Positions 1-64,000 of a DNA stretch of 64,000 nt are shown here, in pieces. Positions within the stretch are counted from its first letter, which is position 1. The number at the start of each line of letters is the position of its first letter. The stretch lies in assembly GCA_016868315.1 (NCBI GenBank), contig VGHE01000001.1, positions 248,001 through 312,000 of the forward strand. Direction: 5' to 3'. This stretch comes from Betaproteobacteria bacterium. GTDB taxonomy: Bacteria > Bdellovibrionota_B > Oligoflexia > Silvanigrellales > Silvanigrellaceae. A model generated the notes under the pieces. It was not told where the DNA came from and searched no databases. It was given only the letters and a program-made list of their open reading frames with translations. The position numbers were made by a program, and so were the translations under genes.

Positions 1-102
1 AAACTCTTTGAATCCATGATAGAAATTGAGTCTCGAGCACGTGCACAGTTGAGTCCGATGGTCTCTCCGAACGTGTCTAGGGCGGCGAAGCTCAACGCCT
101 GA
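1..102 (+). CDS. 3' end of an unidentified gene (partial)
   Basis: Frame 1 is open from the first base to a TGA at 100-102, while the other two forward frames hit stops almost at once. The 33 visible residues are polar and probably helical (Met-Ile-Glu-Ile-Glu followed by Arg/Ala). This is consistent with the C-terminus of a protein that starts outside the window. The segment is too short to recognise a family, and it could be a chance open frame. A gene would have to end about 75 bases before the HU gene. Confidence 0.3.
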   Translation, partial: KLFESMIEIESRARAQLSPMVSPNVSRAAKLNA

Positions 103-178
103 TTTGACAGTTTTCGAGATGGTCGCTAACCTCCTGTGTAAATCGCATCTGCAAGCGAGTCATCACAAGGAGCGTGTT

Positions 179-499
179 ATGAAAAAGTCGACCGTCTCGA
201 CCTCCCAATTGATTTCTACTGTTGCTGCAAACCACACTGAACTCCCTAAGAAAGTCACAAAGGAAGTTCTCCAAGAATTCCTTTCGATGATCGAGGAAGA
301 AGTTGTTAGCAACCACTCCAAGGTTCGTATCGACAAAGTCGGTATTCTTCAGGTTAAAGAGCGCGCAGCTCGTATGGGTCGCAACCCACAAACTGGCGAA
401 GAAATCCGCATTCCTGCTTCCAAGAAAGTTACATTCCGCGCTGCTAAGTCCCTCAAGGACGCTGTTGGCGTGAAGCGTGCGACCAAGAAGAAGAAATAA
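179..499 (+). CDS. HU/IHF-family nucleoid DNA-binding protein
   Basis: A 106-residue basic protein of the bacterial DNA-bending HU/IHF family. The family core is visible: an N-terminal helix pair, then the R-x-x-R-x-G-R-N-P-x-T-G beta-arm with I-x-I-P-A, and K-x-V-x-F-x-A-x-K-x-L-K at the end. The N-terminus is about 10 residues longer than E. coli HU, and the C-terminus ends in a Lys-rich tail (K-R-A-T-K-K-K-K). The start at 179 is chosen because AAGGAG at 167-172 lies 6 bases upstream; an in-frame ATG at 104 has no such site. It is likely monocistronic, since a strong terminator follows. It is one of three basic chromatin-type proteins in the window, with those at 2268 and 30393. Confidence 0.93.
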   Translation: MKKSTVSTSQLISTVAANHTELPKKVTKEVLQEFLSMIEEEVVSNHSKVRIDKVGILQVKERAARMGRNPQTGEEIRIPASKKVTFRAAKSLKDAVGVKRATKKKK

Positions 500-535
500 G
501 TCCACTCGGATTGGCAGAATTCACTTGCAGATGTG

Positions 536-561
536 ACCTCCCCCTTGGGGAGGTTTTTTTT
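536..561 (+). terminator. Intrinsic terminator of the HU gene
   Basis: An 8-bp perfect stem, ACCTCCCC (536-543) with GGGGAGGT (547-554), has a 3-base loop and is followed by a run of eight T (554-561). It lies 37 bases after the HU stop. The convergent cyclase gene ends at 567, but no T-run follows the hairpin on the minus strand, so it should act mainly on the plus strand. Confidence 0.93.
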
Positions 562-566
562 ACCTT

Positions 567-2135
567 TCAGCCCTTGTGCAGGGATTCAATTGCAAAGAGC
601 TCCTGCTGCCCCTTACCTTTGAGCTCGAAGACGCCCAGGCTGTGACCTTTGATATGTTTGCCGAGAGATTCAAACGTCTTTTTGGAGCTCGTCAAGGATT
701 GTGGCTTGCCTGCGCCCTCAACCCGGGATGCCATGTTCACAGTGTCGCCCCAAATATCGAACAGGAACTGCCTCGAACCTACCAGTCCTCCCGTCACAGT
801 TCCTGAGTGAATCCCGACCCTCACCTGCCAGCCAGAAGGGTGACTTGCCGCCGTGGTGACCATGTCTAGTCCTGCACGTACACATTGAAGTTCTGCCAAC
901 AGAACCGAGCCACCCCTGAGTCCTGCAACAGCCATGAAGCTGTCTCCAATGGTCTTTATCTTTTGGATATTATGCAGGTCTGCAATTGCCTCGAATGCAG
1001 AGAATAGGCTCTGCAGGTGGGAGATGATTGTGACGTGATCCTCAGAGTCGCAACTCTTCGTGAAGCCCACGATGTCACAAAAAAGAACGCAAACATTCTC
1101 GTAGCGTTTGGGCTGAACCTCTCCGGTCTGGTTGAGCTCGTCGATGATGTCTCTCGGCAAGATGGCAGCAAGAAATTCCTCTGCCCGATTTTTCTGATAG
1201 TTGAGCTCGTGAAGATATTGCTTCTCGCGTCGCTTGATACTCTGCAGCTCGAGGCTTGTTTGGACGCGCGCCTTCAAGAAGGAGGTGTGGAATGGTTTGG
1301 CGAGCGAGTCGACCGCTCCGGCCTCAATGCACTCGGTCAGTTCGTCGGCATCATCTGAGGCTGTGACAACGAGCACCGGGATGTCTTTGTAGCGGTCATC
1401 CGCTTTAATCGTTTTAAGGAATTCGAGGCCGCTCATGGCGGGCATGTGTAAATCCAAAAGTATCAGGTCGCACGGCTCTGTTTCCAAGGCACGCAATGCA
1501 TTGTGGCCAGATGTGAACGTAATCACGGAGAGGCTGAGTCGGCCAAGGAAAGTTCCAATCAGATGCAGGTTGTGTGGTTCATCGTCGATCACCATGACTC
1601 GCGGACCTTTGGGGTCTAGGCCGTCGGTCTTGCTCATGGGTGCCTGGGCAACAATGTTCGCACTGAGTTCGATGCGTCGCTCAAAAGGCGAGTGGCAGCG
1701 GAGCGTTAGTTGGCGCACCGCCTCAAGGATGTTGGTGACGAGTTCTTGCTCTCCAATGAGTTCTTCGAGCTGAGTCAGTCTCTCGTTGAGGGCGCGCAGT
1801 TCGGGGAGTGTTTGTCTGCGCAGTCCATTTTTAACCTCGGTTTGGAAGGCTGCAATCGATGACAGGCTGCAGTGGTTAATCATTTGAATCGTGTCATCGA
1901 GAAGCAAACGTGCTTTAGCGAGAGCTGTGTCGAACTCTTCCAGATTTGGGTTCTTTGCCTGTGCAAGATCTTCCCTGAGAACTTCTCCGAAACCGATCAG
2001 CACAGAGAAGTTTGAGCGAAGGTCATGCCGGAATTTGGATCTGAACTTCTCGGGAGTCGGGGTCGAGTTTTCAGTTTCATTCGGACTCATGGGAATCGCT
2101 TTCATGCTTGATTGGCGCGAGAAAGTTTCTGTCAT
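567..2135 (-). CDS. Response regulator-class III adenylate cyclase with an N-terminal DHp-like segment
   Basis: A 522-residue cytoplasmic signalling protein. Residues 31-90 resemble a histidine-kinase dimerisation helix (F-R-H-D-L-R around His37, then G-F-G-E-V-L), but no ATPase domain follows. A receiver domain occupies about 178-295, with D184/D185, phospho-acceptor D228 in L-L-D-L-H-M-P and K280. A class III nucleotide cyclase domain follows (345-515), with metal aspartates D354 (C-D-I-V-G-F-T) and D398 (I-G-D-S-F), and with N467 and R471. The substrate-selecting residues are K394 and D460, the adenylate-cyclase pair rather than the guanylate Glu/Cys pair. It should make cAMP under control of a phosphorelay. 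The start is uncertain: Met1 has no clear ribosome site, and Met11 or Met16 are alternatives. The partner kinase is not in the window. Confidence 0.85.
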
Positions 2136-2267
2136 GACATGGTATCGAATGTTGTTCTTCGAGTGCGAGTCGGAGTGTTGACGTGTTTCAAGATCGAAAA
2201 GAATCGTTCGACGTCTTTACAGATGAAAGAGACAAAGTTACATTTTCTGAAAATGGAGGTCACAGAT

Positions 2268-3134
2268 ATGGTTACGAAGAAAGGTGCGAAGAAGTCGGCA
2301 ACAAAAACTGCAGCCAAGAAGGCTCCTGCTAAGAAAGCTGGCGCGAAGAAAGTTGCAGCGAAGAAGAAGCCTGCAGCCAAGAAGAAAGTTGTTGCTAAGA
2401 AAACTGCTGTGAAGAAAACAGCAGCGAAGAAGCCAGCAGCAAAGAAGGCAGTAGCTAAGAAGGCTGCTCCTAAGAAAGCTGCCGCTAAGAAAACTGCAGC
2501 GAAGAAGCCAGCAGCAAAGAAGGCAGTAGCTAAGAAGGCTGCTCCTAAGAAAGCTGCCGCTAAGAAAACTGCACGCAAGCCAGCAGCTCGTCGTGCGAAG
2601 GCCGCTCCTGCTGCAGCTCCGGCTGCAAGCGAAGGTGGCGAGCCCTCCGAGCCCGACGGCGAATCCGGTTTACTTTCCTCCCCATTCAACGCGCCCCGAA
2701 TTGTGGGTCATGTGAATGGGGAGAGCTTCAGTCCCAACCTCGTCAAGGGTAAATGGACAGTCCTGTACTTCTATCCGAAGGACATGACTCCCGGTTGCAC
2801 TGTTGAGGCTCGTGACTTTGAAGCGCTCAGCCATCAGTACCAAGGGCAGGATGCTGTGGTCATTGGTGTGAGCAAAGACTCTTGTCAGAGTCATCAGAAG
2901 TTTGCGCAGAAAGAAGGTCTATCCTTCGTCTTGCTCTCCGACGAGAAGAGCGACTTGTGTGAACGCTTCGGTGTCTGGAAAGAGAAAAGCATGTACGGTC
3001 GCACGTACATGGGGATTGAGCGTTCAACGTTCATCATTAGCCCGGAAGGCAAGGTGGTGGCGCGTTGGCCCAAGGTCAGAGTCGATGGCCATGCTCAAGA
3101 GGTTCTTGCAACCTTGAAACAACTCCGGCGCTGA
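2268..3134 (+). CDS. Peroxiredoxin (BCP/PrxQ type) with an N-terminal histone-H1-like Lys/Ala tail
   Basis: A 288-residue protein. Residues 1-120 are almost entirely A-A-K-K-P-style repeats like bacterial histone-H1 homologues. After an acidic linker ([10 protein letters not shown]), residues 135-288 form a complete BCP/PrxQ peroxiredoxin: T-P-G-C-T with peroxidatic Cys177, and R252 in the G-I-E-R-S-T-F strand. The usual resolving Cys five residues after the first is Arg182, so resolution may use Cys206 or Cys231, or an external thiol. The reaction would be thiol-dependent reduction of hydroperoxides; the tail predicts DNA binding, so the enzyme may sit on the nucleoid (inference). The start at 2268 follows GGAGGT (2255-2260); upstream in-frame ATGs lack such a site. 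Two 75-bp units are perfectly duplicated within the tail. Confidence 0.9.
2421..2570 (+). repeat. Perfect 2 x 75-bp tandem duplication inside the histone-like tail
   Basis: Bases 2421-2495 and 2496-2570 are identical, and the identity continues about 3 bases beyond. Each unit encodes 25 residues of Ala/Lys/Pro-rich sequence, so the reading frame is kept. The lack of silent differences implies a recent duplication, and tail length may vary between strains. Confidence 0.9.
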
Positions 3135-3162
3135 GGCTTCCCCTTCCCGTCGCGAGGAAACT

Positions 3163-3195
3163 AAAAAACCACGGACTCTGTCCGTGGTTTTTTTT
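3163..3195. terminator. Bidirectional terminator between the peroxiredoxin gene and sdhB
   Basis: A 13-bp stem, AAAAAACCACGGA (3163-3175) with TCCGTGGTTTTTT (3181-3193), has a 5-base loop. Runs of T follow on the plus strand and run of A precedes it, so it can terminate transcription from both converging units. Confidence 0.92.
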
Positions 3196-3236
3196 GATTC
3201 GTTGGGAGCCTGTAAGCCGCGTCAGCTGGGAGGGGC

Positions 3237-4034
3237 TCAATCTTCTGCAGTCTGTTTACGGTCGCGGCCAAAGATCATGGCGCGCCCGAACTCGCGGTTC
3301 ATGCGTGCAATGTTCTCAACCTTGATTTCCTTGGGACACGCTGCTGCGCAGGAGCCCATGTTCGTGCAGCTTCCGAAGTCCTCTTCATCCATCTGCCAAA
3401 CCATGCGCGACACGCGTCTCTCGCGCTCAGCCTGTCCTTGTGGAAGCAAGGAAAACTGCGACACCTTGGCCGAGACAAACAACATGGCAGAGCCGTTCCG
3501 GCAGGCAGCCACGCATGCACCGCACTGGATACATGCAGCTGCGTCCATGGCCATGTCCGCAATCTCTTTTGCAATTGGTATCGCGTTCCCATCGGGAGCG
3601 TTGCCCGTAGCAACACTTACGTATCCGCCAGCCGCCTGGATACGATCGAGCGCTGTGCGGTTGGTGACCAGGTCTTTCACAACAGGAAAAGCCTTGGCGC
3701 GGAAAGGCTCAACGACAATTGTGTCGCCGTCGCTGAATGTACGCATGTGCAACTGGCAAGTGGTTGTTCCGGTTTGGGGGCCATGTGGCTCACCGTCAAT
3801 CACCATGGCGCAGGAGCCACAGATTCCTTCGCGGCAGTCGTGCGCAAATGCGACGGGCTCGTCGTTTTGAGCAACGAGCTTTTCATTCAGAACGTCGAAC
3901 ATTTCGAGGAACGACATGTCCGGACTGACGTTGTCGAGCGCGTAGTCGACCAGTCGTCCTTCTGTATTTTGGTTCTTCTGGCGCCACACCTTGAGATTGA
4001 TACGCATGGTGCGTGAGTTGTTGTTTCCAGCCAT
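3237..4034 (-). CDS. sdhB: Succinate dehydrogenase iron-sulfur subunit
   Basis: A 265-residue subunit that passes electrons from the flavoprotein to the quinone site. The 2Fe-2S ligands lie in C-R-E-G-I-C-G-S-C. The 4Fe-4S and 3Fe-4S ligands lie in [14 protein letters not shown] and in [13 protein letters not shown]. The C-R-N-G form after the second cluster is typical of the non-classical SdhB paired with a single di-heme cytochrome b. The start at 4034 is preceded by AAGGAG 8 bases upstream; the frame extends further but overlaps the end of sdhA. It is the last gene of sdhC-sdhA-sdhB, 16 bases after sdhA, and its transcript should end at the shared hairpin at 3163-3195. Confidence 0.96.
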
Positions 4035-4050
4035 GAGAATCTCTCCTTGG

Positions 4051-5964
4051 TTACTTGTAGCTGCGTGTCGCAAGCTTCACGTTTTCAAACTTGAGCTCTT
4101 CTGTGTGCCGCTTGGGAGCTTTGCCTTGACCCTGGTGTTCCCAAAGAGCCACGTGACAGAAGTTTTCGTCATCGCGCTGAGCTTCGTTATCAGGTGTCTG
4201 GTATTCACTGCGGAAGTGGCCGCCGCACGACTCGCGACGCTCGAGTGCATCGCGTGCCATCAGTTCACCGAGCTCAATGAAATCGGAGACGCGGCCTGCC
4301 TTCTCAAGTTCCTGGTTGAGAGTTGCTGCCTCGCCCGGAATACGCAGGTTGTTCCAGAATTCGTCGCGCAATTTGGGAACTTCTTCGAGCAGCTTCTTAA
4401 GGCTCTCCTCGCTGCGCTGCATGCCACAGTTGTCCCACATAAGCTTTCCGAGTTTTCTGTGGAGCTCGTCTGCGGTCTTGCTGCCCTTGATATTCATAAG
4501 GCGTGAGATTCCAGCTTCGACCTCCGCTTTGGCGTTCTTGAAAGCGTCGTGATTGGTGTCGACCTTATCCAGCTTGGTTGAGCCGAGATAGTGCGCAAGC
4601 GTCGTTGGAATAACAAAGTAGCCATCGGCGAGGCCTTGCATGAGTGCCGAGGCTCCGAGGCGGTTGGCACCGTGATCTGAGAAGTTCGCTTCGCCGAGAA
4701 CGTGCAGACCTGGAATTGTAGACTGCAGGTTGTAGTCGACCCACAAACCACCCATGGTGTAGTGCACCGCGGGGAAGATGCGCATTGGCACTTTGTAAGG
4801 GTCGTCACCGGTAATCTTTTCATACATTTGGAAAAGGTTACCGTACTTACCTTCAATCACCGGGCGCCCATCGCGTTTGATGGCAGCTGCGAAGTCTAGG
4901 TAGACAGCAAGTTTTGTTGAGCCCACGCCCCGACCTTCGTCGCAAACGAATTTAGCCTGACGCGATGCAATGTCGCGTGGTGCAAGGTTCCCAAAGCTGG
5001 GATAGACGCGCTCGAGATAATAGTCGCGGTCTTCCTCGGGGATTTGGTCGGGCGAGCGTGTGTCGGTGCCGCTTTTGGGCACCCAAACGCGGCCGTCGTT
5101 GCGGAGCGACTCTGACATGAGAGTCAGTTTGCTTTGGTAGTCGCCCGAAACCGGAATGCAGGTCGGGTGAATCTGTGTGAAGCATGGGTTTCCAAACGCT
5201 GCACCGCGCTTGTGTGCACGCCAGATAGCCGTAGCATTCGACCACTTCGCGTTGGTTGAGAGATAAAAGACGTTCCCGTAACCACCCGTTGCCAGAATAA
5301 CTGCATCAGCCGCGTGGGATTCAATTTCGCCGGTGAGCACATTTCGGCAGATAACGCCGCGAGCTTTGCCGTCGATGAGAACCAGATCCAACATTTCGCG
5401 GAAGTTGAGCAGTTCGATCTTTTTGTTGTCGACCTGGCGCATCATGGCTGAGTAGGCGCCGAGGAGAAGCTGCTGACCCGTCTGGCCGCGTGCATAAAAT
5501 GTACGTGACACCTGCGCACCACCGAAGCTGCGGTTCGCGAGCAGGCCACCGTATTCACGCGCGAAGGGCACACCCAGTGCCACGCAGTGGTCGATGATTT
5601 TGACCGAGTTCTGAGCGAGGCGGTAAACGTTGGCCTCACGTGCACGGAAGTCGCCACCTTTGATGGTGTCGTAGAACAGGCGGTAAACCGAGTCGCCATC
5701 GTTCTGGTAGTTCTTCGCTGCGTTGATTCCGCCTTGAGCGGCAATTGAGTGAGCACGACGCGGAGAGTCGTGGATGCACAGGGTTTTGACGTTGTAGCCA
5801 AGCTCTGCGAGTGATGCCGATGCCGACGCTCCGGCAAGACCTGAACCGACGACGATGACGTTGAACTTGCGCCGGTTTGCAGGGTTCACCAGTTTTGATT
5901 CAAATTGGTGTTGTGTCCATTTCTCAGAAATATGACCATTTGGGATCTTGGAATCGAGATTCAT
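4051..5964 (-). CDS. sdhA: Succinate dehydrogenase flavoprotein subunit
   Basis: A 637-residue catalytic subunit that oxidises succinate to fumarate. The N-terminal dinucleotide-binding motif G-S-G-L-A-G-A-S-A is at about residue 40. [11 protein letters not shown] carries the His expected to bind FAD covalently. Active-site elements H-P-T-C-I-P and R-D-I-A-S-R are present, as is the H-Y-T-M-G-G and [10 protein letters not shown] region. Length and motifs match the type-B/menaquinone-linked branch. Only 4 bases separate it from sdhC. It forms consecutive TCA steps with the fumarase at 55.7-57.2 kb. Confidence 0.97.
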
Positions 5965-5968
5965 GCGA

Positions 5969-6640
5969 TCACCCCTTCACGAAGAAAACGTAGAAAGGAA
6001 CGGCCAGAAAGCCTAGAGCAACCACAATTGAGTATGCCCAGCCAAATCCTTTGATGGCGTTGTTGAATTTGGGATGGTTGATTCCGAGTGTCTGAAAACT
6101 CGAAGCAACACCGTGGTAGAGGTGCATGCCCACGAGAACAAGACACACTCCGTACCAAACAACGTAGCCGGTTTGCGAGAAGCATTCGACGACGAGCTTG
6201 TGAATGTCGCGCATCAAAATCCCATCGACAGTCGTTTCGTAGTAGGCACCGAACTTGAAAGTAATGAGGTGCAGAATCAGGAAGACCAATGTGATGGTTC
6301 CTGACCAAATCATGCTTTTAGAGGTGACAGATGCACCCTTGGCGCTCTTTGGTGTCACAGCATAAAGATTTGGTTTGGTGCGGCTGTTGCGCATTCTCAA
6401 GCCAATTCCAGTAGCGGCATGCATGCCTATAAAAACCACCAGCGCAGCTTCAGCAACGTAAATGAGAGGATTGCTTGTAAGCTTGTACGCGTAAAAGTTG
6501 TATGCATCAGCGCTTGCAAAGATAAGCAAGTTTCCGAGCATGTGGGTGAGAACGAATAAGGTCCACACCAGACCGCTGATGGCCATAATGTACTTGCGGC
6601 CCATTGTGCTGCCCAAGTACCGCAAAATCCCCTGACTCAT
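5969..6640 (-). CDS. sdhC: Succinate dehydrogenase cytochrome b558 subunit
   Basis: A 223-residue membrane anchor with five predicted transmembrane helices and well-spaced histidines for two b-type hemes (for example in L-T-H-M-L-G-N, G-M-H-A-A-T-G, L-H-L-I-T-F and G-M-H-L-Y-H-G-V). A single fused anchor of this size replaces the separate SdhC/SdhD of E. coli. It is the first gene of the operon. The start at 6640 has GAGGAG about 9 bases upstream; the frame extends to 6688 without support. The 200-base leader upstream holds a palindrome and an FNR-type box. Confidence 0.94.
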
Positions 6641-6689
6641 GTGGGAATTCTCCTCAAGGTGAATCGATAAAACCCAAAGACCCTGCATC

Positions 6690-6712
6690 GAGCATGCTGT
6701 TTATGCATGCTC
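6690..6712. promoter_or_regulatory. Perfect inverted repeat in the sdhC leader
   Basis: GAGCATGC (6690-6697) and GCATGCTC (6705-6712) form an 8-bp perfect palindrome around a 7-base spacer, 50 bases upstream of the sdhC start. No T-run follows on either strand, so it is unlikely to be a terminator. It could be an operator or a leader hairpin. A TTGACT on the minus strand lies just upstream of it and might be part of a promoter. Confidence 0.45.
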
Positions 6713-6801
6713 AGAGCAAGTCAATCATCTGCGCTTTCAAGCGATTGTCATATTTGGCTGACACCAAAGGGCATCAGTTTCCGGGTATCGCAAGGTATTC
6801 T

Positions 6802-6815
6802 TTGATTGAAATCAA
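6802..6815. promoter_or_regulatory. FNR-type regulator binding site upstream of sdhCAB
   Basis: TTGAT-TGAA-ATCAA is a perfect match to the TTGAT-N4-ATCAA consensus of FNR-class regulators. It sits in the only intergenic space upstream of sdhCAB, about 160 bases before the sdhC start. The Crp/Fnr protein encoded at 58794 has the matching E-x-x-S-R recognition helix. Whether it acts as activator or repressor cannot be told without a mapped promoter. Confidence 0.7.
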
Positions 6816-6840
6816 TTCCGCGAGAGCTGCAGGTCAATGA

Positions 6841-7143
6841 TTAAAGAGTGCACTGTGCGCCTTCGCGCTCCATGACGCGCGCCAGGCGAGCGGTGATGTC
6901 CGCTTTGAGGGGGCGGTGGGTGAGTGCAACTTTTTCACTGACCAGTGAAGCTTTAAAGCCTGCTCCTTGAGGGTCGATTTTGTATTTCAATTCGGTGGTG
7001 CCCAGTTTGGAAAAAATCACGAGCAGCTCGGAGCCTTGCAGTTTGAACTTGGCGATCTGTCCCAGGTCGCGCCCTTCAAGAGCGGCTTCCACTTTTTTCA
7101 CGAAATCCTGAATTGAGATGCTGCTATTTTCGAAAGTCTTCAC
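6841..7143 (-). CDS. Conserved-looking 100-residue protein coupled to the M16 peptidase pair
   Basis: No family recognised. The protein is 100 residues, with alternating hydrophobic strands (L-L-V-I-F-S-K-L and L-K-Y-K-I-D) and a basic helix near the end. It has no signal peptide or membrane segment. The ATG overlaps the stop of the upstream M16-like gene as ATGA (7140-7143), so it is translated as the third gene of that unit. Its job may be tied to the peptidases, but nothing in the sequence says how. Confidence 0.75.
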   Translation of the reverse strand: MKTFENSSISIQDFVKKVEAALEGRDLGQIAKFKLQGSELLVIFSKLGTTELKYKIDPQGAGFKASLVSEKVALTHRPLKADITARLARVMEREGAQCTL

Positions 7144-8774
7144 TTGGGTCCTCCACTGACGAGTTCTTTCACCAGGTCTTCGAAGTTCACTTCCTTTGCG
7201 ATTTCCACGCCGGGAATGGAGCGTAGCTCTTTGACTGCCGCCTCACTTGGATTGCCCATCATGACCAGCACAGGAACGGTGCCCGCGCTGACTTGCGAGA
7301 ACAGCAGGTTGTTGATGGTGGCCAGGTCTTTTTCTTGTTCCAGGCGCACGAGCGCACTTTCAAGTCCAAGTGGATTAGGAAGGACTTTGGCCTGGAGGTC
7401 GTCAATGAAGTCGTCTACTTTGTCGAAAACTGTTTGTTCGGTGGCCAGAGTGGTGTTGATTCGCGAGATGCGTGCGCTGTCTAGTTCATCTTGGGTGATT
7501 CCTTTGCTTGCAAAGGTTTCCCAGGTTTTTGTGGCTAACTTAACGGCCTCGACGATCCGTTCGTTGGGACTTTGGAAGTTCATGCGCCAAACACCAGTGT
7601 TTGTGTTGGGCTCGATAGCTTCAGGATCGAATGACGCATAAGGGCCATAGGAGAGGCCGGAATCTGAACGCATCGCCTTGGAGAATCGGTCGTTGCCAAT
7701 CACACCTCCTGAGGCGCTGAAGACTTCGCGCAGGATGGTCATGCGTGTTCTTTCGATGCGGTTCAATTTGCCAATGGCGGGCAAATAATAACGCAGCGTC
7801 AGCGTTGCTTGGCTCAAGTCAGGCTTGCGGATGATGCTCAGGCGAAGCTTGTTGGAGCCAGCGCCGCGCACCCGATCCGGCAGCCAACTGTACGTAATGG
7901 GTGTGAGACGTGGGATTTTGCGCATCAGCTGCAAAACCGATTGCTCTTGTTTGGCGTTGATATTTCCAGAAAGAACAACGTTCAGGCCAGCACGGTTCAC
8001 CAGCAGTCCAGCAATCTGTCGCATCTTCTCCGCGGTGACTTTTTCGAGCTCCGGCTTCGATGTGCGCGCAAGTGCTTGTGCGAAATAATGCTCGCTGCCA
8101 AAGGCGAGTCGAATGGCCTCTTGTTCTATGAATCGCCCTTGCTTGCGAGAGTTTCCGCCATCCAGCATTCCCTGAAATGCGTCGGTCTGTTCCATCTTCC
8201 AGATTTCAAGTGCGTCTCGATCAAAGCGGGGGCGTAGTAACATGTCTTCCAGTGCACTCATGGCTAGCAAGAAATCAGGCGCGAGAACCTCTACAGCAAC
8301 GTGGAATTGTCCGACGGAAGAAACCGAAGTGGTGACCTGAATTCCATTGTCAGCAAGATATTTTTGGAGCTCTTCGTAGTTCCTCGTTCCGGCTCCACCC
8401 TGCAGGAACATGTCGACTGTGGCGCTCAAGTTCGTGCGCAGATTCCGAGGCAGTGCGTAGACCCCTGTTTCAAACAGGAAGTCGAGGCGGATTTTTTTGC
8501 CTGTTTCGCCGAAAATAGAATAGAGCGCAGCTCCACCGTCCACAGCAGTGCGGTTGAAGTTGAGCGATGGCCAGACAATGCTCCGCCAATTGAGCGGAAC
8601 AGGTTTGCTCTGAACTGCCGGGCGTGCGTTGATCAACGCGCCACCACCGCCTGACTGTGCCAATGCTTTTGCTGTGGGCATTGCCAGGGCAAGGGTGCAA
8701 AAGGTGGTCGCGGTCAAGTGCGCCCAAGAGAGTTTTTGCGGGATGCAAAAAACAGCTTTTTTATCTTGAAACAT
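7140..8774 (-). CDS. M16-family peptidase-like protein lacking the zinc motif (exported)
   Basis: A 544-residue protein with an N-terminal signal peptide (hydrophobic T-T-F-C-T-L-A-L-A-M, then A-K-A-L-A-Q). Two M16-like halves follow, but the first half has no H-x-x-E-H and the region reads as a degenerate fold. In M16 heterodimers one subunit is catalytic and the other, like this one, supplies the substrate-binding half. It directly follows the catalytic M16 gene, whose stop overlaps an in-frame GTG at 8789 as GTGA. I favour the ATG at 8774, which gives a cleaner signal peptide, but the GTG is possible. It is probably a periplasmic partner of the next entry. Confidence 0.85.
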   Translation of the reverse strand: MFQDKKAVFCIPQKLSWAHLTATTFCTLALAMPTAKALAQSGGGGALINARPAVQSKPVPLNWRSIVWPSLNFNRTAVDGGAALYSIFGETGKKIRLDFLFETGVYALPRNLRTNLSATVDMFLQGGAGTRNYEELQKYLADNGIQVTTSVSSVGQFHVAVEVLAPDFLLAMSALEDMLLRPRFDRDALEIWKMEQTDAFQGMLDGGNSRKQGRFIEQEAIRLAFGSEHYFAQALARTSKPELEKVTAEKMRQIAGLLVNRAGLNVVLSGNINAKQEQSVLQLMRKIPRLTPITYSWLPDRVRGAGSNKLRLSIIRKPDLSQATLTLRYYLPAIGKLNRIERTRMTILREVFSASGGVIGNDRFSKAMRSDSGLSYGPYASFDPEAIEPNTNTGVWRMNFQSPNERIVEAVKLATKTWETFASKGITQDELDSARISRINTTLATEQTVFDKVDDFIDDLQAKVLPNPLGLESALVRLEQEKDLATINNLLFSQVSAGTVPVLVMMGNPSEAAVKELRSIPGVEIAKEVNFEDLVKELVSGGPK

Positions 8775-8785
8775 GGTCTCGCTTC

Positions 8786-10219
8786 TCACTTTTGCGCTGC
8801 AGTTTTTTCGAAGTCATTGCAGGGTGTCGATTTGCCAGGAGCTGTGACACCCATGTGAAAGGCCTTCTGTTGTGAGAAAGCCTCACGTCCCCAGGCCTGG
8901 AACTCTTTTGTGGTCAGAGAATCGATGATTTTCTTGGTTTGCGTAGAGATCTTGAAGTCTCCATAAAAAAATTCATTCCATTCATAAAATTCAACAAGGC
9001 TGGTCATTTTCTGCGCGTATTCAGCTTCTTCAACTTCGTGCTGCTTGAGGAAGACCCGTTTGAGCTCCGGGGTTATTGGACGGCTGAGGGCTGCGCGCAG
9101 TTCTTGATAGAAGTAGTCGCTCGCGGCTGCGAACGTCTGTTGGCGGTTGAGTCGGAACCAGGCCACATAAGGCTGTGACTGCTTTTGCCAGCTGGTTTTG
9201 TAGACGCTGAAACCTGTGGCCAGCTTTTGTTTGGTCATCCGGCGTTGCATTGTTCCGTCGGGAGTGTCGTTGAGAATCTGGAGGAGCAACTGCGTGAGCA
9301 CAGCCGACCTGAAAGAATTGTCCTTCGATGGAAAGATAAGGCTGTGTTGCTCTTCAAACACGCTTTCACTGCAAACAAATTTTTTGCCTGCCGTATCGGA
9401 ATCACTTCGTTCGGCGCGGCGTGCTGGTTGTGACCTGGTCTTGCCAGTCCAATCTGAAAAAGCGTCGTTGATTTTTCTCAGCACTGTTTCAACGTTGAAA
9501 GGGCCTCCCAGAAACAGCTGCGCGTTATCCGGTGCGTAGAAGTCTCGATAAAACGCACGCGCGTCTTCCATCGACATCTGCTCAACATCTTGTTTGGTGC
9601 CAATAGTGAGCCACTCGTAGGGTGTGCCCTTGTAAGCAGCGCGGCGAATGATCTCGAGTCCGCGTTGCAGCGGATCGTTTTCGTAACGCAACCGACGTTC
9701 AGAGATAACCGCACCTTTTTCCGTGGTGTAGTAGGGATCTTGAAGGTCGAGAAATTTGAAGCGCTGCGCTTCAAGCTCCAACATTTTGTCGAGCGCTGGA
9801 CCAGGGAAGCTCGCCTCGTAAACAACATAATCGGTGCTGGTTGCGGCATTACCGCGCCCGCCAATACCACCCAAAATGCGGTCATAATGGCCTTCAGGGG
9901 TCACCTGCGTTTTGCGGAACATCATGTGCTCAAAGAAGTGAGCCAGTCCCGTTGTTCCCAGGCGCTCGCGGTTGCTGCCCGCGTCGAGCTTGATGCGCAA
10001 TGTGGCCAGTGGGTTGCGGTTGTCAGCCAAAATCAGCACCTTCAACCCGTTGCTCAGTTTGAATTTGTAGACCGGAGGAGTGCCTTCAATCGCCTGGCCG
10101 CTGCCAAGAAAGACCGCGCCTGCGGGGAGTTTCATGCCTGCGGGCGAAGCGAATGCCTGAAGGGTCAGCAAGGACATTGCTCCGAGCAAACTCAGGCGCA
10201 GCATGATGCTGCTACTCAT
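8786..10219 (-). CDS. Zinc metalloprotease of the M16 (insulinase/processing peptidase) family
   Basis: A 477-residue exported protease. A signal peptide covers about the first 24 residues (ending A-F-A-S). The catalytic motif H-F-F-E-H (His94, Glu97, His98) sits in G-L-A-H-F-F-E-H-M-M-F. The third zinc ligand is expected in the downstream E-K-G-A-V-I-S-E-R segment. M16 enzymes cleave unfolded peptides inside a closed chamber formed by two halves, here probably this protein plus the inactive homologue encoded next. GGAGAA lies 9 bases before the ATG. First gene of a three-gene minus-strand unit. Confidence 0.93.
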   Translation of the reverse strand: MSSSIMLRLSLLGAMSLLTLQAFASPAGMKLPAGAVFLGSGQAIEGTPPVYKFKLSNGLKVLILADNRNPLATLRIKLDAGSNRERLGTTGLAHFFEHMMFRKTQVTPEGHYDRILGGIGGRGNAATSTDYVVYEASFPGPALDKMLELEAQRFKFLDLQDPYYTTEKGAVISERRLRYENDPLQRGLEIIRRAAYKGTPYEWLTIGTKQDVEQMSMEDARAFYRDFYAPDNAQLFLGGPFNVETVLRKINDAFSDWTGKTRSQPARRAERSDSDTAGKKFVCSESVFEEQHSLIFPSKDNSFRSAVLTQLLLQILNDTPDGTMQRRMTKQKLATGFSVYKTSWQKQSQPYVAWFRLNRQQTFAAASDYFYQELRAALSRPITPELKRVFLKQHEVEEAEYAQKMTSLVEFYEWNEFFYGDFKISTQTKKIIDSLTTKEFQAWGREAFSQQKAFHMGVTAPGKSTPCNDFEKTAAQK

Positions 10220-10253
10220 GTTGATTCTCCAAAGGCAAAGAGGGTGAACGTGA

Positions 10254-11693
10254 TTATCTGTTTTGAGTCAGACCCAAGCTGCGCAAGCGCTGTCCGCGTT
10301 CAAGCCGAGCTCGTATCTGCACCGACTGCTCAGCCATGTCAGGTTTGCCCAGCAGAGCGAACATGTTGAGCTTGTAAGTTTCTACACCCGGCTGGTCGAA
10401 AGGATTCACCCCGCGTGCAAGACCTCCTGCACCACAAGCAAACATGTTGATGTAAAGCCAGTATCCCATCCAGAAGGAGGAGAGTTCTGGAATGTCCCAC
10501 ACCATGGTTGGAACCCCGCCATCAGCATGCGCCAGGCTTGTTCCCAAAAGGGCTTCGCCCTGCACGCTTTCAAGGTTTTGTCCGGTGAGGTAGTCGAAGC
10601 CATCTACCAAACCAGCTTGCGGGATGCGGATTTTGCGTTTCTGTGCGCCACGACAGAGGGAAGATTCGTCGAGCACGCGCAGGTGAGTTGCGAACAGATG
10701 ACGCTCGCCTTCCTGGAAATATTGTCCCATGGAGTGGAGGTCTGTTGTGAATTGAACACTCGCAGGGAAGAGGCCAGTGTTGCCTTTGGCGTCACTTTCA
10801 CCAAAGAGCTGCTTCCACCACTCGGCAATTCCACGCAGTTTTGGTGTCCAGTGGCAGAGTGATTCGACTTTGTAACCCTCTTTGTAGAGCGAGTTACGCA
10901 GAGCCGCGTAGCAAAGTGCTGGGTTGGTTTCGAGTGATTCATTTTTGTCATTGATGGTGTCAGCGCGGGCTTGGCGCGCACCTTCCAGGAACTCACCTAC
11001 GTCGATGCCCGCAACGGCCAGCGGGAGAAGGCCAACAGCGGTGAAAATGGAATAGCGCCCACCTACGTTGCGCGGAATACTCAGCGCTGGGTAGCCGTGG
11101 GCTTTGGAAAGCTTAAGTAGAGTTCCAGATTCGGGATCGGTGATGGTGAAGATGCGCGATGCGGCTTCACGCGAACCAAAGCGATCGTCGAGATATTGTT
11201 TGAGGACACGGAATGCGAGCGCAGGTTCGGTTGTTGTGCCTGACTTCGAAACCACCAGCACGCTGGGTGAGAATTGATCGAGAACGTCCAGCAGCTCGCT
11301 GAGTTCGTCGGTGGCCACATGGTGTCCTGCCCACAGCAGCACAGGCCGACGCTGAAACTGAGTCGGATTGGCAAGCGCAAAAGAGTGGGTCAGGGCTTCG
11401 TAAACTGCCTTGGTTCCGAGCAGACTACCCCCAATACCCACCACGACAAGCGCATCCGAATGCGAAGAAATGCGTTGTGCGAGATTACGAACATCGTCGA
11501 GAAGGCGTGGGGCGTGATCTTCGACGTAGTGCACCCAGCCCATGAAATCGGAGCCCTTGCCGGTGCCATTGACCAGAGCCTTTTTGGCAGCCACAAGTTG
11601 GGGCATAGAATCGTGGAGATGTCTTTCCAGGGGAACGACATCGTGGGCTTTTGTCCAGTCCAGGGAAATACGTTTGCTGTCTGCGGCGGGCAT
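10254..11693 (-). CDS. pgi: Glucose-6-phosphate isomerase
   Basis: A 479-residue enzyme interconverting glucose-6-phosphate and fructose-6-phosphate. Hallmarks are the SIS-domain phosphate loop S-K-S-G-T-T-T-E, G-I-G-G-S-L-L-G-T-K, and the later G-G-R-Y-S-I-F-T-A-V-G region. The C-terminal N-P-F-D-Q-P-G-V-E signature is also present. Length is nearer the compact Bacillus-type enzyme than the 549-residue E. coli form. The frame stays open to 11945, across the divergent shikimate kinase gene, but the ATG at 11693 has GAGGT 8 bases upstream and gives the family N-terminus. It stands alone on the minus strand, 34 bases before the protease operon. Confidence 0.95.
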   Translation of the reverse strand: MPAADSKRISLDWTKAHDVVPLERHLHDSMPQLVAAKKALVNGTGKGSDFMGWVHYVEDHAPRLLDDVRNLAQRISSHSDALVVVGIGGSLLGTKAVYEALTHSFALANPTQFQRRPVLLWAGHHVATDELSELLDVLDQFSPSVLVVSKSGTTTEPALAFRVLKQYLDDRFGSREAASRIFTITDPESGTLLKLSKAHGYPALSIPRNVGGRYSIFTAVGLLPLAVAGIDVGEFLEGARQARADTINDKNESLETNPALCYAALRNSLYKEGYKVESLCHWTPKLRGIAEWWKQLFGESDAKGNTGLFPASVQFTTDLHSMGQYFQEGERHLFATHLRVLDESSLCRGAQKRKIRIPQAGLVDGFDYLTGQNLESVQGEALLGTSLAHADGGVPTMVWDIPELSSFWMGYWLYINMFACGAGGLARGVNPFDQPGVETYKLNMFALLGKPDMAEQSVQIRARLERGQRLRSLGLTQNR

Positions 11694-11781
11694 CTTGGTG
11701 ACCTCGTGCTGGAAATGAGGTTGGGAAACAGTTAGAAGTTTTAACAGCCCCTCGAGCGGGAGGCAATTGAAGGGAGATGCG

Positions 11782-12951
11782 ATGAGCGTGCCTGGGACAC
11801 GTCGCTTTAGAAATGTTCTTGTTGCCGGACTGCCAGGTGTCGGTAAGTCGACCTTTGCCCGCGCATATGCACAGATGTCGCGCACTGATTTGGTTGAACT
11901 GGACAGGTATGTGGAACGTCTGGCGGGAAAGTCCATTTCAGACATTTTTGCTCAAGACGGTGAAGCTGCTTTTCGTGAACTCGAGGCGCAGTGCCTCGAG
12001 CGTCTCATGAAACGCCAACGCTGTACTATCGCTCTCGGAGGGGGAACGCTTACGCATCTGCCCTCTTTGAAAATGGCGCAGGAACTCGGTTGCCTTGTTC
12101 TACTGACGGCTCCTCTTGAGGTTGTTGCGCAACGTGTGTGGCCTCAAAAAGACAGCCGTCCGTTGTTGGCGGCGTGTCAATCGCCCGAGGAATTGACTGA
12201 GAAACTCAAAACACTGTGGCAGAGTCGTGAAGAGAGCTATCGCAAATCAGACCTGACTCTCGATACGACCCACAGTTCTGTTGACACTCTCAAAATTGAG
12301 CTCGAGTGGCTCGAGCAGAATCTGCTCGCCGCACCAGGAACGATAGTGAATCTGGATACAGGCTCTTTTCTAAGTCGCGCATTGCCTCTTGCAGATGCTG
12401 ATTATCGCTCACCGCGTGAACAGCGGAGTGGCCGGGAAGTCACCGACAAAATGGAACGCTATCTTAAAGCTCAGCGTCAGAAAGAGCGCGGCGACAAACG
12501 CGATAAGCGCGATCGCAAGAATCCACTGGCGCGCCGCACTGATGCGCAGAATCCTCAACAGCCTCAAAATCAGCAAAAGCGGCGCAGCGATGAGTCGGCT
12601 GCACTGCAGGCTGGCGTGCGCGATACCGCCGCACGACCTCAGCGCGAAGGCGACAGACCCCAGCGCGATAATCGTGGCGGAGCAAGAGACGGGCGACCCG
12701 TACCACGGGCAGATCGTCCGCAAGCGCCACGCGGTGAGGGCGCACCATCCCCAAGCGCAGAGCGCACATCAACCCCACGCGAAGCTGGTCCAACACCGCG
12801 CGATAGTCGACCGACTCCGCGTGAGGCAAATCCAACTCCGCGTTCTGATCAGGGCTCTAAAAATCGCGAAGCAGGGCCGAAGCCCCGCGATGCAGGTCCC
12901 ACCCCGCGCGATAGCAATTCTGTTCCAGGTCATTCATCGAAGCCGGAATAA
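11782..12951 (+). CDS. aroK: Shikimate kinase with a long disordered Arg/Pro-rich C-terminal extension
   Basis: A 389-residue protein. Residues 10-180 are a shikimate kinase: P-loop G-L-P-G-V-G-K-S-T, L-D-R-Y-V-E at the shikimate-binding position, F-R-E-L-E, the G-G-G loop (A-L-G-G-G-T-L) and the lid R-P-L-L. It would phosphorylate shikimate at the 3-hydroxyl in the chorismate pathway. The DxD pair usual in AroK is reduced to one Asp (L-V-E-L-D-R). From about residue 215 the chain is low complexity, first Arg/Lys/Gln-rich, then repeats of P-T-P-R-D/E with Gly and Ala; this tail is not part of known AroK. The ATG at 11782 follows AAGGGAG 5 bases away. The function of the tail is unknown; RNA or nucleoid binding is possible. 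Confidence 0.85.
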   Translation: MSVPGTRRFRNVLVAGLPGVGKSTFARAYAQMSRTDLVELDRYVERLAGKSISDIFAQDGEAAFRELEAQCLERLMKRQRCTIALGGGTLTHLPSLKMAQELGCLVLLTAPLEVVAQRVWPQKDSRPLLAACQSPEELTEKLKTLWQSREESYRKSDLTLDTTHSSVDTLKIELEWLEQNLLAAPGTIVNLDTGSFLSRALPLADADYRSPREQRSGREVTDKMERYLKAQRQKERGDKRDKRDRKNPLARRTDAQNPQQPQNQQKRRSDESAALQAGVRDTAARPQREGDRPQRDNRGGARDGRPVPRADRPQAPRGEGAPSPSAERTSTPREAGPTPRDSRPTPREANPTPRSDQGSKNREAGPKPRDAGPTPRDSNSVPGHSSKPE

Positions 12952-12960
12952 AGGGGGATG

Positions 12961-12980
12961 AAAGCGGCAGCGCCGCTTTT
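12961..12980 (+). terminator. Short hairpin between aroK and the convergent ctpA-like gene
   Basis: AAAGCGGC (12961-12968) pairs with GCCGCTTT (12972-12979) over a 3-base loop. Only four T follow, so it is a weak intrinsic terminator. It falls in the 28-base gap between two converging genes. Confidence 0.6.
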
Positions 12981-14464
12981 CAATTCTGCGCGAAGCGCGA
13001 CCAGCTGCGCAGGTAGGTGTATCCCATTTTCAACTGATAATCGTTCTTGAGGTTTGCTGGCCATTTATCAACGTCACTTGCGAAGCCCAAATTCGCAGGG
13101 GTGCTGCTCAGGTCGTTGGCCTCAATGTGACCCTCAAGGTCAATTTCTTTACGACTGCCTTTTGATCCCGGAGCTGCATTCTCTTCATCTTTGATAGCGT
13201 CTGCGCCGAGGTTTGACTTGCTCGAGACGTTGGCGCGAGCATTTGGTGTGGCAGCGAGAAGAACATCCGGTGTGATGCCTTTCGCCTGAATGCTTCTTCC
13301 GTTCGGTGTATAATAGCGCGCGACTGTCATTTTCAGTCCCGCGCCATTGGGCAGCGGGATAATTGATTGCACGCTGCCCTTGCCGAAGGTGGGCATTCCC
13401 ATAATTAGGGCGCGGTTGTGATCTTGAAGCGCTCCAGCAACAATCTCAGAAGCACTTGCGGATGCTTCGTTCACCAGAACAACCATCGGCATGTAGGGAT
13501 GTGTGTGTCGTTTTGTTGCGTATTCGACTTCCTGGCGCGCACGATCACGCCCTACGGTCGAAACAATGATTCCAGAATCGAGGAAAAGATCTGTGACGCG
13601 CACGGCTTGATCGAGCAGACCACCCGGATTGCTTCTCAGGTCTAGAATCACACCATTGAGTTTGCCGTTGTTCTCGGCTTCGTACAGCCGAAGGGCTTTA
13701 TCGACTTGTTCGCCGGTGTCCTCTTGGAAAACACCAACCCGCACATATGCGTAGCCTTTGGCCAAAGCCTGATGCACGACACTCGTGCTTTTAATGATTT
13801 CGCGGACAAGTTGAAGAGAGCGTGGTCGCGGCGTGACAACTTTGCCTTCAACAGTCTCGGAGACCCCCTGGATTTCAATTTTCACGCTGGAGCCAGGTAG
13901 TCCGCGCAGTTTGCTCAAAGCTTCGTCGAGGTTATTTTTATTGATTTGAATTGAGTCGACAGAGACGATTGTGTCGCCGGGTTGAATCTTGGCACGCGCG
14001 GCAGGCGAGTCAGGTACGACCTCAATGACCGTGAGTTTGCCCTTCTGCTGGGAGAGGACAACCCCGATACCTCCAAACTTTCCAGATGTGTCGTTGGTCA
14101 GCTCGCGGAGCTGCTGTGCTGGAAGATAGGCCGTGTGAGGGTCCAGAGAGCCAGCCATGCCTCTCAGAGCTTTTTCAATGAGGGCATTGCTTGCCACGGC
14201 CTTCTCGTCTACGTACATTGCTTCGAGCAAATGCAGCACCCTGCTGAATGACTCCAGCGATTCAAACTTTTTGTTCCTTGTTTGCAGAGCTTCTGCGGGA
14301 GTTTCTGGGCGAACCGGTGTCTGGGCTTTATCTGCATCGGGTTTATTCTGTGCCTGTTTCTGTTCGCTCAATCTTGGCGGTTCAGCTGAAATTGTGCGCG
14401 CCGGGAGGGTCAGGAGGAGGAGCAACCACGGGATGGAGCCTCGGAGACGAAGAAAACGGTGCAT
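12980..14464 (-). CDS. C-terminal processing peptidase, S41 family (CtpA-like)
   Basis: A 494-residue periplasmic serine protease. A signal peptide (W-L-L-L-L-L-T-L-P-A then I-S-A) is followed by a PDZ domain with G-I-G-V-V-L and P-D-S-P-A-A. The S41 catalytic core has the Ser in E-A-S-A-S-A-S-E-I-V and the Lys in T-F-G-K-G-S-V-Q. This family trims C-termini of envelope proteins and can regulate peptidoglycan hydrolases. GTGGAG ends 6 bases before the ATG at 14464; an upstream in-frame TTG at 14488 is less likely. The C-terminal 90 residues beyond the core are unassigned. Confidence 0.94.
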   Translation of the reverse strand: MHRFLRLRGSIPWLLLLLTLPARTISAEPPRLSEQKQAQNKPDADKAQTPVRPETPAEALQTRNKKFESLESFSRVLHLLEAMYVDEKAVASNALIEKALRGMAGSLDPHTAYLPAQQLRELTNDTSGKFGGIGVVLSQQKGKLTVIEVVPDSPAARAKIQPGDTIVSVDSIQINKNNLDEALSKLRGLPGSSVKIEIQGVSETVEGKVVTPRPRSLQLVREIIKSTSVVHQALAKGYAYVRVGVFQEDTGEQVDKALRLYEAENNGKLNGVILDLRSNPGGLLDQAVRVTDLFLDSGIIVSTVGRDRARQEVEYATKRHTHPYMPMVVLVNEASASASEIVAGALQDHNRALIMGMPTFGKGSVQSIIPLPNGAGLKMTVARYYTPNGRSIQAKGITPDVLLAATPNARANVSSKSNLGADAIKDEENAAPGSKGSRKEIDLEGHIEANDLSSTPANLGFASDVDKWPANLKNDYQLKMGYTYLRSWSRFAQN

Positions 14465-14599
14465 AGCTGACTCCACTTTTTTTTCCAATTGTGGCCGTCA
14501 GTTGTGTCGAGGTCAAGGGGTTTCTGAATTTGTTTCTTTCAAAAGACTAAACTGATTTTTAAACGATACCGATACGATCGCTAATGTGGGGGGCGGCAA

Positions 14600-15118
14600 G
14601 TGACTCAGCTGGTTATGCACAACATGCGTTTGTCGTTGTCATTTGTGGTGGCTGTCGCTTTCAGCACGCTGGTGCTTGCCTCCTGCGGTGAGCAAAACTC
14701 CCCGGTTCTTCAGGCCGTTTCGGGCAAGTCTGAGCAACGTACCGAGTCAGAGACTCTCAATGCCCGGGCTTCGAACGCCATTCGGTCGAGCAGTGGTGAC
14801 GAAGTTGAGGGTGGTTTACAAGCAAGTAAGCGGCTCGAAGTCTTTTCTTCGCGCATTGAACCGCTCACTCTTCAAAAGGGCGGCTCAGCTAAAATCGTAT
14901 TGCCACTCAGCAGTGATTTAAATTTCCGAGCAAAAATGCGCTCTGTTGCGTTTGTAAGCGATAGTATTGGACTGAAAGACTCTAACGTACAGGGCAAGGT
15001 GTTGAGCTTGGTCGTGGATGAGGATGCTGTTGAAGGGCGCCACGAAGGAAAAGTTGTGGTTCGATTCGAAAATGGCTCCGAGTTTTCGCAGCCGATTTCA
15101 ATTACAGTGCTCCCCTGA
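14600..15118 (+). CDS. Predicted lipoprotein of unknown function
   Basis: A 172-residue protein beginning with GTG after a GGGGGG tract 6 bases upstream. A signal sequence ends in L-V-L-A-S-C, a good lipobox, so the Cys should be lipidated. The mature part is Ser/Glu-rich at first, then strand-like (F-S-S-R-I-E-P-L-T-L, I-V-L-P-L-S) with regular hydrophobic spacing suggesting an Ig-like beta domain. No family recognised. Its last 17 bases overlap the convergent rsmA tail. Confidence 0.75.
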   Translation: MTQLVMHNMRLSLSFVVAVAFSTLVLASCGEQNSPVLQAVSGKSEQRTESETLNARASNAIRSSSGDEVEGGLQASKRLEVFSSRIEPLTLQKGGSAKIVLPLSSDLNFRAKMRSVAFVSDSIGLKDSNVQGKVLSLVVDEDAVEGRHEGKVVVRFENGSEFSQPISITVLP

Positions 15119-15995
15119 GCATTCTGTAGAGATTCAAAAGAACTACGGGGGCTAGTTCCTCGGGGCGTTGGGTTAACTCAACGCTCAATGTTTTTTGTGC
15201 ATTTTCTGCAAAGCGAGCGAAGGCCTCCTCGCCGATGCCCCGACCAAAAAGCTCATGTGAGGCCTGCTGTAAAGTTTTGCGCAGCATTTTGCGCCGCGCG
15301 CTGAAAAGCAATGCTGTGAACTTTTCGAAAGGTTCGGTTTCTTCAGAGGAGAGCAGAGCTTCAGTGCGTGGCAGGAGTTCCATCACGGCCGAGTCGACCT
15401 TCGGCGGTGGGACAAATGCACGCGCTGGTGCCACAAGCACTTGTTCGACTGCGCACGCCAATTGAATGCGGACAGACAAGCGTCCGTAGTCCTTATGGCC
15501 TGGGGGGCAGGCTAGGCGGTCGCCAACTTCTTTTTGTACCATGAAAATTCCGGCGGAGAAGCGTTTGTCGTGCTTCAGAAACCAGAACAAAATGTCACTT
15601 GTGATGTAGTAGGGGATGTTACCGATGCACAGAGGTGCAGACGTTAAAGTGGCGAGCAATTCACTCGCGTCAAAACGAAGGATGTCTGCTTCTATGACCC
15701 GGAATCGATCTGGGAATTCGACCCCCAGGCTGTTTTTTAGCCCTTGCACGGCGCGTTGATCTTTTTCTACTGCGTGCACAGTCCAACCTGCCTCGAGCAA
15801 TTTCCGCGTGAGGGCTCCCGAACCAGGTCCGATTTCAAGGCACACCTGTGCCGATGTTTTTGCGTGTGTCTGTGCGCGAGCGATGATTTGAGCAAGAATG
15901 GTTTGATCGGCGAGAAAATTCTGCCCCAAGTTCTTTCGGGTCTCGAGCTCGAAAGAGAAGTTGTCGCTGCGGGCAATTTTGCTGTTTTTCTTCAT
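15102..15995 (-). CDS. rsmA: 16S rRNA (adenine1518/1519-N6,N6)-dimethyltransferase
   Basis: A 297-residue KsgA-family methyltransferase that dimethylates two adjacent adenines in helix 45 of 16S rRNA. The SAM-binding motif L-E-I-G-P-G-S-G-A-L-T and the K-N-L-G-Q-N-F-L start region are present. The target-base motif is N-I-P-Y, a conservative variant of the usual N-L-P-Y. The C-terminal helical domain carries S-A-R-R-K-M-L-R-K-T-L. It is the third gene of lipoprotein-tsaD-rsmA, 10 bases after tsaD. Confidence 0.96.
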   Translation of the reverse strand: MKKNSKIARSDNFSFELETRKNLGQNFLADQTILAQIIARAQTHAKTSAQVCLEIGPGSGALTRKLLEAGWTVHAVEKDQRAVQGLKNSLGVEFPDRFRVIEADILRFDASELLATLTSAPLCIGNIPYYITSDILFWFLKHDKRFSAGIFMVQKEVGDRLACPPGHKDYGRLSVRIQLACAVEQVLVAPARAFVPPPKVDSAVMELLPRTEALLSSEETEPFEKFTALLFSARRKMLRKTLQQASHELFGRGIGEEAFARFAENAQKTLSVELTQRPEELAPVVLLNLYRMLRGAL

Positions 15996-16005
15996 TGCAG
16001 AAGTC

Positions 16006-17118
16006 TCATGAGGAATACGGATAGCGTGAGAATGGATGAGGTGAATTCATATTCATGCCTGGCAGAAATGCGTGCAGGGCGATCATGGTTGCATTGTCCG
16101 AACACAAACTCATAGGTGCGAATCTCACCTCGAGATTGGTTTGTTCGGCAAGCTTTGTGCGAAACATTTTGTTTGCAGCAACGCCCCCTGCAACTACAAT
16201 GGAACGAATACCATGGTGGTCTTCAATTGCATTTTGCAGACGATCAATCAGCTGTCCGAGAGCTGCCTCCTGAAATGCATGGGCTATGTTTGCTTTGATG
16301 TTCTCGGGTAGACTTGTACCCTGAATTTTACCGACTGGATGTCCGAGTTGTCTGCGGACGGTATCGAGAACTTGTGTTTTAAGTCCGCTGTAGCTGAATC
16401 CGTGCCGGTTGGTTTTGTCGGTGAGAGCGGTTCTGAATTTGAATGAAGATAAATTCGTCGCAGCAGTCAGTGCGAGTTTCTCGAGGTGTGGTCCACCGGG
16501 ATAAGGAAGTCCAAGCAGCTTTGCCACTTTGTCGAATGCCTCTCCGCAGGCGTCATCAGCCGTGCAGCCGAGCAAGGTGCGGTCTTTTTCGTTGTGCAGC
16601 AGGCTGAGGTGGCAATGTCCACCGCTCACGGTCAGTGCGAGTGCAGGGAATGTGGGGAGCTCAACGGGTAACCATTGGCCAATATCGTGAGCCGTGTTGA
16701 AGCTCCTCAGGAGGAGCGCCGGTGCAAGATGAGCATCGACGTGATTTATGCCCACCAGGGGTTTGTTGATTGCGAGCGACAAACCTTGGGCGAAAAGAGT
16801 TCCCACCATGAGCGCACCAATCAGCCCAGGCCCGAGTGTAACGGCAACACCATCGAGAGCATCGGCTGAAATACCTGCCTCGGCCATGGCCTGGAGCGCA
16901 AGTGGGGTTATTTTGAGAAGATGGTCGCGCGCGGCTACTTCGGGAACAACACCACCGAAAACAGCATGTGAGGTTTGGCTTTCAACAATATGCGAGAGAA
17001 CCCGCACACGCTCGGGAGATTTAATCTGCCAGGCACCCTCAGTGAATGCGGCCTGGACTATTGCAACCGAGGTTTCATCACAGGATGTTTCCACGGCCAG
17101 CAGGGTCTTGATGGACAC
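16006..17118 (-). CDS. tsaD: tRNA N6-threonylcarbamoyladenosine transferase
   Basis: A 370-residue Kae1/TsaD-family protein that makes the t6A37 modification in ANN-decoding tRNAs. The iron-binding H-V-D-A-H motif, the N-terminal A-V-E-T-S-C-D-E-T-S-V-A and S-G-G-H-C-H are all visible. The start codon is GTG at 17118, placed directly after the TAA of the upstream lipoprotein gene, with GGGAG 5 bases away. The C-terminus has about 20 extra residues (H-P-F-S-R-Y-P) beyond the usual end. Confidence 0.95.
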   Translation of the reverse strand: MSIKTLLAVETSCDETSVAIVQAAFTEGAWQIKSPERVRVLSHIVESQTSHAVFGGVVPEVAARDHLLKITPLALQAMAEAGISADALDGVAVTLGPGLIGALMVGTLFAQGLSLAINKPLVGINHVDAHLAPALLLRSFNTAHDIGQWLPVELPTFPALALTVSGGHCHLSLLHNEKDRTLLGCTADDACGEAFDKVAKLLGLPYPGGPHLEKLALTAATNLSSFKFRTALTDKTNRHGFSYSGLKTQVLDTVRRQLGHPVGKIQGTSLPENIKANIAHAFQEAALGQLIDRLQNAIEDHHGIRSIVVAGGVAANKMFRTKLAEQTNLEVRFAPMSLCSDNATMIALHAFLPGMNMNSPHPFSRYPYSS

Positions 17119-18015
17119 TTAGACTCCCAATCGCGCGAGCCGCTCCTTGGATGCTTTGCACTCTTCGCGATCCGGGAACAAACGCACGCATTCGCTGTAG
17201 AGAGCTTTCGCGGCTCTGAGCTGCTTCAAATACACACAGCTGTCGCCTGCGAGCAAGAGAGCCCGCGGCTTTCTCTCGAAGCTTGGATACTTCTCAATGA
17301 TCTCCATAAGATCGATAGCGGCGCGGTCGTAATTTTGAAGCTGGAAATGGGCTTCAGCCCGAAACTCCATGGCCAGTGTTTTCATGGGTTCAGAGTTCGA
17401 GTTGCTAATCACTGTGGAAGCAAGCTTCACGACTTTCGCATAGTCTTTTTGCGCGTAGGCATTGCTCAAAACCTTAGCTAATTCGGCAGGTGTTTTGACT
17501 GTAAGCTTTTCCTTGGCCTTGGCTGGGTTGTCTTGTGATGCCTTTGCAATCAGCTCGGCTTTGGTCAGGCGCTTTTCGATTTTGCTTTGCCAATCTTCGA
17601 TGTCGCTAAAGCGCGATGCAGCTGAATCGTCGTTAAGCTGCTTGGCGTTGAGTCCGCTGCTTGTGTTGCCGTCTTGAACCCGAGAAAACTTTACACGCAG
17701 CTCATCGATGGCTCCTTGGGTCATGGAGAGCTGTCTTTTGACTTCATCGAGATCATTTTTTGCCGTGAGATATTTACGACTCGATTCCTCGGAGGAGTTC
17801 TTTACGGCATCTACAGTGCGATCACGCAACTGGATTTGCTTTTCCATTTCCACCATGCGCACTTCGAAACTCTTAATTTGAGCGCGCAATTCTTCTTCGC
17901 GTTTGGAGGTCATGCAGCCGCTGCAAAGGAGGCCGACTGACACGATGGCTGTGAGCTTCAGGTCAGAAATCAAGCTTTTCTTGAGTGGAAAGGGAGAGCG
18001 GGAATTTCGACTCAT
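17119..18015 (-). CDS. Coiled-coil/TPR lipoprotein (CpoB/YbgF-like)
   Basis: A 298-residue envelope protein. The signal sequence ends in L-L-C-S-G-C, a lipobox. Residues 38-105 are heptad-rich coiled coil. The C-terminal 130 residues contain TPR-like pairs (A-Q-K-D-Y-A-K-V-V-K-L and F-Q-L-Q-N-Y-D-R-A-A). This arrangement resembles CpoB/YbgF, which links peptidoglycan synthesis to outer-membrane constriction, but the Pal/Tol genes are absent here. First gene of an operon with tsaD and rsmA. Confidence 0.8.
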   Translation of the reverse strand: MSRNSRSPFPLKKSLISDLKLTAIVSVGLLCSGCMTSKREEELRAQIKSFEVRMVEMEKQIQLRDRTVDAVKNSSEESSRKYLTAKNDLDEVKRQLSMTQGAIDELRVKFSRVQDGNTSSGLNAKQLNDDSAASRFSDIEDWQSKIEKRLTKAELIAKASQDNPAKAKEKLTVKTPAELAKVLSNAYAQKDYAKVVKLASTVISNSNSEPMKTLAMEFRAEAHFQLQNYDRAAIDLMEIIEKYPSFERKPRALLLAGDSCVYLKQLRAAKALYSECVRLFPDREECKASKERLARLGV

Positions 18016-18144
18016 AGGCTTATTTTTTCCTCGCCAGAATCAGGGCTGTCGTTTCATTATTGTTGCAAAGAGACCTTGAGACTTCTCACGCGATCAAATT
18101 ACGCTCAATAGTCGGGTTCTTCAACTGAGGGCAAGGATTTTAAA

Positions 18145-18771
18145 ATGAGTTTTCTCCAAAAAAGCAGATTTCTTGTCGATGCTCTCAATGCATTAATGAA
18201 CGACGTGCGGGAACTTCCCGAAGCCATCCGCGGAAAAGATCCCGCTGCGCGCTCAAATTTTGAGGTCCTCTGTCTCTATCCTGGCGTGAAAGCAGTGATG
18301 CTGCATCGCTGCTCACATGCGTTGTGGCAAATGGAGGCAAGATTTCCCGCTCGTTTGGTGTCCGAGATGGGGCGTTTCTTGACTGGCATTGAAATTCATC
18401 CGGGTGCTGAGCTTGGACGTCGAGTGGTCATCGATCATGGTATGGGAACCGTAATTGGCGAGACCGCCATCGTGGGCGATGATGTACTGCTTTACCAAAA
18501 TGTCACACTGGGAAGCACGCGCTCACGCCAGGGGCGTCGGCATCCTATTGTCGAACGCGGCGCAGTTATCGGTGCTGGAGCTACTGTTGTTGGTGCTGTA
18601 ACTATTGGTGAAGAAGCAAAAGTGGGCGCAGGTGCCGTAGTGGCTCGGAATGTCGATTCGAACACCGTAGTGACCGGTGTTCCCGCTCTACCGCGCAAGC
18701 CACGCGAGCCCGAGAGTCGCACAGTAAACGATGCCGTTCCGTTGCGTGGGCGCTCCCACCGCCGTCGCTAA
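18145..18771 (+). CDS. cysE: Serine O-acetyltransferase
   Basis: A 208-residue enzyme forming O-acetylserine from serine and acetyl-CoA, the first step of cysteine synthesis. An N-terminal helical segment is followed by left-handed beta-helix hexapeptides (I-E-I-H-P-G-A, V-V-I-D-H-G-M-G, V-I-G-A-G-A). The catalytic His98 is in I-D-H-G-M-G-T-V-I-G-E-T-A. The short N-terminus marks the EpsC/SrpH-type, shorter than E. coli CysE. The C-terminal tail is Arg-rich (R-G-R-S-H-R-R-R). AAGGA lies upstream of the ATG. Monocistronic. Confidence 0.94.
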   Translation: MSFLQKSRFLVDALNALMNDVRELPEAIRGKDPAARSNFEVLCLYPGVKAVMLHRCSHALWQMEARFPARLVSEMGRFLTGIEIHPGAELGRRVVIDHGMGTVIGETAIVGDDVLLYQNVTLGSTRSRQGRRHPIVERGAVIGAGATVVGAVTIGEEAKVGAGAVVARNVDSNTVVTGVPALPRKPREPESRTVNDAVPLRGRSHRRR

Positions 18772-18774
18772 AAC

Positions 18775-19659
18775 TTATTGAGCCGGTGCTTGCTCTGCGG
18801 GCTTATCGGGCGATGCGCCACCTTCTTCAGTCGGCTGCGCGGGGTCTTCGGCAACATAGTCGCTCGGCATATCGTAAAGAATCTTGATGTCCACGCGCCT
18901 GTTCATGCTCCGATCCTCTGCCGAGTTGTTGGCAGCAACCGGCTTGGTATCGGCAAATCCCGCTGCGTAGATTGTTTGGGCGTTGAATTGATGTTTGTCG
19001 ATGAAATAACGAACAACCGCGGATGCTCGCGCTGAACTGAGCTCCCAGTTCGTCATGCCATTCATATTGAAGGGCAGGTTGTCGGTGTGGCCTTCCACAC
19101 GGATTTGTCGTCCAATATTCTTAATGGAAAGAGCTACTCCATCGAGTGCATTTTTGGCTTCTGGGTTGAGTGTTGCTTGGCTTAGGTTAAAGAACTTGCG
19201 CGCAAGAAGAGTAATTCGAATACCGTCGTTGTCCCGGTTCACGAACACGACTCTGTCTTCGGGTTTTTGTTTCTGAGCTTCGGGAAAATCTTTGGAGCCA
19301 TAAAGCCGTTCGCTGAGTTCCCGTTCGAGTTTCTGACTATCGGCCGCAATGATGGCGGCCATTTCACGTCGAGTGCGGGTTGTGACCTGTTCTCGGTTTG
19401 TGTTGCCCTTGGTAAAACGGAAGATACCTTTTTTCATATCGAACCCGCGCGGCACACCTTCGGGCATAGTTTCATCGTCAAACTCATTCGCAAAGGCCTT
19501 TTGAATTGAGACCTCAACTTTCTTTGCTTTCGACTTGTCGAGGTTGGCCATCGCATAAAGCACAACGAACAAAGCGAACAGAAGTGTCATCATGTCGGCG
19601 AATGCCACAAGCCAGCGTTCGTGGTTTTCGAATTCTGGGCATTTCTGTTTCTTTGCCAT
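18775..19659 (-). CDS. motB: Flagellar motor stator protein MotB
   Basis: A 294-residue stator subunit. One transmembrane helix follows the basic N-terminus and carries Asp22 (F-A-D-M-M-T-L-L), the proton-conducting residue. The periplasmic OmpA-like domain has the peptidoglycan-binding V-E-G-H-T-D-N-L and L-S-S-A-R-A-S-A-V-V-R. The tail after residue 265 is acidic and Pro-rich. It follows motA by 69 bases in the same direction. No other flagellar gene is in the window. Confidence 0.95.
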   Translation of the reverse strand: MAKKQKCPEFENHERWLVAFADMMTLLFALFVVLYAMANLDKSKAKKVEVSIQKAFANEFDDETMPEGVPRGFDMKKGIFRFTKGNTNREQVTTRTRREMAAIIAADSQKLERELSERLYGSKDFPEAQKQKPEDRVVFVNRDNDGIRITLLARKFFNLSQATLNPEAKNALDGVALSIKNIGRQIRVEGHTDNLPFNMNGMTNWELSSARASAVVRYFIDKHQFNAQTIYAAGFADTKPVAANNSAEDRSMNRRVDIKILYDMPSDYVAEDPAQPTEEGGASPDKPAEQAPAQ

Positions 19660-19728
19660 TCAACTGCCTTTCCGCGGATTTACCGAACACACTTGCGGCG
19701 AGGTGCTAACGTATTAATCAGCTCCGTG

Positions 19729-20472
19729 TCAGTGACCGTGCATGCCGCGCAGACGCTCAGCCAAAACCTTGGGGCTATGGCTCTGTGCGATTCCAAGCAC
19801 GCCGATCATTGCCATTTCGCGCGCAATCTTCTTGTGATGGCACATGCGTTTGATTTTCTTTCCGCAGGGGAGTGCGAACAAGTTGGCGATCGCCACCCCG
19901 TAAATCGTTGCAATGAAGGCCGTCGCGATACCAGGGCCGATCGCGTCCGGGTTACTGAGGTTGGCCATCACCACCATGAGCCCCAACACGGCGCCAATGA
20001 TTCCTACCGTGGGTGAAAAGGCTCCAGCGTCTTCCCAAAACTTTGCAGCAATTTCCTCTTCTTCATAAAGCAGGGCAATTTCACCCTCGAGAACTTCTTG
20101 GATGACGTGCGGCTCAGTGTTGTCCACGAGCATCTGGATGCCCTTGGCGAGGAACGGATCGGCGAGGTTTGCAACCTCTTTTTCAAGAGCAAGAAAACCG
20201 TCTTTACGGGCAAGTTGCGCAAGGCGTTCAACGTCGGTAATGAGTTGATCGACGTTGATTTGCGGTCCCTTCAGGAACAAGCCCAGCGATTTGAAGGAAT
20301 GAATCATGTCGGCCATGGGATAGGCCACTGTCACCGCTGCAAGGGTTCCCAGTCCCACAATCATGGCCGCTGAACCACCCCACAGAGCCAAGATTGGCAA
20401 GCCCTTGAGCACAGCTGTTCCGAGAACCGCAACAATCCCAAAGACGGGTCCCAGAATACTGGTGAGCTCCAT
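19729..20472 (-). CDS. motA: Flagellar motor stator protein MotA
   Basis: A 247-residue protein with four membrane segments: two at the N-terminus and two in the second half (G-I-I-G-A-V-L-G-L-M-V-V-M and I-A-T-A-F-I-A-T-I-Y-G). The large cytoplasmic loop holds charged residues for contact with FliG. The G-A-F-S-P-T-V-G-I-I-G-A signature is typical of MotA. GGAGG precedes the ATG. With MotB it forms the ion channel that turns the flagellum. Confidence 0.95.
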   Translation of the reverse strand: MELTSILGPVFGIVAVLGTAVLKGLPILALWGGSAAMIVGLGTLAAVTVAYPMADMIHSFKSLGLFLKGPQINVDQLITDVERLAQLARKDGFLALEKEVANLADPFLAKGIQMLVDNTEPHVIQEVLEGEIALLYEEEEIAAKFWEDAGAFSPTVGIIGAVLGLMVVMANLSNPDAIGPGIATAFIATIYGVAIANLFALPCGKKIKRMCHHKKIAREMAMIGVLGIAQSHSPKVLAERLRGMHGH

Positions 20473-20560
20473 GTTTTTATCCTCCGGTCAAACCAAAGGA
20501 ATCTTATCAGATTCCAGGTTCACTGGGGGTAGCGGTTTTGACACGCATGGGTGTTGTAAT

Positions 20561-21409
20561 TCAGTCGCGGAAAAGGTTTCTCAGCACGAAGAAAATGTTC
20601 TCTTTGCGCTCGGCAAGGCGGCGGGAATAGTAGGCCTGCCAGTGTTCGCCATAGGGCAAATAGACGGTCATGTTGTGACCTTCGTTGGCGATTGTTTCCC
20701 AGGTTTTGGCGCGCATTCCATAGAGCATCTGGAATTCGTATCGCTCTTTTGGAACTGCCGCTGATTTGATTTCGTTTTTGCAGAATTCGATAATCCCATC
20801 GTCATGGCTGGCAATACAAACCCGGTTGGCCTCGCGCAGCAGTTTGGCCACGAGCTTTTTGTAATTCGACACGATCTCCGGCATTTTTTGCAGTGCGTGC
20901 TCAGGCGACTCTTTGTACGCACCCTTGCACAGGCGGAGGCGGCCATTGGCCCTGAGAACACGCTCGATGTCTTTTTCTGTGCGATGCAGGTAGGCCTGCA
21001 GCACAATTTCTGGCGACTTAAATTGTTGCGCAGCGGCCTCGTAAATGCGCAAGGTGCGTTCCGTGTAAGGAGTTCCTTCCATGTCGAGTGCAACGCGGTT
21101 CCCATGTGCATCGGCTTGGGCAAGGATGAGTTTCAGGTTGTCGACACAAACATCTTCGTTGATGTCGAGCCCGAGCATGGTGAGTTTCACAGAGACGTGT
21201 GAGTCAATACGACGCGCAGCAATCTCGTTGAGCATCTGAACGTATTCTTCTGTGCAGGTGCGAGCTTGTTCAAGACTGGTGATGTTTTCACCCAGCAGGT
21301 CGAGCGTGACCGAGATTTTTTTAGAGTTGAGCTGTGTCGTTTGTTCGAGTGCCTCAGCCATGGTCGTGCCCGAGACCCAGCGTTTGGCGTAAAAGGGTAT
21401 TCCTGACAT
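20561..21409 (-). CDS. Monofunctional proline dehydrogenase
   Basis: A 282-residue FAD enzyme oxidising proline to pyrroline-5-carboxylate. The TIM-barrel signatures are present: L-D-L-L-G-E, V-S-V-K-L-T-M-L-G, V-A-L-D-M-E-G, R-L-C-K-G-A-Y-K-E and Y-L-P-Y-G-E-H-W-Q-A-Y. R-R-L-A-E-R-K-E-N carries the substrate-carboxylate-binding Arg pair. No P5C dehydrogenase gene lies next to it. GAGG is 5 bases before the ATG at 21409; the frame extends to 21469 through a terminator-like hairpin and is unlikely to be translated there. Confidence 0.93.
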   Translation of the reverse strand: MSGIPFYAKRWVSGTTMAEALEQTTQLNSKKISVTLDLLGENITSLEQARTCTEEYVQMLNEIAARRIDSHVSVKLTMLGLDINEDVCVDNLKLILAQADAHGNRVALDMEGTPYTERTLRIYEAAAQQFKSPEIVLQAYLHRTEKDIERVLRANGRLRLCKGAYKESPEHALQKMPEIVSNYKKLVAKLLREANRVCIASHDDGIIEFCKNEIKSAAVPKERYEFQMLYGMRAKTWETIANEGHNMTVYLPYGEHWQAYYSRRLAERKENIFFVLRNLFRD

Positions 21410-21425
21410 GGTGTCCTCAAAAGAG

Positions 21426-21453
21426 AAAAGACGCAGCCCAAAGAGACTGCGTC
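21426..21453 (-). terminator. Terminator-like hairpin just upstream of proline dehydrogenase
   Basis: On the minus strand GACGCAG (21453-21447) pairs with CTGCGTC (21436-21430) over a 10-base loop, followed by TTTTCTCTTTT. It sits 20 bases before the proline dehydrogenase ATG. It may end the upstream small-gene transcript or act as an attenuator of this gene. Confidence 0.6.
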
Positions 21454-21521
21454 CTGTCATCTTCACCAAATGAGCAATCAGGTCAAGCCACTAAATTCGA
21501 CCCTGCATGCCCAACATGAAT

Positions 21522-21821
21522 TCAACGAGGCTGTTGCGGCTGGTTCGCATCTTTCAGGTCAGCCATGAGTTGGTTGATCCGTTGGATGCTCGACTTGATT
21601 CGCTCGAGTCTGGAGGCCAGCTCTTCGTCGCGGCGGCCGGTGAGCGATGCAGAGGATTGAGAGTCCTGGGACAGGTTGAATGTATCCTGAACTCCGCGCC
21701 GTTTGTCACCAATCATCGCCTTCTTCATGCGGAAGGCCTGGAGGTCAACGACCACAGCACCTTCTTCCTCATGCTGCGATGGCTGGTTGATATCGAAGCG
21801 TTCGAAAGTGTTGTTCTGCAT
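21522..21821 (-). CDS. Small hypothetical protein, 99 residues
   Basis: No family recognised. It is soluble and polar, with an acidic N-terminal part (H-E-E-E-G-A-V-V-V-D-L) and a helical C-terminal half (R-R-D-E-E-L-A-S-R-L-E-R-I-K-S-S-I) that could form a coiled coil. It has no signal peptide. It lies between another small gene and proline dehydrogenase on the same strand. Codon use is ordinary, and the ATG has a GGGGTGAG tract upstream. Confidence 0.65.
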   Translation of the reverse strand: MQNNTFERFDINQPSQHEEEGAVVVDLQAFRMKKAMIGDKRRGVQDTFNLSQDSQSSASLTGRRDEELASRLERIKSSIQRINQLMADLKDANQPQQPR

Positions 21822-21894
21822 GGCTCACCCCACCAATCCAGAGAGCAAATCTGAGTCGCGCTTGTTCCGGAGCCGGATCTCCGGGCGTGACTCG

Positions 21895-22125
21895 TTACTT
21901 GATCCGGTAACTCTTCAAGACGTTTTTGTTGGCCGACTCGCGTTCCTTACGGAGGCGCATTTGATTCGCCCGATTGCGTTCTGCGGCCTCTGAGAAGCTG
22001 CTTGTCGACGGTGTACCCGAAGATCCCACAGCCGACTTGTTCGTCTGGGTTGCCTCACTTGCCCGCGTCTGTGCCGCTGCTTTCGGAGCAGTACGACGTG
22101 AGAAGAGGTTGATGACGTTATCCAT
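21895..22125 (-). CDS. Small hypothetical protein, 76 residues
   Basis: No family recognised. The protein begins M-D-N-V-I-N-L-F-S-R-R, an amphipathic N-terminus, followed by a Thr/Ser/Ala-rich linker and a basic C-terminal helix (N-Q-M-R-L-R-K-E-R-E-S-A-N-K). The start at 22125 has AAGGAG 8 bases upstream, which is better than the in-frame start 21 bases further out. Likely cotranscribed with the 99-residue gene downstream. Confidence 0.6.
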   Translation of the reverse strand: MDNVINLFSRRTAPKAAAQTRASEATQTNKSAVGSSGTPSTSSFSEAAERNRANQMRLRKERESANKNVLKSYRIK

Positions 22126-22441
22126 GTGAATGACTCCTTCAACCAAAGTGCTTTCGGATGCGCCCGGAGGCTACTGGCTCTCCCTTGCGGGAATGCCCTG
22201 TTGTGGGGTGAAGCAGGGTTCGTGCCAACTTCTCCGTGTCACAACCGGAAGCAGTAAAAACGGATGTTTATACCAACAAAACCACTGGGAGACTTGCAAA
22301 AGCCTCTGTAAAAAGAGTTTTCAGTGCTCACCAACGTTGGGGGTACGTAGCGAAAAATATCGACCCCTACAAGCAGTCAAGTTGAGTTTTTTTTTGTTCA
22401 GCAAGAGTGCATAAAATTTGGGGATTTTGTGGGAATTACAA
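22126..22441. other. 316-base intergenic region
   Basis: It lies between a small minus-strand gene and the minus-strand membrane-protein gene. It is AT-rich on the side near 22380-22440, with a nine-T run. I see no tRNA, no convincing terminator and no riboswitch class that I can name. It may hold the promoter of the small gene pair. Confidence 0.5.
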
Positions 22442-23446
22442 TCAACTGAGTGAAATTCTGAGGGTTGCTGCAACCACATCCAATTGCACAAAAAGAGTGA
22501 CGAGATTTCCAGGATTTGCAAGCCAGCGGCTAAAATTGGCCACCTTCCGGAGAAAAGAATAGCGGCGTTCGAGCGGCAAAGATGTGAGAGATGTGCCGGT
22601 TGAGCCTAGTTTCCTGAAATTCCGGTCAAAAAATCCGGCGAACAGAACAAGGATTGAACTGCTCACGAGTAATTTTTCTGTAAATACAGACACATCTAAT
22701 CTAACCAGTGAGTCCAGCCCACTGTTGGGGAGGATAAAGTGTGCAAGAATAAGTATGCAGAGCGTTGCTCCTGTATAGAAAGCTTCATTTCTACTCAGAG
22801 CGGGGCTCTCGGGGCGCTGAAACGCTCGAAAAGTGGTGAAACAAGATAAAAATACAAGCCAAATGCTCAACTCAGGCCTGAGGCGCCACAGCGTAGGTGG
22901 GATGCTCGTCGTCGCCACATACAAACACAAAACTCCCATCGCGCGCAGCGGCAGGTTGTTCAAAAATTGTATTTGCGAGAGCTCAGAGCGAGCTAATTTC
23001 CTGCTGAGAGCCCACAACCGCACGCGGCTGCTGTGTTTCTGGGTGTCTTGCAGCCGATTCAAAGGAAAGATTAAGGTCTGGCTGCCCGTGCGACGCACAA
23101 CTTCCTGTTCCCAAGCCTGCATGCGTGACCAATCCATGGCCAATCCCGGCAAAATGGCAGCCCGCAAAAAAACAATGAGTGCCGTTGTTAAAGGCAGAAA
23201 CAGCATTTCTTGACGAAACGTGTTGGGAAGTGAATCTGCAACAAGAGTCGAGAAAAGAGGCAGAGCCGCAGCTACGCCCACAGCTGCCGCAACAAGTCGC
23301 ACCGGCGGGAGAACAGGCGAGCCAAAGGATAAAAACAGCATCCAGAAGAGGGTGCGTAGCTGGCGTGCAATGGAGACAATCCATTCAAGTGGGGCACACG
23401 TCAGGACAAGCCCCAAGAGGATGGTGGCCAGCCACGGCAAATTCAT
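22442..23446 (-). CDS. Polytopic membrane protein of unknown function
   Basis: A 334-residue protein with about seven hydrophobic segments: one at the N-terminus (L-P-W-L-A-T-I-L-L-G-L-V-L-T), a pair around 50-100, then several between 175 and 270. Between them lies an R/K/Q-rich cytoplasmic-type loop. No motif recognised. The ATG overlaps the stop of the preceding zinc-ribbon gene as ATGA (23443-23446), so the two are coupled and the longer start at 23461 is not needed. The pair forms a two-gene unit divergent from fabI. Confidence 0.75.
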   Translation of the reverse strand: MNLPWLATILLGLVLTCAPLEWIVSIARQLRTLFWMLFLSFGSPVLPPVRLVAAAVGVAAALPLFSTLVADSLPNTFRQEMLFLPLTTALIVFLRAAILPGLAMDWSRMQAWEQEVVRRTGSQTLIFPLNRLQDTQKHSSRVRLWALSRKLARSELSQIQFLNNLPLRAMGVLCLYVATTSIPPTLWRLRPELSIWLVFLSCFTTFRAFQRPESPALSRNEAFYTGATLCILILAHFILPNSGLDSLVRLDVSVFTEKLLVSSSILVLFAGFFDRNFRKLGSTGTSLTSLPLERRYSFLRKVANFSRWLANPGNLVTLFVQLDVVAATLRISLS

Positions 23447-23700
23447 TTCAAGAACTGGCATTCATTCAATGTTTTTCTTGAACCATCTGGGCTTTTAACG
23501 AGATTTTCGTCGCGTGAGAGGATTGCGGGAGGGTGGTTTTTGGCTTCAAAAAGCGTCACTCCGCAGTGTGGACAGGAGACCTTTGTTTCAGCGACGGGAG
23601 CCTGCCCTTCCTCAAAAGCGATGTGAAAACGGCGGCGGCAGATGGAATTGTCGATTTCCACCTTTTTATAGGTTGGCCCGGTGTGCGTTGCAGAGTTCAT
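23443..23700 (-). CDS. Small zinc-ribbon-like protein
   Basis: An 85-residue protein with C-P-H-C and an upstream C-R-R-R-F-H, which together could bind one zinc. The rest is polar. The start at 23700 is supported by AAGGAG 5 bases upstream; starts further out lack one. It overlaps the membrane-protein gene by four bases (ATGA). Function unknown; it may act with that membrane protein. Confidence 0.7.
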   Translation of the reverse strand: MNSATHTGPTYKKVEIDNSICRRRFHIAFEEGQAPVAETKVSCPHCGVTLFEAKNHPPAILSRDENLVKSPDGSRKTLNECQFLK

Positions 23701-23837
23701 CCTGACTCCTTCACTCATGGTGTTTGAAGATTGGTAACTCACTTCGGGAGCCCTTTCAATCCGGCTTGGTTGTCGGAACCGATTTGAACGGGTTATATGG
23801 TTGCCACTGGTTTTAACTGTCCGAAGGAGGATGAGCT

Positions 23838-24647
23838 ATGACGAAGGGGTTGCTGAGCGGAAAGCGCGGCATTGTTTTTGGAGTTGCGAACAACAAGTCG
23901 TTGGCATGGGCTTGCGCACAGGCATGCGCGGCCGAAGGAGCCTCTCTTGTTTTCAACTATCTTGGCGCGGCTCAGGAAAAACGCCTCAACGAGCTCATGA
24001 GTGAAATCCCAGGAGCCAAGGCCAAGAACTGTGACTTGGGCAAAGACGAAGAACTCGAAGAATTCTTCCAATGGGTGCGCACGCAGTGGGATACCATCGA
24101 TTTTGTGATCCACTCGGTCGCATACACTGATAAAGAATGTTTGAAAGAACCATTCATCAATACCTCGCGGCAGCAGTTCACATCAACAATGGATATTTCT
24201 GCGTTCACACTGGTGGCTGCAGCGAAGCACGCTGCTCCTCTGATGCGCAATGGCGGCAGCATTATATCCATGTCATACTACGGTGCCGAAAAGGTTGTAC
24301 CTAACTACAACGTGATGGGGGTGGCCAAGGCTGCTCTAGAGGCATGCAACCGTTACCTTGCTGAGGATCTGGGTCCTCAAGGAATCCGGGTGAACTCCAT
24401 CAGTGCAGGTCCGATTCGTACACTTTCTTCGAGTGCGATCCCGGGAATGAGAAATATGCTGGACTACAGCCAGAAGTTTTCTCCCCTGCGCAGAAACATC
24501 ACGGGTGAAGACGTTGCTCGCTCCGCGCTCTTTCTTCTCTCAGACTTGGGTTCGGGTGTAACCGGCGAGACTTTGCACGTCGATTGTGGCTATCATGTCA
24601 TGGGAATGTTCAGGGAAGAAGCACAGACTGCCGGAGAGTCACGCTGA
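23838..24647 (+). CDS. fabI: Enoyl-[acyl-carrier-protein] reductase (NADH)
   Basis: A 269-residue short-chain dehydrogenase-fold enzyme performing the last reduction of fatty-acid elongation. FabI-type features are G-V-A-N-N-K-S-L-A-W-A near the N-terminus, I-H-S-V-A-Y, and the catalytic Tyr157-x6-Lys164 (Y-N-V-M-G-V-A-K), matching E. coli Tyr156/Lys163. GGAGG precedes the ATG. It heads a plus-strand series with lptF, lptG and a beta-helix protein; the 25-base gap to lptF suggests one operon. It would be the triclosan-sensitive type of reductase. Confidence 0.95.
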   Translation: MTKGLLSGKRGIVFGVANNKSLAWACAQACAAEGASLVFNYLGAAQEKRLNELMSEIPGAKAKNCDLGKDEELEEFFQWVRTQWDTIDFVIHSVAYTDKECLKEPFINTSRQQFTSTMDISAFTLVAAAKHAAPLMRNGGSIISMSYYGAEKVVPNYNVMGVAKAALEACNRYLAEDLGPQGIRVNSISAGPIRTLSSSAIPGMRNMLDYSQKFSPLRRNITGEDVARSALFLLSDLGSGVTGETLHVDCGYHVMGMFREEAQTAGESR

Positions 24648-24672
24648 CTCCCTGCGCTGAGAGGACAATGGA

Positions 24673-25911
24673 TTGTTGACTCGCTTTGATCGTTTGATTT
24701 TCTCGGAAATCTTGTCGCTCACTATGGTCATTCTGGCCATACTGAGCACGGTGATGTTCCTTTTTAGGCTCCTCTCATTGACCGACTACCTGGTGCTCAC
24801 CCAGGACGGTATCTTCTCGCTCCTGATGTTCGTTATTTTTGTGATCCCCAATATTTTCAAGCTCACTCTGCCGTTGTCGTTACTTTTTGCTTCGGCCATC
24901 GTAGTTGTGCGTATGTCGGGCGATCGGGAATCAGAGGCCTGGATGGCCTCTGGTGTAAGCATCTACCGGTTTTGTCGAGCCCCTTTTGCTTTGGGAGTCG
25001 TCTTTGCCATTATTGCTGCCGCCAGCGCTCTCATTATGGAGCCCTATGCTCGGCAGCAGTGGCGTAAGTTTAAATGGATGCACGCCAGAAAAGGTGTTGA
25101 GGCGCTCCTTGAAAACCGACTTCGCGAAAAGACCTTCGTTTCAGATCTTTTTCAGGGCGGCAGTAACAAAATCGCACTTTACGTCGATCGTATTGAGCGT
25201 AACCGAAGTTCCTTCAAAGGAGTGTTCCTGGGTATCAACGGAGATAAGGGCGAGGGCGATTCCCAAATTCTCACCGCAGAGTCAGGGCAGCTCATCAAAG
25301 ACACCACAACGGGGAGTTACGATTATGTCTTCGAACTCCGCAATGGCCGACTCCATCAGCCTTTGGGAAGTGGTTCTTGGAATGTTATTTCCTTCGATAA
25401 TTTCAAAATCTCGCTCGTGAATATGTTCCAAAAGCAGTTCGAAATTGGTCAATTCGATGCCAACGACATGCGTTCCTACTATCCGGAGATGTACGTCGAC
25501 GAATTACGCAAGTTGCGTGAACGCTCGGATTGGGGAGCAAACCAACGCTCGGTTCGCGATCACACATTCTTCTATGAGCAAATTGTTGTCCCGCTCTCTT
25601 GTCTCTTTTTTCCGGTCATTGGAGTTTGTTTGGGGCTTCAAGATCCGCGCAGGAAGGCGAGTTTTGCTTACCTTGGTCTTTTGGTCATTGTTTTTCTTTT
25701 TTACGCACTGATTATGCTCGGGCAGCAATTGGCGGTTAAATTTGTGCTCGAGCCCGAGGTTTCACTCTATCTACCGTTGTTGTCTATTTTCGCGCTTATG
25801 ATTGGAGTTTTAACCTGGAGGCTGCGGCATCCGCCATCAACGCCATTTCTTGAGTTTGTCGCTCAGGAATACAGAACCCTTTCCTCCGCTCTCAGGAGGA
25901 GGAATGTATGA
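24673..25911 (+). CDS. lptF: LPS export ABC transporter permease LptF
   Basis: A 412-residue YjgP/YjgQ-family permease: two or three membrane helices at the N-terminus, a periplasmic beta-jellyroll domain in the middle (about 130-270), then three helices near the C-terminus. With LptG and LptB it extracts LPS from the inner membrane. The start appears to be TTG at 24673, after GAGG about 9 bases upstream; an ATG five bases earlier is out of frame and stops at once. It overlaps lptG as ATGA. Confidence 0.93.
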   Translation: MLTRFDRLIFSEILSLTMVILAILSTVMFLFRLLSLTDYLVLTQDGIFSLLMFVIFVIPNIFKLTLPLSLLFASAIVVVRMSGDRESEAWMASGVSIYRFCRAPFALGVVFAIIAAASALIMEPYARQQWRKFKWMHARKGVEALLENRLREKTFVSDLFQGGSNKIALYVDRIERNRSSFKGVFLGINGDKGEGDSQILTAESGQLIKDTTTGSYDYVFELRNGRLHQPLGSGSWNVISFDNFKISLVNMFQKQFEIGQFDANDMRSYYPEMYVDELRKLRERSDWGANQRSVRDHTFFYEQIVVPLSCLFFPVIGVCLGLQDPRRKASFAYLGLLVIVFLFYALIMLGQQLAVKFVLEPEVSLYLPLLSIFALMIGVLTWRLRHPPSTPFLEFVAQEYRTLSSALRRRNV

Positions 25912-26999
25912 TTTTCGCAAGATATCTCCTCAAAGAGTTCCTCAGACTTTATCTTGGCATATGTTCGACCTTTCTATTTGTGTATTGTATGATTGATTTT
26001 CTCGAGAAAAACACCCGCTACTTTCCTAAGTACGGAGCCACCTGGCTGGTTATTTTTGAGTATTATCTGGTTCAGACTCCGAAGATGTTTGTCGACATTA
26101 GCCCGTTCTCGGTCATGTTTAGCGCAATTATTACCACCTGGATCTTTGCCCGCAGTGGTGAAATCTCTGCTCTTCGGGCTGCGGGTCAATCCATTCGGAA
26201 AATTTGTTCGCCGATTCTGATTTTCAGTTTTGCGATTGGCATGACGTGTTTTCTGATCTCAGAGTTCATCGTTCCGGAGGCCATGCTCCGTTTGCAGAAG
26301 GTGGAAACGGTAAAGATCGAGAAATCAGAGCTTTCGCAAATGTTTCTTGAGAGCCAGTGGGTGCGGGGTGAGGGCAGCATTCTTCACTTCAAGAAACTGA
26401 ACCAGCTCGAACGTACACTTATCGATCCCGAATATATCGTGCTCCACAATCGCAACGAAGTAGAACAGATCGTTTTTGCGCGTAAGGCTGTTTTCGACCA
26501 GAAGCGGGATGTATGGAGTCTCGTTGATGCGAGGGTCAGCACATTCAGTGAGGCGGGTGAGTTGCTTTCGACGGAAAAAGTCAGCGCCTTCCCAACAAAC
26601 GTCGCCTCACAGCCGCCGAAACTTCTGCGTGAGGGAGTCTCCTCCGATCTTGTGAGCTATCGCGAGCTGCGTCGGGTTTTGTCGGAGAGTCGATCGTCTG
26701 GTGGTGCAATGGCCAGCAGAGAGGCCGACCTCTATCAAAAGCTGAGCTCACCGTTTGCCAATCTTTTATTTGCGTTCTTCGCACTGCCGTTCGCCTTGCG
26801 CCGTGAGCGGCAGGCAGATACATATATCGGAATTGTTGTGTGTCTTCTGACGGCGGCAATGTATTCGGGTGGGTCTGCCTCACTTCGCACCATGGCGGTG
26901 TCTGGCAGTGTATCCCCTTATTTGGCGGCTTGGTGCCCACCTTTATTGTTCCTGTGTTTCGGAGTCATTCTTATGCTCCGTGTTGATCGGAGAAGTTGA
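25908..26999 (+). CDS. lptG: LPS export ABC transporter permease LptG
   Basis: A 363-residue homologue of LptF with the same layout: N-terminal helices (Y-L-G-I-C-S-T-F-L-F-V-Y-C-M-I), a jellyroll domain and C-terminal helices. The start overlaps the lptF stop by four bases. LptF and LptG form the heterodimer of the Lpt machine; lptB, lptC and lptA are not in the window. Its stop overlaps the next gene's start as TGATG. Confidence 0.92.
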   Translation: MIFARYLLKEFLRLYLGICSTFLFVYCMIDFLEKNTRYFPKYGATWLVIFEYYLVQTPKMFVDISPFSVMFSAIITTWIFARSGEISALRAAGQSIRKICSPILIFSFAIGMTCFLISEFIVPEAMLRLQKVETVKIEKSELSQMFLESQWVRGEGSILHFKKLNQLERTLIDPEYIVLHNRNEVEQIVFARKAVFDQKRDVWSLVDARVSTFSEAGELLSTEKVSAFPTNVASQPPKLLREGVSSDLVSYRELRRVLSESRSSGGAMASREADLYQKLSSPFANLLFAFFALPFALRRERQADTYIGIVVCLLTAAMYSGGSASLRTMAVSGSVSPYLAAWCPPLLFLCFGVILMLRVDRRS

Positions 27000-27976
27000 T
27001 GAAAGATTTGCATTCCATTCTGAAGGCTGTTTCGCGCGGAAAAATGGACGTCGAGCGCGCGGCTGGGCTCATCCAAGAACTGTTCGAAGCTTCTCAGAAC
27101 TTTGATTCCGAGCAGCAGCCTTCTGCGCCGAGAGCCTCCTTGAAGAAGGGCGCTAGGCGTGGGTTCAGCAAGGTCACGGGTGCAAAAACATCTGTCGACG
27201 CTGCGCTCACACAGCTGAGCGAACGTGTTGGCTTTGGCACTCTTCTCAAACGCTCGCGTGAACTCAGCCGGAAAATTGAATTTCGCCCCGAGCACTCGGG
27301 ATTTGATGCACAGCTTTCAGTCTTTAGTTCCGTTGAAGTGAGTTCCGATAGTGTTGCCGATGGCAACAACGTGACCGGTTCGCAATGGAAAAATGCCGCC
27401 TTTATCGATATGGCCGAAGTGCATCGGAATCAGTTCACGATTTCACAAATCTCCAATTTCAGCTGCGCGCGTTCGAACTTCTCTTCAAATGAGCTTGGGC
27501 TCGCTCGGCTATGTGATGTCACGGTGAGTGAGTCGCGTTTTGAGCATAACCGTTTGTCGCGCAGCCAATGTTTAGATGTTTCGCTGACTGAATCCGATTT
27601 CACCCACAACAGGTTGTTGAAGTCTGAACTCAGTGGTGTGGTTCTCAATGCCAGTCGGGTTGCAAATCTGGTCTTGAACAGCTCCCGCTTCCAAGAGTGC
27701 GAATTCGACCAGTCGGACATTCAGGGTCTCAAGTTTGAGAACTGTAACTTCGAGGAGTGTCGTTTCAGCAATTGCGAGATTGTTTCCACCGAGCCGGCCA
27801 TTTTGGAAGGCCTCAAGGTCAAAGGGAAAATATTTGAGGGTCTGCGGAGTGTGGAAGATTGGCTGTCTGCTCTTGAATACAAGCCCAGTCAGGAACACAA
27901 TGCGCACCGCTCTGCGGAAGGCTCACAGGGGCGCAGGCCGCATCGCCGGCAACGCCATCCTCGGGACAAACGTTGA
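26999..27976 (+). CDS. Pentapeptide-repeat-like right-handed beta-helix protein
   Basis: A 325-residue protein. The first 30 residues form a helix (I-L-K-A-V-S-R-G-K-M-D-V-E-R-A) like those of small regulatory modules. A basic linker follows. Residues 130-260 show repeating five-residue units (F-S-C-A-R, S-N-F-S-S, S-R-F-E-H, C-E-F-D-Q, C-N-F-E-E, C-R-F-S-N) as in pentapeptide-repeat solenoids, with frequent Ser/Cys/Asn at the same rungs. The C-terminus is Arg/His-rich. The ATG at 26999 overlaps the lptG stop, implying coupling. No catalytic motif is seen; a structural or DNA-mimic role is possible. Function unknown. Confidence 0.75.
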   Translation: MKDLHSILKAVSRGKMDVERAAGLIQELFEASQNFDSEQQPSAPRASLKKGARRGFSKVTGAKTSVDAALTQLSERVGFGTLLKRSRELSRKIEFRPEHSGFDAQLSVFSSVEVSSDSVADGNNVTGSQWKNAAFIDMAEVHRNQFTISQISNFSCARSNFSSNELGLARLCDVTVSESRFEHNRLSRSQCLDVSLTESDFTHNRLLKSELSGVVLNASRVANLVLNSSRFQECEFDQSDIQGLKFENCNFEECRFSNCEIVSTEPAILEGLKVKGKIFEGLRSVEDWLSALEYKPSQEHNAHRSAEGSQGRRPHRRQRHPRDKR

Positions 27977-28017
27977 ACAAGGATTATCAGTCACCTCTCC
28001 ACGAAAGGGTATTCTCC

Positions 28018-29025
28018 ATGACGATTCGAGTTGGCATTAATGGTTTCGGACGTATCGGTCGCTGCGTCACGCGTGCGCTGCAGAGCAACAAAGACGTCGA
28101 AATCGTTCTCATCAACGATCTCACCAACGCAGCAACTCTTGCGCACCTGCTAAAATACGACTCCGTTCATGGCACCGCTGCTGCTACTGTTGAAGCACGT
28201 GAAAATGCCTTGGTTGTTGGTGGGAAGACGATTCAGGTTACGGCTATTAGCAATCCTGCCGAAATTCCTTGGGGTCAAAACAAGGTTGACGTTGTGCTTG
28301 AGTGCACAGGCCGCTTCACTAAGGGCGAAGAATGTGCAGCGCACATCCGTGCAGGTGCACGCAAGGTTATTCTGAGCGCTCCAGGTAAATCGGTCGATAA
28401 GACCATTGTTATTGGCGTCAACGACAACGAGTACAAGTTGGCTGAGCACAATATTGTCAGCAATGGCTCATGCACGACCAACTGCCTGGCTCCTGTGGCT
28501 CTCACAGTTCATGAGGCGTTTGGAATCCGCAAAGGTCTGATGACCACAATCCACTCCTACACAAACGACCAACGTATCCTCGACCTGCCGCACTCGGACA
28601 TGCGTCGTGCACGCGCCGCTGCGCTGAGCATGATTCCCACCAGCACAGGCGCTGCAAAGGCTATTTCGGAAGTTATTCCTGCACTCAAAGGCAAGCTTCA
28701 TGGTTTTGCTGTGCGCGTGCCGACACCAAACGTGTCACTGGTTGACGTTACTTTTGAACTCGAGAAGCCAGCAACAGCTGAGCAAATCAATGCAGCTCTG
28801 AAGGCTGCAGCTGAAGGTCGTTTGAAGGGTGTTCTTGGTTACAGCACCGAGCCATTGGTGAGCTGTGACTTTAACGGCAGCCCGCTCTCGAGCATCGTGG
28901 ATGCCGAGTACACCACTGTTATCGGCGACAACATGGTCAAGATCCTCTCCTGGTACGATAACGAAATGGGCTTCAGCAACCGCATGGTTGACCTCACGCG
29001 TCTTGTTGCAACGGGCAAGCGTTAA
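28018..29025 (+). CDS. gapA: Glyceraldehyde-3-phosphate dehydrogenase (NAD, phosphorylating)
   Basis: A 335-residue glycolytic enzyme. The Rossmann motif I-N-G-F-G-R-I-G-R is at residues 7-15. Catalytic Cys152 in S-N-G-S-C-T-T-N and His179 (T-I-H-S-Y-T) are present. N-D at 33-34 favours NAD over NADP. The start at 28018 gives the standard N-terminus (M-T-I-R-V-G-I-N-G-F) and has AAAGGG upstream; the frame extends 45 bases further. A hairpin terminator follows at 29064. Confidence 0.97.
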   Translation: MTIRVGINGFGRIGRCVTRALQSNKDVEIVLINDLTNAATLAHLLKYDSVHGTAAATVEARENALVVGGKTIQVTAISNPAEIPWGQNKVDVVLECTGRFTKGEECAAHIRAGARKVILSAPGKSVDKTIVIGVNDNEYKLAEHNIVSNGSCTTNCLAPVALTVHEAFGIRKGLMTTIHSYTNDQRILDLPHSDMRRARAAALSMIPTSTGAAKAISEVIPALKGKLHGFAVRVPTPNVSLVDVTFELEKPATAEQINAALKAAAEGRLKGVLGYSTEPLVSCDFNGSPLSSIVDAEYTTVIGDNMVKILSWYDNEMGFSNRMVDLTRLVATGKR

Positions 29026-29041
29026 TTTCTGCAGGCTCTTG

Positions 29042-30151
29042 TTAGAGCTCGTGGTTCGTTGAAAAAGGGTGCTCCGTGTGAGCGCCCTTTTTTGTTTGGA
29101 GGCGCGCGCGTCCGTACCAATAGCGTCGGTCGTTTTTCCGGCTCAATGCCGAGAGTGCAATTTTTTCCAACAAGTCGCCATAGCTCAGGCCGCCGGCCTC
29201 GGCCATTTTTGGTAGCACACTATAATAGTGGGAGAGTCCTGCCAGCGGATTCGCTTCGAGCAACAGGGGGCATCCTTCAGCATTCATTTTCCAATCAAAG
29301 CGAACGAAGTCATCGAGACCCACGTGCCTGCTGAGAGACTCCATTGCACTCACAATGGTTTCTCGGTGTTGTTCGTCGAGTTCCGGGAACAATACTTTTT
29401 CCTCCATGGAGTCTTTGCTTTTGTTGGCTAGTCCATACACACCGTCAGCAACTTCGATTTCGGCAATGGGAAGAGTGATGACTGGGTTTGCGCCGATGAA
29501 GGCCGACGTGAGCTCTCGGCCGGGCAGATGCTCTTCAACAAGGACACCCTCCGGAAATTGTTCCAGCAGTGAGCGGCAAGTTTGGTGAGTTTGATTCGGA
29601 GTTGAGCCGAGTGAGTGCCGGGCATCAATACCCATGCCGGAACCTTCGCAGTCTGGCTTTATGAAATGAGGACGATTGAGCAGCGACGTAGGGAGCTGAA
29701 GAATATCGTCGGTGCAGCGGATGAGGTGGAAATCCGGAGTTGGAATTCCAAGAGCGCGGCACATCAGCTTGAATGTGCTTTTTCGCATGGCGACACACTG
29801 TGCAAACGGATCGCTGCCAATGAAGGGTATTCCGCTCATTTCGCACAAGGCAGGAATCCAAGCTTCACGTGAGGGAGTTCCCCAACCTTCAACAAGCGAA
29901 TGCACCAGTTCGAACTTCTGAAAGTCCTCACTCCAACGAGACAGGAAAAAATTGTCTAGTGGAAGACGGGTGACCGCGCATCCGAGCTGCTCCCAAGTTT
30001 CAGCAATCTTATCGATCGTCTTTCGGGTTTCCCATTCAGCTTCAGCTTCAGTGGGAAAAGGATGCTCCGCAGAGCGGATCAGTTTTTCAGGTTTGTCGAA
30101 GACAAGCGCAATTGAAATGTTAGCCAATGGCAATGTTTTTTTTGTGGTCAT
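29042..30151 (-). CDS. ATP-grasp ligase, D-alanine-D-alanine ligase-like
   Basis: A 369-residue ATP-grasp protein. Visible are K-P-D-C-E-G-S-G-M-G-I in the ATP-binding loop, L-V-E-E-H-L-P-G-R-E-L-T, and the metal-binding end F-D-W-K-M-N-A-E-G and E-A-N-P-L-A-G-L. These match Ddl, but the N-terminal serine/glycine loop of true Ddl is not clear and the length is slightly long. It may ligate another amino acid or peptide. AGGAG lies 6 bases before the ATG at 30151. It is alone and divergent from the histone-like gene; its last codons overlap the gapA terminator. Confidence 0.8.
   Translation of the reverse strand: MTTKKTLPLANISIALVFDKPEKLIRSAEHPFPTEAEAEWETRKTIDKIAETWEQLGCAVTRLPLDNFFLSRWSEDFQKFELVHSLVEGWGTPSREAWIPALCEMSGIPFIGSDPFAQCVAMRKSTFKLMCRALGIPTPDFHLIRCTDDILQLPTSLLNRPHFIKPDCEGSGMGIDARHSLGSTPNQTHQTCRSLLEQFPEGVLVEEHLPGRELTSAFIGANPVITLPIAEIEVADGVYGLANKSKDSMEEKVLFPELDEQHRETIVSAMESLSRHVGLDDFVRFDWKMNAEGCPLLLEANPLAGLSHYYSVLPKMAEAGGLSYGDLLEKIALSALSRKNDRRYWYGRARLQTKKGAHTEHPFSTNHEL
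29064..29093 (+). terminator. Terminator of gapA, inside the 3' end of the ATP-grasp gene
   Basis: AAAAGGGTGCT (29064-29074) pairs with AGCGCCCTTTT with one wobble pair, over a 6- to 7-base loop, and T-rich sequence follows to 29093. It lies 38 bases after the gapA stop. The same bases encode the last residues of the convergent ATP-grasp gene. Confidence 0.85.
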
Positions 30152-30392
30152 GTGATCTCCTGTGCTCATGTGGACGCAGTGTGATCGGTTGAACAATTTT
30201 CTTTGCACGTTGCAATCTTGACATCAAATGCCTCGCTGCCTGTATCGACGCAGGAATAAATTGCGACCCATCACCGATCAAAAAAATATGAAAACTGATC
30301 ACTCGAATGCTACCAATTTTTTTCTTCGTAGTTTATCATCCAAACAGATCGATTTCGGATTCAGCCGAGAATTCACTTGAAAGGAGAATGCA

Positions 30393-30866
30393 ATGGCAGA
30401 AGTTAAGAAGGCAGCAGCGAAGAAACCTGCGGCTAAGAAGGCAGCAGCGAAGAAGGCAGCAGCGAAGAAGCCTGCAGCTAAGAAAGCGGCAGCTAAGAAG
30501 CCTGTAGCCAAGAAGGCAGCAGCCAAAAAGCCAGCAGCGAAGAAGGTTGCCAAGAAGGCAGTCGTCAAGAAGGCAGCTAAGAAACCAGCTGCCAAGAAGG
30601 CAGTGAAGAAAGCTGCCAAGAAGGCAGTGAAGAAAGCTGCGAAGAAGGCAGCGGCAAAGAAGCCTGCGGCAAAGAAAAAGGCTGCAAAAAAGGCTACGCG
30701 CAAGGCTGGTAAGAAGGCCGGAGCTGCAAAAAAGTCCGCAGCTCCCAAGAAGCGCGGTCGTCCAAGCAAGCTTGAGAAGCTCCGCCAGACCATTCGTCGC
30801 GGTCGTCCACGCAAGGGCTCTGCGAAGTCTGACAACGGCGCAATGGCTGAAGGCGGTCAGCTCTGA
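30393..30866 (+). CDS. Histone-H1-like nucleoid protein with two AT-hook-like motifs
   Basis: A 157-residue protein of A-A-K-K-P repeats over its first 110 residues, like bacterial H1 homologues. The C-terminal part has K-R-G-R-P-S-K and R-R-G-R-P-R-K, two AT-hook-like R-G-R-P cores. It should bind and condense DNA in the cytoplasm. Start: AAAGGAG lies 7 bases upstream (30380-30386). The N-terminal codons are highly repetitive (AAGAAG-GCAGC). It is a stand-alone form of the tail seen on the peroxiredoxin at 2268. Confidence 0.9.
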   Translation: MAEVKKAAAKKPAAKKAAAKKAAAKKPAAKKAAAKKPVAKKAAAKKPAAKKVAKKAVVKKAAKKPAAKKAVKKAAKKAVKKAAKKAAAKKPAAKKKAAKKATRKAGKKAGAAKKSAAPKKRGRPSKLEKLRQTIRRGRPRKGSAKSDNGAMAEGGQL

Positions 30867-30894
30867 TTTCCTCAGTCGCCTGAACGGTGTATTG

Positions 30895-30933
30895 AAGCCT
30901 GGCACTTTTTCACCATGAAGAGGAGCCAGGCTT
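30895..30933 (+). promoter_or_regulatory. Hairpin over the mutY ribosome-binding region
   Basis: AAGCCTGGC (30895-30903) pairs perfectly with GCCAGGCTT (30925-30933), one base before the mutY ATG. The ribosome site AAGAGGAG (30919-30925) falls in the loop and stem edge. It may act as a weak terminator of the histone-like gene or as a translational control element. Confidence 0.5.
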
Positions 30934-30934
30934 T

Positions 30935-32077
30935 ATGCTTTTGAATGATCAACATCTCCGTAACAATCGTGATTGGGTCACCCGTCTTCTCAACTGGTAC
31001 GACCTCAACAAACGCGATTTTCCATGGCGCAGAAAAATTTCGGTTTATCACACGTGGATTTGTGAGGTGATGAGCCAGCAGACGACCATGGCCGTTGTTG
31101 TTCCTCGTTTTGAAGCCTTCATTGAGCGCCTTCCTACACTCGCAGATCTAGCAACGGTTGGTGACGATGTATTGCGGGAGCTCTGGGCAGGGCTCGGCTA
31201 TTACGCCCGAGCACGCAATTTGCGCGCAGGAGCCTCTTATATTGTGAGCCAAAGGGGTGGCGAGTTTCCGAGTTCGTACGAAGATTGGCTCAAGGTGCCC
31301 GGTGTAGGTCCTTACACGGCCTCCGTCATCTCGAGCATTTGCTTTCTGCAGCCCAAAGCCTGTGTCGATGGAAATGTTGTGCGCGTGGTTGCGCGCCTTG
31401 CGGCCTGTCATGGGACTGAGCTGTGGAGCGACGATGGACGCACTGCCATTCAGAATCTCGTCGACACCGTGATTCTAAAAGAGCGTCCCGGAGATTTCAA
31501 TCAGGCTATGATGGAGTTGGGTGCAACGCTTTGTCAGAAGAAATCACCCGACTGTGGTAGGTGCCCCGTTTCTTCAAGCTGCCAGGCATTTGCATTAAGT
31601 CAGGTTGAACAGTGTCCGCCCAATAAGCCGCGCAAAGATTTTGTCGACGTTGAGCTACTTGCTCTGCACCTGTGGCGTGCTTCTGTGGAGTCACACGGCT
31701 ACTCGGAATTGTTCCTCGCGGAGCGGCGCTCTGGTTTCCTTGCGGGTACTGTCGGCTTCCCGCTGCTGCGATGTGAGCCTGGCAAAACTCCCGAAAATTA
31801 CCTCGAGCAATTTTCGAAGAGTTCGTTTTTTCGTTGTGTAAAATTGGAAAAAGTAAAAATCTCCCACACCATCACGCACCACAAGTTGAGTCTGAACGTG
31901 GTCACGCTCGAATTGGGCGACAGCTATACTCTGCACGAGGCACTGGATCCGAGCCTGGTACATTTGCTGAATCAACTGTCTATTTCGCTCAATCGTCCGC
32001 TTTGGGTGTCAAAAAACCACGCTTCACGGAGCGTCGCTTCGTCATTGGATCGCAAAATCTGGGAAAAAATTTCCTGA
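30935..32077 (+). CDS. mutY: Adenine DNA glycosylase (A/G mismatch)
   Basis: A 380-residue base-excision repair enzyme that removes adenine paired with 8-oxoguanine. Catalytic Glu44 lies in W-I-C-E-V-M-S-Q-Q-T, with the helix-hairpin-helix V-P-G-V-G-P-Y-T-A and Asp145 in V-D-G-N-V. The 4Fe-4S ligands are Cys200, 207, 210 and 216 (C-x6-C-x2-C-x5-C). The C-terminal third is the NUDIX-like 8-oxoG recognition region. It lies 68 bases after the histone-like gene. Confidence 0.95.
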   Translation: MLLNDQHLRNNRDWVTRLLNWYDLNKRDFPWRRKISVYHTWICEVMSQQTTMAVVVPRFEAFIERLPTLADLATVGDDVLRELWAGLGYYARARNLRAGASYIVSQRGGEFPSSYEDWLKVPGVGPYTASVISSICFLQPKACVDGNVVRVVARLAACHGTELWSDDGRTAIQNLVDTVILKERPGDFNQAMMELGATLCQKKSPDCGRCPVSSSCQAFALSQVEQCPPNKPRKDFVDVELLALHLWRASVESHGYSELFLAERRSGFLAGTVGFPLLRCEPGKTPENYLEQFSKSSFFRCVKLEKVKISHTITHHKLSLNVVTLELGDSYTLHEALDPSLVHLLNQLSISLNRPLWVSKNHASRSVASSLDRKIWEKIS

Positions 32078-32167
32078 TTGTTCCACAACGAGCCAATTTC
32101 ATTTCAGAAGTAAACCGTTTAGCATCTAAGACACGAGCTGCGCGACGTCTTTTTGAGGGGACAATCG

Positions 32168-34615
32168 ATGGGAACCTCGTCCAACATACTTTCTCCGTAC
32201 ATCAATGGTCGATTCCTGCAGTTGAACAGGCCGGAACGTATCTTTCACACCCAAAATCCCGTTAACCCGGGCGATGTTCTTGCTGTCACCGGATGGAACA
32301 AAGACTTGGTTGGTGAAATCGTTGAAGCAGCCAAGCGCGCGCAGTTTCAATTTGCAGCGCAATCGCTTTCGTCGCGGATGCAATTTGTTAATGCTGTGAT
32401 TGCCAATTTGCGGCAGTCCTCAGAGGAAATGAAGAGCCAAATGATGCTCGAACTCGGCCGTTCTCGTTGGGCTGTGGAGCGTGAGTGGGAATTGTGCGAG
32501 GAGCTCTTTCGTCATTTACCACGGTATTGCTCCGACGAACTTTCGCCCCAGAAATCTGAGCTTGGGTGGAGCTGGTCGTTTGCTCCGGTGGGTCTCATTC
32601 TGGTGAGCAGCAACGTAGCGCTACCCGTTTACACCGCACTCTATAGCGTTCTGACCTCAATTGCTGTGGGCAATGCAGTGGTGTTTCGGCCTTCAGCTCA
32701 TTGCCCTCTTTCAGCGTCGCTGATTGCAAGTTGCTTCCACCAGGCATCGCCTGTGGCAGGTCTCTTGCAGGTTGTTTATGGCGACCTTGAGGTGTACCGG
32801 CGGCTCGTGCTCTCGCATCAATTTGACACAATTTTCTACACGGGTGGCGAGGAATCTCTCGAGCAGCTGCGCCGAGATATGTCCACCGACCAAAACGTGC
32901 GCCTTGTTCTTTGTGGTGGTGGAAAGAATGCAGCCATTATCTCTGCCGATGCCGACATGGATTCTTCCGTGAGTCATGTTCTTCTGGGAGCGTGTCTCGA
33001 TGCAGGGCAGCGGCTCGAATCCACCGGCCTTGCGTTCGTGGATCGCCGCATTGCAGATGCTTTCGTTGAGCGCTTCGTTCGAGCCGTGAAGCAGATGCCT
33101 ATCGGCGTGAAGAATCAGCTCTCCGATGCCTCGCAACATGTGATGGGGCCACTCGCTAGCCAAACGTCTTGGGATCGCTTTTTGCGTTTTCAGGGAATTG
33201 CTGCGCGCGAATCGAGAGAAACTCTGCGTTGGGGTAAGGCCATCGATAATCCCGGTGGTGGATACTTCGTGTCGCCCGGCGTGCATTTGATTGATTGCGA
33301 CAAAGTCAAAAACAGCGTCTATGCATCGAACGCTTTCTTTGCGCCTGACGTGGCTATTGTTCCTGTAGACAGCATCGATGAAGCTGTGTCGTGTATCAAT
33401 GAACTCGCCAGTGCGCGCTCGGTTTCCGTGTTCTCGCAGAACGAGGGCACGGCAATGAACGTGCGCCGTCATTGCGTTGCACCCTTGGTTTTGAATGCTC
33501 AACCCACCACCCAACTGCATCCGCTGATGCCCACCATGGGGCGTGGCAAAGCAGGCAATTCCTGCGTGATGGGGCTGCGGTTCTTGAAGCACACAGTTTA
33601 CCCACAGACTCTCAATATGAATCCGCCTCCTGTGACCTCACCCGTGCCTTCGTCCGGTTCATCTGCAAAAAGAGGTGTAGGTGTTGGCAAGCTGGTCTCG
33701 GTTCTATTTGCTTTGTTGTTGCCGATGTTGGGTTTGATGTCACAGCAGGCAAACGCAGCGGACTACCGTAAGTCGGTTGAAGGCAACGAAGTTGTCAAAG
33801 GTAAGTTCTATCCCAAGTCGGGTCGCTTCCAAATCAATGCCGGGGGTGGTGGTCTCATCAACCAATCATTCATCAATACATTTCTTGTGGGTGGTGCGCT
33901 GACCTATCACTTTCAGGAATGGCATGCGATCAACTTTGAAGTTTTTGCAGGCATTTCGTCCGACAAAGCTGACCGTACCTGTATTGAGAACTTTTATCTT
34001 GATGAAGACTACGCAACCGCAAGCGGCTCCAACATCAAACCTCCATGCCCGTTGAAGGAGCCAGTTCTCAAGAATGCTGGAGCAATTCCTGTGGGTGCCG
34101 GAACACCTCCTGACGCAGACAAGAGGGGCGGCAAAGATGATGCTTACTATGGTAGCCGCGCACCTTTCGCCAAGAACGCAGCCTACATGCCCATTCGAGA
34201 GCTCACCTTCCTGGGTGCAGCGAACTACCAGTGGACTCCCGTTTATGGAAAGTCGTTGTTCTTTCTTTCGCAGGTGCTCTATCTCGACTTCTATCTGAAT
34301 GCGGGTTTGGGTTTGGCTATGTCCAACTTTTTTCCGCTCAAAGATAAAGTTGAAGATCCCGACGGTAACCTTAAACCCATGAAAGAAGTCGGTACCATTG
34401 ACGATAAAAAATATGGAAAGGAAGGGCGTCCTGCTCCACAAAGCCAAACAAGCCCGATGGGGACATTTGCGATTGGTAGCCGCTTCTATATGGCGCGCAG
34501 ATATCTTCTTGATGTCCAATTGAAGAACTACTCGATTATCGGTGAGAACGGTCAAGGCGGAAGCGACTTCACTGCTCCTTTTGCGCTTTTGGGTGGTATC
34601 GGAATTCTCCTCTGA
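32168..34615 (+). CDS. Degenerate aldehyde dehydrogenase fused in frame to an outer-membrane beta-barrel protein
   Basis: An 815-residue open frame. Residues 10-480 follow the whole aldehyde dehydrogenase fold (Y-I-N-G-R, F-H-T-Q-N-P, N-A-V-V-F-R-P, Y-T-G-G). However, the catalytic Cys position of G-Q-x-C is Leu283 (A-G-Q-R-L) and the general-base Glu position is Cys249 (V-L-C-G-G-G-K), so it should be inactive. From Met484 comes a signal-peptide-like segment (K-R, a long hydrophobic core L-V-S-V-L-F-A-L-L-L, then A-N-A/A-D), followed by a Gly/Tyr-rich beta-strand domain ending Gly-Ile-Leu-Leu. An internal ATG at 33617 could start the second part alone, but no ribosome site is seen there. Start at 32168: GAGGGG 7 bases upstream. 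Confidence 0.75.
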   Translation: MGTSSNILSPYINGRFLQLNRPERIFHTQNPVNPGDVLAVTGWNKDLVGEIVEAAKRAQFQFAAQSLSSRMQFVNAVIANLRQSSEEMKSQMMLELGRSRWAVEREWELCEELFRHLPRYCSDELSPQKSELGWSWSFAPVGLILVSSNVALPVYTALYSVLTSIAVGNAVVFRPSAHCPLSASLIASCFHQASPVAGLLQVVYGDLEVYRRLVLSHQFDTIFYTGGEESLEQLRRDMSTDQNVRLVLCGGGKNAAIISADADMDSSVSHVLLGACLDAGQRLESTGLAFVDRRIADAFVERFVRAVKQMPIGVKNQLSDASQHVMGPLASQTSWDRFLRFQGIAARESRETLRWGKAIDNPGGGYFVSPGVHLIDCDKVKNSVYASNAFFAPDVAIVPVDSIDEAVSCINELASARSVSVFSQNEGTAMNVRRHCVAPLVLNAQPTTQLHPLMPTMGRGKAGNSCVMGLRFLKHTVYPQTLNMNPPPVTSPVPSSGSSAKRGVGVGKLVSVLFALLLPMLGLMSQQANAADYRKSVEGNEVVKGKFYPKSGRFQINAGGGGLINQSFINTFLVGGALTYHFQEWHAINFEVFAGISSDKADRTCIENFYLDEDYATASGSNIKPPCPLKEPVLKNAGAIPVGAGTPPDADKRGGKDDAYYGSRAPFAKNAAYMPIRELTFLGAANYQWTPVYGKSLFFLSQVLYLDFYLNAGLGLAMSNFFPLKDKVEDPDGNLKPMKEVGTIDDKKYGKEGRPAPQSQTSPMGTFAIGSRFYMARRYLLDVQLKNYSIIGENGQGGSDFTAPFALLGGIGILL

Positions 34616-35682
34616 TGCCTGTGCTCTTCGTTCCCCCGACACAGGTCATCCCCTTCGATGCCGAGCGCCTTGTCGAGCAGCGCAAGGCTATGGATGAGTT
34701 TCGCGCACAGGCAGTCGCGCTGTGGCAGACCAAACCGCAAGATGAAATCAAGACAGGAGGCTTCCGTCGCTCGAGGAGCTACGAGTGGAGTGAGCCTTTC
34801 GATGCCATTTTGCAAACTTTTTATATTTATCCAACCGGACTCGCACAGCGCACCGGTGAAGTTGCCCAGGTGGCTGCTCTCTTTAAAAAGGACTCTTGCC
34901 AACTGCTCGGCAGCGCAGTTGTTTGGGGCACTGAATGGGTGAAAGCGCTCCCTTCAGGGGAAGCTCAAAACGAGCTGAATCGGCTCAAGCAAGCGTCTGC
35001 GCGCAAATTCGAAAACGCGAAATCGCCTATTCGTTTGAGCACCGCAGGCTACGGCTATTGGGACACGACTCTCGCATGGATTTCGGAAGCATATGTGGGC
35101 GAGAAGTTGGCAGGTGAAGGCCTCATCGTGCACTCGGATCTTGTGGGTGTGGTGTGTGCCAAGGAATCGAAAGGAGCCTTGCCGGGTGCAACCGCGAGCG
35201 AGCCGCTTCTAAAACGAGGGCATAGGCAAGTGCGAATCGTTCTGAGGGGCACAAAACCAAAACAGCCCGAGCGCTGGCCAATGGTTGAAGGTAAAGTTTC
35301 TGTCCTCGCGCTTCCATTGAATACATCGATCTCTGCACTCAAACCTGTCGAACTGAAACAGGAACCATTCGCGCCGAAGAATCTTGCTGCAGGAGTGCTG
35401 ACACAAGTGCAGCCCGCACTGCATGTTCTGAACGAAAAAGAGATTAAGGTGACTCAGAGGCAGGGGCGTTTTGCGACAGTTGAGAGAGGTCTCGCTTATG
35501 GCTTGCGGATTGGAATGCATCTGCTTGGACCCGACGGAGCAAAGTTACATGTGATTCGCTTTGATAACCGTAATGGCTCAGCAGATGCCGCAATACTCCT
35601 GATCCGCAAGGAGTCAAAAGAAAAGCCCCTCGCTGAAGGGGCAATTTTGCAGGTTGATTCGACACAATATCCAACCAAGTGA
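34615..35682 (+). CDS. Hypothetical protein coupled to the outer-membrane fusion
   Basis: A 355-residue protein, family not recognised. There is no clear signal peptide. The middle is Tyr/Trp-rich (F-Y-I-Y-P-T-G-L-A-Q and A-G-Y-G-Y-W-D). The C-terminal 80 residues are strand-rich (V-T-Q-R-Q-G-R-F-A-T-V, then G-L-R-I-G-M), resembling beta-domains found at the ends of some envelope proteins. The ATG shares its first base with the stop of the upstream gene (TGATG), so translation is coupled. It is probably part of the same envelope function. Confidence 0.7.
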   Translation: MPVLFVPPTQVIPFDAERLVEQRKAMDEFRAQAVALWQTKPQDEIKTGGFRRSRSYEWSEPFDAILQTFYIYPTGLAQRTGEVAQVAALFKKDSCQLLGSAVVWGTEWVKALPSGEAQNELNRLKQASARKFENAKSPIRLSTAGYGYWDTTLAWISEAYVGEKLAGEGLIVHSDLVGVVCAKESKGALPGATASEPLLKRGHRQVRIVLRGTKPKQPERWPMVEGKVSVLALPLNTSISALKPVELKQEPFAPKNLAAGVLTQVQPALHVLNEKEIKVTQRQGRFATVERGLAYGLRIGMHLLGPDGAKLHVIRFDNRNGSADAAILLIRKESKEKPLAEGAILQVDSTQYPTK

Positions 35683-35683
35683 T

Positions 35684-37279
35684 TTAGTCGAGTTTACCGG
35701 GGCGTGCGCGCACTGCGGTCGCTGCAGAGTTTGCTTGGGACTCAGCACCCGTTGCCGCAGGAGCTTTCTTGCTTCCTAGAAGGGGCAATCCAAGCTGCAC
35801 CCATTTGGTTTGGTACTCCTTGTCAACGCGCAGGTTCTCCAAATCCGAATCAGACACGGCTTGATCGCGTAGCTCCTGGTTCATGAACAGAGCTGTCTTT
35901 AAACTTTCGTAAGCCTCAGATTTTCGTCCGAGCAGACTCAGCAGGCAAGCCTTGTTGTAATGATATGGGGCATGGTCGGGCTTCTGCCGGATTGCTGTTT
36001 CATAATCTTCCAGAGCAACCTCGTAACGCGTCGATAGGTACGAGGCATGGCCGCGCGCCGAGTAAAGGTCGTCGCGCTCAGGTGCAAGTGCAATTGCAGA
36101 GCTCAGATGTTCAACTGTTTTCTGATAGTTTTTTGAATCTGTGGCGATGATGGCCAAGGCCAAGTGTGCATCTTCAAGAAGTGGGTTGCTCGAAACTGTT
36201 TTAAGTAATGATTCGGCAATGAGGTAGAGCTGCTTTTCTGTTTTGAATGTTTCAATAATCTGGTTGACCCGTGCTTCGTTGTTTACGCTCAGGGCAAGAG
36301 CTCTTTCCGCGTGAATTTTCGCTAAATTCGTGTCTTTACTATTCAGGTAAGCAAAAGCTGTGTGCGTCTCGACGAGTGCTTGCGAGTCGATGCCCAAGGT
36401 TTTCGATTGTCTAACAACATGTCCTAAGGCCTCCAAGCGTTGACTCGCCTCTTTCGCCATTCCCAAATCCCGGTACTCAATGATCGCAAGTTGAAGTTGA
36501 CTTTCGAGATTGTTCCCAAGCTCAATGGCACGTTGAAACGCGGCTCGAGCTTCATTCCATTTTTTCGCAGTTGCATAAGACATTGCAGCGCGGTGCCAAA
36601 GCCAACGGTCGGGATAAATGGATGCGAATTTTGCAATAGCTGCAGCGCTCGCTTCTTCGCCCACAGATTTCACAATCGCATTACCAATCCAGGGCGAGAG
36701 CTCCTGCAGTGAGTACCCCTTGGCGATAGCATCCTGAGCAGAGGTCAATGCCCGTTCCGGATCCACTTCGGCCCACAAACGAGCCTCGAAAGCCAGAGTT
36801 TCGATATGATTTGGGAACTCTTTCTTAGCACCGGAATAGAGTTTGAAGGCTTCCGTTTGTCTTCCAATAGTCAACAAAACTTCCACCCCAAGGTAGTCAC
36901 CCAGGGGGCTTTGGGGCTCGAGTTCTTTTACGAGCTCAGCCATTGCTGCCGATCTCTGCAAGGCCGAAATACCTGTACGTCCGAGCGAATACTCGGTCAG
37001 CCAAAGGCGTCCAAGTTCTGCATACGCATCAACACACTTCCGGCACTTGCGAGTTGCTTCAATCAGTGCCTGCTCTGCGAGAACGCGCTCTTCGGGGATT
37101 GCATTGGCAATTAACTCACGCGCGCGATCCACAAGCTTGCGCGCGGCGAGTTTTGCAGAGGCATCAACTCCTGGAGAGGCCTTTTTCGGAGGCTCCGCAT
37201 GAGCGAATGTCGGTTTTGCGGTCATTGCGACAAGAAGTCCCAATGCGCAAAGCTGGAACGTCCTCCGAATAGCTCCCAC
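35684..37279 (-). CDS. Exported TPR-repeat protein
   Basis: A 531-residue protein with a signal peptide (L-C-A-L-G-L-L-V-A-M, ending F-A-H-A). Many TPR units follow, clearest in the second half (Y-Q-K-T-V-E-H-L-S-S-A, Y-E-V-A-L-E-D-Y-E-T-A, R-K-S-E-A-Y-E-S-L-K-T-A). An N-terminal Cys pair is in C-R-K-C. The C-terminus is low-complexity Ala-rich. The chosen start is GTG at 37279, just after GAGG; an upstream frame to 37402 would place a long non-signal stretch ahead of the signal peptide. It is likely a periplasmic scaffold; no partner is evident. Confidence 0.75.
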   Translation of the reverse strand: MGAIRRTFQLCALGLLVAMTAKPTFAHAEPPKKASPGVDASAKLAARKLVDRARELIANAIPEERVLAEQALIEATRKCRKCVDAYAELGRLWLTEYSLGRTGISALQRSAAMAELVKELEPQSPLGDYLGVEVLLTIGRQTEAFKLYSGAKKEFPNHIETLAFEARLWAEVDPERALTSAQDAIAKGYSLQELSPWIGNAIVKSVGEEASAAAIAKFASIYPDRWLWHRAAMSYATAKKWNEARAAFQRAIELGNNLESQLQLAIIEYRDLGMAKEASQRLEALGHVVRQSKTLGIDSQALVETHTAFAYLNSKDTNLAKIHAERALALSVNNEARVNQIIETFKTEKQLYLIAESLLKTVSSNPLLEDAHLALAIIATDSKNYQKTVEHLSSAIALAPERDDLYSARGHASYLSTRYEVALEDYETAIRQKPDHAPYHYNKACLLSLLGRKSEAYESLKTALFMNQELRDQAVSDSDLENLRVDKEYQTKWVQLGLPLLGSKKAPAATGAESQANSAATAVRARPGKLD

Positions 37280-37425
37280 AGACACCTCGTAGGTCTCGGA
37301 ACCGAAAACCCCAGGAAAACCTTCCCAATCGGGCTCTATTCCGACCATTTGAGCTATCGTCACAATCCTCAATTTGCTAAAGGCTGTTTTGCCGCAGCCC
37401 ATCCAAAACCGCCAAAGGTGAGTCG

Positions 37426-38073
37426 ATGAATCTCCTGGTCTCCCTCGTACTGGAAATGTACTGGTTTCTTCTCAGATTAACGATAAGGCCATTAATTCAG
37501 GGACTTGATGCGATCGATGGGGAGCTCAGTGACGGCAAAATCCCCGTGTTTGCTGTGGCGCACCACACCATTCTGCTCAGTGCACTGGCTTACCGGGGGC
37601 GTCCTGCCACACTGCTCGCGAGTTTGAGCAAAGACGGGGAGCTCGCCGCGGGTTTTCTTCGCAAACGAGGCTTTAAACTCGTGCGCGGTTCATCGAGCCG
37701 CGGGGGAAAAGAGGCTCTGGAAAACCTACTTAGTGCCATAGCCCAGGGGAATCCGATCGCCATTACCTTCGATGGGCCGCGTGGACCCCGGCTCAAGCCC
37801 AAAGCAGGAATTGCGGTTTGTGGCTGGCACACCAGCGGTTCGATTTTTTTCCTCAAGCACACCCTCGAACCCAGCCGTTGGTTCCCCCGTGGAATCTGCG
37901 TGCATCTTAAATCCTGGGACAGATTCATTTTGCCTTTGCCAGGGTGCCGATGGCGAACGGAGTTTGTCAGGATTGAGCTCCCCGAAAAAACAACCCACTC
38001 CCGTGAGGAGTGGGTGGATTGTGCCCTCAATTCAATCGCAGAGCACGCACGTTCGGCCTACGCTGAATATTGA
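37426..38073 (+). CDS. Lysophospholipid/lipid A acyltransferase-like protein (DUF374 type)
   Basis: A 215-residue protein with one N-terminal membrane-interacting segment. Motifs of the DUF374 acyltransferase family are visible: A-H-H-T-I-L-L, S-L-S-K-D-G-E, V-R-G-S-S-S-R-G-G and T-F-D-G-P-R-G-P-R. These proteins relate to the LpxL/PlsC fold and are thought to acylate lipid A or phospholipid. The usual motif-1 H-x4-D/E is altered (H-H-T-I-L-L). The last 90 bases contain a hairpin that serves the minus strand. Confidence 0.85.
   Translation: MNLLVSLVLEMYWFLLRLTIRPLIQGLDAIDGELSDGKIPVFAVAHHTILLSALAYRGRPATLLASLSKDGELAAGFLRKRGFKLVRGSSSRGGKEALENLLSAIAQGNPIAITFDGPRGPRLKPKAGIAVCGWHTSGSIFFLKHTLEPSRWFPRGICVHLKSWDRFILPLPGCRWRTEFVRIELPEKTTHSREEWVDCALNSIAEHARSAYAEY
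37985..38015 (-). terminator. Minus-strand terminator for the GGDEF gene, inside the acyltransferase coding end
   Basis: On the minus strand ACCCACTC (38015-38008) pairs with GAGTGGGT (38000-37993) over a 7-base loop. TTG and a T6 tract (opposite A-run 37985-37990) follow. It sits 64 bases after the GGDEF gene stop at 38079 and inside the 3' part of the opposing acyltransferase gene. Confidence 0.85.
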
Positions 38074-38078
38074 CCGTA

Positions 38079-39125
38079 TCAGTGACCGAAGCCTGCAGCG
38101 CCGAGGTCAGGGCGACCGCCCATTCCCTCGGGGGTAACGCGTTTTTCAGTCTCGCCAAAGTGGCAATAGACAACGTTGCGGCCGTTGGCTTTTGCCGCGT
38201 AGAGACATTTGTCCGCACGCGCAACAGCAAGGTCGCGGGTGTCGTTGAAGTCGGTAATCATCGTTACACCAACCGACGTACTGACCGGTATGCGCTTGCC
38301 CTCGAAAATATATTCATGTTGTTCAATTGCTACGCGGAATTTTTCCGCAACAATACAACATCCCTCGGCTGTACCTCCGAATACGGCTGCAAGAATTTCC
38401 TCGCCACCGTATCGTCCCACAATGTCTGTCTTGCGCGAGACAGACAGCAATAGTTTTGCAGTCTCTACGAGCACGAAGTCACCAGCCTGATGTCCATAGG
38501 TGTCGTTGATGCTCTTGAATTTATCGAGGTCGAACATCAGAATTCCAACCGCAGGGGGCTGGTTGAGCTCCTTGGCTTTGGCCAGGGCTTCGTCGATTCT
38601 CGCCTCGAAGAATCGGCGTATGTAAAGACCGGTGAGCGGGTCGGTGCTGCGTTCGTGGTCGGCTTTGGTGTACTTGTGCGTGATACCAACCTCAGCCGTG
38701 ACATTGCGCATCAACAGACAAACTCCAAGAAACTCACCTTGCTGATTAAAGAAAGGATAGCTTCCCAAAATCACCTGGTAGCCTTGTTCATTTTCCTTCT
38801 TGATCAATAAGAGCTCGTCGATGCGGGTGGCATCGGTGCTCTTCATGATCACGTCGAGCACGGTTTGGCTTTCGTTGACCATTGGCCATTCAAATACGTC
38901 CTCTGCACTCGGATTTTTCTTCAACACAATCGCTTTAACATCGAAGTTCACTTTGGCGCAGAATGCCTGGTTGAACTTGATGATTGTCCGTTCCGAATTC
39001 AGCAGAAGGTAGCCATCGAAAAATATTTTTGAGAAATCTTTGTGAACCTCAAACTTGGCGAGAAGCTCAGCGTCTTTTCGCTCTTGGTCGCTCATTTTTC
39101 GGATGGGAATCGGAATTGCCGACAT
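38079..39125 (-). CDS. PAS-GGDEF diguanylate cyclase
   Basis: A 348-residue cytoplasmic protein. Residues 30-145 look like a PAS sensor. The GGDEF domain (about 160-325) starts D-P-L-T-G-L-Y and carries the active-site signature R-Y-G-G-E-E-I, where the last residue is Ile rather than Phe. The R-x-x-D inhibitory site (R-K-T-D) lies five residues before it. It would make cyclic di-GMP from two GTP. GGGAGG precedes the ATG. The C-terminus has a short Gly-rich tail. Confidence 0.88.
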   Translation of the reverse strand: MSAIPIPIRKMSDQERKDAELLAKFEVHKDFSKIFFDGYLLLNSERTIIKFNQAFCAKVNFDVKAIVLKKNPSAEDVFEWPMVNESQTVLDVIMKSTDATRIDELLLIKKENEQGYQVILGSYPFFNQQGEFLGVCLLMRNVTAEVGITHKYTKADHERSTDPLTGLYIRRFFEARIDEALAKAKELNQPPAVGILMFDLDKFKSINDTYGHQAGDFVLVETAKLLLSVSRKTDIVGRYGGEEILAAVFGGTAEGCCIVAEKFRVAIEQHEYIFEGKRIPVSTSVGVTMITDFNDTRDLAVARADKCLYAAKANGRNVVYCHFGETEKRVTPEGMGGRPDLGAAGFGH

Positions 39126-39234
39126 GCCATGCCTCCCTTCAGCTTGCGTCGAAGGGTTCGGAGGTTCCCGGCAGGAACTTTAGTCAGATTCACGACGGGA
39201 GAGGCTGGGTTGGGGAGGTGCTGCGCGCCGTAGG

Positions 39235-39708
39235 TCAACGCAGCAAAAATGCGAAGTATTCTTCCTCAAGCTCTTCCGTCTCCATCGGAGTGCCTGTGTC
39301 GGGGCAATTCGGAGCGCTCGGAATGGTTTTTGGCTCAAGGTCTTTGGTATCAATCAAAACCTTGTGGGTTTTATTGGTCGCAGGGGAAATATAGTTCACA
39401 TAAAAGCTGGCAATCGACGCTTTGCCAAGGAAGCTCGGAATCATGTTGATTTGCATGATGATATCGGGGATGCACTCATAAAAGTACACACGCCTTCCCG
39501 CAGCACCGTCTACTCCGCGCAGGAAGGTCACCCAAGCGCGAACTCCCAATGAGTTTACGGACTTTACATCGCGAAAGTTGAAACAAACGGTAGTGGCACC
39601 CTCGAGGCCTTCGATAAGCTTCTTCAGAGGACCTTCGGCATCTTCATTGATGACGCCGGATAACGTAACCCAGTGGACACCATTGTGTTCTTCAATATTC
39701 GTATCCAA
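39235..39708 (-). CDS. STAS-domain protein
   Basis: A 157-residue protein. Residues 10-100 look like a STAS domain (V-T-L-S-G-V-I-N-E-D, C-F-N-F-R-D-V-K-S-V-N-S-L-G-V-R-A-W), with the Ser in V-N-S-L-G at the usual phosphorylation site of anti-sigma antagonists. The last 30 residues are acidic and contain C-P-D-T-G. The start is TTG at 39708 after GGAGGG 7 bases upstream; longer starts lack a site. It lies in the same direction as the GGDEF and PP2C genes, so a signalling role with a phosphatase is plausible but not shown. Confidence 0.75.
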   Translation of the reverse strand: MDTNIEEHNGVHWVTLSGVINEDAEGPLKKLIEGLEGATTVCFNFRDVKSVNSLGVRAWVTFLRGVDGAAGRRVYFYECIPDIIMQINMIPSFLGKASIASFYVNYISPATNKTHKVLIDTKDLEPKTIPSAPNCPDTGTPMETEELEEEYFAFLLR

Positions 39709-39884
39709 AGCTGAACCCTCCCCAAAACCCCGAAACCTTTCGCAATCTCGAACCGGATTGGCATCACTTGACAATGTCGGTGCCACAATCGTACATCCGT
39801 TGCGGTCAAGGTGATCCGTCTCCGAGTCTACCCCGTTTGAAAACGGCTACAACTCCCTGAAAGCTCAACCCTGACATACTTTTG

Positions 39885-39971
39885 GCCCAGATGGCGGAAT
39901 CGGTAGACGCAGTGGATTCAAAATCCACCGATCGCAAGGTCGTGAGAGTTCGAGTCTCTCTCTGGGCACCA
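39885..39971 (+). tRNA. tRNA-Leu (anticodon CAA)
   Basis: An 87-base class II tRNA. The acceptor GCCCAGA pairs with TCTGGGC. The anticodon stem GTGGA/TCCAC has loop TTCAAAA (anticodon CAA, reads UUG). The variable arm is long (about C-G-A-T-C-G-C-A-A-G-G-T-C-G-T), and the T loop is TTCGAGT. The CCA end is encoded. It is isolated between the STAS and PP2C genes. Confidence 0.97.
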
Positions 39972-40000
39972 CATTTCTTCTCAATCGCATTAAATTCAAT

Positions 40001-40756
40001 TTAAGCAATGTTGGCGACAACGACTGTGACGTTGTCCCGGCCGCCGTTGTCGAGCGCTTTTTGAACCAACGTTTTTACACAGCTCTGGGGGCCGGTTTTT
40101 TCGACCTCGGCAAGAACGGAAGATATTTCATCGTTCTCCACCTCGCGCGTCAGTCCGTCTGAGCACAGGAGCCAAGTGTCTCCCTGGCGTATTTCGACCT
40201 CAAATACATCTGGTTCACATGTGCGGTGCGCGAGCACGCAGCGGGAGAGGTATGCCGCACCCGGGCTCCTTGCAGCTTGGTTACGGCTTGCACCTCGCCT
40301 GCGTAATTCGGTTTCGATGGTCTGGTCGAAGGTCAGCTGGAACAAAGCTCCTTCTCTGCGCAGGTAGACGCGGCTGTCACCTAGGCTCAACACAAAGATT
40401 TTCTCTTTGGTGCGGATCCAAACAATAAGCGTAGTTCCCAGATCCTGTTGCTCGATGTTGTGCTTAGCCCATTCTGTGAGCGACTCCGCGGCTTTTCTGA
40501 TGCAACTTTGGGCGATAGTTTGGGCCGAGGGTAGGCTCGCCCAGTTCATGTCCTCGAGATAGCTTTTGACCGCCTCAACCGTGCGTTCGCTTGCGATTTC
40601 TCCCCCGGAGTGGCCGCCCATGCCGTCGGCAAGGATCAGAAATCGGCCATCAGGGTCAGCATAGAAGTTGTCTTGGTTTTGATTGCGCACCTTGCCTTTA
40701 TCCGTGGCGCCAGCCCAAGACAGGTTCCAGGTCAATGCTGTCATCGTTTCATCCAT
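40001..40756 (-). CDS. PP2C-family serine/threonine phosphatase
   Basis: A 251-residue metal-dependent phosphatase. The full signature set is present: R-N-Q-N-Q-D-N-F, L-A-D-G-M-G-G-H, D-L-G-T-T-L, G-D-S-R-V-Y, C-S-D-G-L-T and G-G-R-D-N-V-T. It would reverse Hanks-type Ser/Thr phosphorylation; no kinase gene is in view. The start is not settled: in-frame ATGs lie at 40756 and 40744, neither with a strong ribosome site. It is divergent from valS, so their promoters share about 75 bases. Confidence 0.93.
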   Translation of the reverse strand: MDETMTALTWNLSWAGATDKGKVRNQNQDNFYADPDGRFLILADGMGGHSGGEIASERTVEAVKSYLEDMNWASLPSAQTIAQSCIRKAAESLTEWAKHNIEQQDLGTTLIVWIRTKEKIFVLSLGDSRVYLRREGALFQLTFDQTIETELRRRGASRNQAARSPGAAYLSRCVLAHRTCEPDVFEVEIRQGDTWLLCSDGLTREVENDEISSVLAEVEKTGPQSCVKTLVQKALDNGGRDNVTVVVANIA

Positions 40757-40830
40757 TCCATTTGATTGTCGCGCTGTTGACACAATGGTACACACTCTTT
40801 TCGCAAAACCAAAAGTACGTGGGGGATGCT

Positions 40831-43515
40831 GTGACCCGTCGGGAAGCCTTCGAAAAGCCTTTTGAGCCTGGACAAATTGAGAGTCATTTGCGTGACTATT
40901 GGGAAAAGAACAAGTTCTACAAAGCCCGACGCGAGAATGGCAAAAAGCCCTACACGATTGTCATGCCACCGCCCAACGTGACCGGCGATTTGACCATGGG
41001 ACACGTTTTGAACAACACCCTTCAAGACATTCTCATTCGCTGGAACCGGGCGAATGGCAAAGCTGCATGCTGGATTCCTGGAACCGACCACGCGAGCATC
41101 GCAACCGAAGCTAAAGTCACCAAAATGCTCGCTGAGCAAGGCATCAACAAGCGTGACATTGGGCGTGAAGAATTTTTGAAACATGCCTGGGCTTGGAAGG
41201 AAAAATACGGCGGCCGAATCGTCTCGCTGCTCAAAACGCTGGGCGTGAGCTGCGACTGGGATCGCGAAGTGTTCACAATGGGGAGTGAATATTCCAAGGC
41301 AGTCATTAAGGCTATCGTCAAACTCTACAAAGATGGTCTCATCTATCGTGGCTTCCGTTTGGTGAACTGGTGTCCGGTGAGCCAATCGGTGATCTCCGAC
41401 GAAGAGGTGAATCCTGAAGAGCGCAATGGTCACTTGTGGCACATCCGCTATCCGGTCGAGGGTTCGCCAGGTCAGCATCTTGTTGTTGCAACAACGCGCC
41501 CCGAAACTCTTTTCGGTGACTTGGCTGTTGCAGTGCATCCGAACGATGAGCGCTATACTGCGCTGATTGGCAAGAAGGTGATTGTGCCCGTGTGCAATCG
41601 TGCCATTCCGGTGATCGCCGACACCTATGTTGAGCGTGAGTTCGGAACAGGCGTGGTGAAAATTACCCCTGCGCACGACATGAACGACTTCGCTGTGGGT
41701 GAACGGCACAAGTTGGGCCTTCTGAATGTTATGAATCCCGATGCGACTATGAACGACAAAGTTCCTGCAGCATATCAGGGGCTCGATCGTTTTGTAGCGC
41801 GTAAAAAACTTGTTGCCGAACTTGAGGCCTCTGGCCTTCTCGAGAAAACCGCTCCGCACAAAATGGTTGTCGGCATCTCCGAGCGTGGTGGGGTACCGAT
41901 TGAATATTATTTGAGCGAACAATGGTACATAAAGATGGACAAGCTCGCGGAAATTGCGCTTGGAGCAACGCGCAGCGGTCAACTCAAACTGCACCCGCCG
42001 CACATGGAAAAAATCTGGGATTACTGGCTCACCAATATCAAGGATTGGTGTATTTCACGTCAGTTGTGGTGGGGGCACCAGATGCCCATGTACACCTGCC
42101 AGTCTTGCGGTCATGTTAACTGTGAGGAAACCAAGCCCGCTGCCTGCGAGAAATGCGGACACACCCACCTGGTTCAGGACTCCGATTGTCTCGACACTTG
42201 GGCAAGCAGCTGGCTGTGGCCTTTCGGCGTGCACAGTTGGGCGAATCCGAGTGATGAGCAGAAAAAAGATCTCGAATATTTTTATCCGACCGACATCATC
42301 GTTACGGGTCCGGATATCATCTTTTTCTGGATCGCACGCATGATTATGGCAGGCGGCTATTTCACCGACAAAACCGCATTCAAGGACGTTTACTTCACCC
42401 CCATCATCCGCGACTCCAAAGGTCGTAAGATGAGCAAGTCGCTCGGCAACAGTCCAGACGTGAATCAGCTGATTGCCAAGTATGGAACCGACGCGCTGCG
42501 CTTCAGTGTGGTGAATCAGGTGGTGCTCGGACAGGATATCCTTTGGGCCGACGACGCCTGCGATCTGGGCAAAACCTTTGCCAATAAAATCTGGAATGCG
42601 ACGCGCTTCCTTCTTATGAACGCCGATAAATATGGTGTCGACCCTGCGGCATGCAACTTCGACGACCTCGCCACTCAACCTACGGACACCTTGTTGGGTT
42701 GGATTACCTCAGAGTTCTTTGCGACAGTTCAAAAAACGCACGATGCCATTGAGAAACTCGAGTTCGCCAACTACTCCTCGTCGCTCTACGAGTTTGTTTG
42801 GATGGTCTACTGCGATTGGTTTGTAGAATTGTGCAAGCCTCGTTTCCTCGATCCAGCCTCTGCCACACCAGAGCAAAAACTTCTCGCGCAGCAAACGGTG
42901 CGCACGGCCTTCCAACTCCTCGACGGGGTGTTGCGCCTATTGCACCCAGTGATGCCTTTCGTGACCGAGCAAATATGGCAAAACCTGGGTGAGCGCACCG
43001 GTAAGAGTATTGGTCTGGCCGCGCTGCCACGCCCACAGTCCAAAGTTATCGACCTAAAGGCCATCGCAGCCATGCGAGAAGTGCAGACGGTGGTCTCGGC
43101 CATTCGAGCCGTGCGTGGTCAGTTTTCAATTCACCCGGGCGCCGATTTAAAGGTCACACTAAATGCCGGAAGCGATCGTTTCGGGCTGATGGTTCCACAA
43201 ATGGAATTCCTCGCCCGCTCGGCGTTTACCTTCTCGGCGCAGCGTCCTGCTCTATGTGGCACTGCGTTGGCAGGTGATATTGAAGTCTTTGTTGACCTCA
43301 CTGGATTTGTTGATCCGGCCGCCGAGCGCGATCGCCTGGTTAAGAAAATTCAGAAGGTCGAACAGACCCTCGAGGGCATCCGCAAGCGTTTGTCGAATGA
43401 AGAATTCGTTAAGTCTGCACCCGAGAAGATAGTGCTGGGTGCACGTGAGCAGCTCGCTGCCAACGAGCGTGAGTTGTCCGTGTTGCAGGAGAGTCTGCAG
43501 TCACTCAAGGCGTGA
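40831..43515 (+). CDS. valS: Valyl-tRNA synthetase
   Basis: An 894-residue class I synthetase that charges tRNA-Val. P-P-P-N-V-T-G-D-L-T-M-G-H stands for HIGH, with Thr55 in place of the first His; G-R-K-M-S-K-S is standard. A zinc-ribbon-like insert (C-Q-S-C and C-E-K-C) precedes D-T-W-A-S-S-W. The end forms the usual coiled-coil arm. The start is GTG at 40831 after GGGGG; the frame is open far upstream, inside the opposing phosphatase gene, without support. Confidence 0.96.
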   Translation: MTRREAFEKPFEPGQIESHLRDYWEKNKFYKARRENGKKPYTIVMPPPNVTGDLTMGHVLNNTLQDILIRWNRANGKAACWIPGTDHASIATEAKVTKMLAEQGINKRDIGREEFLKHAWAWKEKYGGRIVSLLKTLGVSCDWDREVFTMGSEYSKAVIKAIVKLYKDGLIYRGFRLVNWCPVSQSVISDEEVNPEERNGHLWHIRYPVEGSPGQHLVVATTRPETLFGDLAVAVHPNDERYTALIGKKVIVPVCNRAIPVIADTYVEREFGTGVVKITPAHDMNDFAVGERHKLGLLNVMNPDATMNDKVPAAYQGLDRFVARKKLVAELEASGLLEKTAPHKMVVGISERGGVPIEYYLSEQWYIKMDKLAEIALGATRSGQLKLHPPHMEKIWDYWLTNIKDWCISRQLWWGHQMPMYTCQSCGHVNCEETKPAACEKCGHTHLVQDSDCLDTWASSWLWPFGVHSWANPSDEQKKDLEYFYPTDIIVTGPDIIFFWIARMIMAGGYFTDKTAFKDVYFTPIIRDSKGRKMSKSLGNSPDVNQLIAKYGTDALRFSVVNQVVLGQDILWADDACDLGKTFANKIWNATRFLLMNADKYGVDPAACNFDDLATQPTDTLLGWITSEFFATVQKTHDAIEKLEFANYSSSLYEFVWMVYCDWFVELCKPRFLDPASATPEQKLLAQQTVRTAFQLLDGVLRLLHPVMPFVTEQIWQNLGERTGKSIGLAALPRPQSKVIDLKAIAAMREVQTVVSAIRAVRGQFSIHPGADLKVTLNAGSDRFGLMVPQMEFLARSAFTFSAQRPALCGTALAGDIEVFVDLTGFVDPAAERDRLVKKIQKVEQTLEGIRKRLSNEEFVKSAPEKIVLGAREQLAANERELSVLQESLQSLKA

Positions 43516-43532
43516 GTTGGGGAGAGCAAAAA

Positions 43533-44072
43533 ATGAAGCACCTGTTTTGGCTTGACATGGAGATGACTGGCCTTGAGGTCGAGACACACCGGATTCTCGA
43601 GACGGCGGCCATTATCACCGATTGGTCACTCAATCCTCTTACGAGATTCTCAACAGCTGTGCGTCAGCCGGAAGAAGAGCTCCGCAAAATGGATGATTGG
43701 TGCGTGAAGACACACACGGGAAGCGGTCTTCTCAAGCGTGTGCCCGAAGGCATGAGTGAAGCCGATCTCGATACAGCGCTCGTTGACTTGTTAAATGGCT
43801 TTTACCCTGCCGATGAGCGAGTTGTACTTTGCGGTAATTCGATTGGTCAGGACAGAAAATTTATTGACAAATATCTTCCCAAATTTGCTACGCGTCTGCA
43901 TTACCGCATGCTCGACGTGTCTTCCTTCAAAATCGTGTTCGAGAATGCGTTTAACCAGAAGTTTAAAAAGCAGAACAAGCACGAGGCGCTTGGTGACATT
44001 GAAGAATCAATTGCCGAGTTCAGCCACTATTTGAGTTTCTTCGACCGTGCCAAGCTGGGATTACCATTATGA
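43533..44072 (+). CDS. orn: Oligoribonuclease
   Basis: A 179-residue DEDDh 3'-5' exonuclease that clears 2-5 nt RNAs and pGpG. Catalytic residues are in L-D-M-E-M-T-G-L, G-N-S-I-G-Q-D and H-E-A-L-G-D. GGGGAG lies 8 bases before the ATG at 43533. It overlaps the LRR gene by four bases. Since orn finishes c-di-GMP breakdown (pGpG), the GGDEF protein in this window is a likely functional neighbour. Confidence 0.96.
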   Translation: MKHLFWLDMEMTGLEVETHRILETAAIITDWSLNPLTRFSTAVRQPEEELRKMDDWCVKTHTGSGLLKRVPEGMSEADLDTALVDLLNGFYPADERVVLCGNSIGQDRKFIDKYLPKFATRLHYRMLDVSSFKIVFENAFNQKFKKQNKHEALGDIEESIAEFSHYLSFFDRAKLGLPL

Positions 44073-44839
44073 GCACAGAGAAAAGCAAAACATTGACCGC
44101 TTTGTGGGCGAGTGCTGCCGAAGATGATGCGCTTGTTAAAACAGCGAAAGCTCTGCGCAAGCTCGTGCGCGCAGCAAGCGACGAGGAAGCGCTGACAAAG
44201 CTAAGCCAGTTGGATGTGCTTGATTTGGGCGTCGACCCGTGGATGAAGCGCAACTGGGCGCTCGACTTAACCGCACTGACCCTGCTTCCACTTGTGCGAG
44301 GGCTCAAGCTCAATGGCAGCAAATGCCTGAGCTTAGCGCCAGTGAGGGAACTCTCCACACTCAAGGCTTTGCATCTCGATGAACTTGAGCTCGAAGATGT
44401 GGGCTGGGTTGCGGCACTGAACGAGCTTGAGATTTTCTCTGCACGCCGCAACAAACTGAGAAACGTCGAGGCGCTGTCAGAGCTGCCGGCGCTGCGCGAA
44501 ATTTATCTCGCGGAAAATAGTCTGACCACGCTCAAGCCCTTTTCCGCTTTGGAGAAGCTGCGTGTTCTGGATGTGTCCCAGAATATGATTGCCGAACTGC
44601 TTCCACTAAATAAACGCCGTTCGTTGCGCATTCTTCGCTTGCGCCGCAACGCTCTCAATTCTCTCGACGGTCTTGAAGATTTGCGTGACCTCGACGAGCT
44701 CGACGTCCGTGATAACCGCATCATGTCGTTGAAGCCTATCAAGGAGCTTGGCTTGCTCAGTGCACTCGGAGTTGCGGGTAATCCGCTCACGGATGATGAC
44801 CTCGACACAATTCGACGATCTATCAAGTTGTTATCCTGA
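44069..44839 (+). CDS. Leucine-rich-repeat protein
   Basis: A 256-residue protein of SDS22/internalin-type LRRs: L-x-x-L-x-x-L units from residue 65 to the end (for example L-K-A-L-H-L-D-E-L-E-L, L-R-V-L-D-V-S-Q-N). It has no signal peptide and is likely cytoplasmic, giving a protein-binding arc. The ATG overlaps the orn stop as ATGA. Function unknown. Confidence 0.8.
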   Translation: MSTEKSKTLTALWASAAEDDALVKTAKALRKLVRAASDEEALTKLSQLDVLDLGVDPWMKRNWALDLTALTLLPLVRGLKLNGSKCLSLAPVRELSTLKALHLDELELEDVGWVAALNELEIFSARRNKLRNVEALSELPALREIYLAENSLTTLKPFSALEKLRVLDVSQNMIAELLPLNKRRSLRILRLRRNALNSLDGLEDLRDLDELDVRDNRIMSLKPIKELGLLSALGVAGNPLTDDDLDTIRRSIKLLS

Positions 44840-44948
44840 AATCTTCCAATACTCTAAAACCTTGTACATTACAGTGACTTAATTATGTTTGCAGGCCTCG
44901 CCCTTAGATTTTCTGCATGTGCTTCCGATAAGCCGGGAGAGGTGGCAG

Positions 44949-45794
44949 ATGGGTAAGGCCTGGATTGCTCTTGTGGCGGGGGTTTGTGTCGGTGTTGGAA
45001 CATCCTGTTCACAACTGCCAGGCGCTGCAGTCCCCAAACCAGAATCCGTAGTCTCATCTGCTGACTCCAAGAATGCCGACTCGATTCAAAAAGAGGACGG
45101 CTCCTCTTCAGTAGAGAAGAGCTCTGAGGGCGAAGAGAAGCCAGCTTCGCAACCTTCCCCCGCAGCACAACCGAGTCCACAACCGACTGCTGCTGTAGCT
45201 GCTGACTGCAGTAATGCTGCCGCTCTCAAATCCGATTCGCTCAGCATCATTGTTGCTAAAAATGTACCAAGCGCTGGTGGCAACAAATGCCCCTTCGGTA
45301 TGGCAGACAACGCTCCTAAAACCAACGGAAAATATGCGGCGCGGCTTGAATTAAATCGCAGTATCAATATTCCTGCTGAGCGCAATTTGTGCGGAATTAA
45401 TCCTTCGGCTGCAACGCAGAGTATTAAGTATGACGATCACATGTTCGTCAATCTCAACGGCTTTGTGTTGCTTGCAAGCCGCGGCATTCCTAATGAATTC
45501 GATCTCGATGCGAGTGGATTTCGCAAATACGATTGGAGCAAGCTCGTCAGCACCGAGAGAGGCTCGAACACGAAATGCGCTGCGGGCGTAGCCTGCGTGA
45601 TTCCTGCAACAGAAACGAACGGTAATTTCTCTTTCTCTCTAAGCGAAGATGCGCGCAAGAAATTACTGACTGCGATTGCCGATAAACCACTGCAGTTTTC
45701 AGTCGTTCTGACAGGTGACAACAACGAAGACGCCGATTGTAGGCTCGAAAACGACCTCACACTGACGTTCAACTACACTTACGTTGCCAAATAA
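44949..45794 (+). CDS. Predicted lipoprotein with a Ser/Pro/Glu-rich linker
   Basis: A 281-residue protein. Signal sequence A-L-V-A-G-V-C-V-G-V-G-T-S-C gives a plausible but imperfect lipobox. A long low-complexity linker rich in Ser, Glu, Pro and Ala spans about 30-85. The C-terminal 190 residues are strand-rich with several Cys (I-V-A-K-N-V, C-P-F-G, C-G-I-N-P) suggesting disulfides. GGAGAGG precedes the ATG at 44949. No family recognised. It is convergent with truB. Confidence 0.7.
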   Translation: MGKAWIALVAGVCVGVGTSCSQLPGAAVPKPESVVSSADSKNADSIQKEDGSSSVEKSSEGEEKPASQPSPAAQPSPQPTAAVAADCSNAAALKSDSLSIIVAKNVPSAGGNKCPFGMADNAPKTNGKYAARLELNRSINIPAERNLCGINPSAATQSIKYDDHMFVNLNGFVLLASRGIPNEFDLDASGFRKYDWSKLVSTERGSNTKCAAGVACVIPATETNGNFSFSLSEDARKKLLTAIADKPLQFSVVLTGDNNEDADCRLENDLTLTFNYTYVAK

Positions 45795-45797
45795 AGA

Positions 45798-46736
45798 CTA
45801 AACAATGCGCTTGCGGGGCTGCAATTTTTGCTTTTCTCCAAGCCGTTCGAATTCGCACAGGAACATGACTTCAGCGCAGCTCACAATTATCTTTTCGACA
45901 GCTGCATCGGTCCCAGGCGAGTCTTTCGTCCAGCACAGCTCCTCTCCGGAAAGCTCCATGCTGTTTCCGGAGATAAACTTATCCAGAAAATGAGTCCCAA
46001 GTTCCGCACGGCGGAGTTTCGGCGCCACGCTCCAGGGCGGTTGGCTTGCTGCGCGCAGCAGAGCAGCATCAGGTGCTGCAATGCGTCCATTGGCATCAAG
46101 TGCGACTTTGAGTGCCGTGTCCACATGCCATGGTTCAACCCACTCTCTGCGCAATTGGATACAGGTTCCTACTGTTCCGAGAGATTTGGCTATGTCACGT
46201 GCGAGTGAGCGCACATAAGTCCCCTTCGAGCAGACCACCCTTAGCGCAATGCTCTCGCAGCTGGAATCGACCCGCTCAATGGAATGGATAGTCACGGTGC
46301 GGCGTTTGCTTTCAATGTCGACTGGGAGTTTGCCCGTCGCACGCATGTGTTCATAGAGCGGCATGCCGTTCATTTTCAGAGCGGAATACACCGGCGGAAC
46401 TTGCTCGATTTGTCCTCTGAACGATTCAAGCGCCTCATCGATGCGCGCGGCGGAAAGTTTGTCAGGCAGGGGAGCCTCTGCGACAACGCGTCCAGTGGGA
46501 TCGAGTGTGTCCGTTTCTTTTCCGAGTCCGATGGTGAACAGATACCCCTTCTGACCATCCATGGCTTCGTCGGCCAAGCGTGCCGTGTTGCCCACGAGAA
46601 TGGGTAAGAGTCCAGATGCAAAAGGGTCGAGTGTGCCCAAATGACCAACCTTGTCGACGGCCAGGGTGCGTTTCACTGTGGATACAACAGCGTGGCTGGT
46701 CGGCCCGGCAGGCTTGTCGATAAGGATAAGTGACAT
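45798..46736 (-). CDS. truB: tRNA pseudouridine55 synthase
   Basis: A 312-residue enzyme making pseudouridine 55 in the T loop of tRNAs. The catalytic Asp lies in G-H-L-G-T-L-D-P-F-A-S-G-L-L, with R-Y, K-G-T-Y-V-R-S-L and R-E-W-V also present. The start at 46736 gives the family N-terminus (M-S-L-I-L-I-D-K-P-A-G) although the ribosome site is weak; an upstream frame to 46835 overlaps rbfA. It is the last gene of the rimP-nusA-infB operon. Confidence 0.95.
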   Translation of the reverse strand: MSLILIDKPAGPTSHAVVSTVKRTLAVDKVGHLGTLDPFASGLLPILVGNTARLADEAMDGQKGYLFTIGLGKETDTLDPTGRVVAEAPLPDKLSAARIDEALESFRGQIEQVPPVYSALKMNGMPLYEHMRATGKLPVDIESKRRTVTIHSIERVDSSCESIALRVVCSKGTYVRSLARDIAKSLGTVGTCIQLRREWVEPWHVDTALKVALDANGRIAAPDAALLRAASQPPWSVAPKLRRAELGTHFLDKFISGNSMELSGEELCWTKDSPGTDAAVEKIIVSCAEVMFLCEFERLGEKQKLQPRKRIV

Positions 46737-46779
46737 GTGATTGGTGATCCGTAGATGAAAAGTTCGACCAGAAAATCGA

Positions 46780-47181
46780 TCAGTCTTGTTCTGATTCTTC
46801 GGCTGTTGTCCCCAAGGAAGCCGATGCCTGTGCATCTTCTTGCTTCACTGTTTCGATAATTTCAGAAATGCGCGCAGCGCGTTCAATGGATTCATCGAAG
46901 AAGAAGTTGATGACAGGTGTGTAGCGCATCTTCAGGGTGTCGCCGAGAGAGCGGCGAATGAATCCGCTGGCCTGCTTGAGACCTTTGTCGACCGCAGCGC
47001 GTTCCGCAGGTGAACCCATGACGCTGTAATAAACTCGCGCGAGCTGCAGGTCTGGGGAGACCTTCACTGCGTTAATGGTGATGTTCTTGAGACGAGGATC
47101 GGAGAGTTCGCCACGGATCAACATCATGGCGATGTGTTCACGGATTTGCTCGCCGACTTGAAGCACTCTTTTTGAAGACAC
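46780..47181 (-). CDS. rbfA: Ribosome-binding factor A
   Basis: A 133-residue KH-domain factor needed for 30S maturation. The family pattern is visible: R-V-L-Q-V-G-E-Q-I-R-E-H-I, D-P-R-L-K-N-I-T-I-N-A-V-K-V-S-P-D-L and the Y-T-P-V-I-N-F-F-F-D-E-S strand. The start appears to be GTG at 47181 with GGAG about 9 bases upstream. The Glu/Asp-rich tail is longer than usual. It follows infB after a strong hairpin. Confidence 0.93.
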   Translation of the reverse strand: MSSKRVLQVGEQIREHIAMMLIRGELSDPRLKNITINAVKVSPDLQLARVYYSVMGSPAERAAVDKGLKQASGFIRRSLGDTLKMRYTPVINFFFDESIERAARISEIIETVKQEDAQASASLGTTAEESEQD

Positions 47182-47206
47182 GAAAAAAAACTCCGCACAA
47201 GACTTG

Positions 47207-47231
47207 AACACCGGGCTCTGGGCCCGGTGTT
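47207..47231 (-). other. Strong 10-bp hairpin between infB and rbfA
   Basis: AACACCGGGC (47207-47216) pairs with GCCCGGTGTT (47222-47231), with a 5-base loop. No T-run follows on either strand. It may be an mRNA processing or stability element inside the operon. Confidence 0.6.
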
Positions 47232-47243
47232 GAGTTGTGATTC

Positions 47244-50200
47244 TCAGTGAAGGGTGGCTGCAGTCTCTTCGATAATGAAGGACTCGAGCACATCGCCCAC
47301 TTTGAGGTCGTTGTAGTTTTCAACCCCAATACCGCATTCGAATCCCTGCAGAACTTCCTTGGCGTCGTCTTTGAAGCGCTTCAGTGACCCGATTCGGCCC
47401 GTGTAAATCACGATGCCCTCACGCACAACACGAATGTGCGAGTTGCGTGTGATTTTTCCATCGGTGATGGCCGTACCTGCAATGACACCAATCTTTGGAA
47501 CCGAGAACAAGTTGCGGACTTCTGCATGGCCGAGAACCTTCTCGGTTTTGACCGGAGCAAGCTTGCCCGCCATGAGCTCCTCAACTGTTTCAAGCAGTTC
47601 GTAAATGATGCTGAAGCATTGGATTTGGACTCCGCGCGATTCAGCCGCATTCGATGAGAGTTTGTCTGGACGCACGTTGAATCCGATGACCGTTGCGCCC
47701 GAAGCTTCCGCGAGGGTGACGTCGGTTTCTGTGATTCCACCCACAGCGGCATGAATGACGCGGTTTTTGACCTTGCCGGTGTCCAGTTTCTGCAAGCTGG
47801 CACGAATGGCTTCAACCGAACCATGTGTGTCTGCTTTAAGAATAATGGGAAGTTCCTTCGGCTTGTTGGGATCGTCTCCCAATTTTGCGAGGAAGTCTTC
47901 GAGCGTGGCCTTAGGCTTGCCAGCGAGTTCTTTCTGGCGATGCTTCTCAATACGATAAGCAACAGCTTCTTTCGCAATGCCTTCGTTCACAACGCAGTTG
48001 AATTGATCGCCTGCTGCGGGAACCTCGGAGAGACCGATGATCTCAACGGGTGTCGCTGGAAGCGCCTCTGCGATGCGATTGCCCTTGTCGTCGAACATGG
48101 CACGGACACGGCCGTACGCAATACCTGCAACAATGCAGTCGCCTTGGCGGAGAATACCGCTCGTGACAATGACTGTGGCCACTGGACCGCGTGATTTGTC
48201 GAGTTTGGCTTCAATGACGATGCCCGCAGAAAGACCTTCTTTTGGAGCTCTGAGGTCGAGGACTTCAGACTGAAGAAGAATGGCTTCGAGGAGCTCGGAA
48301 ATGCCCTGTTTTGTTTTGGCAGAAACCGGCACAAACATGGAGTCGCCGCCCCAATCTTCGGGCGTGACATGGTGCTGTGCGAGTTCACGCTGGATGCGGT
48401 CGATGTTCGCACCAGGCTTGTCCATTTTGTTCATGGCAACAATGATAGGTACGCCCGCAGCTTTCGCATGGGCGATGGCCTCAACCGTTTGTGGCATCAC
48501 GCCATCGTCGGCGGCAACAACCAAAACCACAACGTCGGTGACCTGAGCACCACGTGCACGCATCTGCGTGAAGGCTTCGTGACCAGGAGTGTCGAGGAAT
48601 GTTATTTTGCGATCGTTGTGAAGGACTTGGTACGCACCAATATGCTGCGTAATGCCGCCCGCTTCACCCGCCGCCACATCCGCCGAGCGAATGGCATCGA
48701 GAAGCGACGTTTTACCGTGGTCGACGTGACCCATAATTGTAACGATAGGAGCACGTGTCACAACTTCAGCCAACGCCGAGTCGGTTTTCGAAGTCTTCTT
48801 GGTGTTGAGAATGTCGCTGATGCTCACCGATGCATTCTGCACTTCAAACTCGAATTCGGTTGCAACCAGGGTCGCCGTTTCCACGTCGAGCTGTTGATTG
48901 ACGCTCGCCATCATGCCGAGTTTCATAAGCACTTTGATAATTGCCGAAGACTTTACGCTCATCTCGGCTGCAAGGTCGCTCACGGAAATCGACTCATCCA
49001 CACGCACAACGCGCTTGGATGCTTTCATTGGATTTGCGGCTTCAGCTCTCTTGTCTTCACGTTTGCGTGATGGCGCGGAGCCACGACGGCGGTTTGGCAA
49101 AATAACAGTTCGCACCTGAGCGACTTGTTCGCCTTCAGGACCAACTGCTTCTTCGCCACCAAAATAGAGTTCTTCGTCGAGTAGTTCTTCTTCACCATTG
49201 CGTGCGCCTTTGGCGCGCGCCTTGCGGTTTTCCTCTTCGTCTTGCATGCGACGACGGCGCAATTCATGTTCTTTTTCCTTCTCGCGTCCACGAGAGGGAG
49301 TTTCTTTTCCGGGGGTTGCGTCAGGGGTTACACCGAAGGGTGAACGTGATCCGCCAAAACCACCTCCGGGAGCGCCGGCAGGACGAGGTCCGCCGAAGCC
49401 GCCAGATGTGCCGCCTGCAGCTCCATAAGCCGGGCGAGGTCCGCGATCGTAGCCACCGGGTCCGCCTGGACCGCGTGGCTGCCAACCACCACGGTTGTCG
49501 CCTTCGCCCGCTGGGCGTGGTCCGCCGAAATTGCCGCCGCCGGTGTAAACGCCAGGTCCACTCCGAGGTCCGCCGGGTGCGGGTTCACTGCGGTGGTAGC
49601 CGCCTTGCTCGCCGCGTTGATAGGAGTTTCTGTCGGAGCGTGGCTGTGGACCACCAAAGCTATCGCGTGGCGTGGGGCGGCCACCTGCGGGCACAGGACC
49701 GCTTCCGTAGGGACGTGGACCAGAGCTCGCTGGTGTTGGTCCAGGAGGAGTGGGCTCCGCGCGACGAATGATTGTTGCGCTGGTTGCAGGAGCTGCCGGC
49801 CGAACAATGGTTGCACCCGCGCTTGCAGGTGCTGCGGCTGCAGCCGCAAGCTTACTTTCTGCTTTCGCGGCAACTGAAGTGTCAGCTGCTCTCGATGGAG
49901 TCAGCTCGGCTGCAGTTGGCGCAGTGCCGACTGCTTCTCTTACAGTTTCTTTTGGTGTTTCGAGTTTGGCTGGAGCTTCTACTTCTGCGGCTAGCATACC
50001 AGCAGTAGGAGCGCTGACGGCAGCTGTGGGAATCGCACTGGCAGGAGCCTGCGCTGGTGTCGCTGGGTACTCTTGCACGAAATCAGCAACCGCAGATGTA
50101 GCTGGAGCCTCTTGCGGTGCAAATGAGGTTTCCGACGCAGCACTCTCGGAGCCAGGCGATGCATCCGTACGACGACGGATAACAACCTTGCTCGTTGGTT

Positions 50201-50387
50201 TCGCTGCAGCCTCTTTGTCCGGATTACGGCCAGAACGCACATAGACACGGAGCTTGTCCGCTTCAATGTCTGAGATGGCATTGAAGTGGTTTTTGACCTG
50301 GATACCCAAGTCATTCAACTTCGTGATTACAGTTTTTGTATCGAGCTTAAGCTCTTTGGCGATATCCAAGACCCTCAAACGGCTCAT
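47244..50387 (-). CDS. infB: Translation initiation factor IF-2
   Basis: A 1047-residue GTPase that brings fMet-tRNA to the ribosome. The N-terminus has the IF2_N helix (M-S-R-L-R-V-L-D-I-A-K-E-L). A long low-complexity stretch rich in Pro, Gly, Ala and Arg follows at roughly 100-370. The G domain has G-H-V-D-H-G-K-T-S, D-T-P-G-H-E and N-K-M-D; beta-barrel domains II-IV follow. The start at 50387 has GGAG a few bases upstream; the frame opens further without support. Longer than E. coli IF-2 (890), mainly in the linker. Confidence 0.97.
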   Translation of the reverse strand: MSRLRVLDIAKELKLDTKTVITKLNDLGIQVKNHFNAISDIEADKLRVYVRSGRNPDKEAAAKPTSKVVIRRRTDASPGSESAASETSFAPQEAPATSAVADFVQEYPATPAQAPASAIPTAAVSAPTAGMLAAEVEAPAKLETPKETVREAVGTAPTAAELTPSRAADTSVAAKAESKLAAAAAAPASAGATIVRPAAPATSATIIRRAEPTPPGPTPASSGPRPYGSGPVPAGGRPTPRDSFGGPQPRSDRNSYQRGEQGGYHRSEPAPGGPRSGPGVYTGGGNFGGPRPAGEGDNRGGWQPRGPGGPGGYDRGPRPAYGAAGGTSGGFGGPRPAGAPGGGFGGSRSPFGVTPDATPGKETPSRGREKEKEHELRRRRMQDEEENRKARAKGARNGEEELLDEELYFGGEEAVGPEGEQVAQVRTVILPNRRRGSAPSRKREDKRAEAANPMKASKRVVRVDESISVSDLAAEMSVKSSAIIKVLMKLGMMASVNQQLDVETATLVATEFEFEVQNASVSISDILNTKKTSKTDSALAEVVTRAPIVTIMGHVDHGKTSLLDAIRSADVAAGEAGGITQHIGAYQVLHNDRKITFLDTPGHEAFTQMRARGAQVTDVVVLVVAADDGVMPQTVEAIAHAKAAGVPIIVAMNKMDKPGANIDRIQRELAQHHVTPEDWGGDSMFVPVSAKTKQGISELLEAILLQSEVLDLRAPKEGLSAGIVIEAKLDKSRGPVATVIVTSGILRQGDCIVAGIAYGRVRAMFDDKGNRIAEALPATPVEIIGLSEVPAAGDQFNCVVNEGIAKEAVAYRIEKHRQKELAGKPKATLEDFLAKLGDDPNKPKELPIILKADTHGSVEAIRASLQKLDTGKVKNRVIHAAVGGITETDVTLAEASGATVIGFNVRPDKLSSNAAESRGVQIQCFSIIYELLETVEELMAGKLAPVKTEKVLGHAEVRNLFSVPKIGVIAGTAITDGKITRNSHIRVVREGIVIYTGRIGSLKRFKDDAKEVLQGFECGIGVENYNDLKVGDVLESFIIEETAATLH

Positions 50388-50467
50388 CCAACTCCGCTCC
50401 CAAAATAGCCCCTGTTGATCGGCGGGGCACCGATTGATCTGATGACCAGCAGTCCTTAACAGCTTTC

Positions 50468-50962
50468 TCAAGAATCAGCTAGAGATTCGAGAGCTCTAAC
50501 GACGAAATCTTTGTGACTCACCAGAAGCACTTTCACCTGCGCATCTTTGCCAAAGAATTTTTGTCCCAAAACCTGGCTCGGCACGTTGAGACGAATTCCT
50601 GCAATGCGATCGCCATGCCCGGAAAGAAGGCTTTCGCAGTGGCGATAAAAGCGCTCTGACCCATCGGAGCTCATGAGCAGCAAGCGGCTGATGCGGCCGC
50701 TGTCTTGACCCAATTGCCTCTTCTTTAAGGCGTCGAGGCCTTGTTGTTCGCGGCGCAAACACGCCTCTATATTTTCCAGGCCACCACGGAGTTGACCCGC
50801 ACGGCGCGAAAGAGAGAGTGCTTTTTCTAGAGCCAAATTGAGTTCGAGGGTCGGCACTTTAAGCCGACCCTCGCTCCAAAGAGGCTTCATATTGCGTGTA
50901 AGCTCTTGTTGGATGCTGACCGCTCGCGCGTCAGCCTCCAACGATTTTGGCAGTTTCAGCAT
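50468..50962 (-). CDS. YlxQ/L7Ae-like RNA-binding protein
   Basis: A 164-residue protein. The region S-L-S-R-R-A-G-Q-L-R-G-G-L-E-N-I-E and the later V-L-L-V-S-H-K-D-F match the L7Ae/YlxQ fold found between nusA and infB in many bacteria. It begins inside the nusA reading frame: the ATG at 50962 lies 32 bases before the nusA stop, with AGGAAAG upstream. The YlxR half usual in fused forms is not evident in the N-terminus. Likely ribosome- or RNA-associated. Confidence 0.8.
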   Translation of the reverse strand: MLKLPKSLEADARAVSIQQELTRNMKPLWSEGRLKVPTLELNLALEKALSLSRRAGQLRGGLENIEACLRREQQGLDALKKRQLGQDSGRISRLLLMSSDGSERFYRHCESLLSGHGDRIAGIRLNVPSQVLGQKFFGKDAQVKVLLVSHKDFVVRALESLADS

Positions 50963-52547
50963 GAATCTTTCCTGAGAACTTGTAGGGCAATCCCGTGCGT
51001 ACGGCAATGTCTTCGGGTGTTGCCTGCGCAAGGGATGAGTAGTCGTTGAAGCCGGCTGTGTGGAGGATAGCAGCAGTGTGCTCACCAACGCCGCGCAATT
51101 TCATCCAGTAATGGAGAATTTCGCTTGGTACTTGGCGCGGGTCGACCTTGTCAGGATCCATCTGCGCTACTGGGCGCGATTTGGCGACGAGGTCTTCGAG
51201 CGCGGATGCTTCCGCCTCGGCATCAAACTGTGCTCCACCTAGTGAGGAGGTGATGTCGAGTGCATCGATTTCGCTATCGACGTCAATGTCGGTGGCTTTA
51301 TTGGCTAAGATTTTCTCAGCCAATTCTTTCGCTCCCGCAATAACTTGCTCTGCCTCTTCAGGCGTCAGACGCAGAAGTTTGCTGAGAGTCTTGGCTTCCA
51401 TGCGAGCCACATCTGTGGGATCTTTGTAGCCTTCATTGACGAGGATTTCGGCGCGCATTTCACCGAGCGAAGGAATCTGGGAGAGAACGGATTTGTACTC
51501 CTGAACCAGCTCGCGCATTTTTGATTCGGAGCGGATGTCCACTTTCCATCCTGTGAGCTGCGCTGCCAAGCGCACGTTTTGTCCGCGACGGCCGATAGCG
51601 AGAGACAGGTGGTCGTCGGGAACGACCACTTCCATTGTGTGAACGCGCTCGTTCACGATCACCTTTGAGACTTCTGCTGGTGCAAGGGCATTGCAGACGA
51701 AGCGAGCAGGGTCGCGATCGAACGGGATGATGTCGATTTTTTCGCCGCGCAGTTCCTGAACTACCATTTGTACGCGCGAACCTTTCACACCAACGCAGGC
51801 GCCAACAGGGTCAACCGATTGTTCGGTGCTGTACACGGCGATCTTGGAGCGGCTCCCGGGGTCACGCGCTGCGCTCTGAATAATAACGATGCCTTCGGCA
51901 ATTTCAGAAACCTCTTGTTCGAACAAACGAACAAGCATCTCGGGATGTGCGCGGCTCAGGATGACCTGCGGTCCGCGCGTGGATTTTTTAACTTCCAACA
52001 CGTAGCAGGTGATTTTGTCACGCAGCTTGAATTTCTCGTTTGGAATTTGTTCGCGCATGGGCAACACGCCTTCGCACGAGCCTAAGTCGATGATCAGGTC
52101 TTGCTTGTCGTAGCGTTTTACCTGGCCGGTGACGAGTTGCGTTTTGCGGTCTTTGAAGTCGCGGACGATTTTTTCTTTTTCCGCTTCCTGCATTTTTTGA
52201 ACAATCACTTGCTTTGCGGCTTGAGCGGCAATGCGGCCGAGTTGATCGGTGGGCAGAGCCTCACCAACTTCATCGCCGACCTGAAGGGATTCATCCATCG
52301 CAGATGCTTCAGAGTATTTGATTTCGCGGTATTCGTTGTGGAACTGATCGTCGGGCATAACAACGCGGAAGCGGAGGAGTTCGACCTCTTCAGTTTCTTC
52401 ATTGAATTTGGCTTCGAACACACAATCGCCGAAAAACTTTTTTGCAGCCGTAGTGATGGCATCTTTGAGCGCGCCAATCAGCAGCTCGCGGTCGATGTTT
52501 TTTTCTTTGCCAACAGCTTCAATCACTCGCTTCAAATCAATTTGCAT
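50931..52547 (-). CDS. nusA: Transcription termination/antitermination factor NusA
   Basis: A 538-residue protein. It has an N-terminal RNA polymerase-binding domain ([12 protein letters not shown]), an S1 domain ([10 protein letters not shown]), two KH domains ([11 protein letters not shown] and [11 protein letters not shown]), and C-terminal helix-hairpin-helix repeats ([12 protein letters not shown]). The spacing to rimP is 120 bases. It overlaps the ylxQ-like gene. Confidence 0.97.
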
Positions 52548-52666
52548 GTGCTAACCTCTGCAACCGGGATTTTCCGGAGTCTCTTCCGCGGGCTATACCC
52601 TTGGCTTCTCCGGTTGTCATCCACTTTTCTAAAAAATGGTTCAACGCCCCAGACATCCTCAAAAAA

Positions 52667-53296
52667 TCACGCTTTTCCCCGAGCGCGCTTCGACTCTTTT
52701 GGAGCCTTCTGCGCGTTTGCTTTGGCAGACTTCGGTTGTGACAGGAGTGCCTGGGCAAACTTCACGGCTGACAGAGGAATTTCAAAAACTTCCGTTCCAT
52801 CTTTCAGCCGAAGCGAGGGGGACGTGACGTCGGTCAGGACGTCATCGAGATACACCGTAAACCTATCGCGGCCTTGGCGCTTTGTCCATGTTTTGAGCGT
52901 CACAAGTTGCCCCTTGGCAGAGGCGAAGTGTTCGATAGTGCGAAGAGGCGGCTCCATTCCAAGCGACCCAACGCGCACGCCAACCTCATCATTGAACGTA
53001 TCAAGGCAGCCGTCTTCCAAAAGGAACTGATGCAAGGGGAGGCACTCGTCGAGTGTTACGGCCTGTTCGGGAAGAGGGAAAGGAGACTCACCTCGATGCC
53101 CGGGTGCAGGTTCCACGAAAAGGTCGAGCATGGATTGTCCGTCCTCCACGAGAAACCAGAAATCTCGGATTATGAGACTCCGTGTCGGCTGTGCTTTGGT
53201 GTTGAAGCGCTGGCAGGCCTCCTGCAGCTGCTGAAGGATGGCCTCGAACAATTCAGGTGTGAGCTGGCTCGGGTGCAGAAGCGAGTTGGAGTTCAT
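52667..53296 (-). CDS. rimP: Divergent ribosome maturation factor RimP
   Basis: A 209-residue protein placed exactly where rimP belongs, before nusA. The C-terminal half shows the RimP pattern: V-G-S-L-G-M-E-P-P-L-R-T-I-E-H-F, L-V-T-L-K-T-W, G-R-D-R-F-T-V-Y-L and F-E-I-P-L-S-A-V-K-F-A. The N-terminal half is poorly conserved but has the acidic D-E-C-L-P-L element. A Lys/Ala-rich tail (K-S-A-K-A-N-A-Q-K) is extra. The start at 53296 has AGGA upstream. It should assist 30S assembly. Confidence 0.8.
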   Translation of the reverse strand: MNSNSLLHPSQLTPELFEAILQQLQEACQRFNTKAQPTRSLIIRDFWFLVEDGQSMLDLFVEPAPGHRGESPFPLPEQAVTLDECLPLHQFLLEDGCLDTFNDEVGVRVGSLGMEPPLRTIEHFASAKGQLVTLKTWTKRQGRDRFTVYLDDVLTDVTSPSLRLKDGTEVFEIPLSAVKFAQALLSQPKSAKANAQKAPKESKRARGKA

Positions 53297-53324
53297 GTGT
53301 TCAAGTCCTGTGCGAAATGACGGG

Positions 53325-53446
53325 TTATCCACAATCTGCAGCAGATTTTAAAATGTGACAAAAAGCAACAAAGAGTTTTGTTATTCTCGATAGCTACACA
53401 TGCTGTATTGCATCTAAATAAAGCACTTATCCACAGGCTATCCACA
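53325..53446 (+). promoter_or_regulatory. Cluster of three DnaA-type boxes
   Basis: TTATCCACA at 53325-53333 and 53427-53435 are perfect DnaA 9-mers; CTATCCACA at 53438-53446 is one mismatch away. All point the same way, and the sequence between is AT-rich. They lie in the 363-base region between rimP (ends upstream at 53296) and the YraN-like gene (53660). This could be a replication-origin element or DnaA control of the rimP-nusA operon. The rest of the region (53447-53659) holds no recognised gene; an A-rich tract lies near 53545. Confidence 0.7.
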
Positions 53447-53659
53447 AGGAGCTGCGGGTGGTTGCGCAGGGGCATTTGAGTCCCCAAATTCAGGATGGAC
53501 CCCCTCGATAACACCACCGATCTTTGGGGTCAATATAGACAATAAAAAAAATTCATATGACCGAAAATTTGATCACCGAACGGGCAGAACTTGAGTCTCG
53601 CTGACAGTTTTTTCAGCATGCAATCTTTCAACGGCTGAGCGCCGGAAGGAGTGATTGCA

Positions 53660-54157
53660 TTGAGTACATCTGTTGGACGTCTTGCTGAGAATTGTGTTGA
53701 GGGTTGGTTGGAGTCATTGGGATGGTTGTGTTTTGAGCGAAATATGCGCGTCCCGGGAGGAGAAGTCGATCGTCTTTTCGTGCGCGAGCGAGCCAATTCT
53801 GGACTGCGTGTTGACCTGTGCGTGGCTGAAGTTAAAGCGACTCGGCTGCGAAAAAAAGCGGATCTCGACAATCTGTTTTCGTGCGCAAAAATGCGCGCGC
53901 TGGTTCGCCCCTCACAGCTACGAGTGCTGTGGCGGTCGGCAGCCTTTTATGAACGGCGCTTGCAGTCACTGACACGTTCGCCGGTCAGAACCTATGTGCG
54001 TTACTTTCTAGTCGTTTATGGCAAGCAAGAACATCTTCAGCAATTACGTTCACAGGTGCGCAATTCTGACCATGGGTTTCCGGTACGTTTATGTCGTTCT
54101 TCTCAGGAGTATGTGATTTTGGCTTGGTCGCCCGAGCCAGCTGAGCAGGTGTTCTGA
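53660..54157 (+). CDS. YraN/UPF0102-like nuclease-fold protein
   Basis: A 165-residue protein. The N-terminal part fits the UPF0102 family: G-R-L-A-E-N, L-G-W-L-C-F-E-R-N, G-G-E-V-D-R-L and A-E-V-K, the residues of an endonuclease-like Holliday-junction-resolvase fold. The C-terminal 80 residues are longer and less conserved. The start is TTG at 53660, 8 bases after AAGGAG. The role of the family is unknown, although a DNA-related one is suspected. Confidence 0.75.
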   Translation: MSTSVGRLAENCVEGWLESLGWLCFERNMRVPGGEVDRLFVRERANSGLRVDLCVAEVKATRLRKKADLDNLFSCAKMRALVRPSQLRVLWRSAAFYERRLQSLTRSPVRTYVRYFLVVYGKQEHLQQLRSQVRNSDHGFPVRLCRSSQEYVILAWSPEPAEQVF

Positions 54158-54260
54158 ACCAGCCGGAATTGTTTTCGCCGAAAGTGCAAACCTCGAGACG
54201 TGACGGTCGAATTTGATTTGAGCACGAATTGACATAGTGTTTAAGCCAGAGGAACAAAGC

Positions 54261-54728
54261 ATGAATACATCTATCCGCTCCGCTACTCTCGCATTTGCTC
54301 TTCAGTGTGTTGTGTCTGTCGCTCCAGCTTGGGCCGCAGAACGCAGCGTTGCAGCGGAGATGTGCGCTCAGGTTCACAACACCGACTATCGATCTTTCTG
54401 TGCATCGAACCGCTCGGGTAAGACCGATGCATGTGAGCAGATTGCAGACCCAGCCTGGAGAGGCCTGTGCACCCAAAGCGCCAGTCGCGACCTGATGGCC
54501 TGCGAAAAAATTACCGATGAAAACCTGATGAATTATTGCTTCGCTTTACAGCAAAAAACTTCGGTCGCTTGCTTCGAAATCAAAGACTATGACCTCGAGT
54601 TTCTTTGCTACGCTCACGTCCAGAATAACAATCGTTTTTGCTCGGACGTTCGTGACCCTCAGCTCAATGAACTCTGCCTCGGCGTACAAGACCCAACACG
54701 CAAGCCACCTCGCGCGCCACGCGGCTAA
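54261..54728 (+). CDS. Exported protein with five 23-residue Cys-x11-Cys repeats
   Basis: A 155-residue protein. The signal peptide ends A-W-A-A near residue 25. Ten cysteines follow at 35, 47, 58, 70, 81, 93, 104, 116, 127 and 139, alternating exactly x11 and x10: five copies of a 23-residue unit (for example A-C-E-Q-I-A-D-P-A-W-R-G-L-C). Each unit probably forms a helical hairpin with disulfides, and all Cys are in oxidising periplasm. The tail is Pro/Arg-rich. GAGGAA precedes the ATG. Family not recognised; it lies next to trxB. Confidence 0.85.
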   Translation: MNTSIRSATLAFALQCVVSVAPAWAAERSVAAEMCAQVHNTDYRSFCASNRSGKTDACEQIADPAWRGLCTQSASRDLMACEKITDENLMNYCFALQQKTSVACFEIKDYDLEFLCYAHVQNNNRFCSDVRDPQLNELCLGVQDPTRKPPRAPRG

Positions 54729-54774
54729 TTTATGCAACACTTGAGGCGCACAATACAGGGCGCCTTGCCCTGCA

Positions 54775-55695
54775 TTAGTGGTCGTGTCCTTCAATGAAGC
54801 GCTCAGCCTCAAGAGCGGCCTGGCATCCGCGCCCTGCCGATGTGATGGCTTGGCGGAATTTGTTGTCTTCAACATCACCCGCAGCAAATATCCCAGCAAC
54901 GCTCGTGGCCGTGCTTCCCGGTTTGCAGAGCACGTAGCCCTGTGAATCGAGTTCAATGACTCCGCGCAGAAATTCCGTGTTTGGGTTGTGACCAATGGCC
55001 ATGAACAGGCCGTCGACTTTGAGTTGCGAGGTCTCGCCGTTGCTGTTTTTCATGACAATTCCGGTCAGACCGCTGCTGTCCGCAACCGTATCGACCACTT
55101 CTGTGTTCCAAATGATTTTGATTTTGGGATTATTGAACACCTTTTCTTGCATGGCCTTGCTTGCGCGGAACTTGTCGCGGCGATGGACAAGGGTCACGCT
55201 CGCGGCAAGTTTCGCAAGGTAATGTGCTTCTTCCATGGCGCTGTCGCCCCCACCAACAACAGCGACGACTTTGTTGCGATAGAAGAATCCATCGCACACC
55301 GCACAGGTCGAAAGACCATATCCCATAAGCTTTTCTTTGTTCGGCAGAGGCAGAGTAATAGCACTTGCACCGGTAGCCACAATGACCGTTTTGGTTTCGA
55401 TGCTGCCATTGTCGGTTTCAAGCCGAAAACCGCCGGCGATCTTTTCTATTTTAGTGACTGTTCCATGCATCATGCGGGTGCCGTATTTTTCGGCCTGGGC
55501 GCGCATATCTTGCATCAGTTTGTTGCCGTCGACGCCTTCGGGAGTACCGGGCCAGTTTTCAACGATACTGGTTGTAGTGAGCTGACCTCCGGGTTGAAGT
55601 CCGGCAATCAGAATTGGATTGAGTGCTGCGCGTGAGGTGTAAATTCCGGCAGTGAGTCCGGCAGGGCCTGAGCCAATGATGACAACGTTTTCCAT
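54775..55695 (-). CDS. trxB: Thioredoxin reductase
   Basis: A 306-residue FAD/NADPH enzyme that reduces thioredoxin. The FAD motif G-S-G-P-A-G-L, the redox pair Cys131-A-V-Cys134 (C-A-V-C-D-G), the NADPH motif G-G-G-D-S-A and G-D-V-E-D-N-K-F-R-Q are all present. The start has GAAGGA upstream. It is convergent with the cysteine-repeat gene and followed by fumarase genes upstream on the strand. Confidence 0.97.
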   Translation of the reverse strand: MENVVIIGSGPAGLTAGIYTSRAALNPILIAGLQPGGQLTTTSIVENWPGTPEGVDGNKLMQDMRAQAEKYGTRMMHGTVTKIEKIAGGFRLETDNGSIETKTVIVATGASAITLPLPNKEKLMGYGLSTCAVCDGFFYRNKVVAVVGGGDSAMEEAHYLAKLAASVTLVHRRDKFRASKAMQEKVFNNPKIKIIWNTEVVDTVADSSGLTGIVMKNSNGETSQLKVDGLFMAIGHNPNTEFLRGVIELDSQGYVLCKPGSTATSVAGIFAAGDVEDNKFRQAITSAGRGCQAALEAERFIEGHDH

Positions 55696-55710
55696 CGCAC
55701 ATTCCTTCGT

Positions 55711-56298
55711 TTATTTTTTGGATCCAATGACTTCAGCCAAGCGTTGTTCACTAGATGTAGCAATGTCCGCATGCAGACTGCTGCCGTGTGCATCGATGGT
55801 CACGAGCGCGGGGAAATCGACAACCTCGAGTTCCCAGATGGCCTCTGGAGAACCGAATTCTTCAAGCATAGATACGCCACGAACCTTGTTTACTGTTTCA
55901 GCAAGAACCTGTGCAGCACCACCCACGGCATGCAGATAAACACAGCCGAAATCTTTGCATGCCTTGAGGGTTTTTGCGCCCATTCCGCCTTTGCCGATAA
56001 CGGCGCGGATACCATACTTTTCGATGACTGTAGCCTGGTATGGCTCTTCGCGTGAGCTCGTGGTTGGGCCAGCGGCGCGCACGCTCCATTCGCCTTCCGG
56101 TGTTTTCACCACCACAGGGCCGCAGTGGTAGATGGCCGAGCCGCGGATATCTACCGGAATGCTTTTACCTTCGTAAAGATGTTTGTGAACAGCATCGCGA
56201 CCCGTGTACAGCACGCCGCTCAAAAGCACCATGTCACCCACTTTGAGGGAACGGACTTGTACTTCTGTGATGGGGAGCGTGAGTTTGATTTCTCTCAT
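55711..56298 (-). CDS. Fumarate hydratase class I, beta subunit
   Basis: A 195-residue subunit of a two-part Fe-S fumarase. Typical elements are G-D-M-V-L-L-S-G-V, Y-T-G-R-D-A-V-H-K, Y-H-C-G-P-V-V and K-G-G-M-G-A-K-T. The ATG overlaps the alpha-subunit stop as ATGA (56295-56298). A related tartrate dehydratase is possible, but the genomic link to sdhCAB favours fumarase. Confidence 0.9.
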   Translation of the reverse strand: MREIKLTLPITEVQVRSLKVGDMVLLSGVLYTGRDAVHKHLYEGKSIPVDIRGSAIYHCGPVVVKTPEGEWSVRAAGPTTSSREEPYQATVIEKYGIRAVIGKGGMGAKTLKACKDFGCVYLHAVGGAAQVLAETVNKVRGVSMLEEFGSPEAIWELEVVDFPALVTIDAHGSSLHADIATSSEQRLAEVIGSKK

Positions 56299-57230
56299 TG
56301 GTAGATCCACTCCTTGATTGTGCCATCGGAGTGGGCTTTTAAGCCCTGCCGACGGAATGCCCAGCACATATAGGAAACAGAGACGAAAAAGCTCGCAGGC
56401 AGACGATTGAGGGCTGCCACTTTTACACCAAGCAGTGTGGTGTTGCCGCCAAAGCCCATCGGACCAATTCCCAGTGAGTTGGCCTCTTGAAGAATCCGCT
56501 GTTCCAATTCCGCCAAGCGGGGATCAGGGTTGGCATCTTCCATGGTGCGCAGGAAGAGTTTCTTCGAGTAGGAGAAACCCGTGCTGCGGTCGCCGCCAAT
56601 GACGACGCCGAGAATGCCAGGTCCGCAGCCTTTGCCCTGAGCTTGATAAACAGCATCGAGAACAACCTTGCGCACGCCGTCGAGATCGCGCCCAGCTCCC
56701 AAGCGGCTGTCAGGCAAACTGTATTGTGCTCCCACGTTCTCGCATCCACCACCCTTAAGGGCGAGGCGAACATCGAGTTCTTCAGAGCGGTGCTGTTCGA
56801 AATATATTGTAGGAGTGCCTGGGCCGAGGTTATTGCCCGAGTTCTGACCAGTGATGCTGTCCACCGAATTTTGCCGCAGGTAACCCAGTTCAGTGGCTTT
56901 GGCGACAGCAGCTTCGCACACTTCCGCGAAGGTGATTTGGTCGTAGCCCACGGGAGTCTTAACGAAGAAAAGAATGCTGCCTGTGTCTTGGCACAAAGGC
57001 TGGCTCACGCCGCAGGCGATGTCGATGTTGCGCTGAATAACCTTCATTGCATATTCGCCTGCAGTGCCTGACTTTTCCTTCTCCAGCGCGGTTGTTACGG
57101 AATTGCGGACATCTGGAGGAAGGTTGGTGCTCGTGACTCGAATCAGTTCGACGAGAGTGTCGAAAAGCTTTGTGTGCGTGGCCGGAACTGGCGGAGGCGT
57201 TTTCAGGGGGGCCTTGGGATTTGTCGCCAT
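56295..57230 (-). CDS. Fumarate hydratase class I, alpha subunit
   Basis: A 311-residue subunit that holds the 4Fe-4S cluster; Cys ligands are in L-C-Q-D-T-G, G-G-G-C-E-N-V and G-K-G-C-G-P-G. The split alpha/beta arrangement replaces the single-chain class I enzyme. The start at 57230 has AAGG upstream; ATG 57245 is the alternative. It converts fumarate to malate, the step after succinate dehydrogenase. Its 5' end is divergent to dacB. Confidence 0.92.
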   Translation of the reverse strand: MATNPKAPLKTPPPVPATHTKLFDTLVELIRVTSTNLPPDVRNSVTTALEKEKSGTAGEYAMKVIQRNIDIACGVSQPLCQDTGSILFFVKTPVGYDQITFAEVCEAAVAKATELGYLRQNSVDSITGQNSGNNLGPGTPTIYFEQHRSEELDVRLALKGGGCENVGAQYSLPDSRLGAGRDLDGVRKVVLDAVYQAQGKGCGPGILGVVIGGDRSTGFSYSKKLFLRTMEDANPDPRLAELEQRILQEANSLGIGPMGFGGNTTLLGVKVAALNRLPASFFVSVSYMCWAFRRQGLKAHSDGTIKEWIYQ

Positions 57231-57281
57231 CTTCGGTACCTTCATAACAAATTAGAAAACGAAAACACGAAGGTGATATTC

Positions 57282-58793
57282 ATGCACTCACCCGCGCACA
57301 CATTAATCAGAAATTTGTCTTTGTCCATGCTGGCCATCCTCCCTTGCGTGGCCTCTGAAGCGACAGCGCAAGGGCGCGCATCTTTCCCGGGATTGCAGAG
57401 ACTGACCTCAAATGGAGCAACGGTAACTGCCATGGCCGTCAACCTTCGCACTGGAGCGGTGCTGGGTGAGCTCAACCCCGATAGCCGTATGACCCCGGCT
57501 TCTGTCTCGAAAGTCGTTCTTGCCGCCGCAGCTTTAGAGCGGTTTGGAAGTGAGCACACCTTTGAAACCCGCTTCTATGCGACAGGTCCTATTCAGAATG
57601 GGGTTCTCAAGGGAGATTTGGTTTTTGAGGGTGCGGGTGATCCCTCTCTGACCAACGAAAAACTCTGGTTTCTGACCACTGACGTTGCGCGTGCAGGAAT
57701 ACGCAAGGTGGAGGGGCAGCTTGTGGTCAACACCTCTCGCTTTGGCGCCATCGTTCCAGATATTGATAGGAAGCTCGCAGCAAAGCGCAGTCGACATGCC
57801 TACGATAGCCCCCTTTCGGCAGCAGCTGTGAATTTCAGCGTGATGGGTGTGGTGGTGAGTCCGGGCTCTTCTGCTGGCGAAAGTGCACATCTCGCGCTCG
57901 AGCCGTACATGCTCGACACCACCCGTATCCAAGGCAGTGTGAGAACCAACAATGGCGAGTTGTCTCGTGTGGCGGTCACTCGTACCCGAAACGGGGCTCA
58001 TGATGTTTTCACGGCAAGCGGCTCTATTGGTCAGCAGGCCTTTCCGGCACGGGTTTACCGTTCGGTATCTGACCCCGATGAATACGCGGGTGCAGTTCTG
58101 AAGGCGTTCATGGAGCGCGAGGGGATTCGTATCGCTCGAGGAGTGCGCGTCGAAAGAGCTGTGCGCAGGGAAATGGGGCGGCCGATAGCGAGTGTGGAGG
58201 GCTTCCCGCTCGGGTGGCAGTTGCTCGGGCTTTTTAAGGTGAGCAACAACTTCATTGGCGACATGCTGACCATTCAGCTCGACCTGAATGCAGACAAAGC
58301 CTCGGGAGCAACACTGGATGGGGGTGCTCTCCAGCTTGAGGGCTACATGCGTGATGTTCTCACCAGGGCGCCGTCGCCGTATAAGTCTAACCCAGCGACC
58401 TTGGCTCTTGATTCGGGCTCAGGGCTAACCCACGACAACCGCCTGTCCGCGCGCGACGTGGTCGCAGTTCTGCATAAAATGTATTCGAATACGCGTGAGT
58501 TTCCTCCATTCCTCAACGCGCTGCCCGTTCCCGGAGCCGAGGGGACGGTTAAGAAACGCTTCCAATCGGAGCAAACAAGGCATTTGCGTGAAAGATTGAG
58601 GGCAAAAACGGGAACTCTAAGTGAACCCCATGACGCCGTGGGGCTTGCAGGATACAGTCGTCTCAAAGACGGAGACTGGGTCGCTTTTTGTGCGATCGTG
58701 AATGGCACTCCGAAGCGTCCCAGTGTAAGTATTGAGTTGGCTCGGGAGACCATCGACGAAGATCTTGGTCTGCTACTTCCTCCGGAGATGTGA
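57282..58793 (+). CDS. dacB: D-alanyl-D-alanine carboxypeptidase/endopeptidase (PBP4 type)
   Basis: A 503-residue periplasmic enzyme of the S13 family acting on peptidoglycan. A signal peptide (L-S-L-S-M-L-A-I-L-P-C-V-A-S) leads. S-V-S-K is the S-x-x-K active site, with S-N-N and K-T-G-T downstream. The large inserted domain between the first two motifs is present, as in DacB. AAGGTGAT precedes the ATG at 57282. It is followed directly by the Crp/Fnr gene (TGAATG). Confidence 0.93.
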   Translation: MHSPAHTLIRNLSLSMLAILPCVASEATAQGRASFPGLQRLTSNGATVTAMAVNLRTGAVLGELNPDSRMTPASVSKVVLAAAALERFGSEHTFETRFYATGPIQNGVLKGDLVFEGAGDPSLTNEKLWFLTTDVARAGIRKVEGQLVVNTSRFGAIVPDIDRKLAAKRSRHAYDSPLSAAAVNFSVMGVVVSPGSSAGESAHLALEPYMLDTTRIQGSVRTNNGELSRVAVTRTRNGAHDVFTASGSIGQQAFPARVYRSVSDPDEYAGAVLKAFMEREGIRIARGVRVERAVRREMGRPIASVEGFPLGWQLLGLFKVSNNFIGDMLTIQLDLNADKASGATLDGGALQLEGYMRDVLTRAPSPYKSNPATLALDSGSGLTHDNRLSARDVVAVLHKMYSNTREFPPFLNALPVPGAEGTVKKRFQSEQTRHLRERLRAKTGTLSEPHDAVGLAGYSRLKDGDWVAFCAIVNGTPKRPSVSIELARETIDEDLGLLLPPEM

Positions 58794-59480
58794 ATGGAAA
58801 AGAAACAAAAAGGAACTTTTACTCTCAGGCGCCTCTTCCCGGCATTGAATGAGGAAGAGATTGCCAGGATTCAAGAGAGTTCCTCGGTCATCCGGCTGCG
58901 GCGTGGCCAGAACTTATTCATCTCCGGCGACAGCCCGCGCTCCATCTATGGTGTAGCAAACGGATGTTTGAAGATTGTGCGTGAAAGCGCCGAGGGTGAA
59001 AGCGTCATTACGCGTGTTGTGCGCCCTGGGCACATCGTGGGGATCCGCGAGGTGTTTGGTGAATTCAAATACTCACGCACGAGTGTGGCTCTCAAAGACA
59101 GCGAAGTTTTTTCAATTGATGCAAATGCCACGATGGATCTCATCACACGAAGCCCAGCTGTTTCACTGCAGTTCATGAAAATTTTCTGCAATGAACTCGC
59201 GCGTCTTGAAAAGCGGATCGAGAACGATCTCTACAAGCCTGCTAAAAGCCGCGTGGCCTCTGTCATTCATGAACTTTTTACGCTTTTTGCCGACGATGGC
59301 CAAACCACGTTCGAACCACCGCTGAATCGCCGCGACATTGCTGAGCTGGCCGACGTCACCCCTGAAACCGTGAGCCGTGCCATCGCCGACCTCAAACAAG
59401 CAGGCGTGCTTGAAACCCAAGGTGCGGTTTTCCACATTCTCGACGCCGAGGAGCTCCTCAACGAGGCCGAAGACAGATAA
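58794..59480 (+). CDS. Crp/Fnr-family transcriptional regulator
   Basis: A 228-residue regulator: an N-terminal cyclic-nucleotide-binding-type barrel, a dimer helix (about 123-150) and a winged helix-turn-helix. The recognition helix reads P-E-T-V-S-R (E191, S194, R195), the E-x-x-S-R pattern of FNR that reads TTGAT. There is no N-terminal Cys cluster, so it is not a Fe-S oxygen sensor; the loop that binds cAMP in Crp is shortened. The signal is unknown. It follows dacB directly and precedes the ccm genes. Confidence 0.9.
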   Translation: MEKKQKGTFTLRRLFPALNEEEIARIQESSSVIRLRRGQNLFISGDSPRSIYGVANGCLKIVRESAEGESVITRVVRPGHIVGIREVFGEFKYSRTSVALKDSEVFSIDANATMDLITRSPAVSLQFMKIFCNELARLEKRIENDLYKPAKSRVASVIHELFTLFADDGQTTFEPPLNRRDIAELADVTPETVSRAIADLKQAGVLETQGAVFHILDAEELLNEAEDR

Positions 59481-59525
59481 TCGCGGCGGCCATCTTGAGG
59501 TCGTCCTCCGAAAGGTTCGAGATTG

Positions 59526-60176
59526 ATGTCACAAACCGTTCCGCCCGAGCTGCTCAAGTGTGATTCCGTTGAACTGCGCGTCGGATACCGTTCACTCATC
59601 CGTAAATTTTCTCTTGAACTTCATGCGGGTGAGAGTGCCGCTGTCGTTGGACCGAATGGTCTCGGCAAAACAACTCTATTGCGCGCATTGTGCGGCATCA
59701 GCAGACCCTACCGTGGCAATGTGTATCTTGGAAAGGCAATGCTTTGGCCCGAGAAAAGTGATGATGCACTCACAGATGTCTGTTTTCTTGCAAGTCAGCC
59801 TGCACTCTTCGCAGAACACTCCGTGCTCAGCAATCTTGAATTCTATCTGCGGTCTCTCGGCCGTCCTTTTGATCCGCACACGGTAAAGCTCGCACTCAAG
59901 GAATGCGCGCTTGCGGAAAGTGCGAATCAAACAGCGCGTACTCTTTCTACGGGGCAAAAACGGCGTCTGACTTTGGCTTTCATAATGCTTGCACAACCCC
60001 GGCTGATTTTTTTGGACGAGCCTACCAATGGGCTCGATAGCAAAGGAGTGGAGTTGTGCTTGAGCACACTCGATTCCCTGCGCAAGGTTGGTTCTGGCAT
60101 TTTGGTCGCAACCCATGATCACAAACTGATGGACTGGTGTGGGCGCCAGATTGACTTAAAGGAGTGGGCTCCATGA
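59526..60176 (+). CDS. ccmA: Heme exporter ATP-binding subunit CcmA
   Basis: A 216-residue ABC ATPase. Walker A is G-P-N-G-L-G-K-T-T, the signature is L-S-T-G-Q-K-R-R, and Walker B is L-I-F-L-D-E-P. It drives the CcmABCD complex that releases heme-loaded CcmE. The ATG at 59526 has AAAGG upstream. It overlaps ccmB by four bases. Confidence 0.94.
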   Translation: MSQTVPPELLKCDSVELRVGYRSLIRKFSLELHAGESAAVVGPNGLGKTTLLRALCGISRPYRGNVYLGKAMLWPEKSDDALTDVCFLASQPALFAEHSVLSNLEFYLRSLGRPFDPHTVKLALKECALAESANQTARTLSTGQKRRLTLAFIMLAQPRLIFLDEPTNGLDSKGVELCLSTLDSLRKVGSGILVATHDHKLMDWCGRQIDLKEWAP

Positions 60177-60880
60177 GTGCTGCTCAGCTTTGGCGAAGAA
60201 ACTGTTGGCTTGTGTTCGAATACTCGGTGCGGAGTGTATTTCTGCGCAAGGCTTCATGGGCAGGGACACTCGCTTTTGCGGCCTGTTTGGCCATCCTTTT
60301 CCCTTTTGCCTTCGGAACAGAACTCATACAGAAGGCAGAGATCCGTCATGGCGCTTTTTGGGCTATCAATGAGTTCGTCGTTGCACTTACAGTTGCGCGC
60401 CTGTTCACGGTCGAAACCGAGGGTGGCATTCTCGAGTATTTCCTTTCGACACAGGTGAACCGCTCTGCCATTCTTTTTGGAAAAATTCTTTTCGTTGTTC
60501 TTTATCTGTTGTCGATTCAGTTGCCGCTGCTGCTCATGTGGATTGTTTTCTATAATGTTCCCGGCAATGTGTTGTTATCACTGGGCTCAACTCTGCTGCC
60601 GTTGCTGGTGCTTTTCAATTTGGGAACGGGAACAATTGGCGCCCTGCTGGCCTGTGTGACGGCGCGCAGCACCGCACGTGATATTCTCATGCCGTTGTTG
60701 TTCTATCCTTTGCAGATGAGCATTCTGCTTGCGGCAGTGAGTCTGGCGACCATGTCTGATCCGGGAATCGTCATGCTTGCTGGGACATCAAATGAATCCT
60801 GGTGGACTGCCATGTTGGGTGTACCGGTTTTGTTTCTTGCCGTGGGCGTGCTGTTGAGCAATGTGCTTTTTCAAGAGTAA
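60173..60880 (+). CDS. ccmB: Heme exporter permease CcmB
   Basis: A 235-residue protein with six membrane helices and the CcmB pattern: F-G-T-E-L-I, F-A-L-residue region W-A-I-N-E-F-V-V-A-L, and P-L-L-F-Y-P-L-Q near the end. It overlaps ccmA as ATGA. Partner of CcmA and CcmC in the inner membrane. Confidence 0.93.
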   Translation: MSAAQLWRRNCWLVFEYSVRSVFLRKASWAGTLAFAACLAILFPFAFGTELIQKAEIRHGAFWAINEFVVALTVARLFTVETEGGILEYFLSTQVNRSAILFGKILFVVLYLLSIQLPLLLMWIVFYNVPGNVLLSLGSTLLPLLVLFNLGTGTIGALLACVTARSTARDILMPLLFYPLQMSILLAAVSLATMSDPGIVMLAGTSNESWWTAMLGVPVLFLAVGVLLSNVLFQE

Positions 60881-60916
60881 TTATGTTTTCGTGATTTGAA
60901 TTCTGGGAGAGATGAA

Positions 60917-61624
60917 ATGCCACAAGCGCATCGGGACAAGACATTCTCACTCTGGGCGAAGATCCTTTACCCGGCGATCTTTATACAGCTGGTTGGCTGG
61001 TATTTGGGGTTGTTCTGGATTGGTGCCGACAAAGACCAGGGTGAAGTGTTCCGTATCATGTTCGTTCATGTTCCGGTTGCGTGGTGTGCGTTTGTTTGGA
61101 TTTTGGCTGCTGCGGTGTTCGCTATTATAGGCTTTGTGCGCAAATCTGTTTTTGAGCAAATGGATCAAAACACTCATGCTGCCATTGACCTCGGAACGGT
61201 CTTTGGTGCTTTGGCTCTCGCCACAGGAAGTATCTGGGGTCGCCCAACCTGGGGGGTGTGGTGGGATTGGGATCCGCGCTTGACCACAACATTGGTCATG
61301 TTTCTGATTTGCTGCGCATACCATGTGTTGCGCAGTTTCACTCCCGATGTTCAGGCGCGCCGCAACGCAGGCCAGATTGTTGCTATATTGGCCGCCGTTA
61401 ACGTGCCGATTGTTTACTTCAGCGTTAATATTTGGCGCTCGGTGCACCAACCCCAAACCTTCGTCAGGAAGGGGGGCAGCGCCTCGCCTGATATTGGTTT
61501 GGTGCTGCTTGTGAACACTCTGGCGATGTTGCTGTTGTCATTTGTTATCTTCAAAATCCGCCGGGTCGCGGTGGCTACCGAGGAAACTCTCGAGGCAGCC
61601 CGGGAAGGGAGAAACCAAGCATGA
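60917..61624 (+). CDS. ccmC: Heme handling protein CcmC
   Basis: A 235-residue membrane protein with six helices. The tryptophan-rich heme-binding W-G-R-P-T-W-G-V-W-W-D-W-D-P-R-L-T motif and flanking His residues (V-H-V-P, near Trp) are present. It loads heme onto CcmE. GGGAGAG precedes the ATG at 60917. It overlaps ccmD as ATGA. Confidence 0.95.
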   Translation: MPQAHRDKTFSLWAKILYPAIFIQLVGWYLGLFWIGADKDQGEVFRIMFVHVPVAWCAFVWILAAAVFAIIGFVRKSVFEQMDQNTHAAIDLGTVFGALALATGSIWGRPTWGVWWDWDPRLTTTLVMFLICCAYHVLRSFTPDVQARRNAGQIVAILAAVNVPIVYFSVNIWRSVHQPQTFVRKGGSASPDIGLVLLVNTLAMLLLSFVIFKIRRVAVATEETLEAAREGRNQA

Positions 61625-61785
61625 GTACCTCAGAATTTGGGAATGTCTCGTGGGTTTATTTTGTGGCCGGAGCCTATGTTTTGGTTGTGGTGGTTCTTCT
61701 GGGGTTGGCAGTCAATTCCCTGGGACGCTACCGCCGGGCGCGTCAAGCGCTCAATGATGAAGGATTTTCTGACGATAAGAGCTGA
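61621..61785 (+). CDS. ccmD: Small heme exporter subunit CcmD
   Basis: A 54-residue protein with one membrane helix (Y-V-L-V-V-V-V-L-L-G-L-A-V) and a basic tail (R-Y-R-R-A-R). Its position between ccmC and ccmE, the overlap with ccmC (ATGA) and the topology identify it. It releases holo-CcmE from CcmC. Confidence 0.85.
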   Translation: MSTSEFGNVSWVYFVAGAYVLVVVVLLGLAVNSLGRYRRARQALNDEGFSDDKS

Positions 61786-61806
61786 AATTTTGGAGGTGTC
61801 GGTTCG

Positions 61807-62286
61807 ATGAAACTCACACGCGCGCAAGTTATTGCAACTTCAGTGATTGTTATGGCACTCGGTTCCATCGTCTACAAGGCGGTTCAGCCAGAGAGTTCTG
61901 TGACATTCTTCACGCCAGCCGAAGTTTATGCGGCGCCGCAGAAGTTTGTGGACAGAACCTTCCGTGTTTCGGGTCTCGTTCTTGCGGGCACCAAAGACTG
62001 GGACGGCAACAACAAGATCCTCAAATTCCGCATGAGTGACCTCAAAGGTCATGACTTTTCAGTGGTTTACAAGGGTGTTCCGCCCGACCTCTTCAAAGAG
62101 GGGCAAGGTGTGGTGGTGGAAGGCCGGCTCAATTCAGACGACCTCAAGGCCGACAGCACCATCCAAGCCAACCTTCTCATGGTCAAGCACAGCGAAGTGT
62201 ACGACACCAAGGAAGACCACTCTAAAATGCGTGAAGCGCGGCTTGTGGATGATATCCTTAAGCACGAGAACAAAAAGAGCTACTGA
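61807..62286 (+). CDS. ccmE: Cytochrome c maturation heme chaperone CcmE
   Basis: A 159-residue periplasmic protein with one N-terminal anchor helix and an OB-fold. The heme-binding His is in V-K-H-S-E-V-Y, the usual H-x3-Y. The fold shows V-S-G-L-V-L-A-G and V-V-Y-K-G-V-P-P-D-L-F-K-E-G. GGAGG lies upstream. It carries heme to the lyase; a ccmF gene is not in the window. Confidence 0.95.
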   Translation: MKLTRAQVIATSVIVMALGSIVYKAVQPESSVTFFTPAEVYAAPQKFVDRTFRVSGLVLAGTKDWDGNNKILKFRMSDLKGHDFSVVYKGVPPDLFKEGQGVVVEGRLNSDDLKADSTIQANLLMVKHSEVYDTKEDHSKMREARLVDDILKHENKKSY

Positions 62287-62338
62287 GCAGACCTCAGCGC
62301 GAAGTTGATGCTGCTCCTGAATCCGAGAGGCGTTGGAC

Positions 62339-62959
62339 GTGTCGAAAAAAGTCAGATCCTACAGGGGTTTTTTCATCGGTCTGGTTGTGCTGGCGCTGTT
62401 CACTGGCCTTATGGTCTACGCTCTGAACCGCGACGCAAACTACGTCCCAAGTCAGCTTGTTGGTCGTTGGGTGCCGCCTATTGCAGCTCAGACCGCACAA
62501 GGCAGCGCGTTCAATTTGAACGAACTGATGGGGCAGGGGCGATGGGTTGTTATCAACTTCTGGAACACCACCTGTGTTGTGTGCCGTGTTGAAGCGCCCG
62601 AGCTCGAGCGATTCTGGCGCGAGAATGCTTCGAAGCCTGCTCCTGAGCCGTTTTTTGTCAGCATCAACACCCAAGATCAAATCAACGACATTCTCAGATA
62701 CCAACAGGAATTTGGTTTGAGTTTTCCCGTTGTGGCAGACGCAAACGGGAAAATTTCACTCGACTTCGGCGTTTATGGAACGCCAGAAACGTTTTTTGTA
62801 GATCCTGCTGGCAAGGTACGCCATCGCGTTGCTGGTGAGGTTGATCGCAATACGATTCTTGCTTTCATTGACTGGCTCGAAAAAAATCCATCGTTGACTC
62901 CCATGCAGGTTCTCGAGGGTTTTGGGGAAGTACGCGCCCGCGCAGCATCTGGCGGCTAA
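62339..62959 (+). CDS. CcmG/ResA-like membrane-anchored thioredoxin
   Basis: A 206-residue protein with one N-terminal helix and a thioredoxin fold. The redox pair is C-V-V-C after W-N-T-T, and the cis-Pro turn is G-T-P-E-T-F-F-V-D. It should reduce apocytochrome c Cys residues, fitting its place after ccmE. The start is GTG at 62339, with GAGAGG 8 bases away. The C-terminus is longer by about 25 residues than CcmG of E. coli. Confidence 0.88.
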   Translation: MSKKVRSYRGFFIGLVVLALFTGLMVYALNRDANYVPSQLVGRWVPPIAAQTAQGSAFNLNELMGQGRWVVINFWNTTCVVCRVEAPELERFWRENASKPAPEPFFVSINTQDQINDILRYQQEFGLSFPVVADANGKISLDFGVYGTPETFFVDPAGKVRHRVAGEVDRNTILAFIDWLEKNPSLTPMQVLEGFGEVRARAASGG

Positions 62960-62965
62960 ACGCAC

Positions 62966-63316
62966 ATGAGCCAAGAGCTTCCCAAGTTTACGCGCATCAA
63001 TGAATCGTTCCCCTGCTTGCAGTGTGGCCACACGGTGCCCTTGGCTCAATCCACCTGCCGCGATCACTGTCCGCGTTGTTTGTGGAGCGTGCACGTCGAT
63101 GTGAATCCGGGCGATCGCAATGCAGACTGTGGCGCACCGCTTCGCCCTGTGTCGTACAGTTCAAACAAGAAAAAAGGATTCATGATTCATTACCGATGCG
63201 TGAAATGTGATATCGAAAAGGTCAATCGGTTTCTCGAATTCGATGAGTTTGAAGCTGACTCCATAGAAGCGCTGTTGAAGTTGAGCGGCGTATCCAACCT
63301 CAAGAAAAAGGTGTGA
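62966..63316 (+). CDS. RNHCP-type zinc-binding protein
   Basis: A 116-residue protein. C-L-Q-C and R-D-H-C-P-R-C-L-W-S resemble the RNHCP domain, with C-G and C-V-K-C further on: two likely zinc sites. The canonical R-N-H-C-P is here R-D-H-C-P. The role of the family is unknown. It starts 6 bases after the CcmG-like stop, so it is probably cotranscribed. Confidence 0.75.
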   Translation: MSQELPKFTRINESFPCLQCGHTVPLAQSTCRDHCPRCLWSVHVDVNPGDRNADCGAPLRPVSYSSNKKKGFMIHYRCVKCDIEKVNRFLEFDEFEADSIEALLKLSGVSNLKKKV

Positions 63317-63317
63317 C

Positions 63318-64000
63318 ATGGCAAAAGGGCGATGGCGGTGGCTGCGAAATCCGAGGATGTGGTGGATCATTTTTGTGATTGTGGGCACTACGTTAATTTG
63401 GCAGGCCTGGCAGCAGATTCCGCGTCTGACCATCACCCACGAAATGATGGGGCGCATGAACGACCCTTCAGAGGTACGCCTCATATTTTTAGGCGACACG
63501 GGTACAGGCAGCGATGGCCAAAAAGCAGTTGCGCAGCAATTGGAGAGCCTGTGCAGGAGTGTTGACCCAGCGGGTGTCTTTCTTCTTGGCGACAACTTCT
63601 ATCAAACGGGCGTGGAATCGGTGGCGGATCCGCTGTGGGAATCTCGTTTTGAAAAAATGTATTCGGGCGAGTGTCTCGAAAAAATCCCGTTCTACGCCAT
63701 TCTCGGCAACCACGATTACCGTTCTGTTCCCGAAGCACAGATAGCCTATACGCGCGAGCGTGGTGGGCGTTGGATTATGCCTGCGCGTTATTACTCACTG
63801 CGCTTTGGTTCAATTCTTGAAATTGGCGCGGCAGACACCAACTTTCCAGAACGATGCGGCATTCCGGCGTTCTGCAGTATTGACTGGCTTATGGATAAAC
63901 TGAAGAACTCAACTGCGGCGTGGAAGATTCTTGCTGGTCATCATCCCATTTTCTCAGGAGGCAAGTACCGCCGACTTAAGTGGCTTGCACATTTCACATT
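63318..64000 (+). CDS. Membrane-anchored metallophosphatase (purple acid phosphatase-like), truncated by the window
   Basis: The open frame runs off the window after about 227 residues. One N-terminal membrane helix (W-W-I-I-F-V-I-V-G-T-T-L-I-W) is followed by the calcineurin-type motifs G-D-T-G, G-D-N-F-Y, G-N-H-D-Y and G-H-H-P. This order and the Y after G-D-N-F match the tartrate-resistant acid phosphatase branch. The active site should face the periplasm. It starts next to the RNHCP stop. Confidence 0.88.
   Translation, partial: MAKGRWRWLRNPRMWWIIFVIVGTTLIWQAWQQIPRLTITHEMMGRMNDPSEVRLIFLGDTGTGSDGQKAVAQQLESLCRSVDPAGVFLLGDNFYQTGVESVADPLWESRFEKMYSGECLEKIPFYAILGNHDYRSVPEAQIAYTRERGGRWIMPARYYSLRFGSILEIGAADTNFPERCGIPAFCSIDWLMDKLKNSTAAWKILAGHHPIFSGGKYRRLKWLAHFT

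Follow-up and report, generated by a model that had tools for sequence, protein, structure and literature searches.

How can a single bacterial gene encode both a soluble, cytosolic enzyme fold and a protein of the outer membrane? This question is raised by a gene on the forward strand at positions 32168-34615 of the window, a stretch of 64,000 nucleotides from a member of the Silvanigrellaceae (class Oligoflexia). The sequence reads as a single open frame of 815 codons with zero internal stops. Its first part encodes an aldehyde dehydrogenase (ALDH) fold that lacks the catalytic residues, and an intact signal peptide with a domain of the outer-membrane beta-barrel type follows in the same frame (Table 1). 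The frame begins with an ATG preceded by a strong Shine-Dalgarno sequence; by anti-SD duplex, that of genome G001 is the same as in the window and that of G002 is weaker.

Table 1. Coordinates of the fusion gene, its parts and the adjoining gene in the window.
Feature	Position	Strand	Basis or remark
Shine-Dalgarno GAGGGG of the fusion gene	32155..32160	+	sequence; anti-SD duplex -8.4 kcal/mol
Pseudo-aldehyde-dehydrogenase half, residues 1-483	32168..33616	+	Pfam Aldedh E 7e-57; aligned with orthologues and same-genome paralogues
Linker (residues 484-507), flexible, rich in Pro, Ser, Thr and Gly and containing basic residues	33617..33688	+	
h- and c-region of the putative internal signal peptide (residues 508-530)	33689..33757	+	hydrophobicity; A-x-A-like site
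TIGR04565-like outer-membrane beta-barrel domain, predicted mature part (residues 531-815)	33758..34612	+	family matches
Stop codon TGA of the fusion gene	34613..34615	+	shares a base with the start ATG of the following gene (TGATG)
Downstream gene, 355 aa, no Pfam/NCBIfam family	34615..35682	+	

The N-terminal half retains the ALDH fold and has lost the residues on which catalysis depends. Residues 24-476 match Pfam Aldedh with 193 bits against a gathering score of 23, covering positions 8-455 of the 461-position profile. The best curated family is succinylglutamate-semialdehyde dehydrogenase AstD (TIGR03240, NF006992; 153 bits), but the window ALDH lacks the catalytic residues and falls far under both cut-offs (133 versus 579 bits and 153 versus 514). 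Aligned to active-type paralogues from the same genome, it carries Leu in place of Cys302, Cys in place of Glu268, Ala in place of Asn169 and Arg in place of Lys192, with Ala also at the Glu399 position. All six same-genome paralogues keep Cys302, Asn169 and Lys192, and five keep Glu268. The fused ALDH has neither Cys302 nor the pair of Glu268 and Asn169 expected of an active aldehyde dehydrogenase. One other ALDH match in this genome (L003, G000:C15:38254-39492) contains one TGA and one TAA and may be broken or an edge effect.

The same residues are lost across a wider clade of pseudo-ALDHs. Asn169 is gone from all 37 clade orthologues examined, and Glu268 and Lys192 are each gone from 36 of the 37. 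Position 302 is Leu or Val in all 14 family members; of the 23 class relatives, 16 still have Cys there. With a profile of the clade, 39 of 58 class genomes give one strong match each, a single copy that is split over two contigs in G029; a phylum-level search gave the identical 58 genomes. Complete orthologues score at least 432 bits with this profile versus at most 182 bits for same-genome paralogues, from which clade-specific invariant residues such as L339, Q342, R347 and H373 are missing. These alignments mark the ALDH as a long-standing lineage of pseudoenzymes, and the loss of its catalytic residues is not a private decay of the window genome. Among divergent class members of the clade, G043, G025, G024 and G023 (L107, L108, L110 and L111) retain Cys302, and G024 also retains Glu268; these relatives may have partial or different activity.

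Between the three closest species, the ALDH half shows a dN of 0.09-0.14 and the barrel one of 0.24-0.33, at saturated dS. The ALDH half is under purifying selection and is more strongly constrained than the barrel. Pseudogene decay was rejected on this strong constraint, dS being saturated. Because the constraint is so strong, the dead ALDH has a function, presumably binding, and its role is probably one of non-catalytic binding or scaffolding.

The C-terminal part scores 57.8 bits against NCBIfam TIGR04565 (outer membrane beta-barrel), slightly under the curated cut-off of 60. The same family (OMP_myx_plus) matches all 14 orthologues at E <= 1e-5, the best at 1e-24. A full-length structure prediction from three sequences reached a pLDDT of 29, and the barrel fold hence rests on the family matches; the barrel profile gave no match among solved structures. 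Ahead of the barrel, at residues ~500-530, stands a signal-peptide-like segment in which basic residues are followed by LVSVLFALLLPMLGLMSQQANA and then ADY. Nowhere else in the fusion protein is a 15-residue window as hydrophobic as in this LVSVLFALLLPMLGLMSQQANA region. Signal peptidase is predicted to cut between ANA and ADY, which would make ADYRKSVEGNEVVK the start of the mature barrel. Both parts of the architecture described in the original prediction, a dehydrogenase half without the catalytic Cys and Glu and an in-frame signal peptide near residue 500 leading into an outer-membrane-type domain, are confirmed by these comparisons.

The linker and the h-region vary in sequence from one fused protein to another, yet the basic residues, the hydrophobicity (2.05-2.78 on the Kyte-Doolittle scale) and the A-x-A-like site are retained. 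The site is present in six of six (ANA, AQA, ANA, ARA, ANA and ASA); the linker is almost missing in G003. Fused h-regions are slightly more hydrophobic than those of free outer-membrane proteins (OMPs), with p ~0.01 at windows of 15 and 18 residues and not at 12, a p-value that overstates the evidence because related sequences were used. This difference is suggestive, as higher hydrophobicity would suit recognition of the segment during translation.

The fusion is found in six genomes from four genera of the family: G000, G001 and G002 of the window's own genus (g1), G003 (g2), G004 (g3) and G005 (g4). The identity per half is 40-87%, and the architecture recurs in the other genera at low sequence identity, far beyond chance. 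The copy in G005 is broken across two contigs, whose ends overlap by 54 identical bases within the fusion. Free barrel genes, mostly of 285-365 aa, occur in 37 genomes of the class, and many class genomes have the barrel without the pseudo-ALDH. The class outgroups carry ALDH and barrel as separate genes, and when the two are neighbours they usually stand in a cluster that runs MnmE, ALDH, phosphohexomutase (PGM), barrel (OMP). The fusion is true, old and fixed, and it arose from separate neighbouring genes. Since the MnmE and mutase genes of the window's genome lie on other contigs than the fusion, the old cluster was broken up, with ALDH and barrel left adjacent and fused.

One further genus, g5 (eight genomes, G006-G013), has the ALDH alone, and a barrel of the TIGR04565-like type is found nowhere in its genomes. 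In the ALDH tree, g5 falls inside the fused genomes, which form one clade in 4% of bootstrap trees; in the RpoB tree the fused clade has 0% support and the deep forks are unresolved. These two trees suggest that the fusion preceded the loss of the barrel in g5, and the simplest history needs a single fusion and, after it, a single loss of the barrel half. Remnants of the barrel were sought downstream of the solo ALDH in G007, G012 and G013, and none were found. AT-rich stretches of 0.8-1.6 kb lie between the solo ALDH and the next gene in G007 (L048 10646-11478) and G012 (L120 11979-13549) and are probably the site of barrel loss. G013 has a frame of 201 aa (L051 3600-4205, reverse-complement orientation) that begins like a signal peptide and overlaps the stop codon of the solo ALDH. 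This frame sits at the expected place of the barrel, and the barrel profile gives no match to it.

How, then, would the two halves be parted? We consider it likely, with room for real doubt, that this fixed, old fusion is a small polyprotein: the internal signal peptide directs export of the barrel, signal peptidase severs the chain, and the pseudo-ALDH stays in the cytosol. Translation would begin only at the ALDH ATG, and the ALDH half would emerge first and fold in the cytosol, catalytically dead. The hydrophobic segment at ~508-530, with basic residues ahead of it, would then insert N-in as an internal signal peptide, and the C-terminal half would pass through Sec. Signal peptidase I would cleave after the A-x-A-like site, and the released barrel would proceed to the outer membrane. 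The pseudo-ALDH would stay behind on the cytosolic face, where the cleaved signal peptide at its own C-terminus would tether it for at least a short time. We infer export by Sec, the cut itself, assembly of the barrel and a binding role for the ALDH; cleavage is predicted from the motif.

Spacing argues for the cut. Some 25 residues are too few to span the distance from inner to outer membrane while tethered. Because the barrel starts no more than ~25 residues beyond the membrane segment, cleavage would be needed for the barrel to reach the outer membrane. Export of the ALDH along with the barrel was rejected, as there is no N-terminal signal and the most hydrophobic segment is internal. The original prediction was right to call a cytosolic fold before an internal signal peptide topologically odd, and signal-peptidase cleavage resolves this best. 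Its suggestion of a lost stop codon is likewise borne out as a true, old gene fusion, the class relatives carrying two separate genes.

A variant of the polyprotein model, and compatible with it, holds that the fusion is neutral: a stop and a start were lost, signal peptidase resolves the product, selection is hardly affected and nothing is gained from fusing. We give this reading slightly less than even credence. One genus has shed the barrel again, and across the class the halves can be found apart; that either is also encoded by itself suggests that the two need not act together. Easy and neutral splitting, however, would not be expected to leave the fusion intact for so long in four diverged genera, a point that is itself countered by the need for a new stop, ribosome-binding site and start to arise together before the gene could be split again.

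It is unlikely that one frame yields two products, the full-length ALDH-OMP and, mainly, a secreted barrel from an internal start. The candidate is the first codon of the linker (484, 33617), the sole ATG at the junction before the hydrophobic segment. This ATG stands at the identical place in all three g1 species, so it may act there as a weak internal start, and its product would carry an N-terminal signal peptide with an n-region of ~25 residues. However, it lacks a Shine-Dalgarno sequence in all three, with anti-SD energies of +0.4, +2.4 and +0.9 kcal/mol. The corresponding medians are -5.8 for real starts in the window and -2.1 for other internal ATGs (n=117), and free OMP genes of the class mostly start at -5.6 to -8.2. 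The ATG is also missing in G003, G004 and G005, and in G004 neither ATG, GTG nor TTG occurs in the stretch that starts 63 codons before the hydrophobic segment and runs past the predicted cleavage site. No excess synonymous conservation was found at the junction. Because an internal start would lack a ribosome-binding site, synonymous conservation and, in G004, start codons, the barrel most likely comes from the full-length polypeptide, and the earlier suggestion that the second half is started internally is disfavoured.

Harder still to credit is an uncut protein, in which the ALDH stays covalently bound as a plug, anchor or targeting module of the barrel. Retention of the fusion in four genera and strong conservation of the ALDH half would fit such a role. 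Against it stand the A-x-A-like site kept in every fused protein, the short spacer between membrane segment and barrel, and the occurrence of the ALDH without barrel in g5 and of the barrel without pseudo-ALDH in many class genomes. We are more sceptical again of the pseudo-ALDH as an export aid, a cis-chaperone or targeting domain that would bind the nascent barrel or Sec/SRP, with release by signal peptidase ending the export cycle. Nor is the plug or chaperone of the original prediction needed to account for the dead enzyme, since either half is also found without its partner. Lastly, an assembly or sequencing error that masks a stop codon near 33610, which the original prediction had named as its refutation, has practically no chance of being correct: the window genome is a draft of 27 contigs, but the same open frame is present in five other genomes, from its own genus and three others.

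To our knowledge, signal peptidase processes very few polyproteins in bacteria, and no known example links an outer-membrane protein to a soluble protein of the cytosol. The FbcH polyprotein of Bradyrhizobium japonicum reportedly contains cytochrome b and c1 in a single precursor. As there, one bacterial gene would give one precursor, with an internal signal peptide exporting the second half and signal peptidase making the cut, which here is predicted. The first half of FbcH differs in being an integral membrane protein, and both of its halves belong to one enzyme complex, whereas the window fusion combines a soluble pseudoenzyme with an outer-membrane barrel, functionally unrelated as far as known. 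The barrel also departs from its TIGR04565 relatives in the class, which stand alone and carry their signal peptide at the N-terminus, in forming the C-terminal half of a fusion.

The ALDH half likewise has precedents. ALDH16 pseudoenzymes retain the ALDH fold without the catalytic Cys (PMC8160307), and Cys-less ALDHs of GRM1 microcompartments retain the fold as well (PMC4207490); a binding or scaffold role has been proposed for both. In contrast to these, the window ALDH is a separate lineage that has also lost Asn169, Glu268 and Glu399, whose clade has signature residues of its own and in which fusion to an exported protein was the last step. A link between the barrel and GltA/GltB of gliding (PMC3169522) was considered.

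As read here, the fusion combines variants of two already known kinds, a probable polyprotein and a pseudo-ALDH, and is not categorically new. If the polyprotein model is true, Sec and signal peptidase process an internal signal peptide behind a folded domain of ~480 residues in nature. The class also offers a natural before-and-after series, from separate genes to the fused gene to a gene that has lost the barrel again. In addition, a class-wide conserved pseudo-aldehyde-dehydrogenase is identified, which annotation pipelines would probably label an enzyme.

The 355-aa gene that overlaps the fusion's stop codon follows the fusion in the fused genera and the solo ALDH in g5 (G006, G007, G008, G010 and G012). 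It stands behind ALDH(-OMP) in nearly all family members read, the divergent G013 being the exception, and a homologue sought in the class loci examined was not found. Elsewhere in the window, at 30393-30866 on the forward strand, a Lys/Ala-rich, histone-H1-like protein with repeats adjoins mutY, and a similar KK-rich frame also lies near mutY in G005 and G013.
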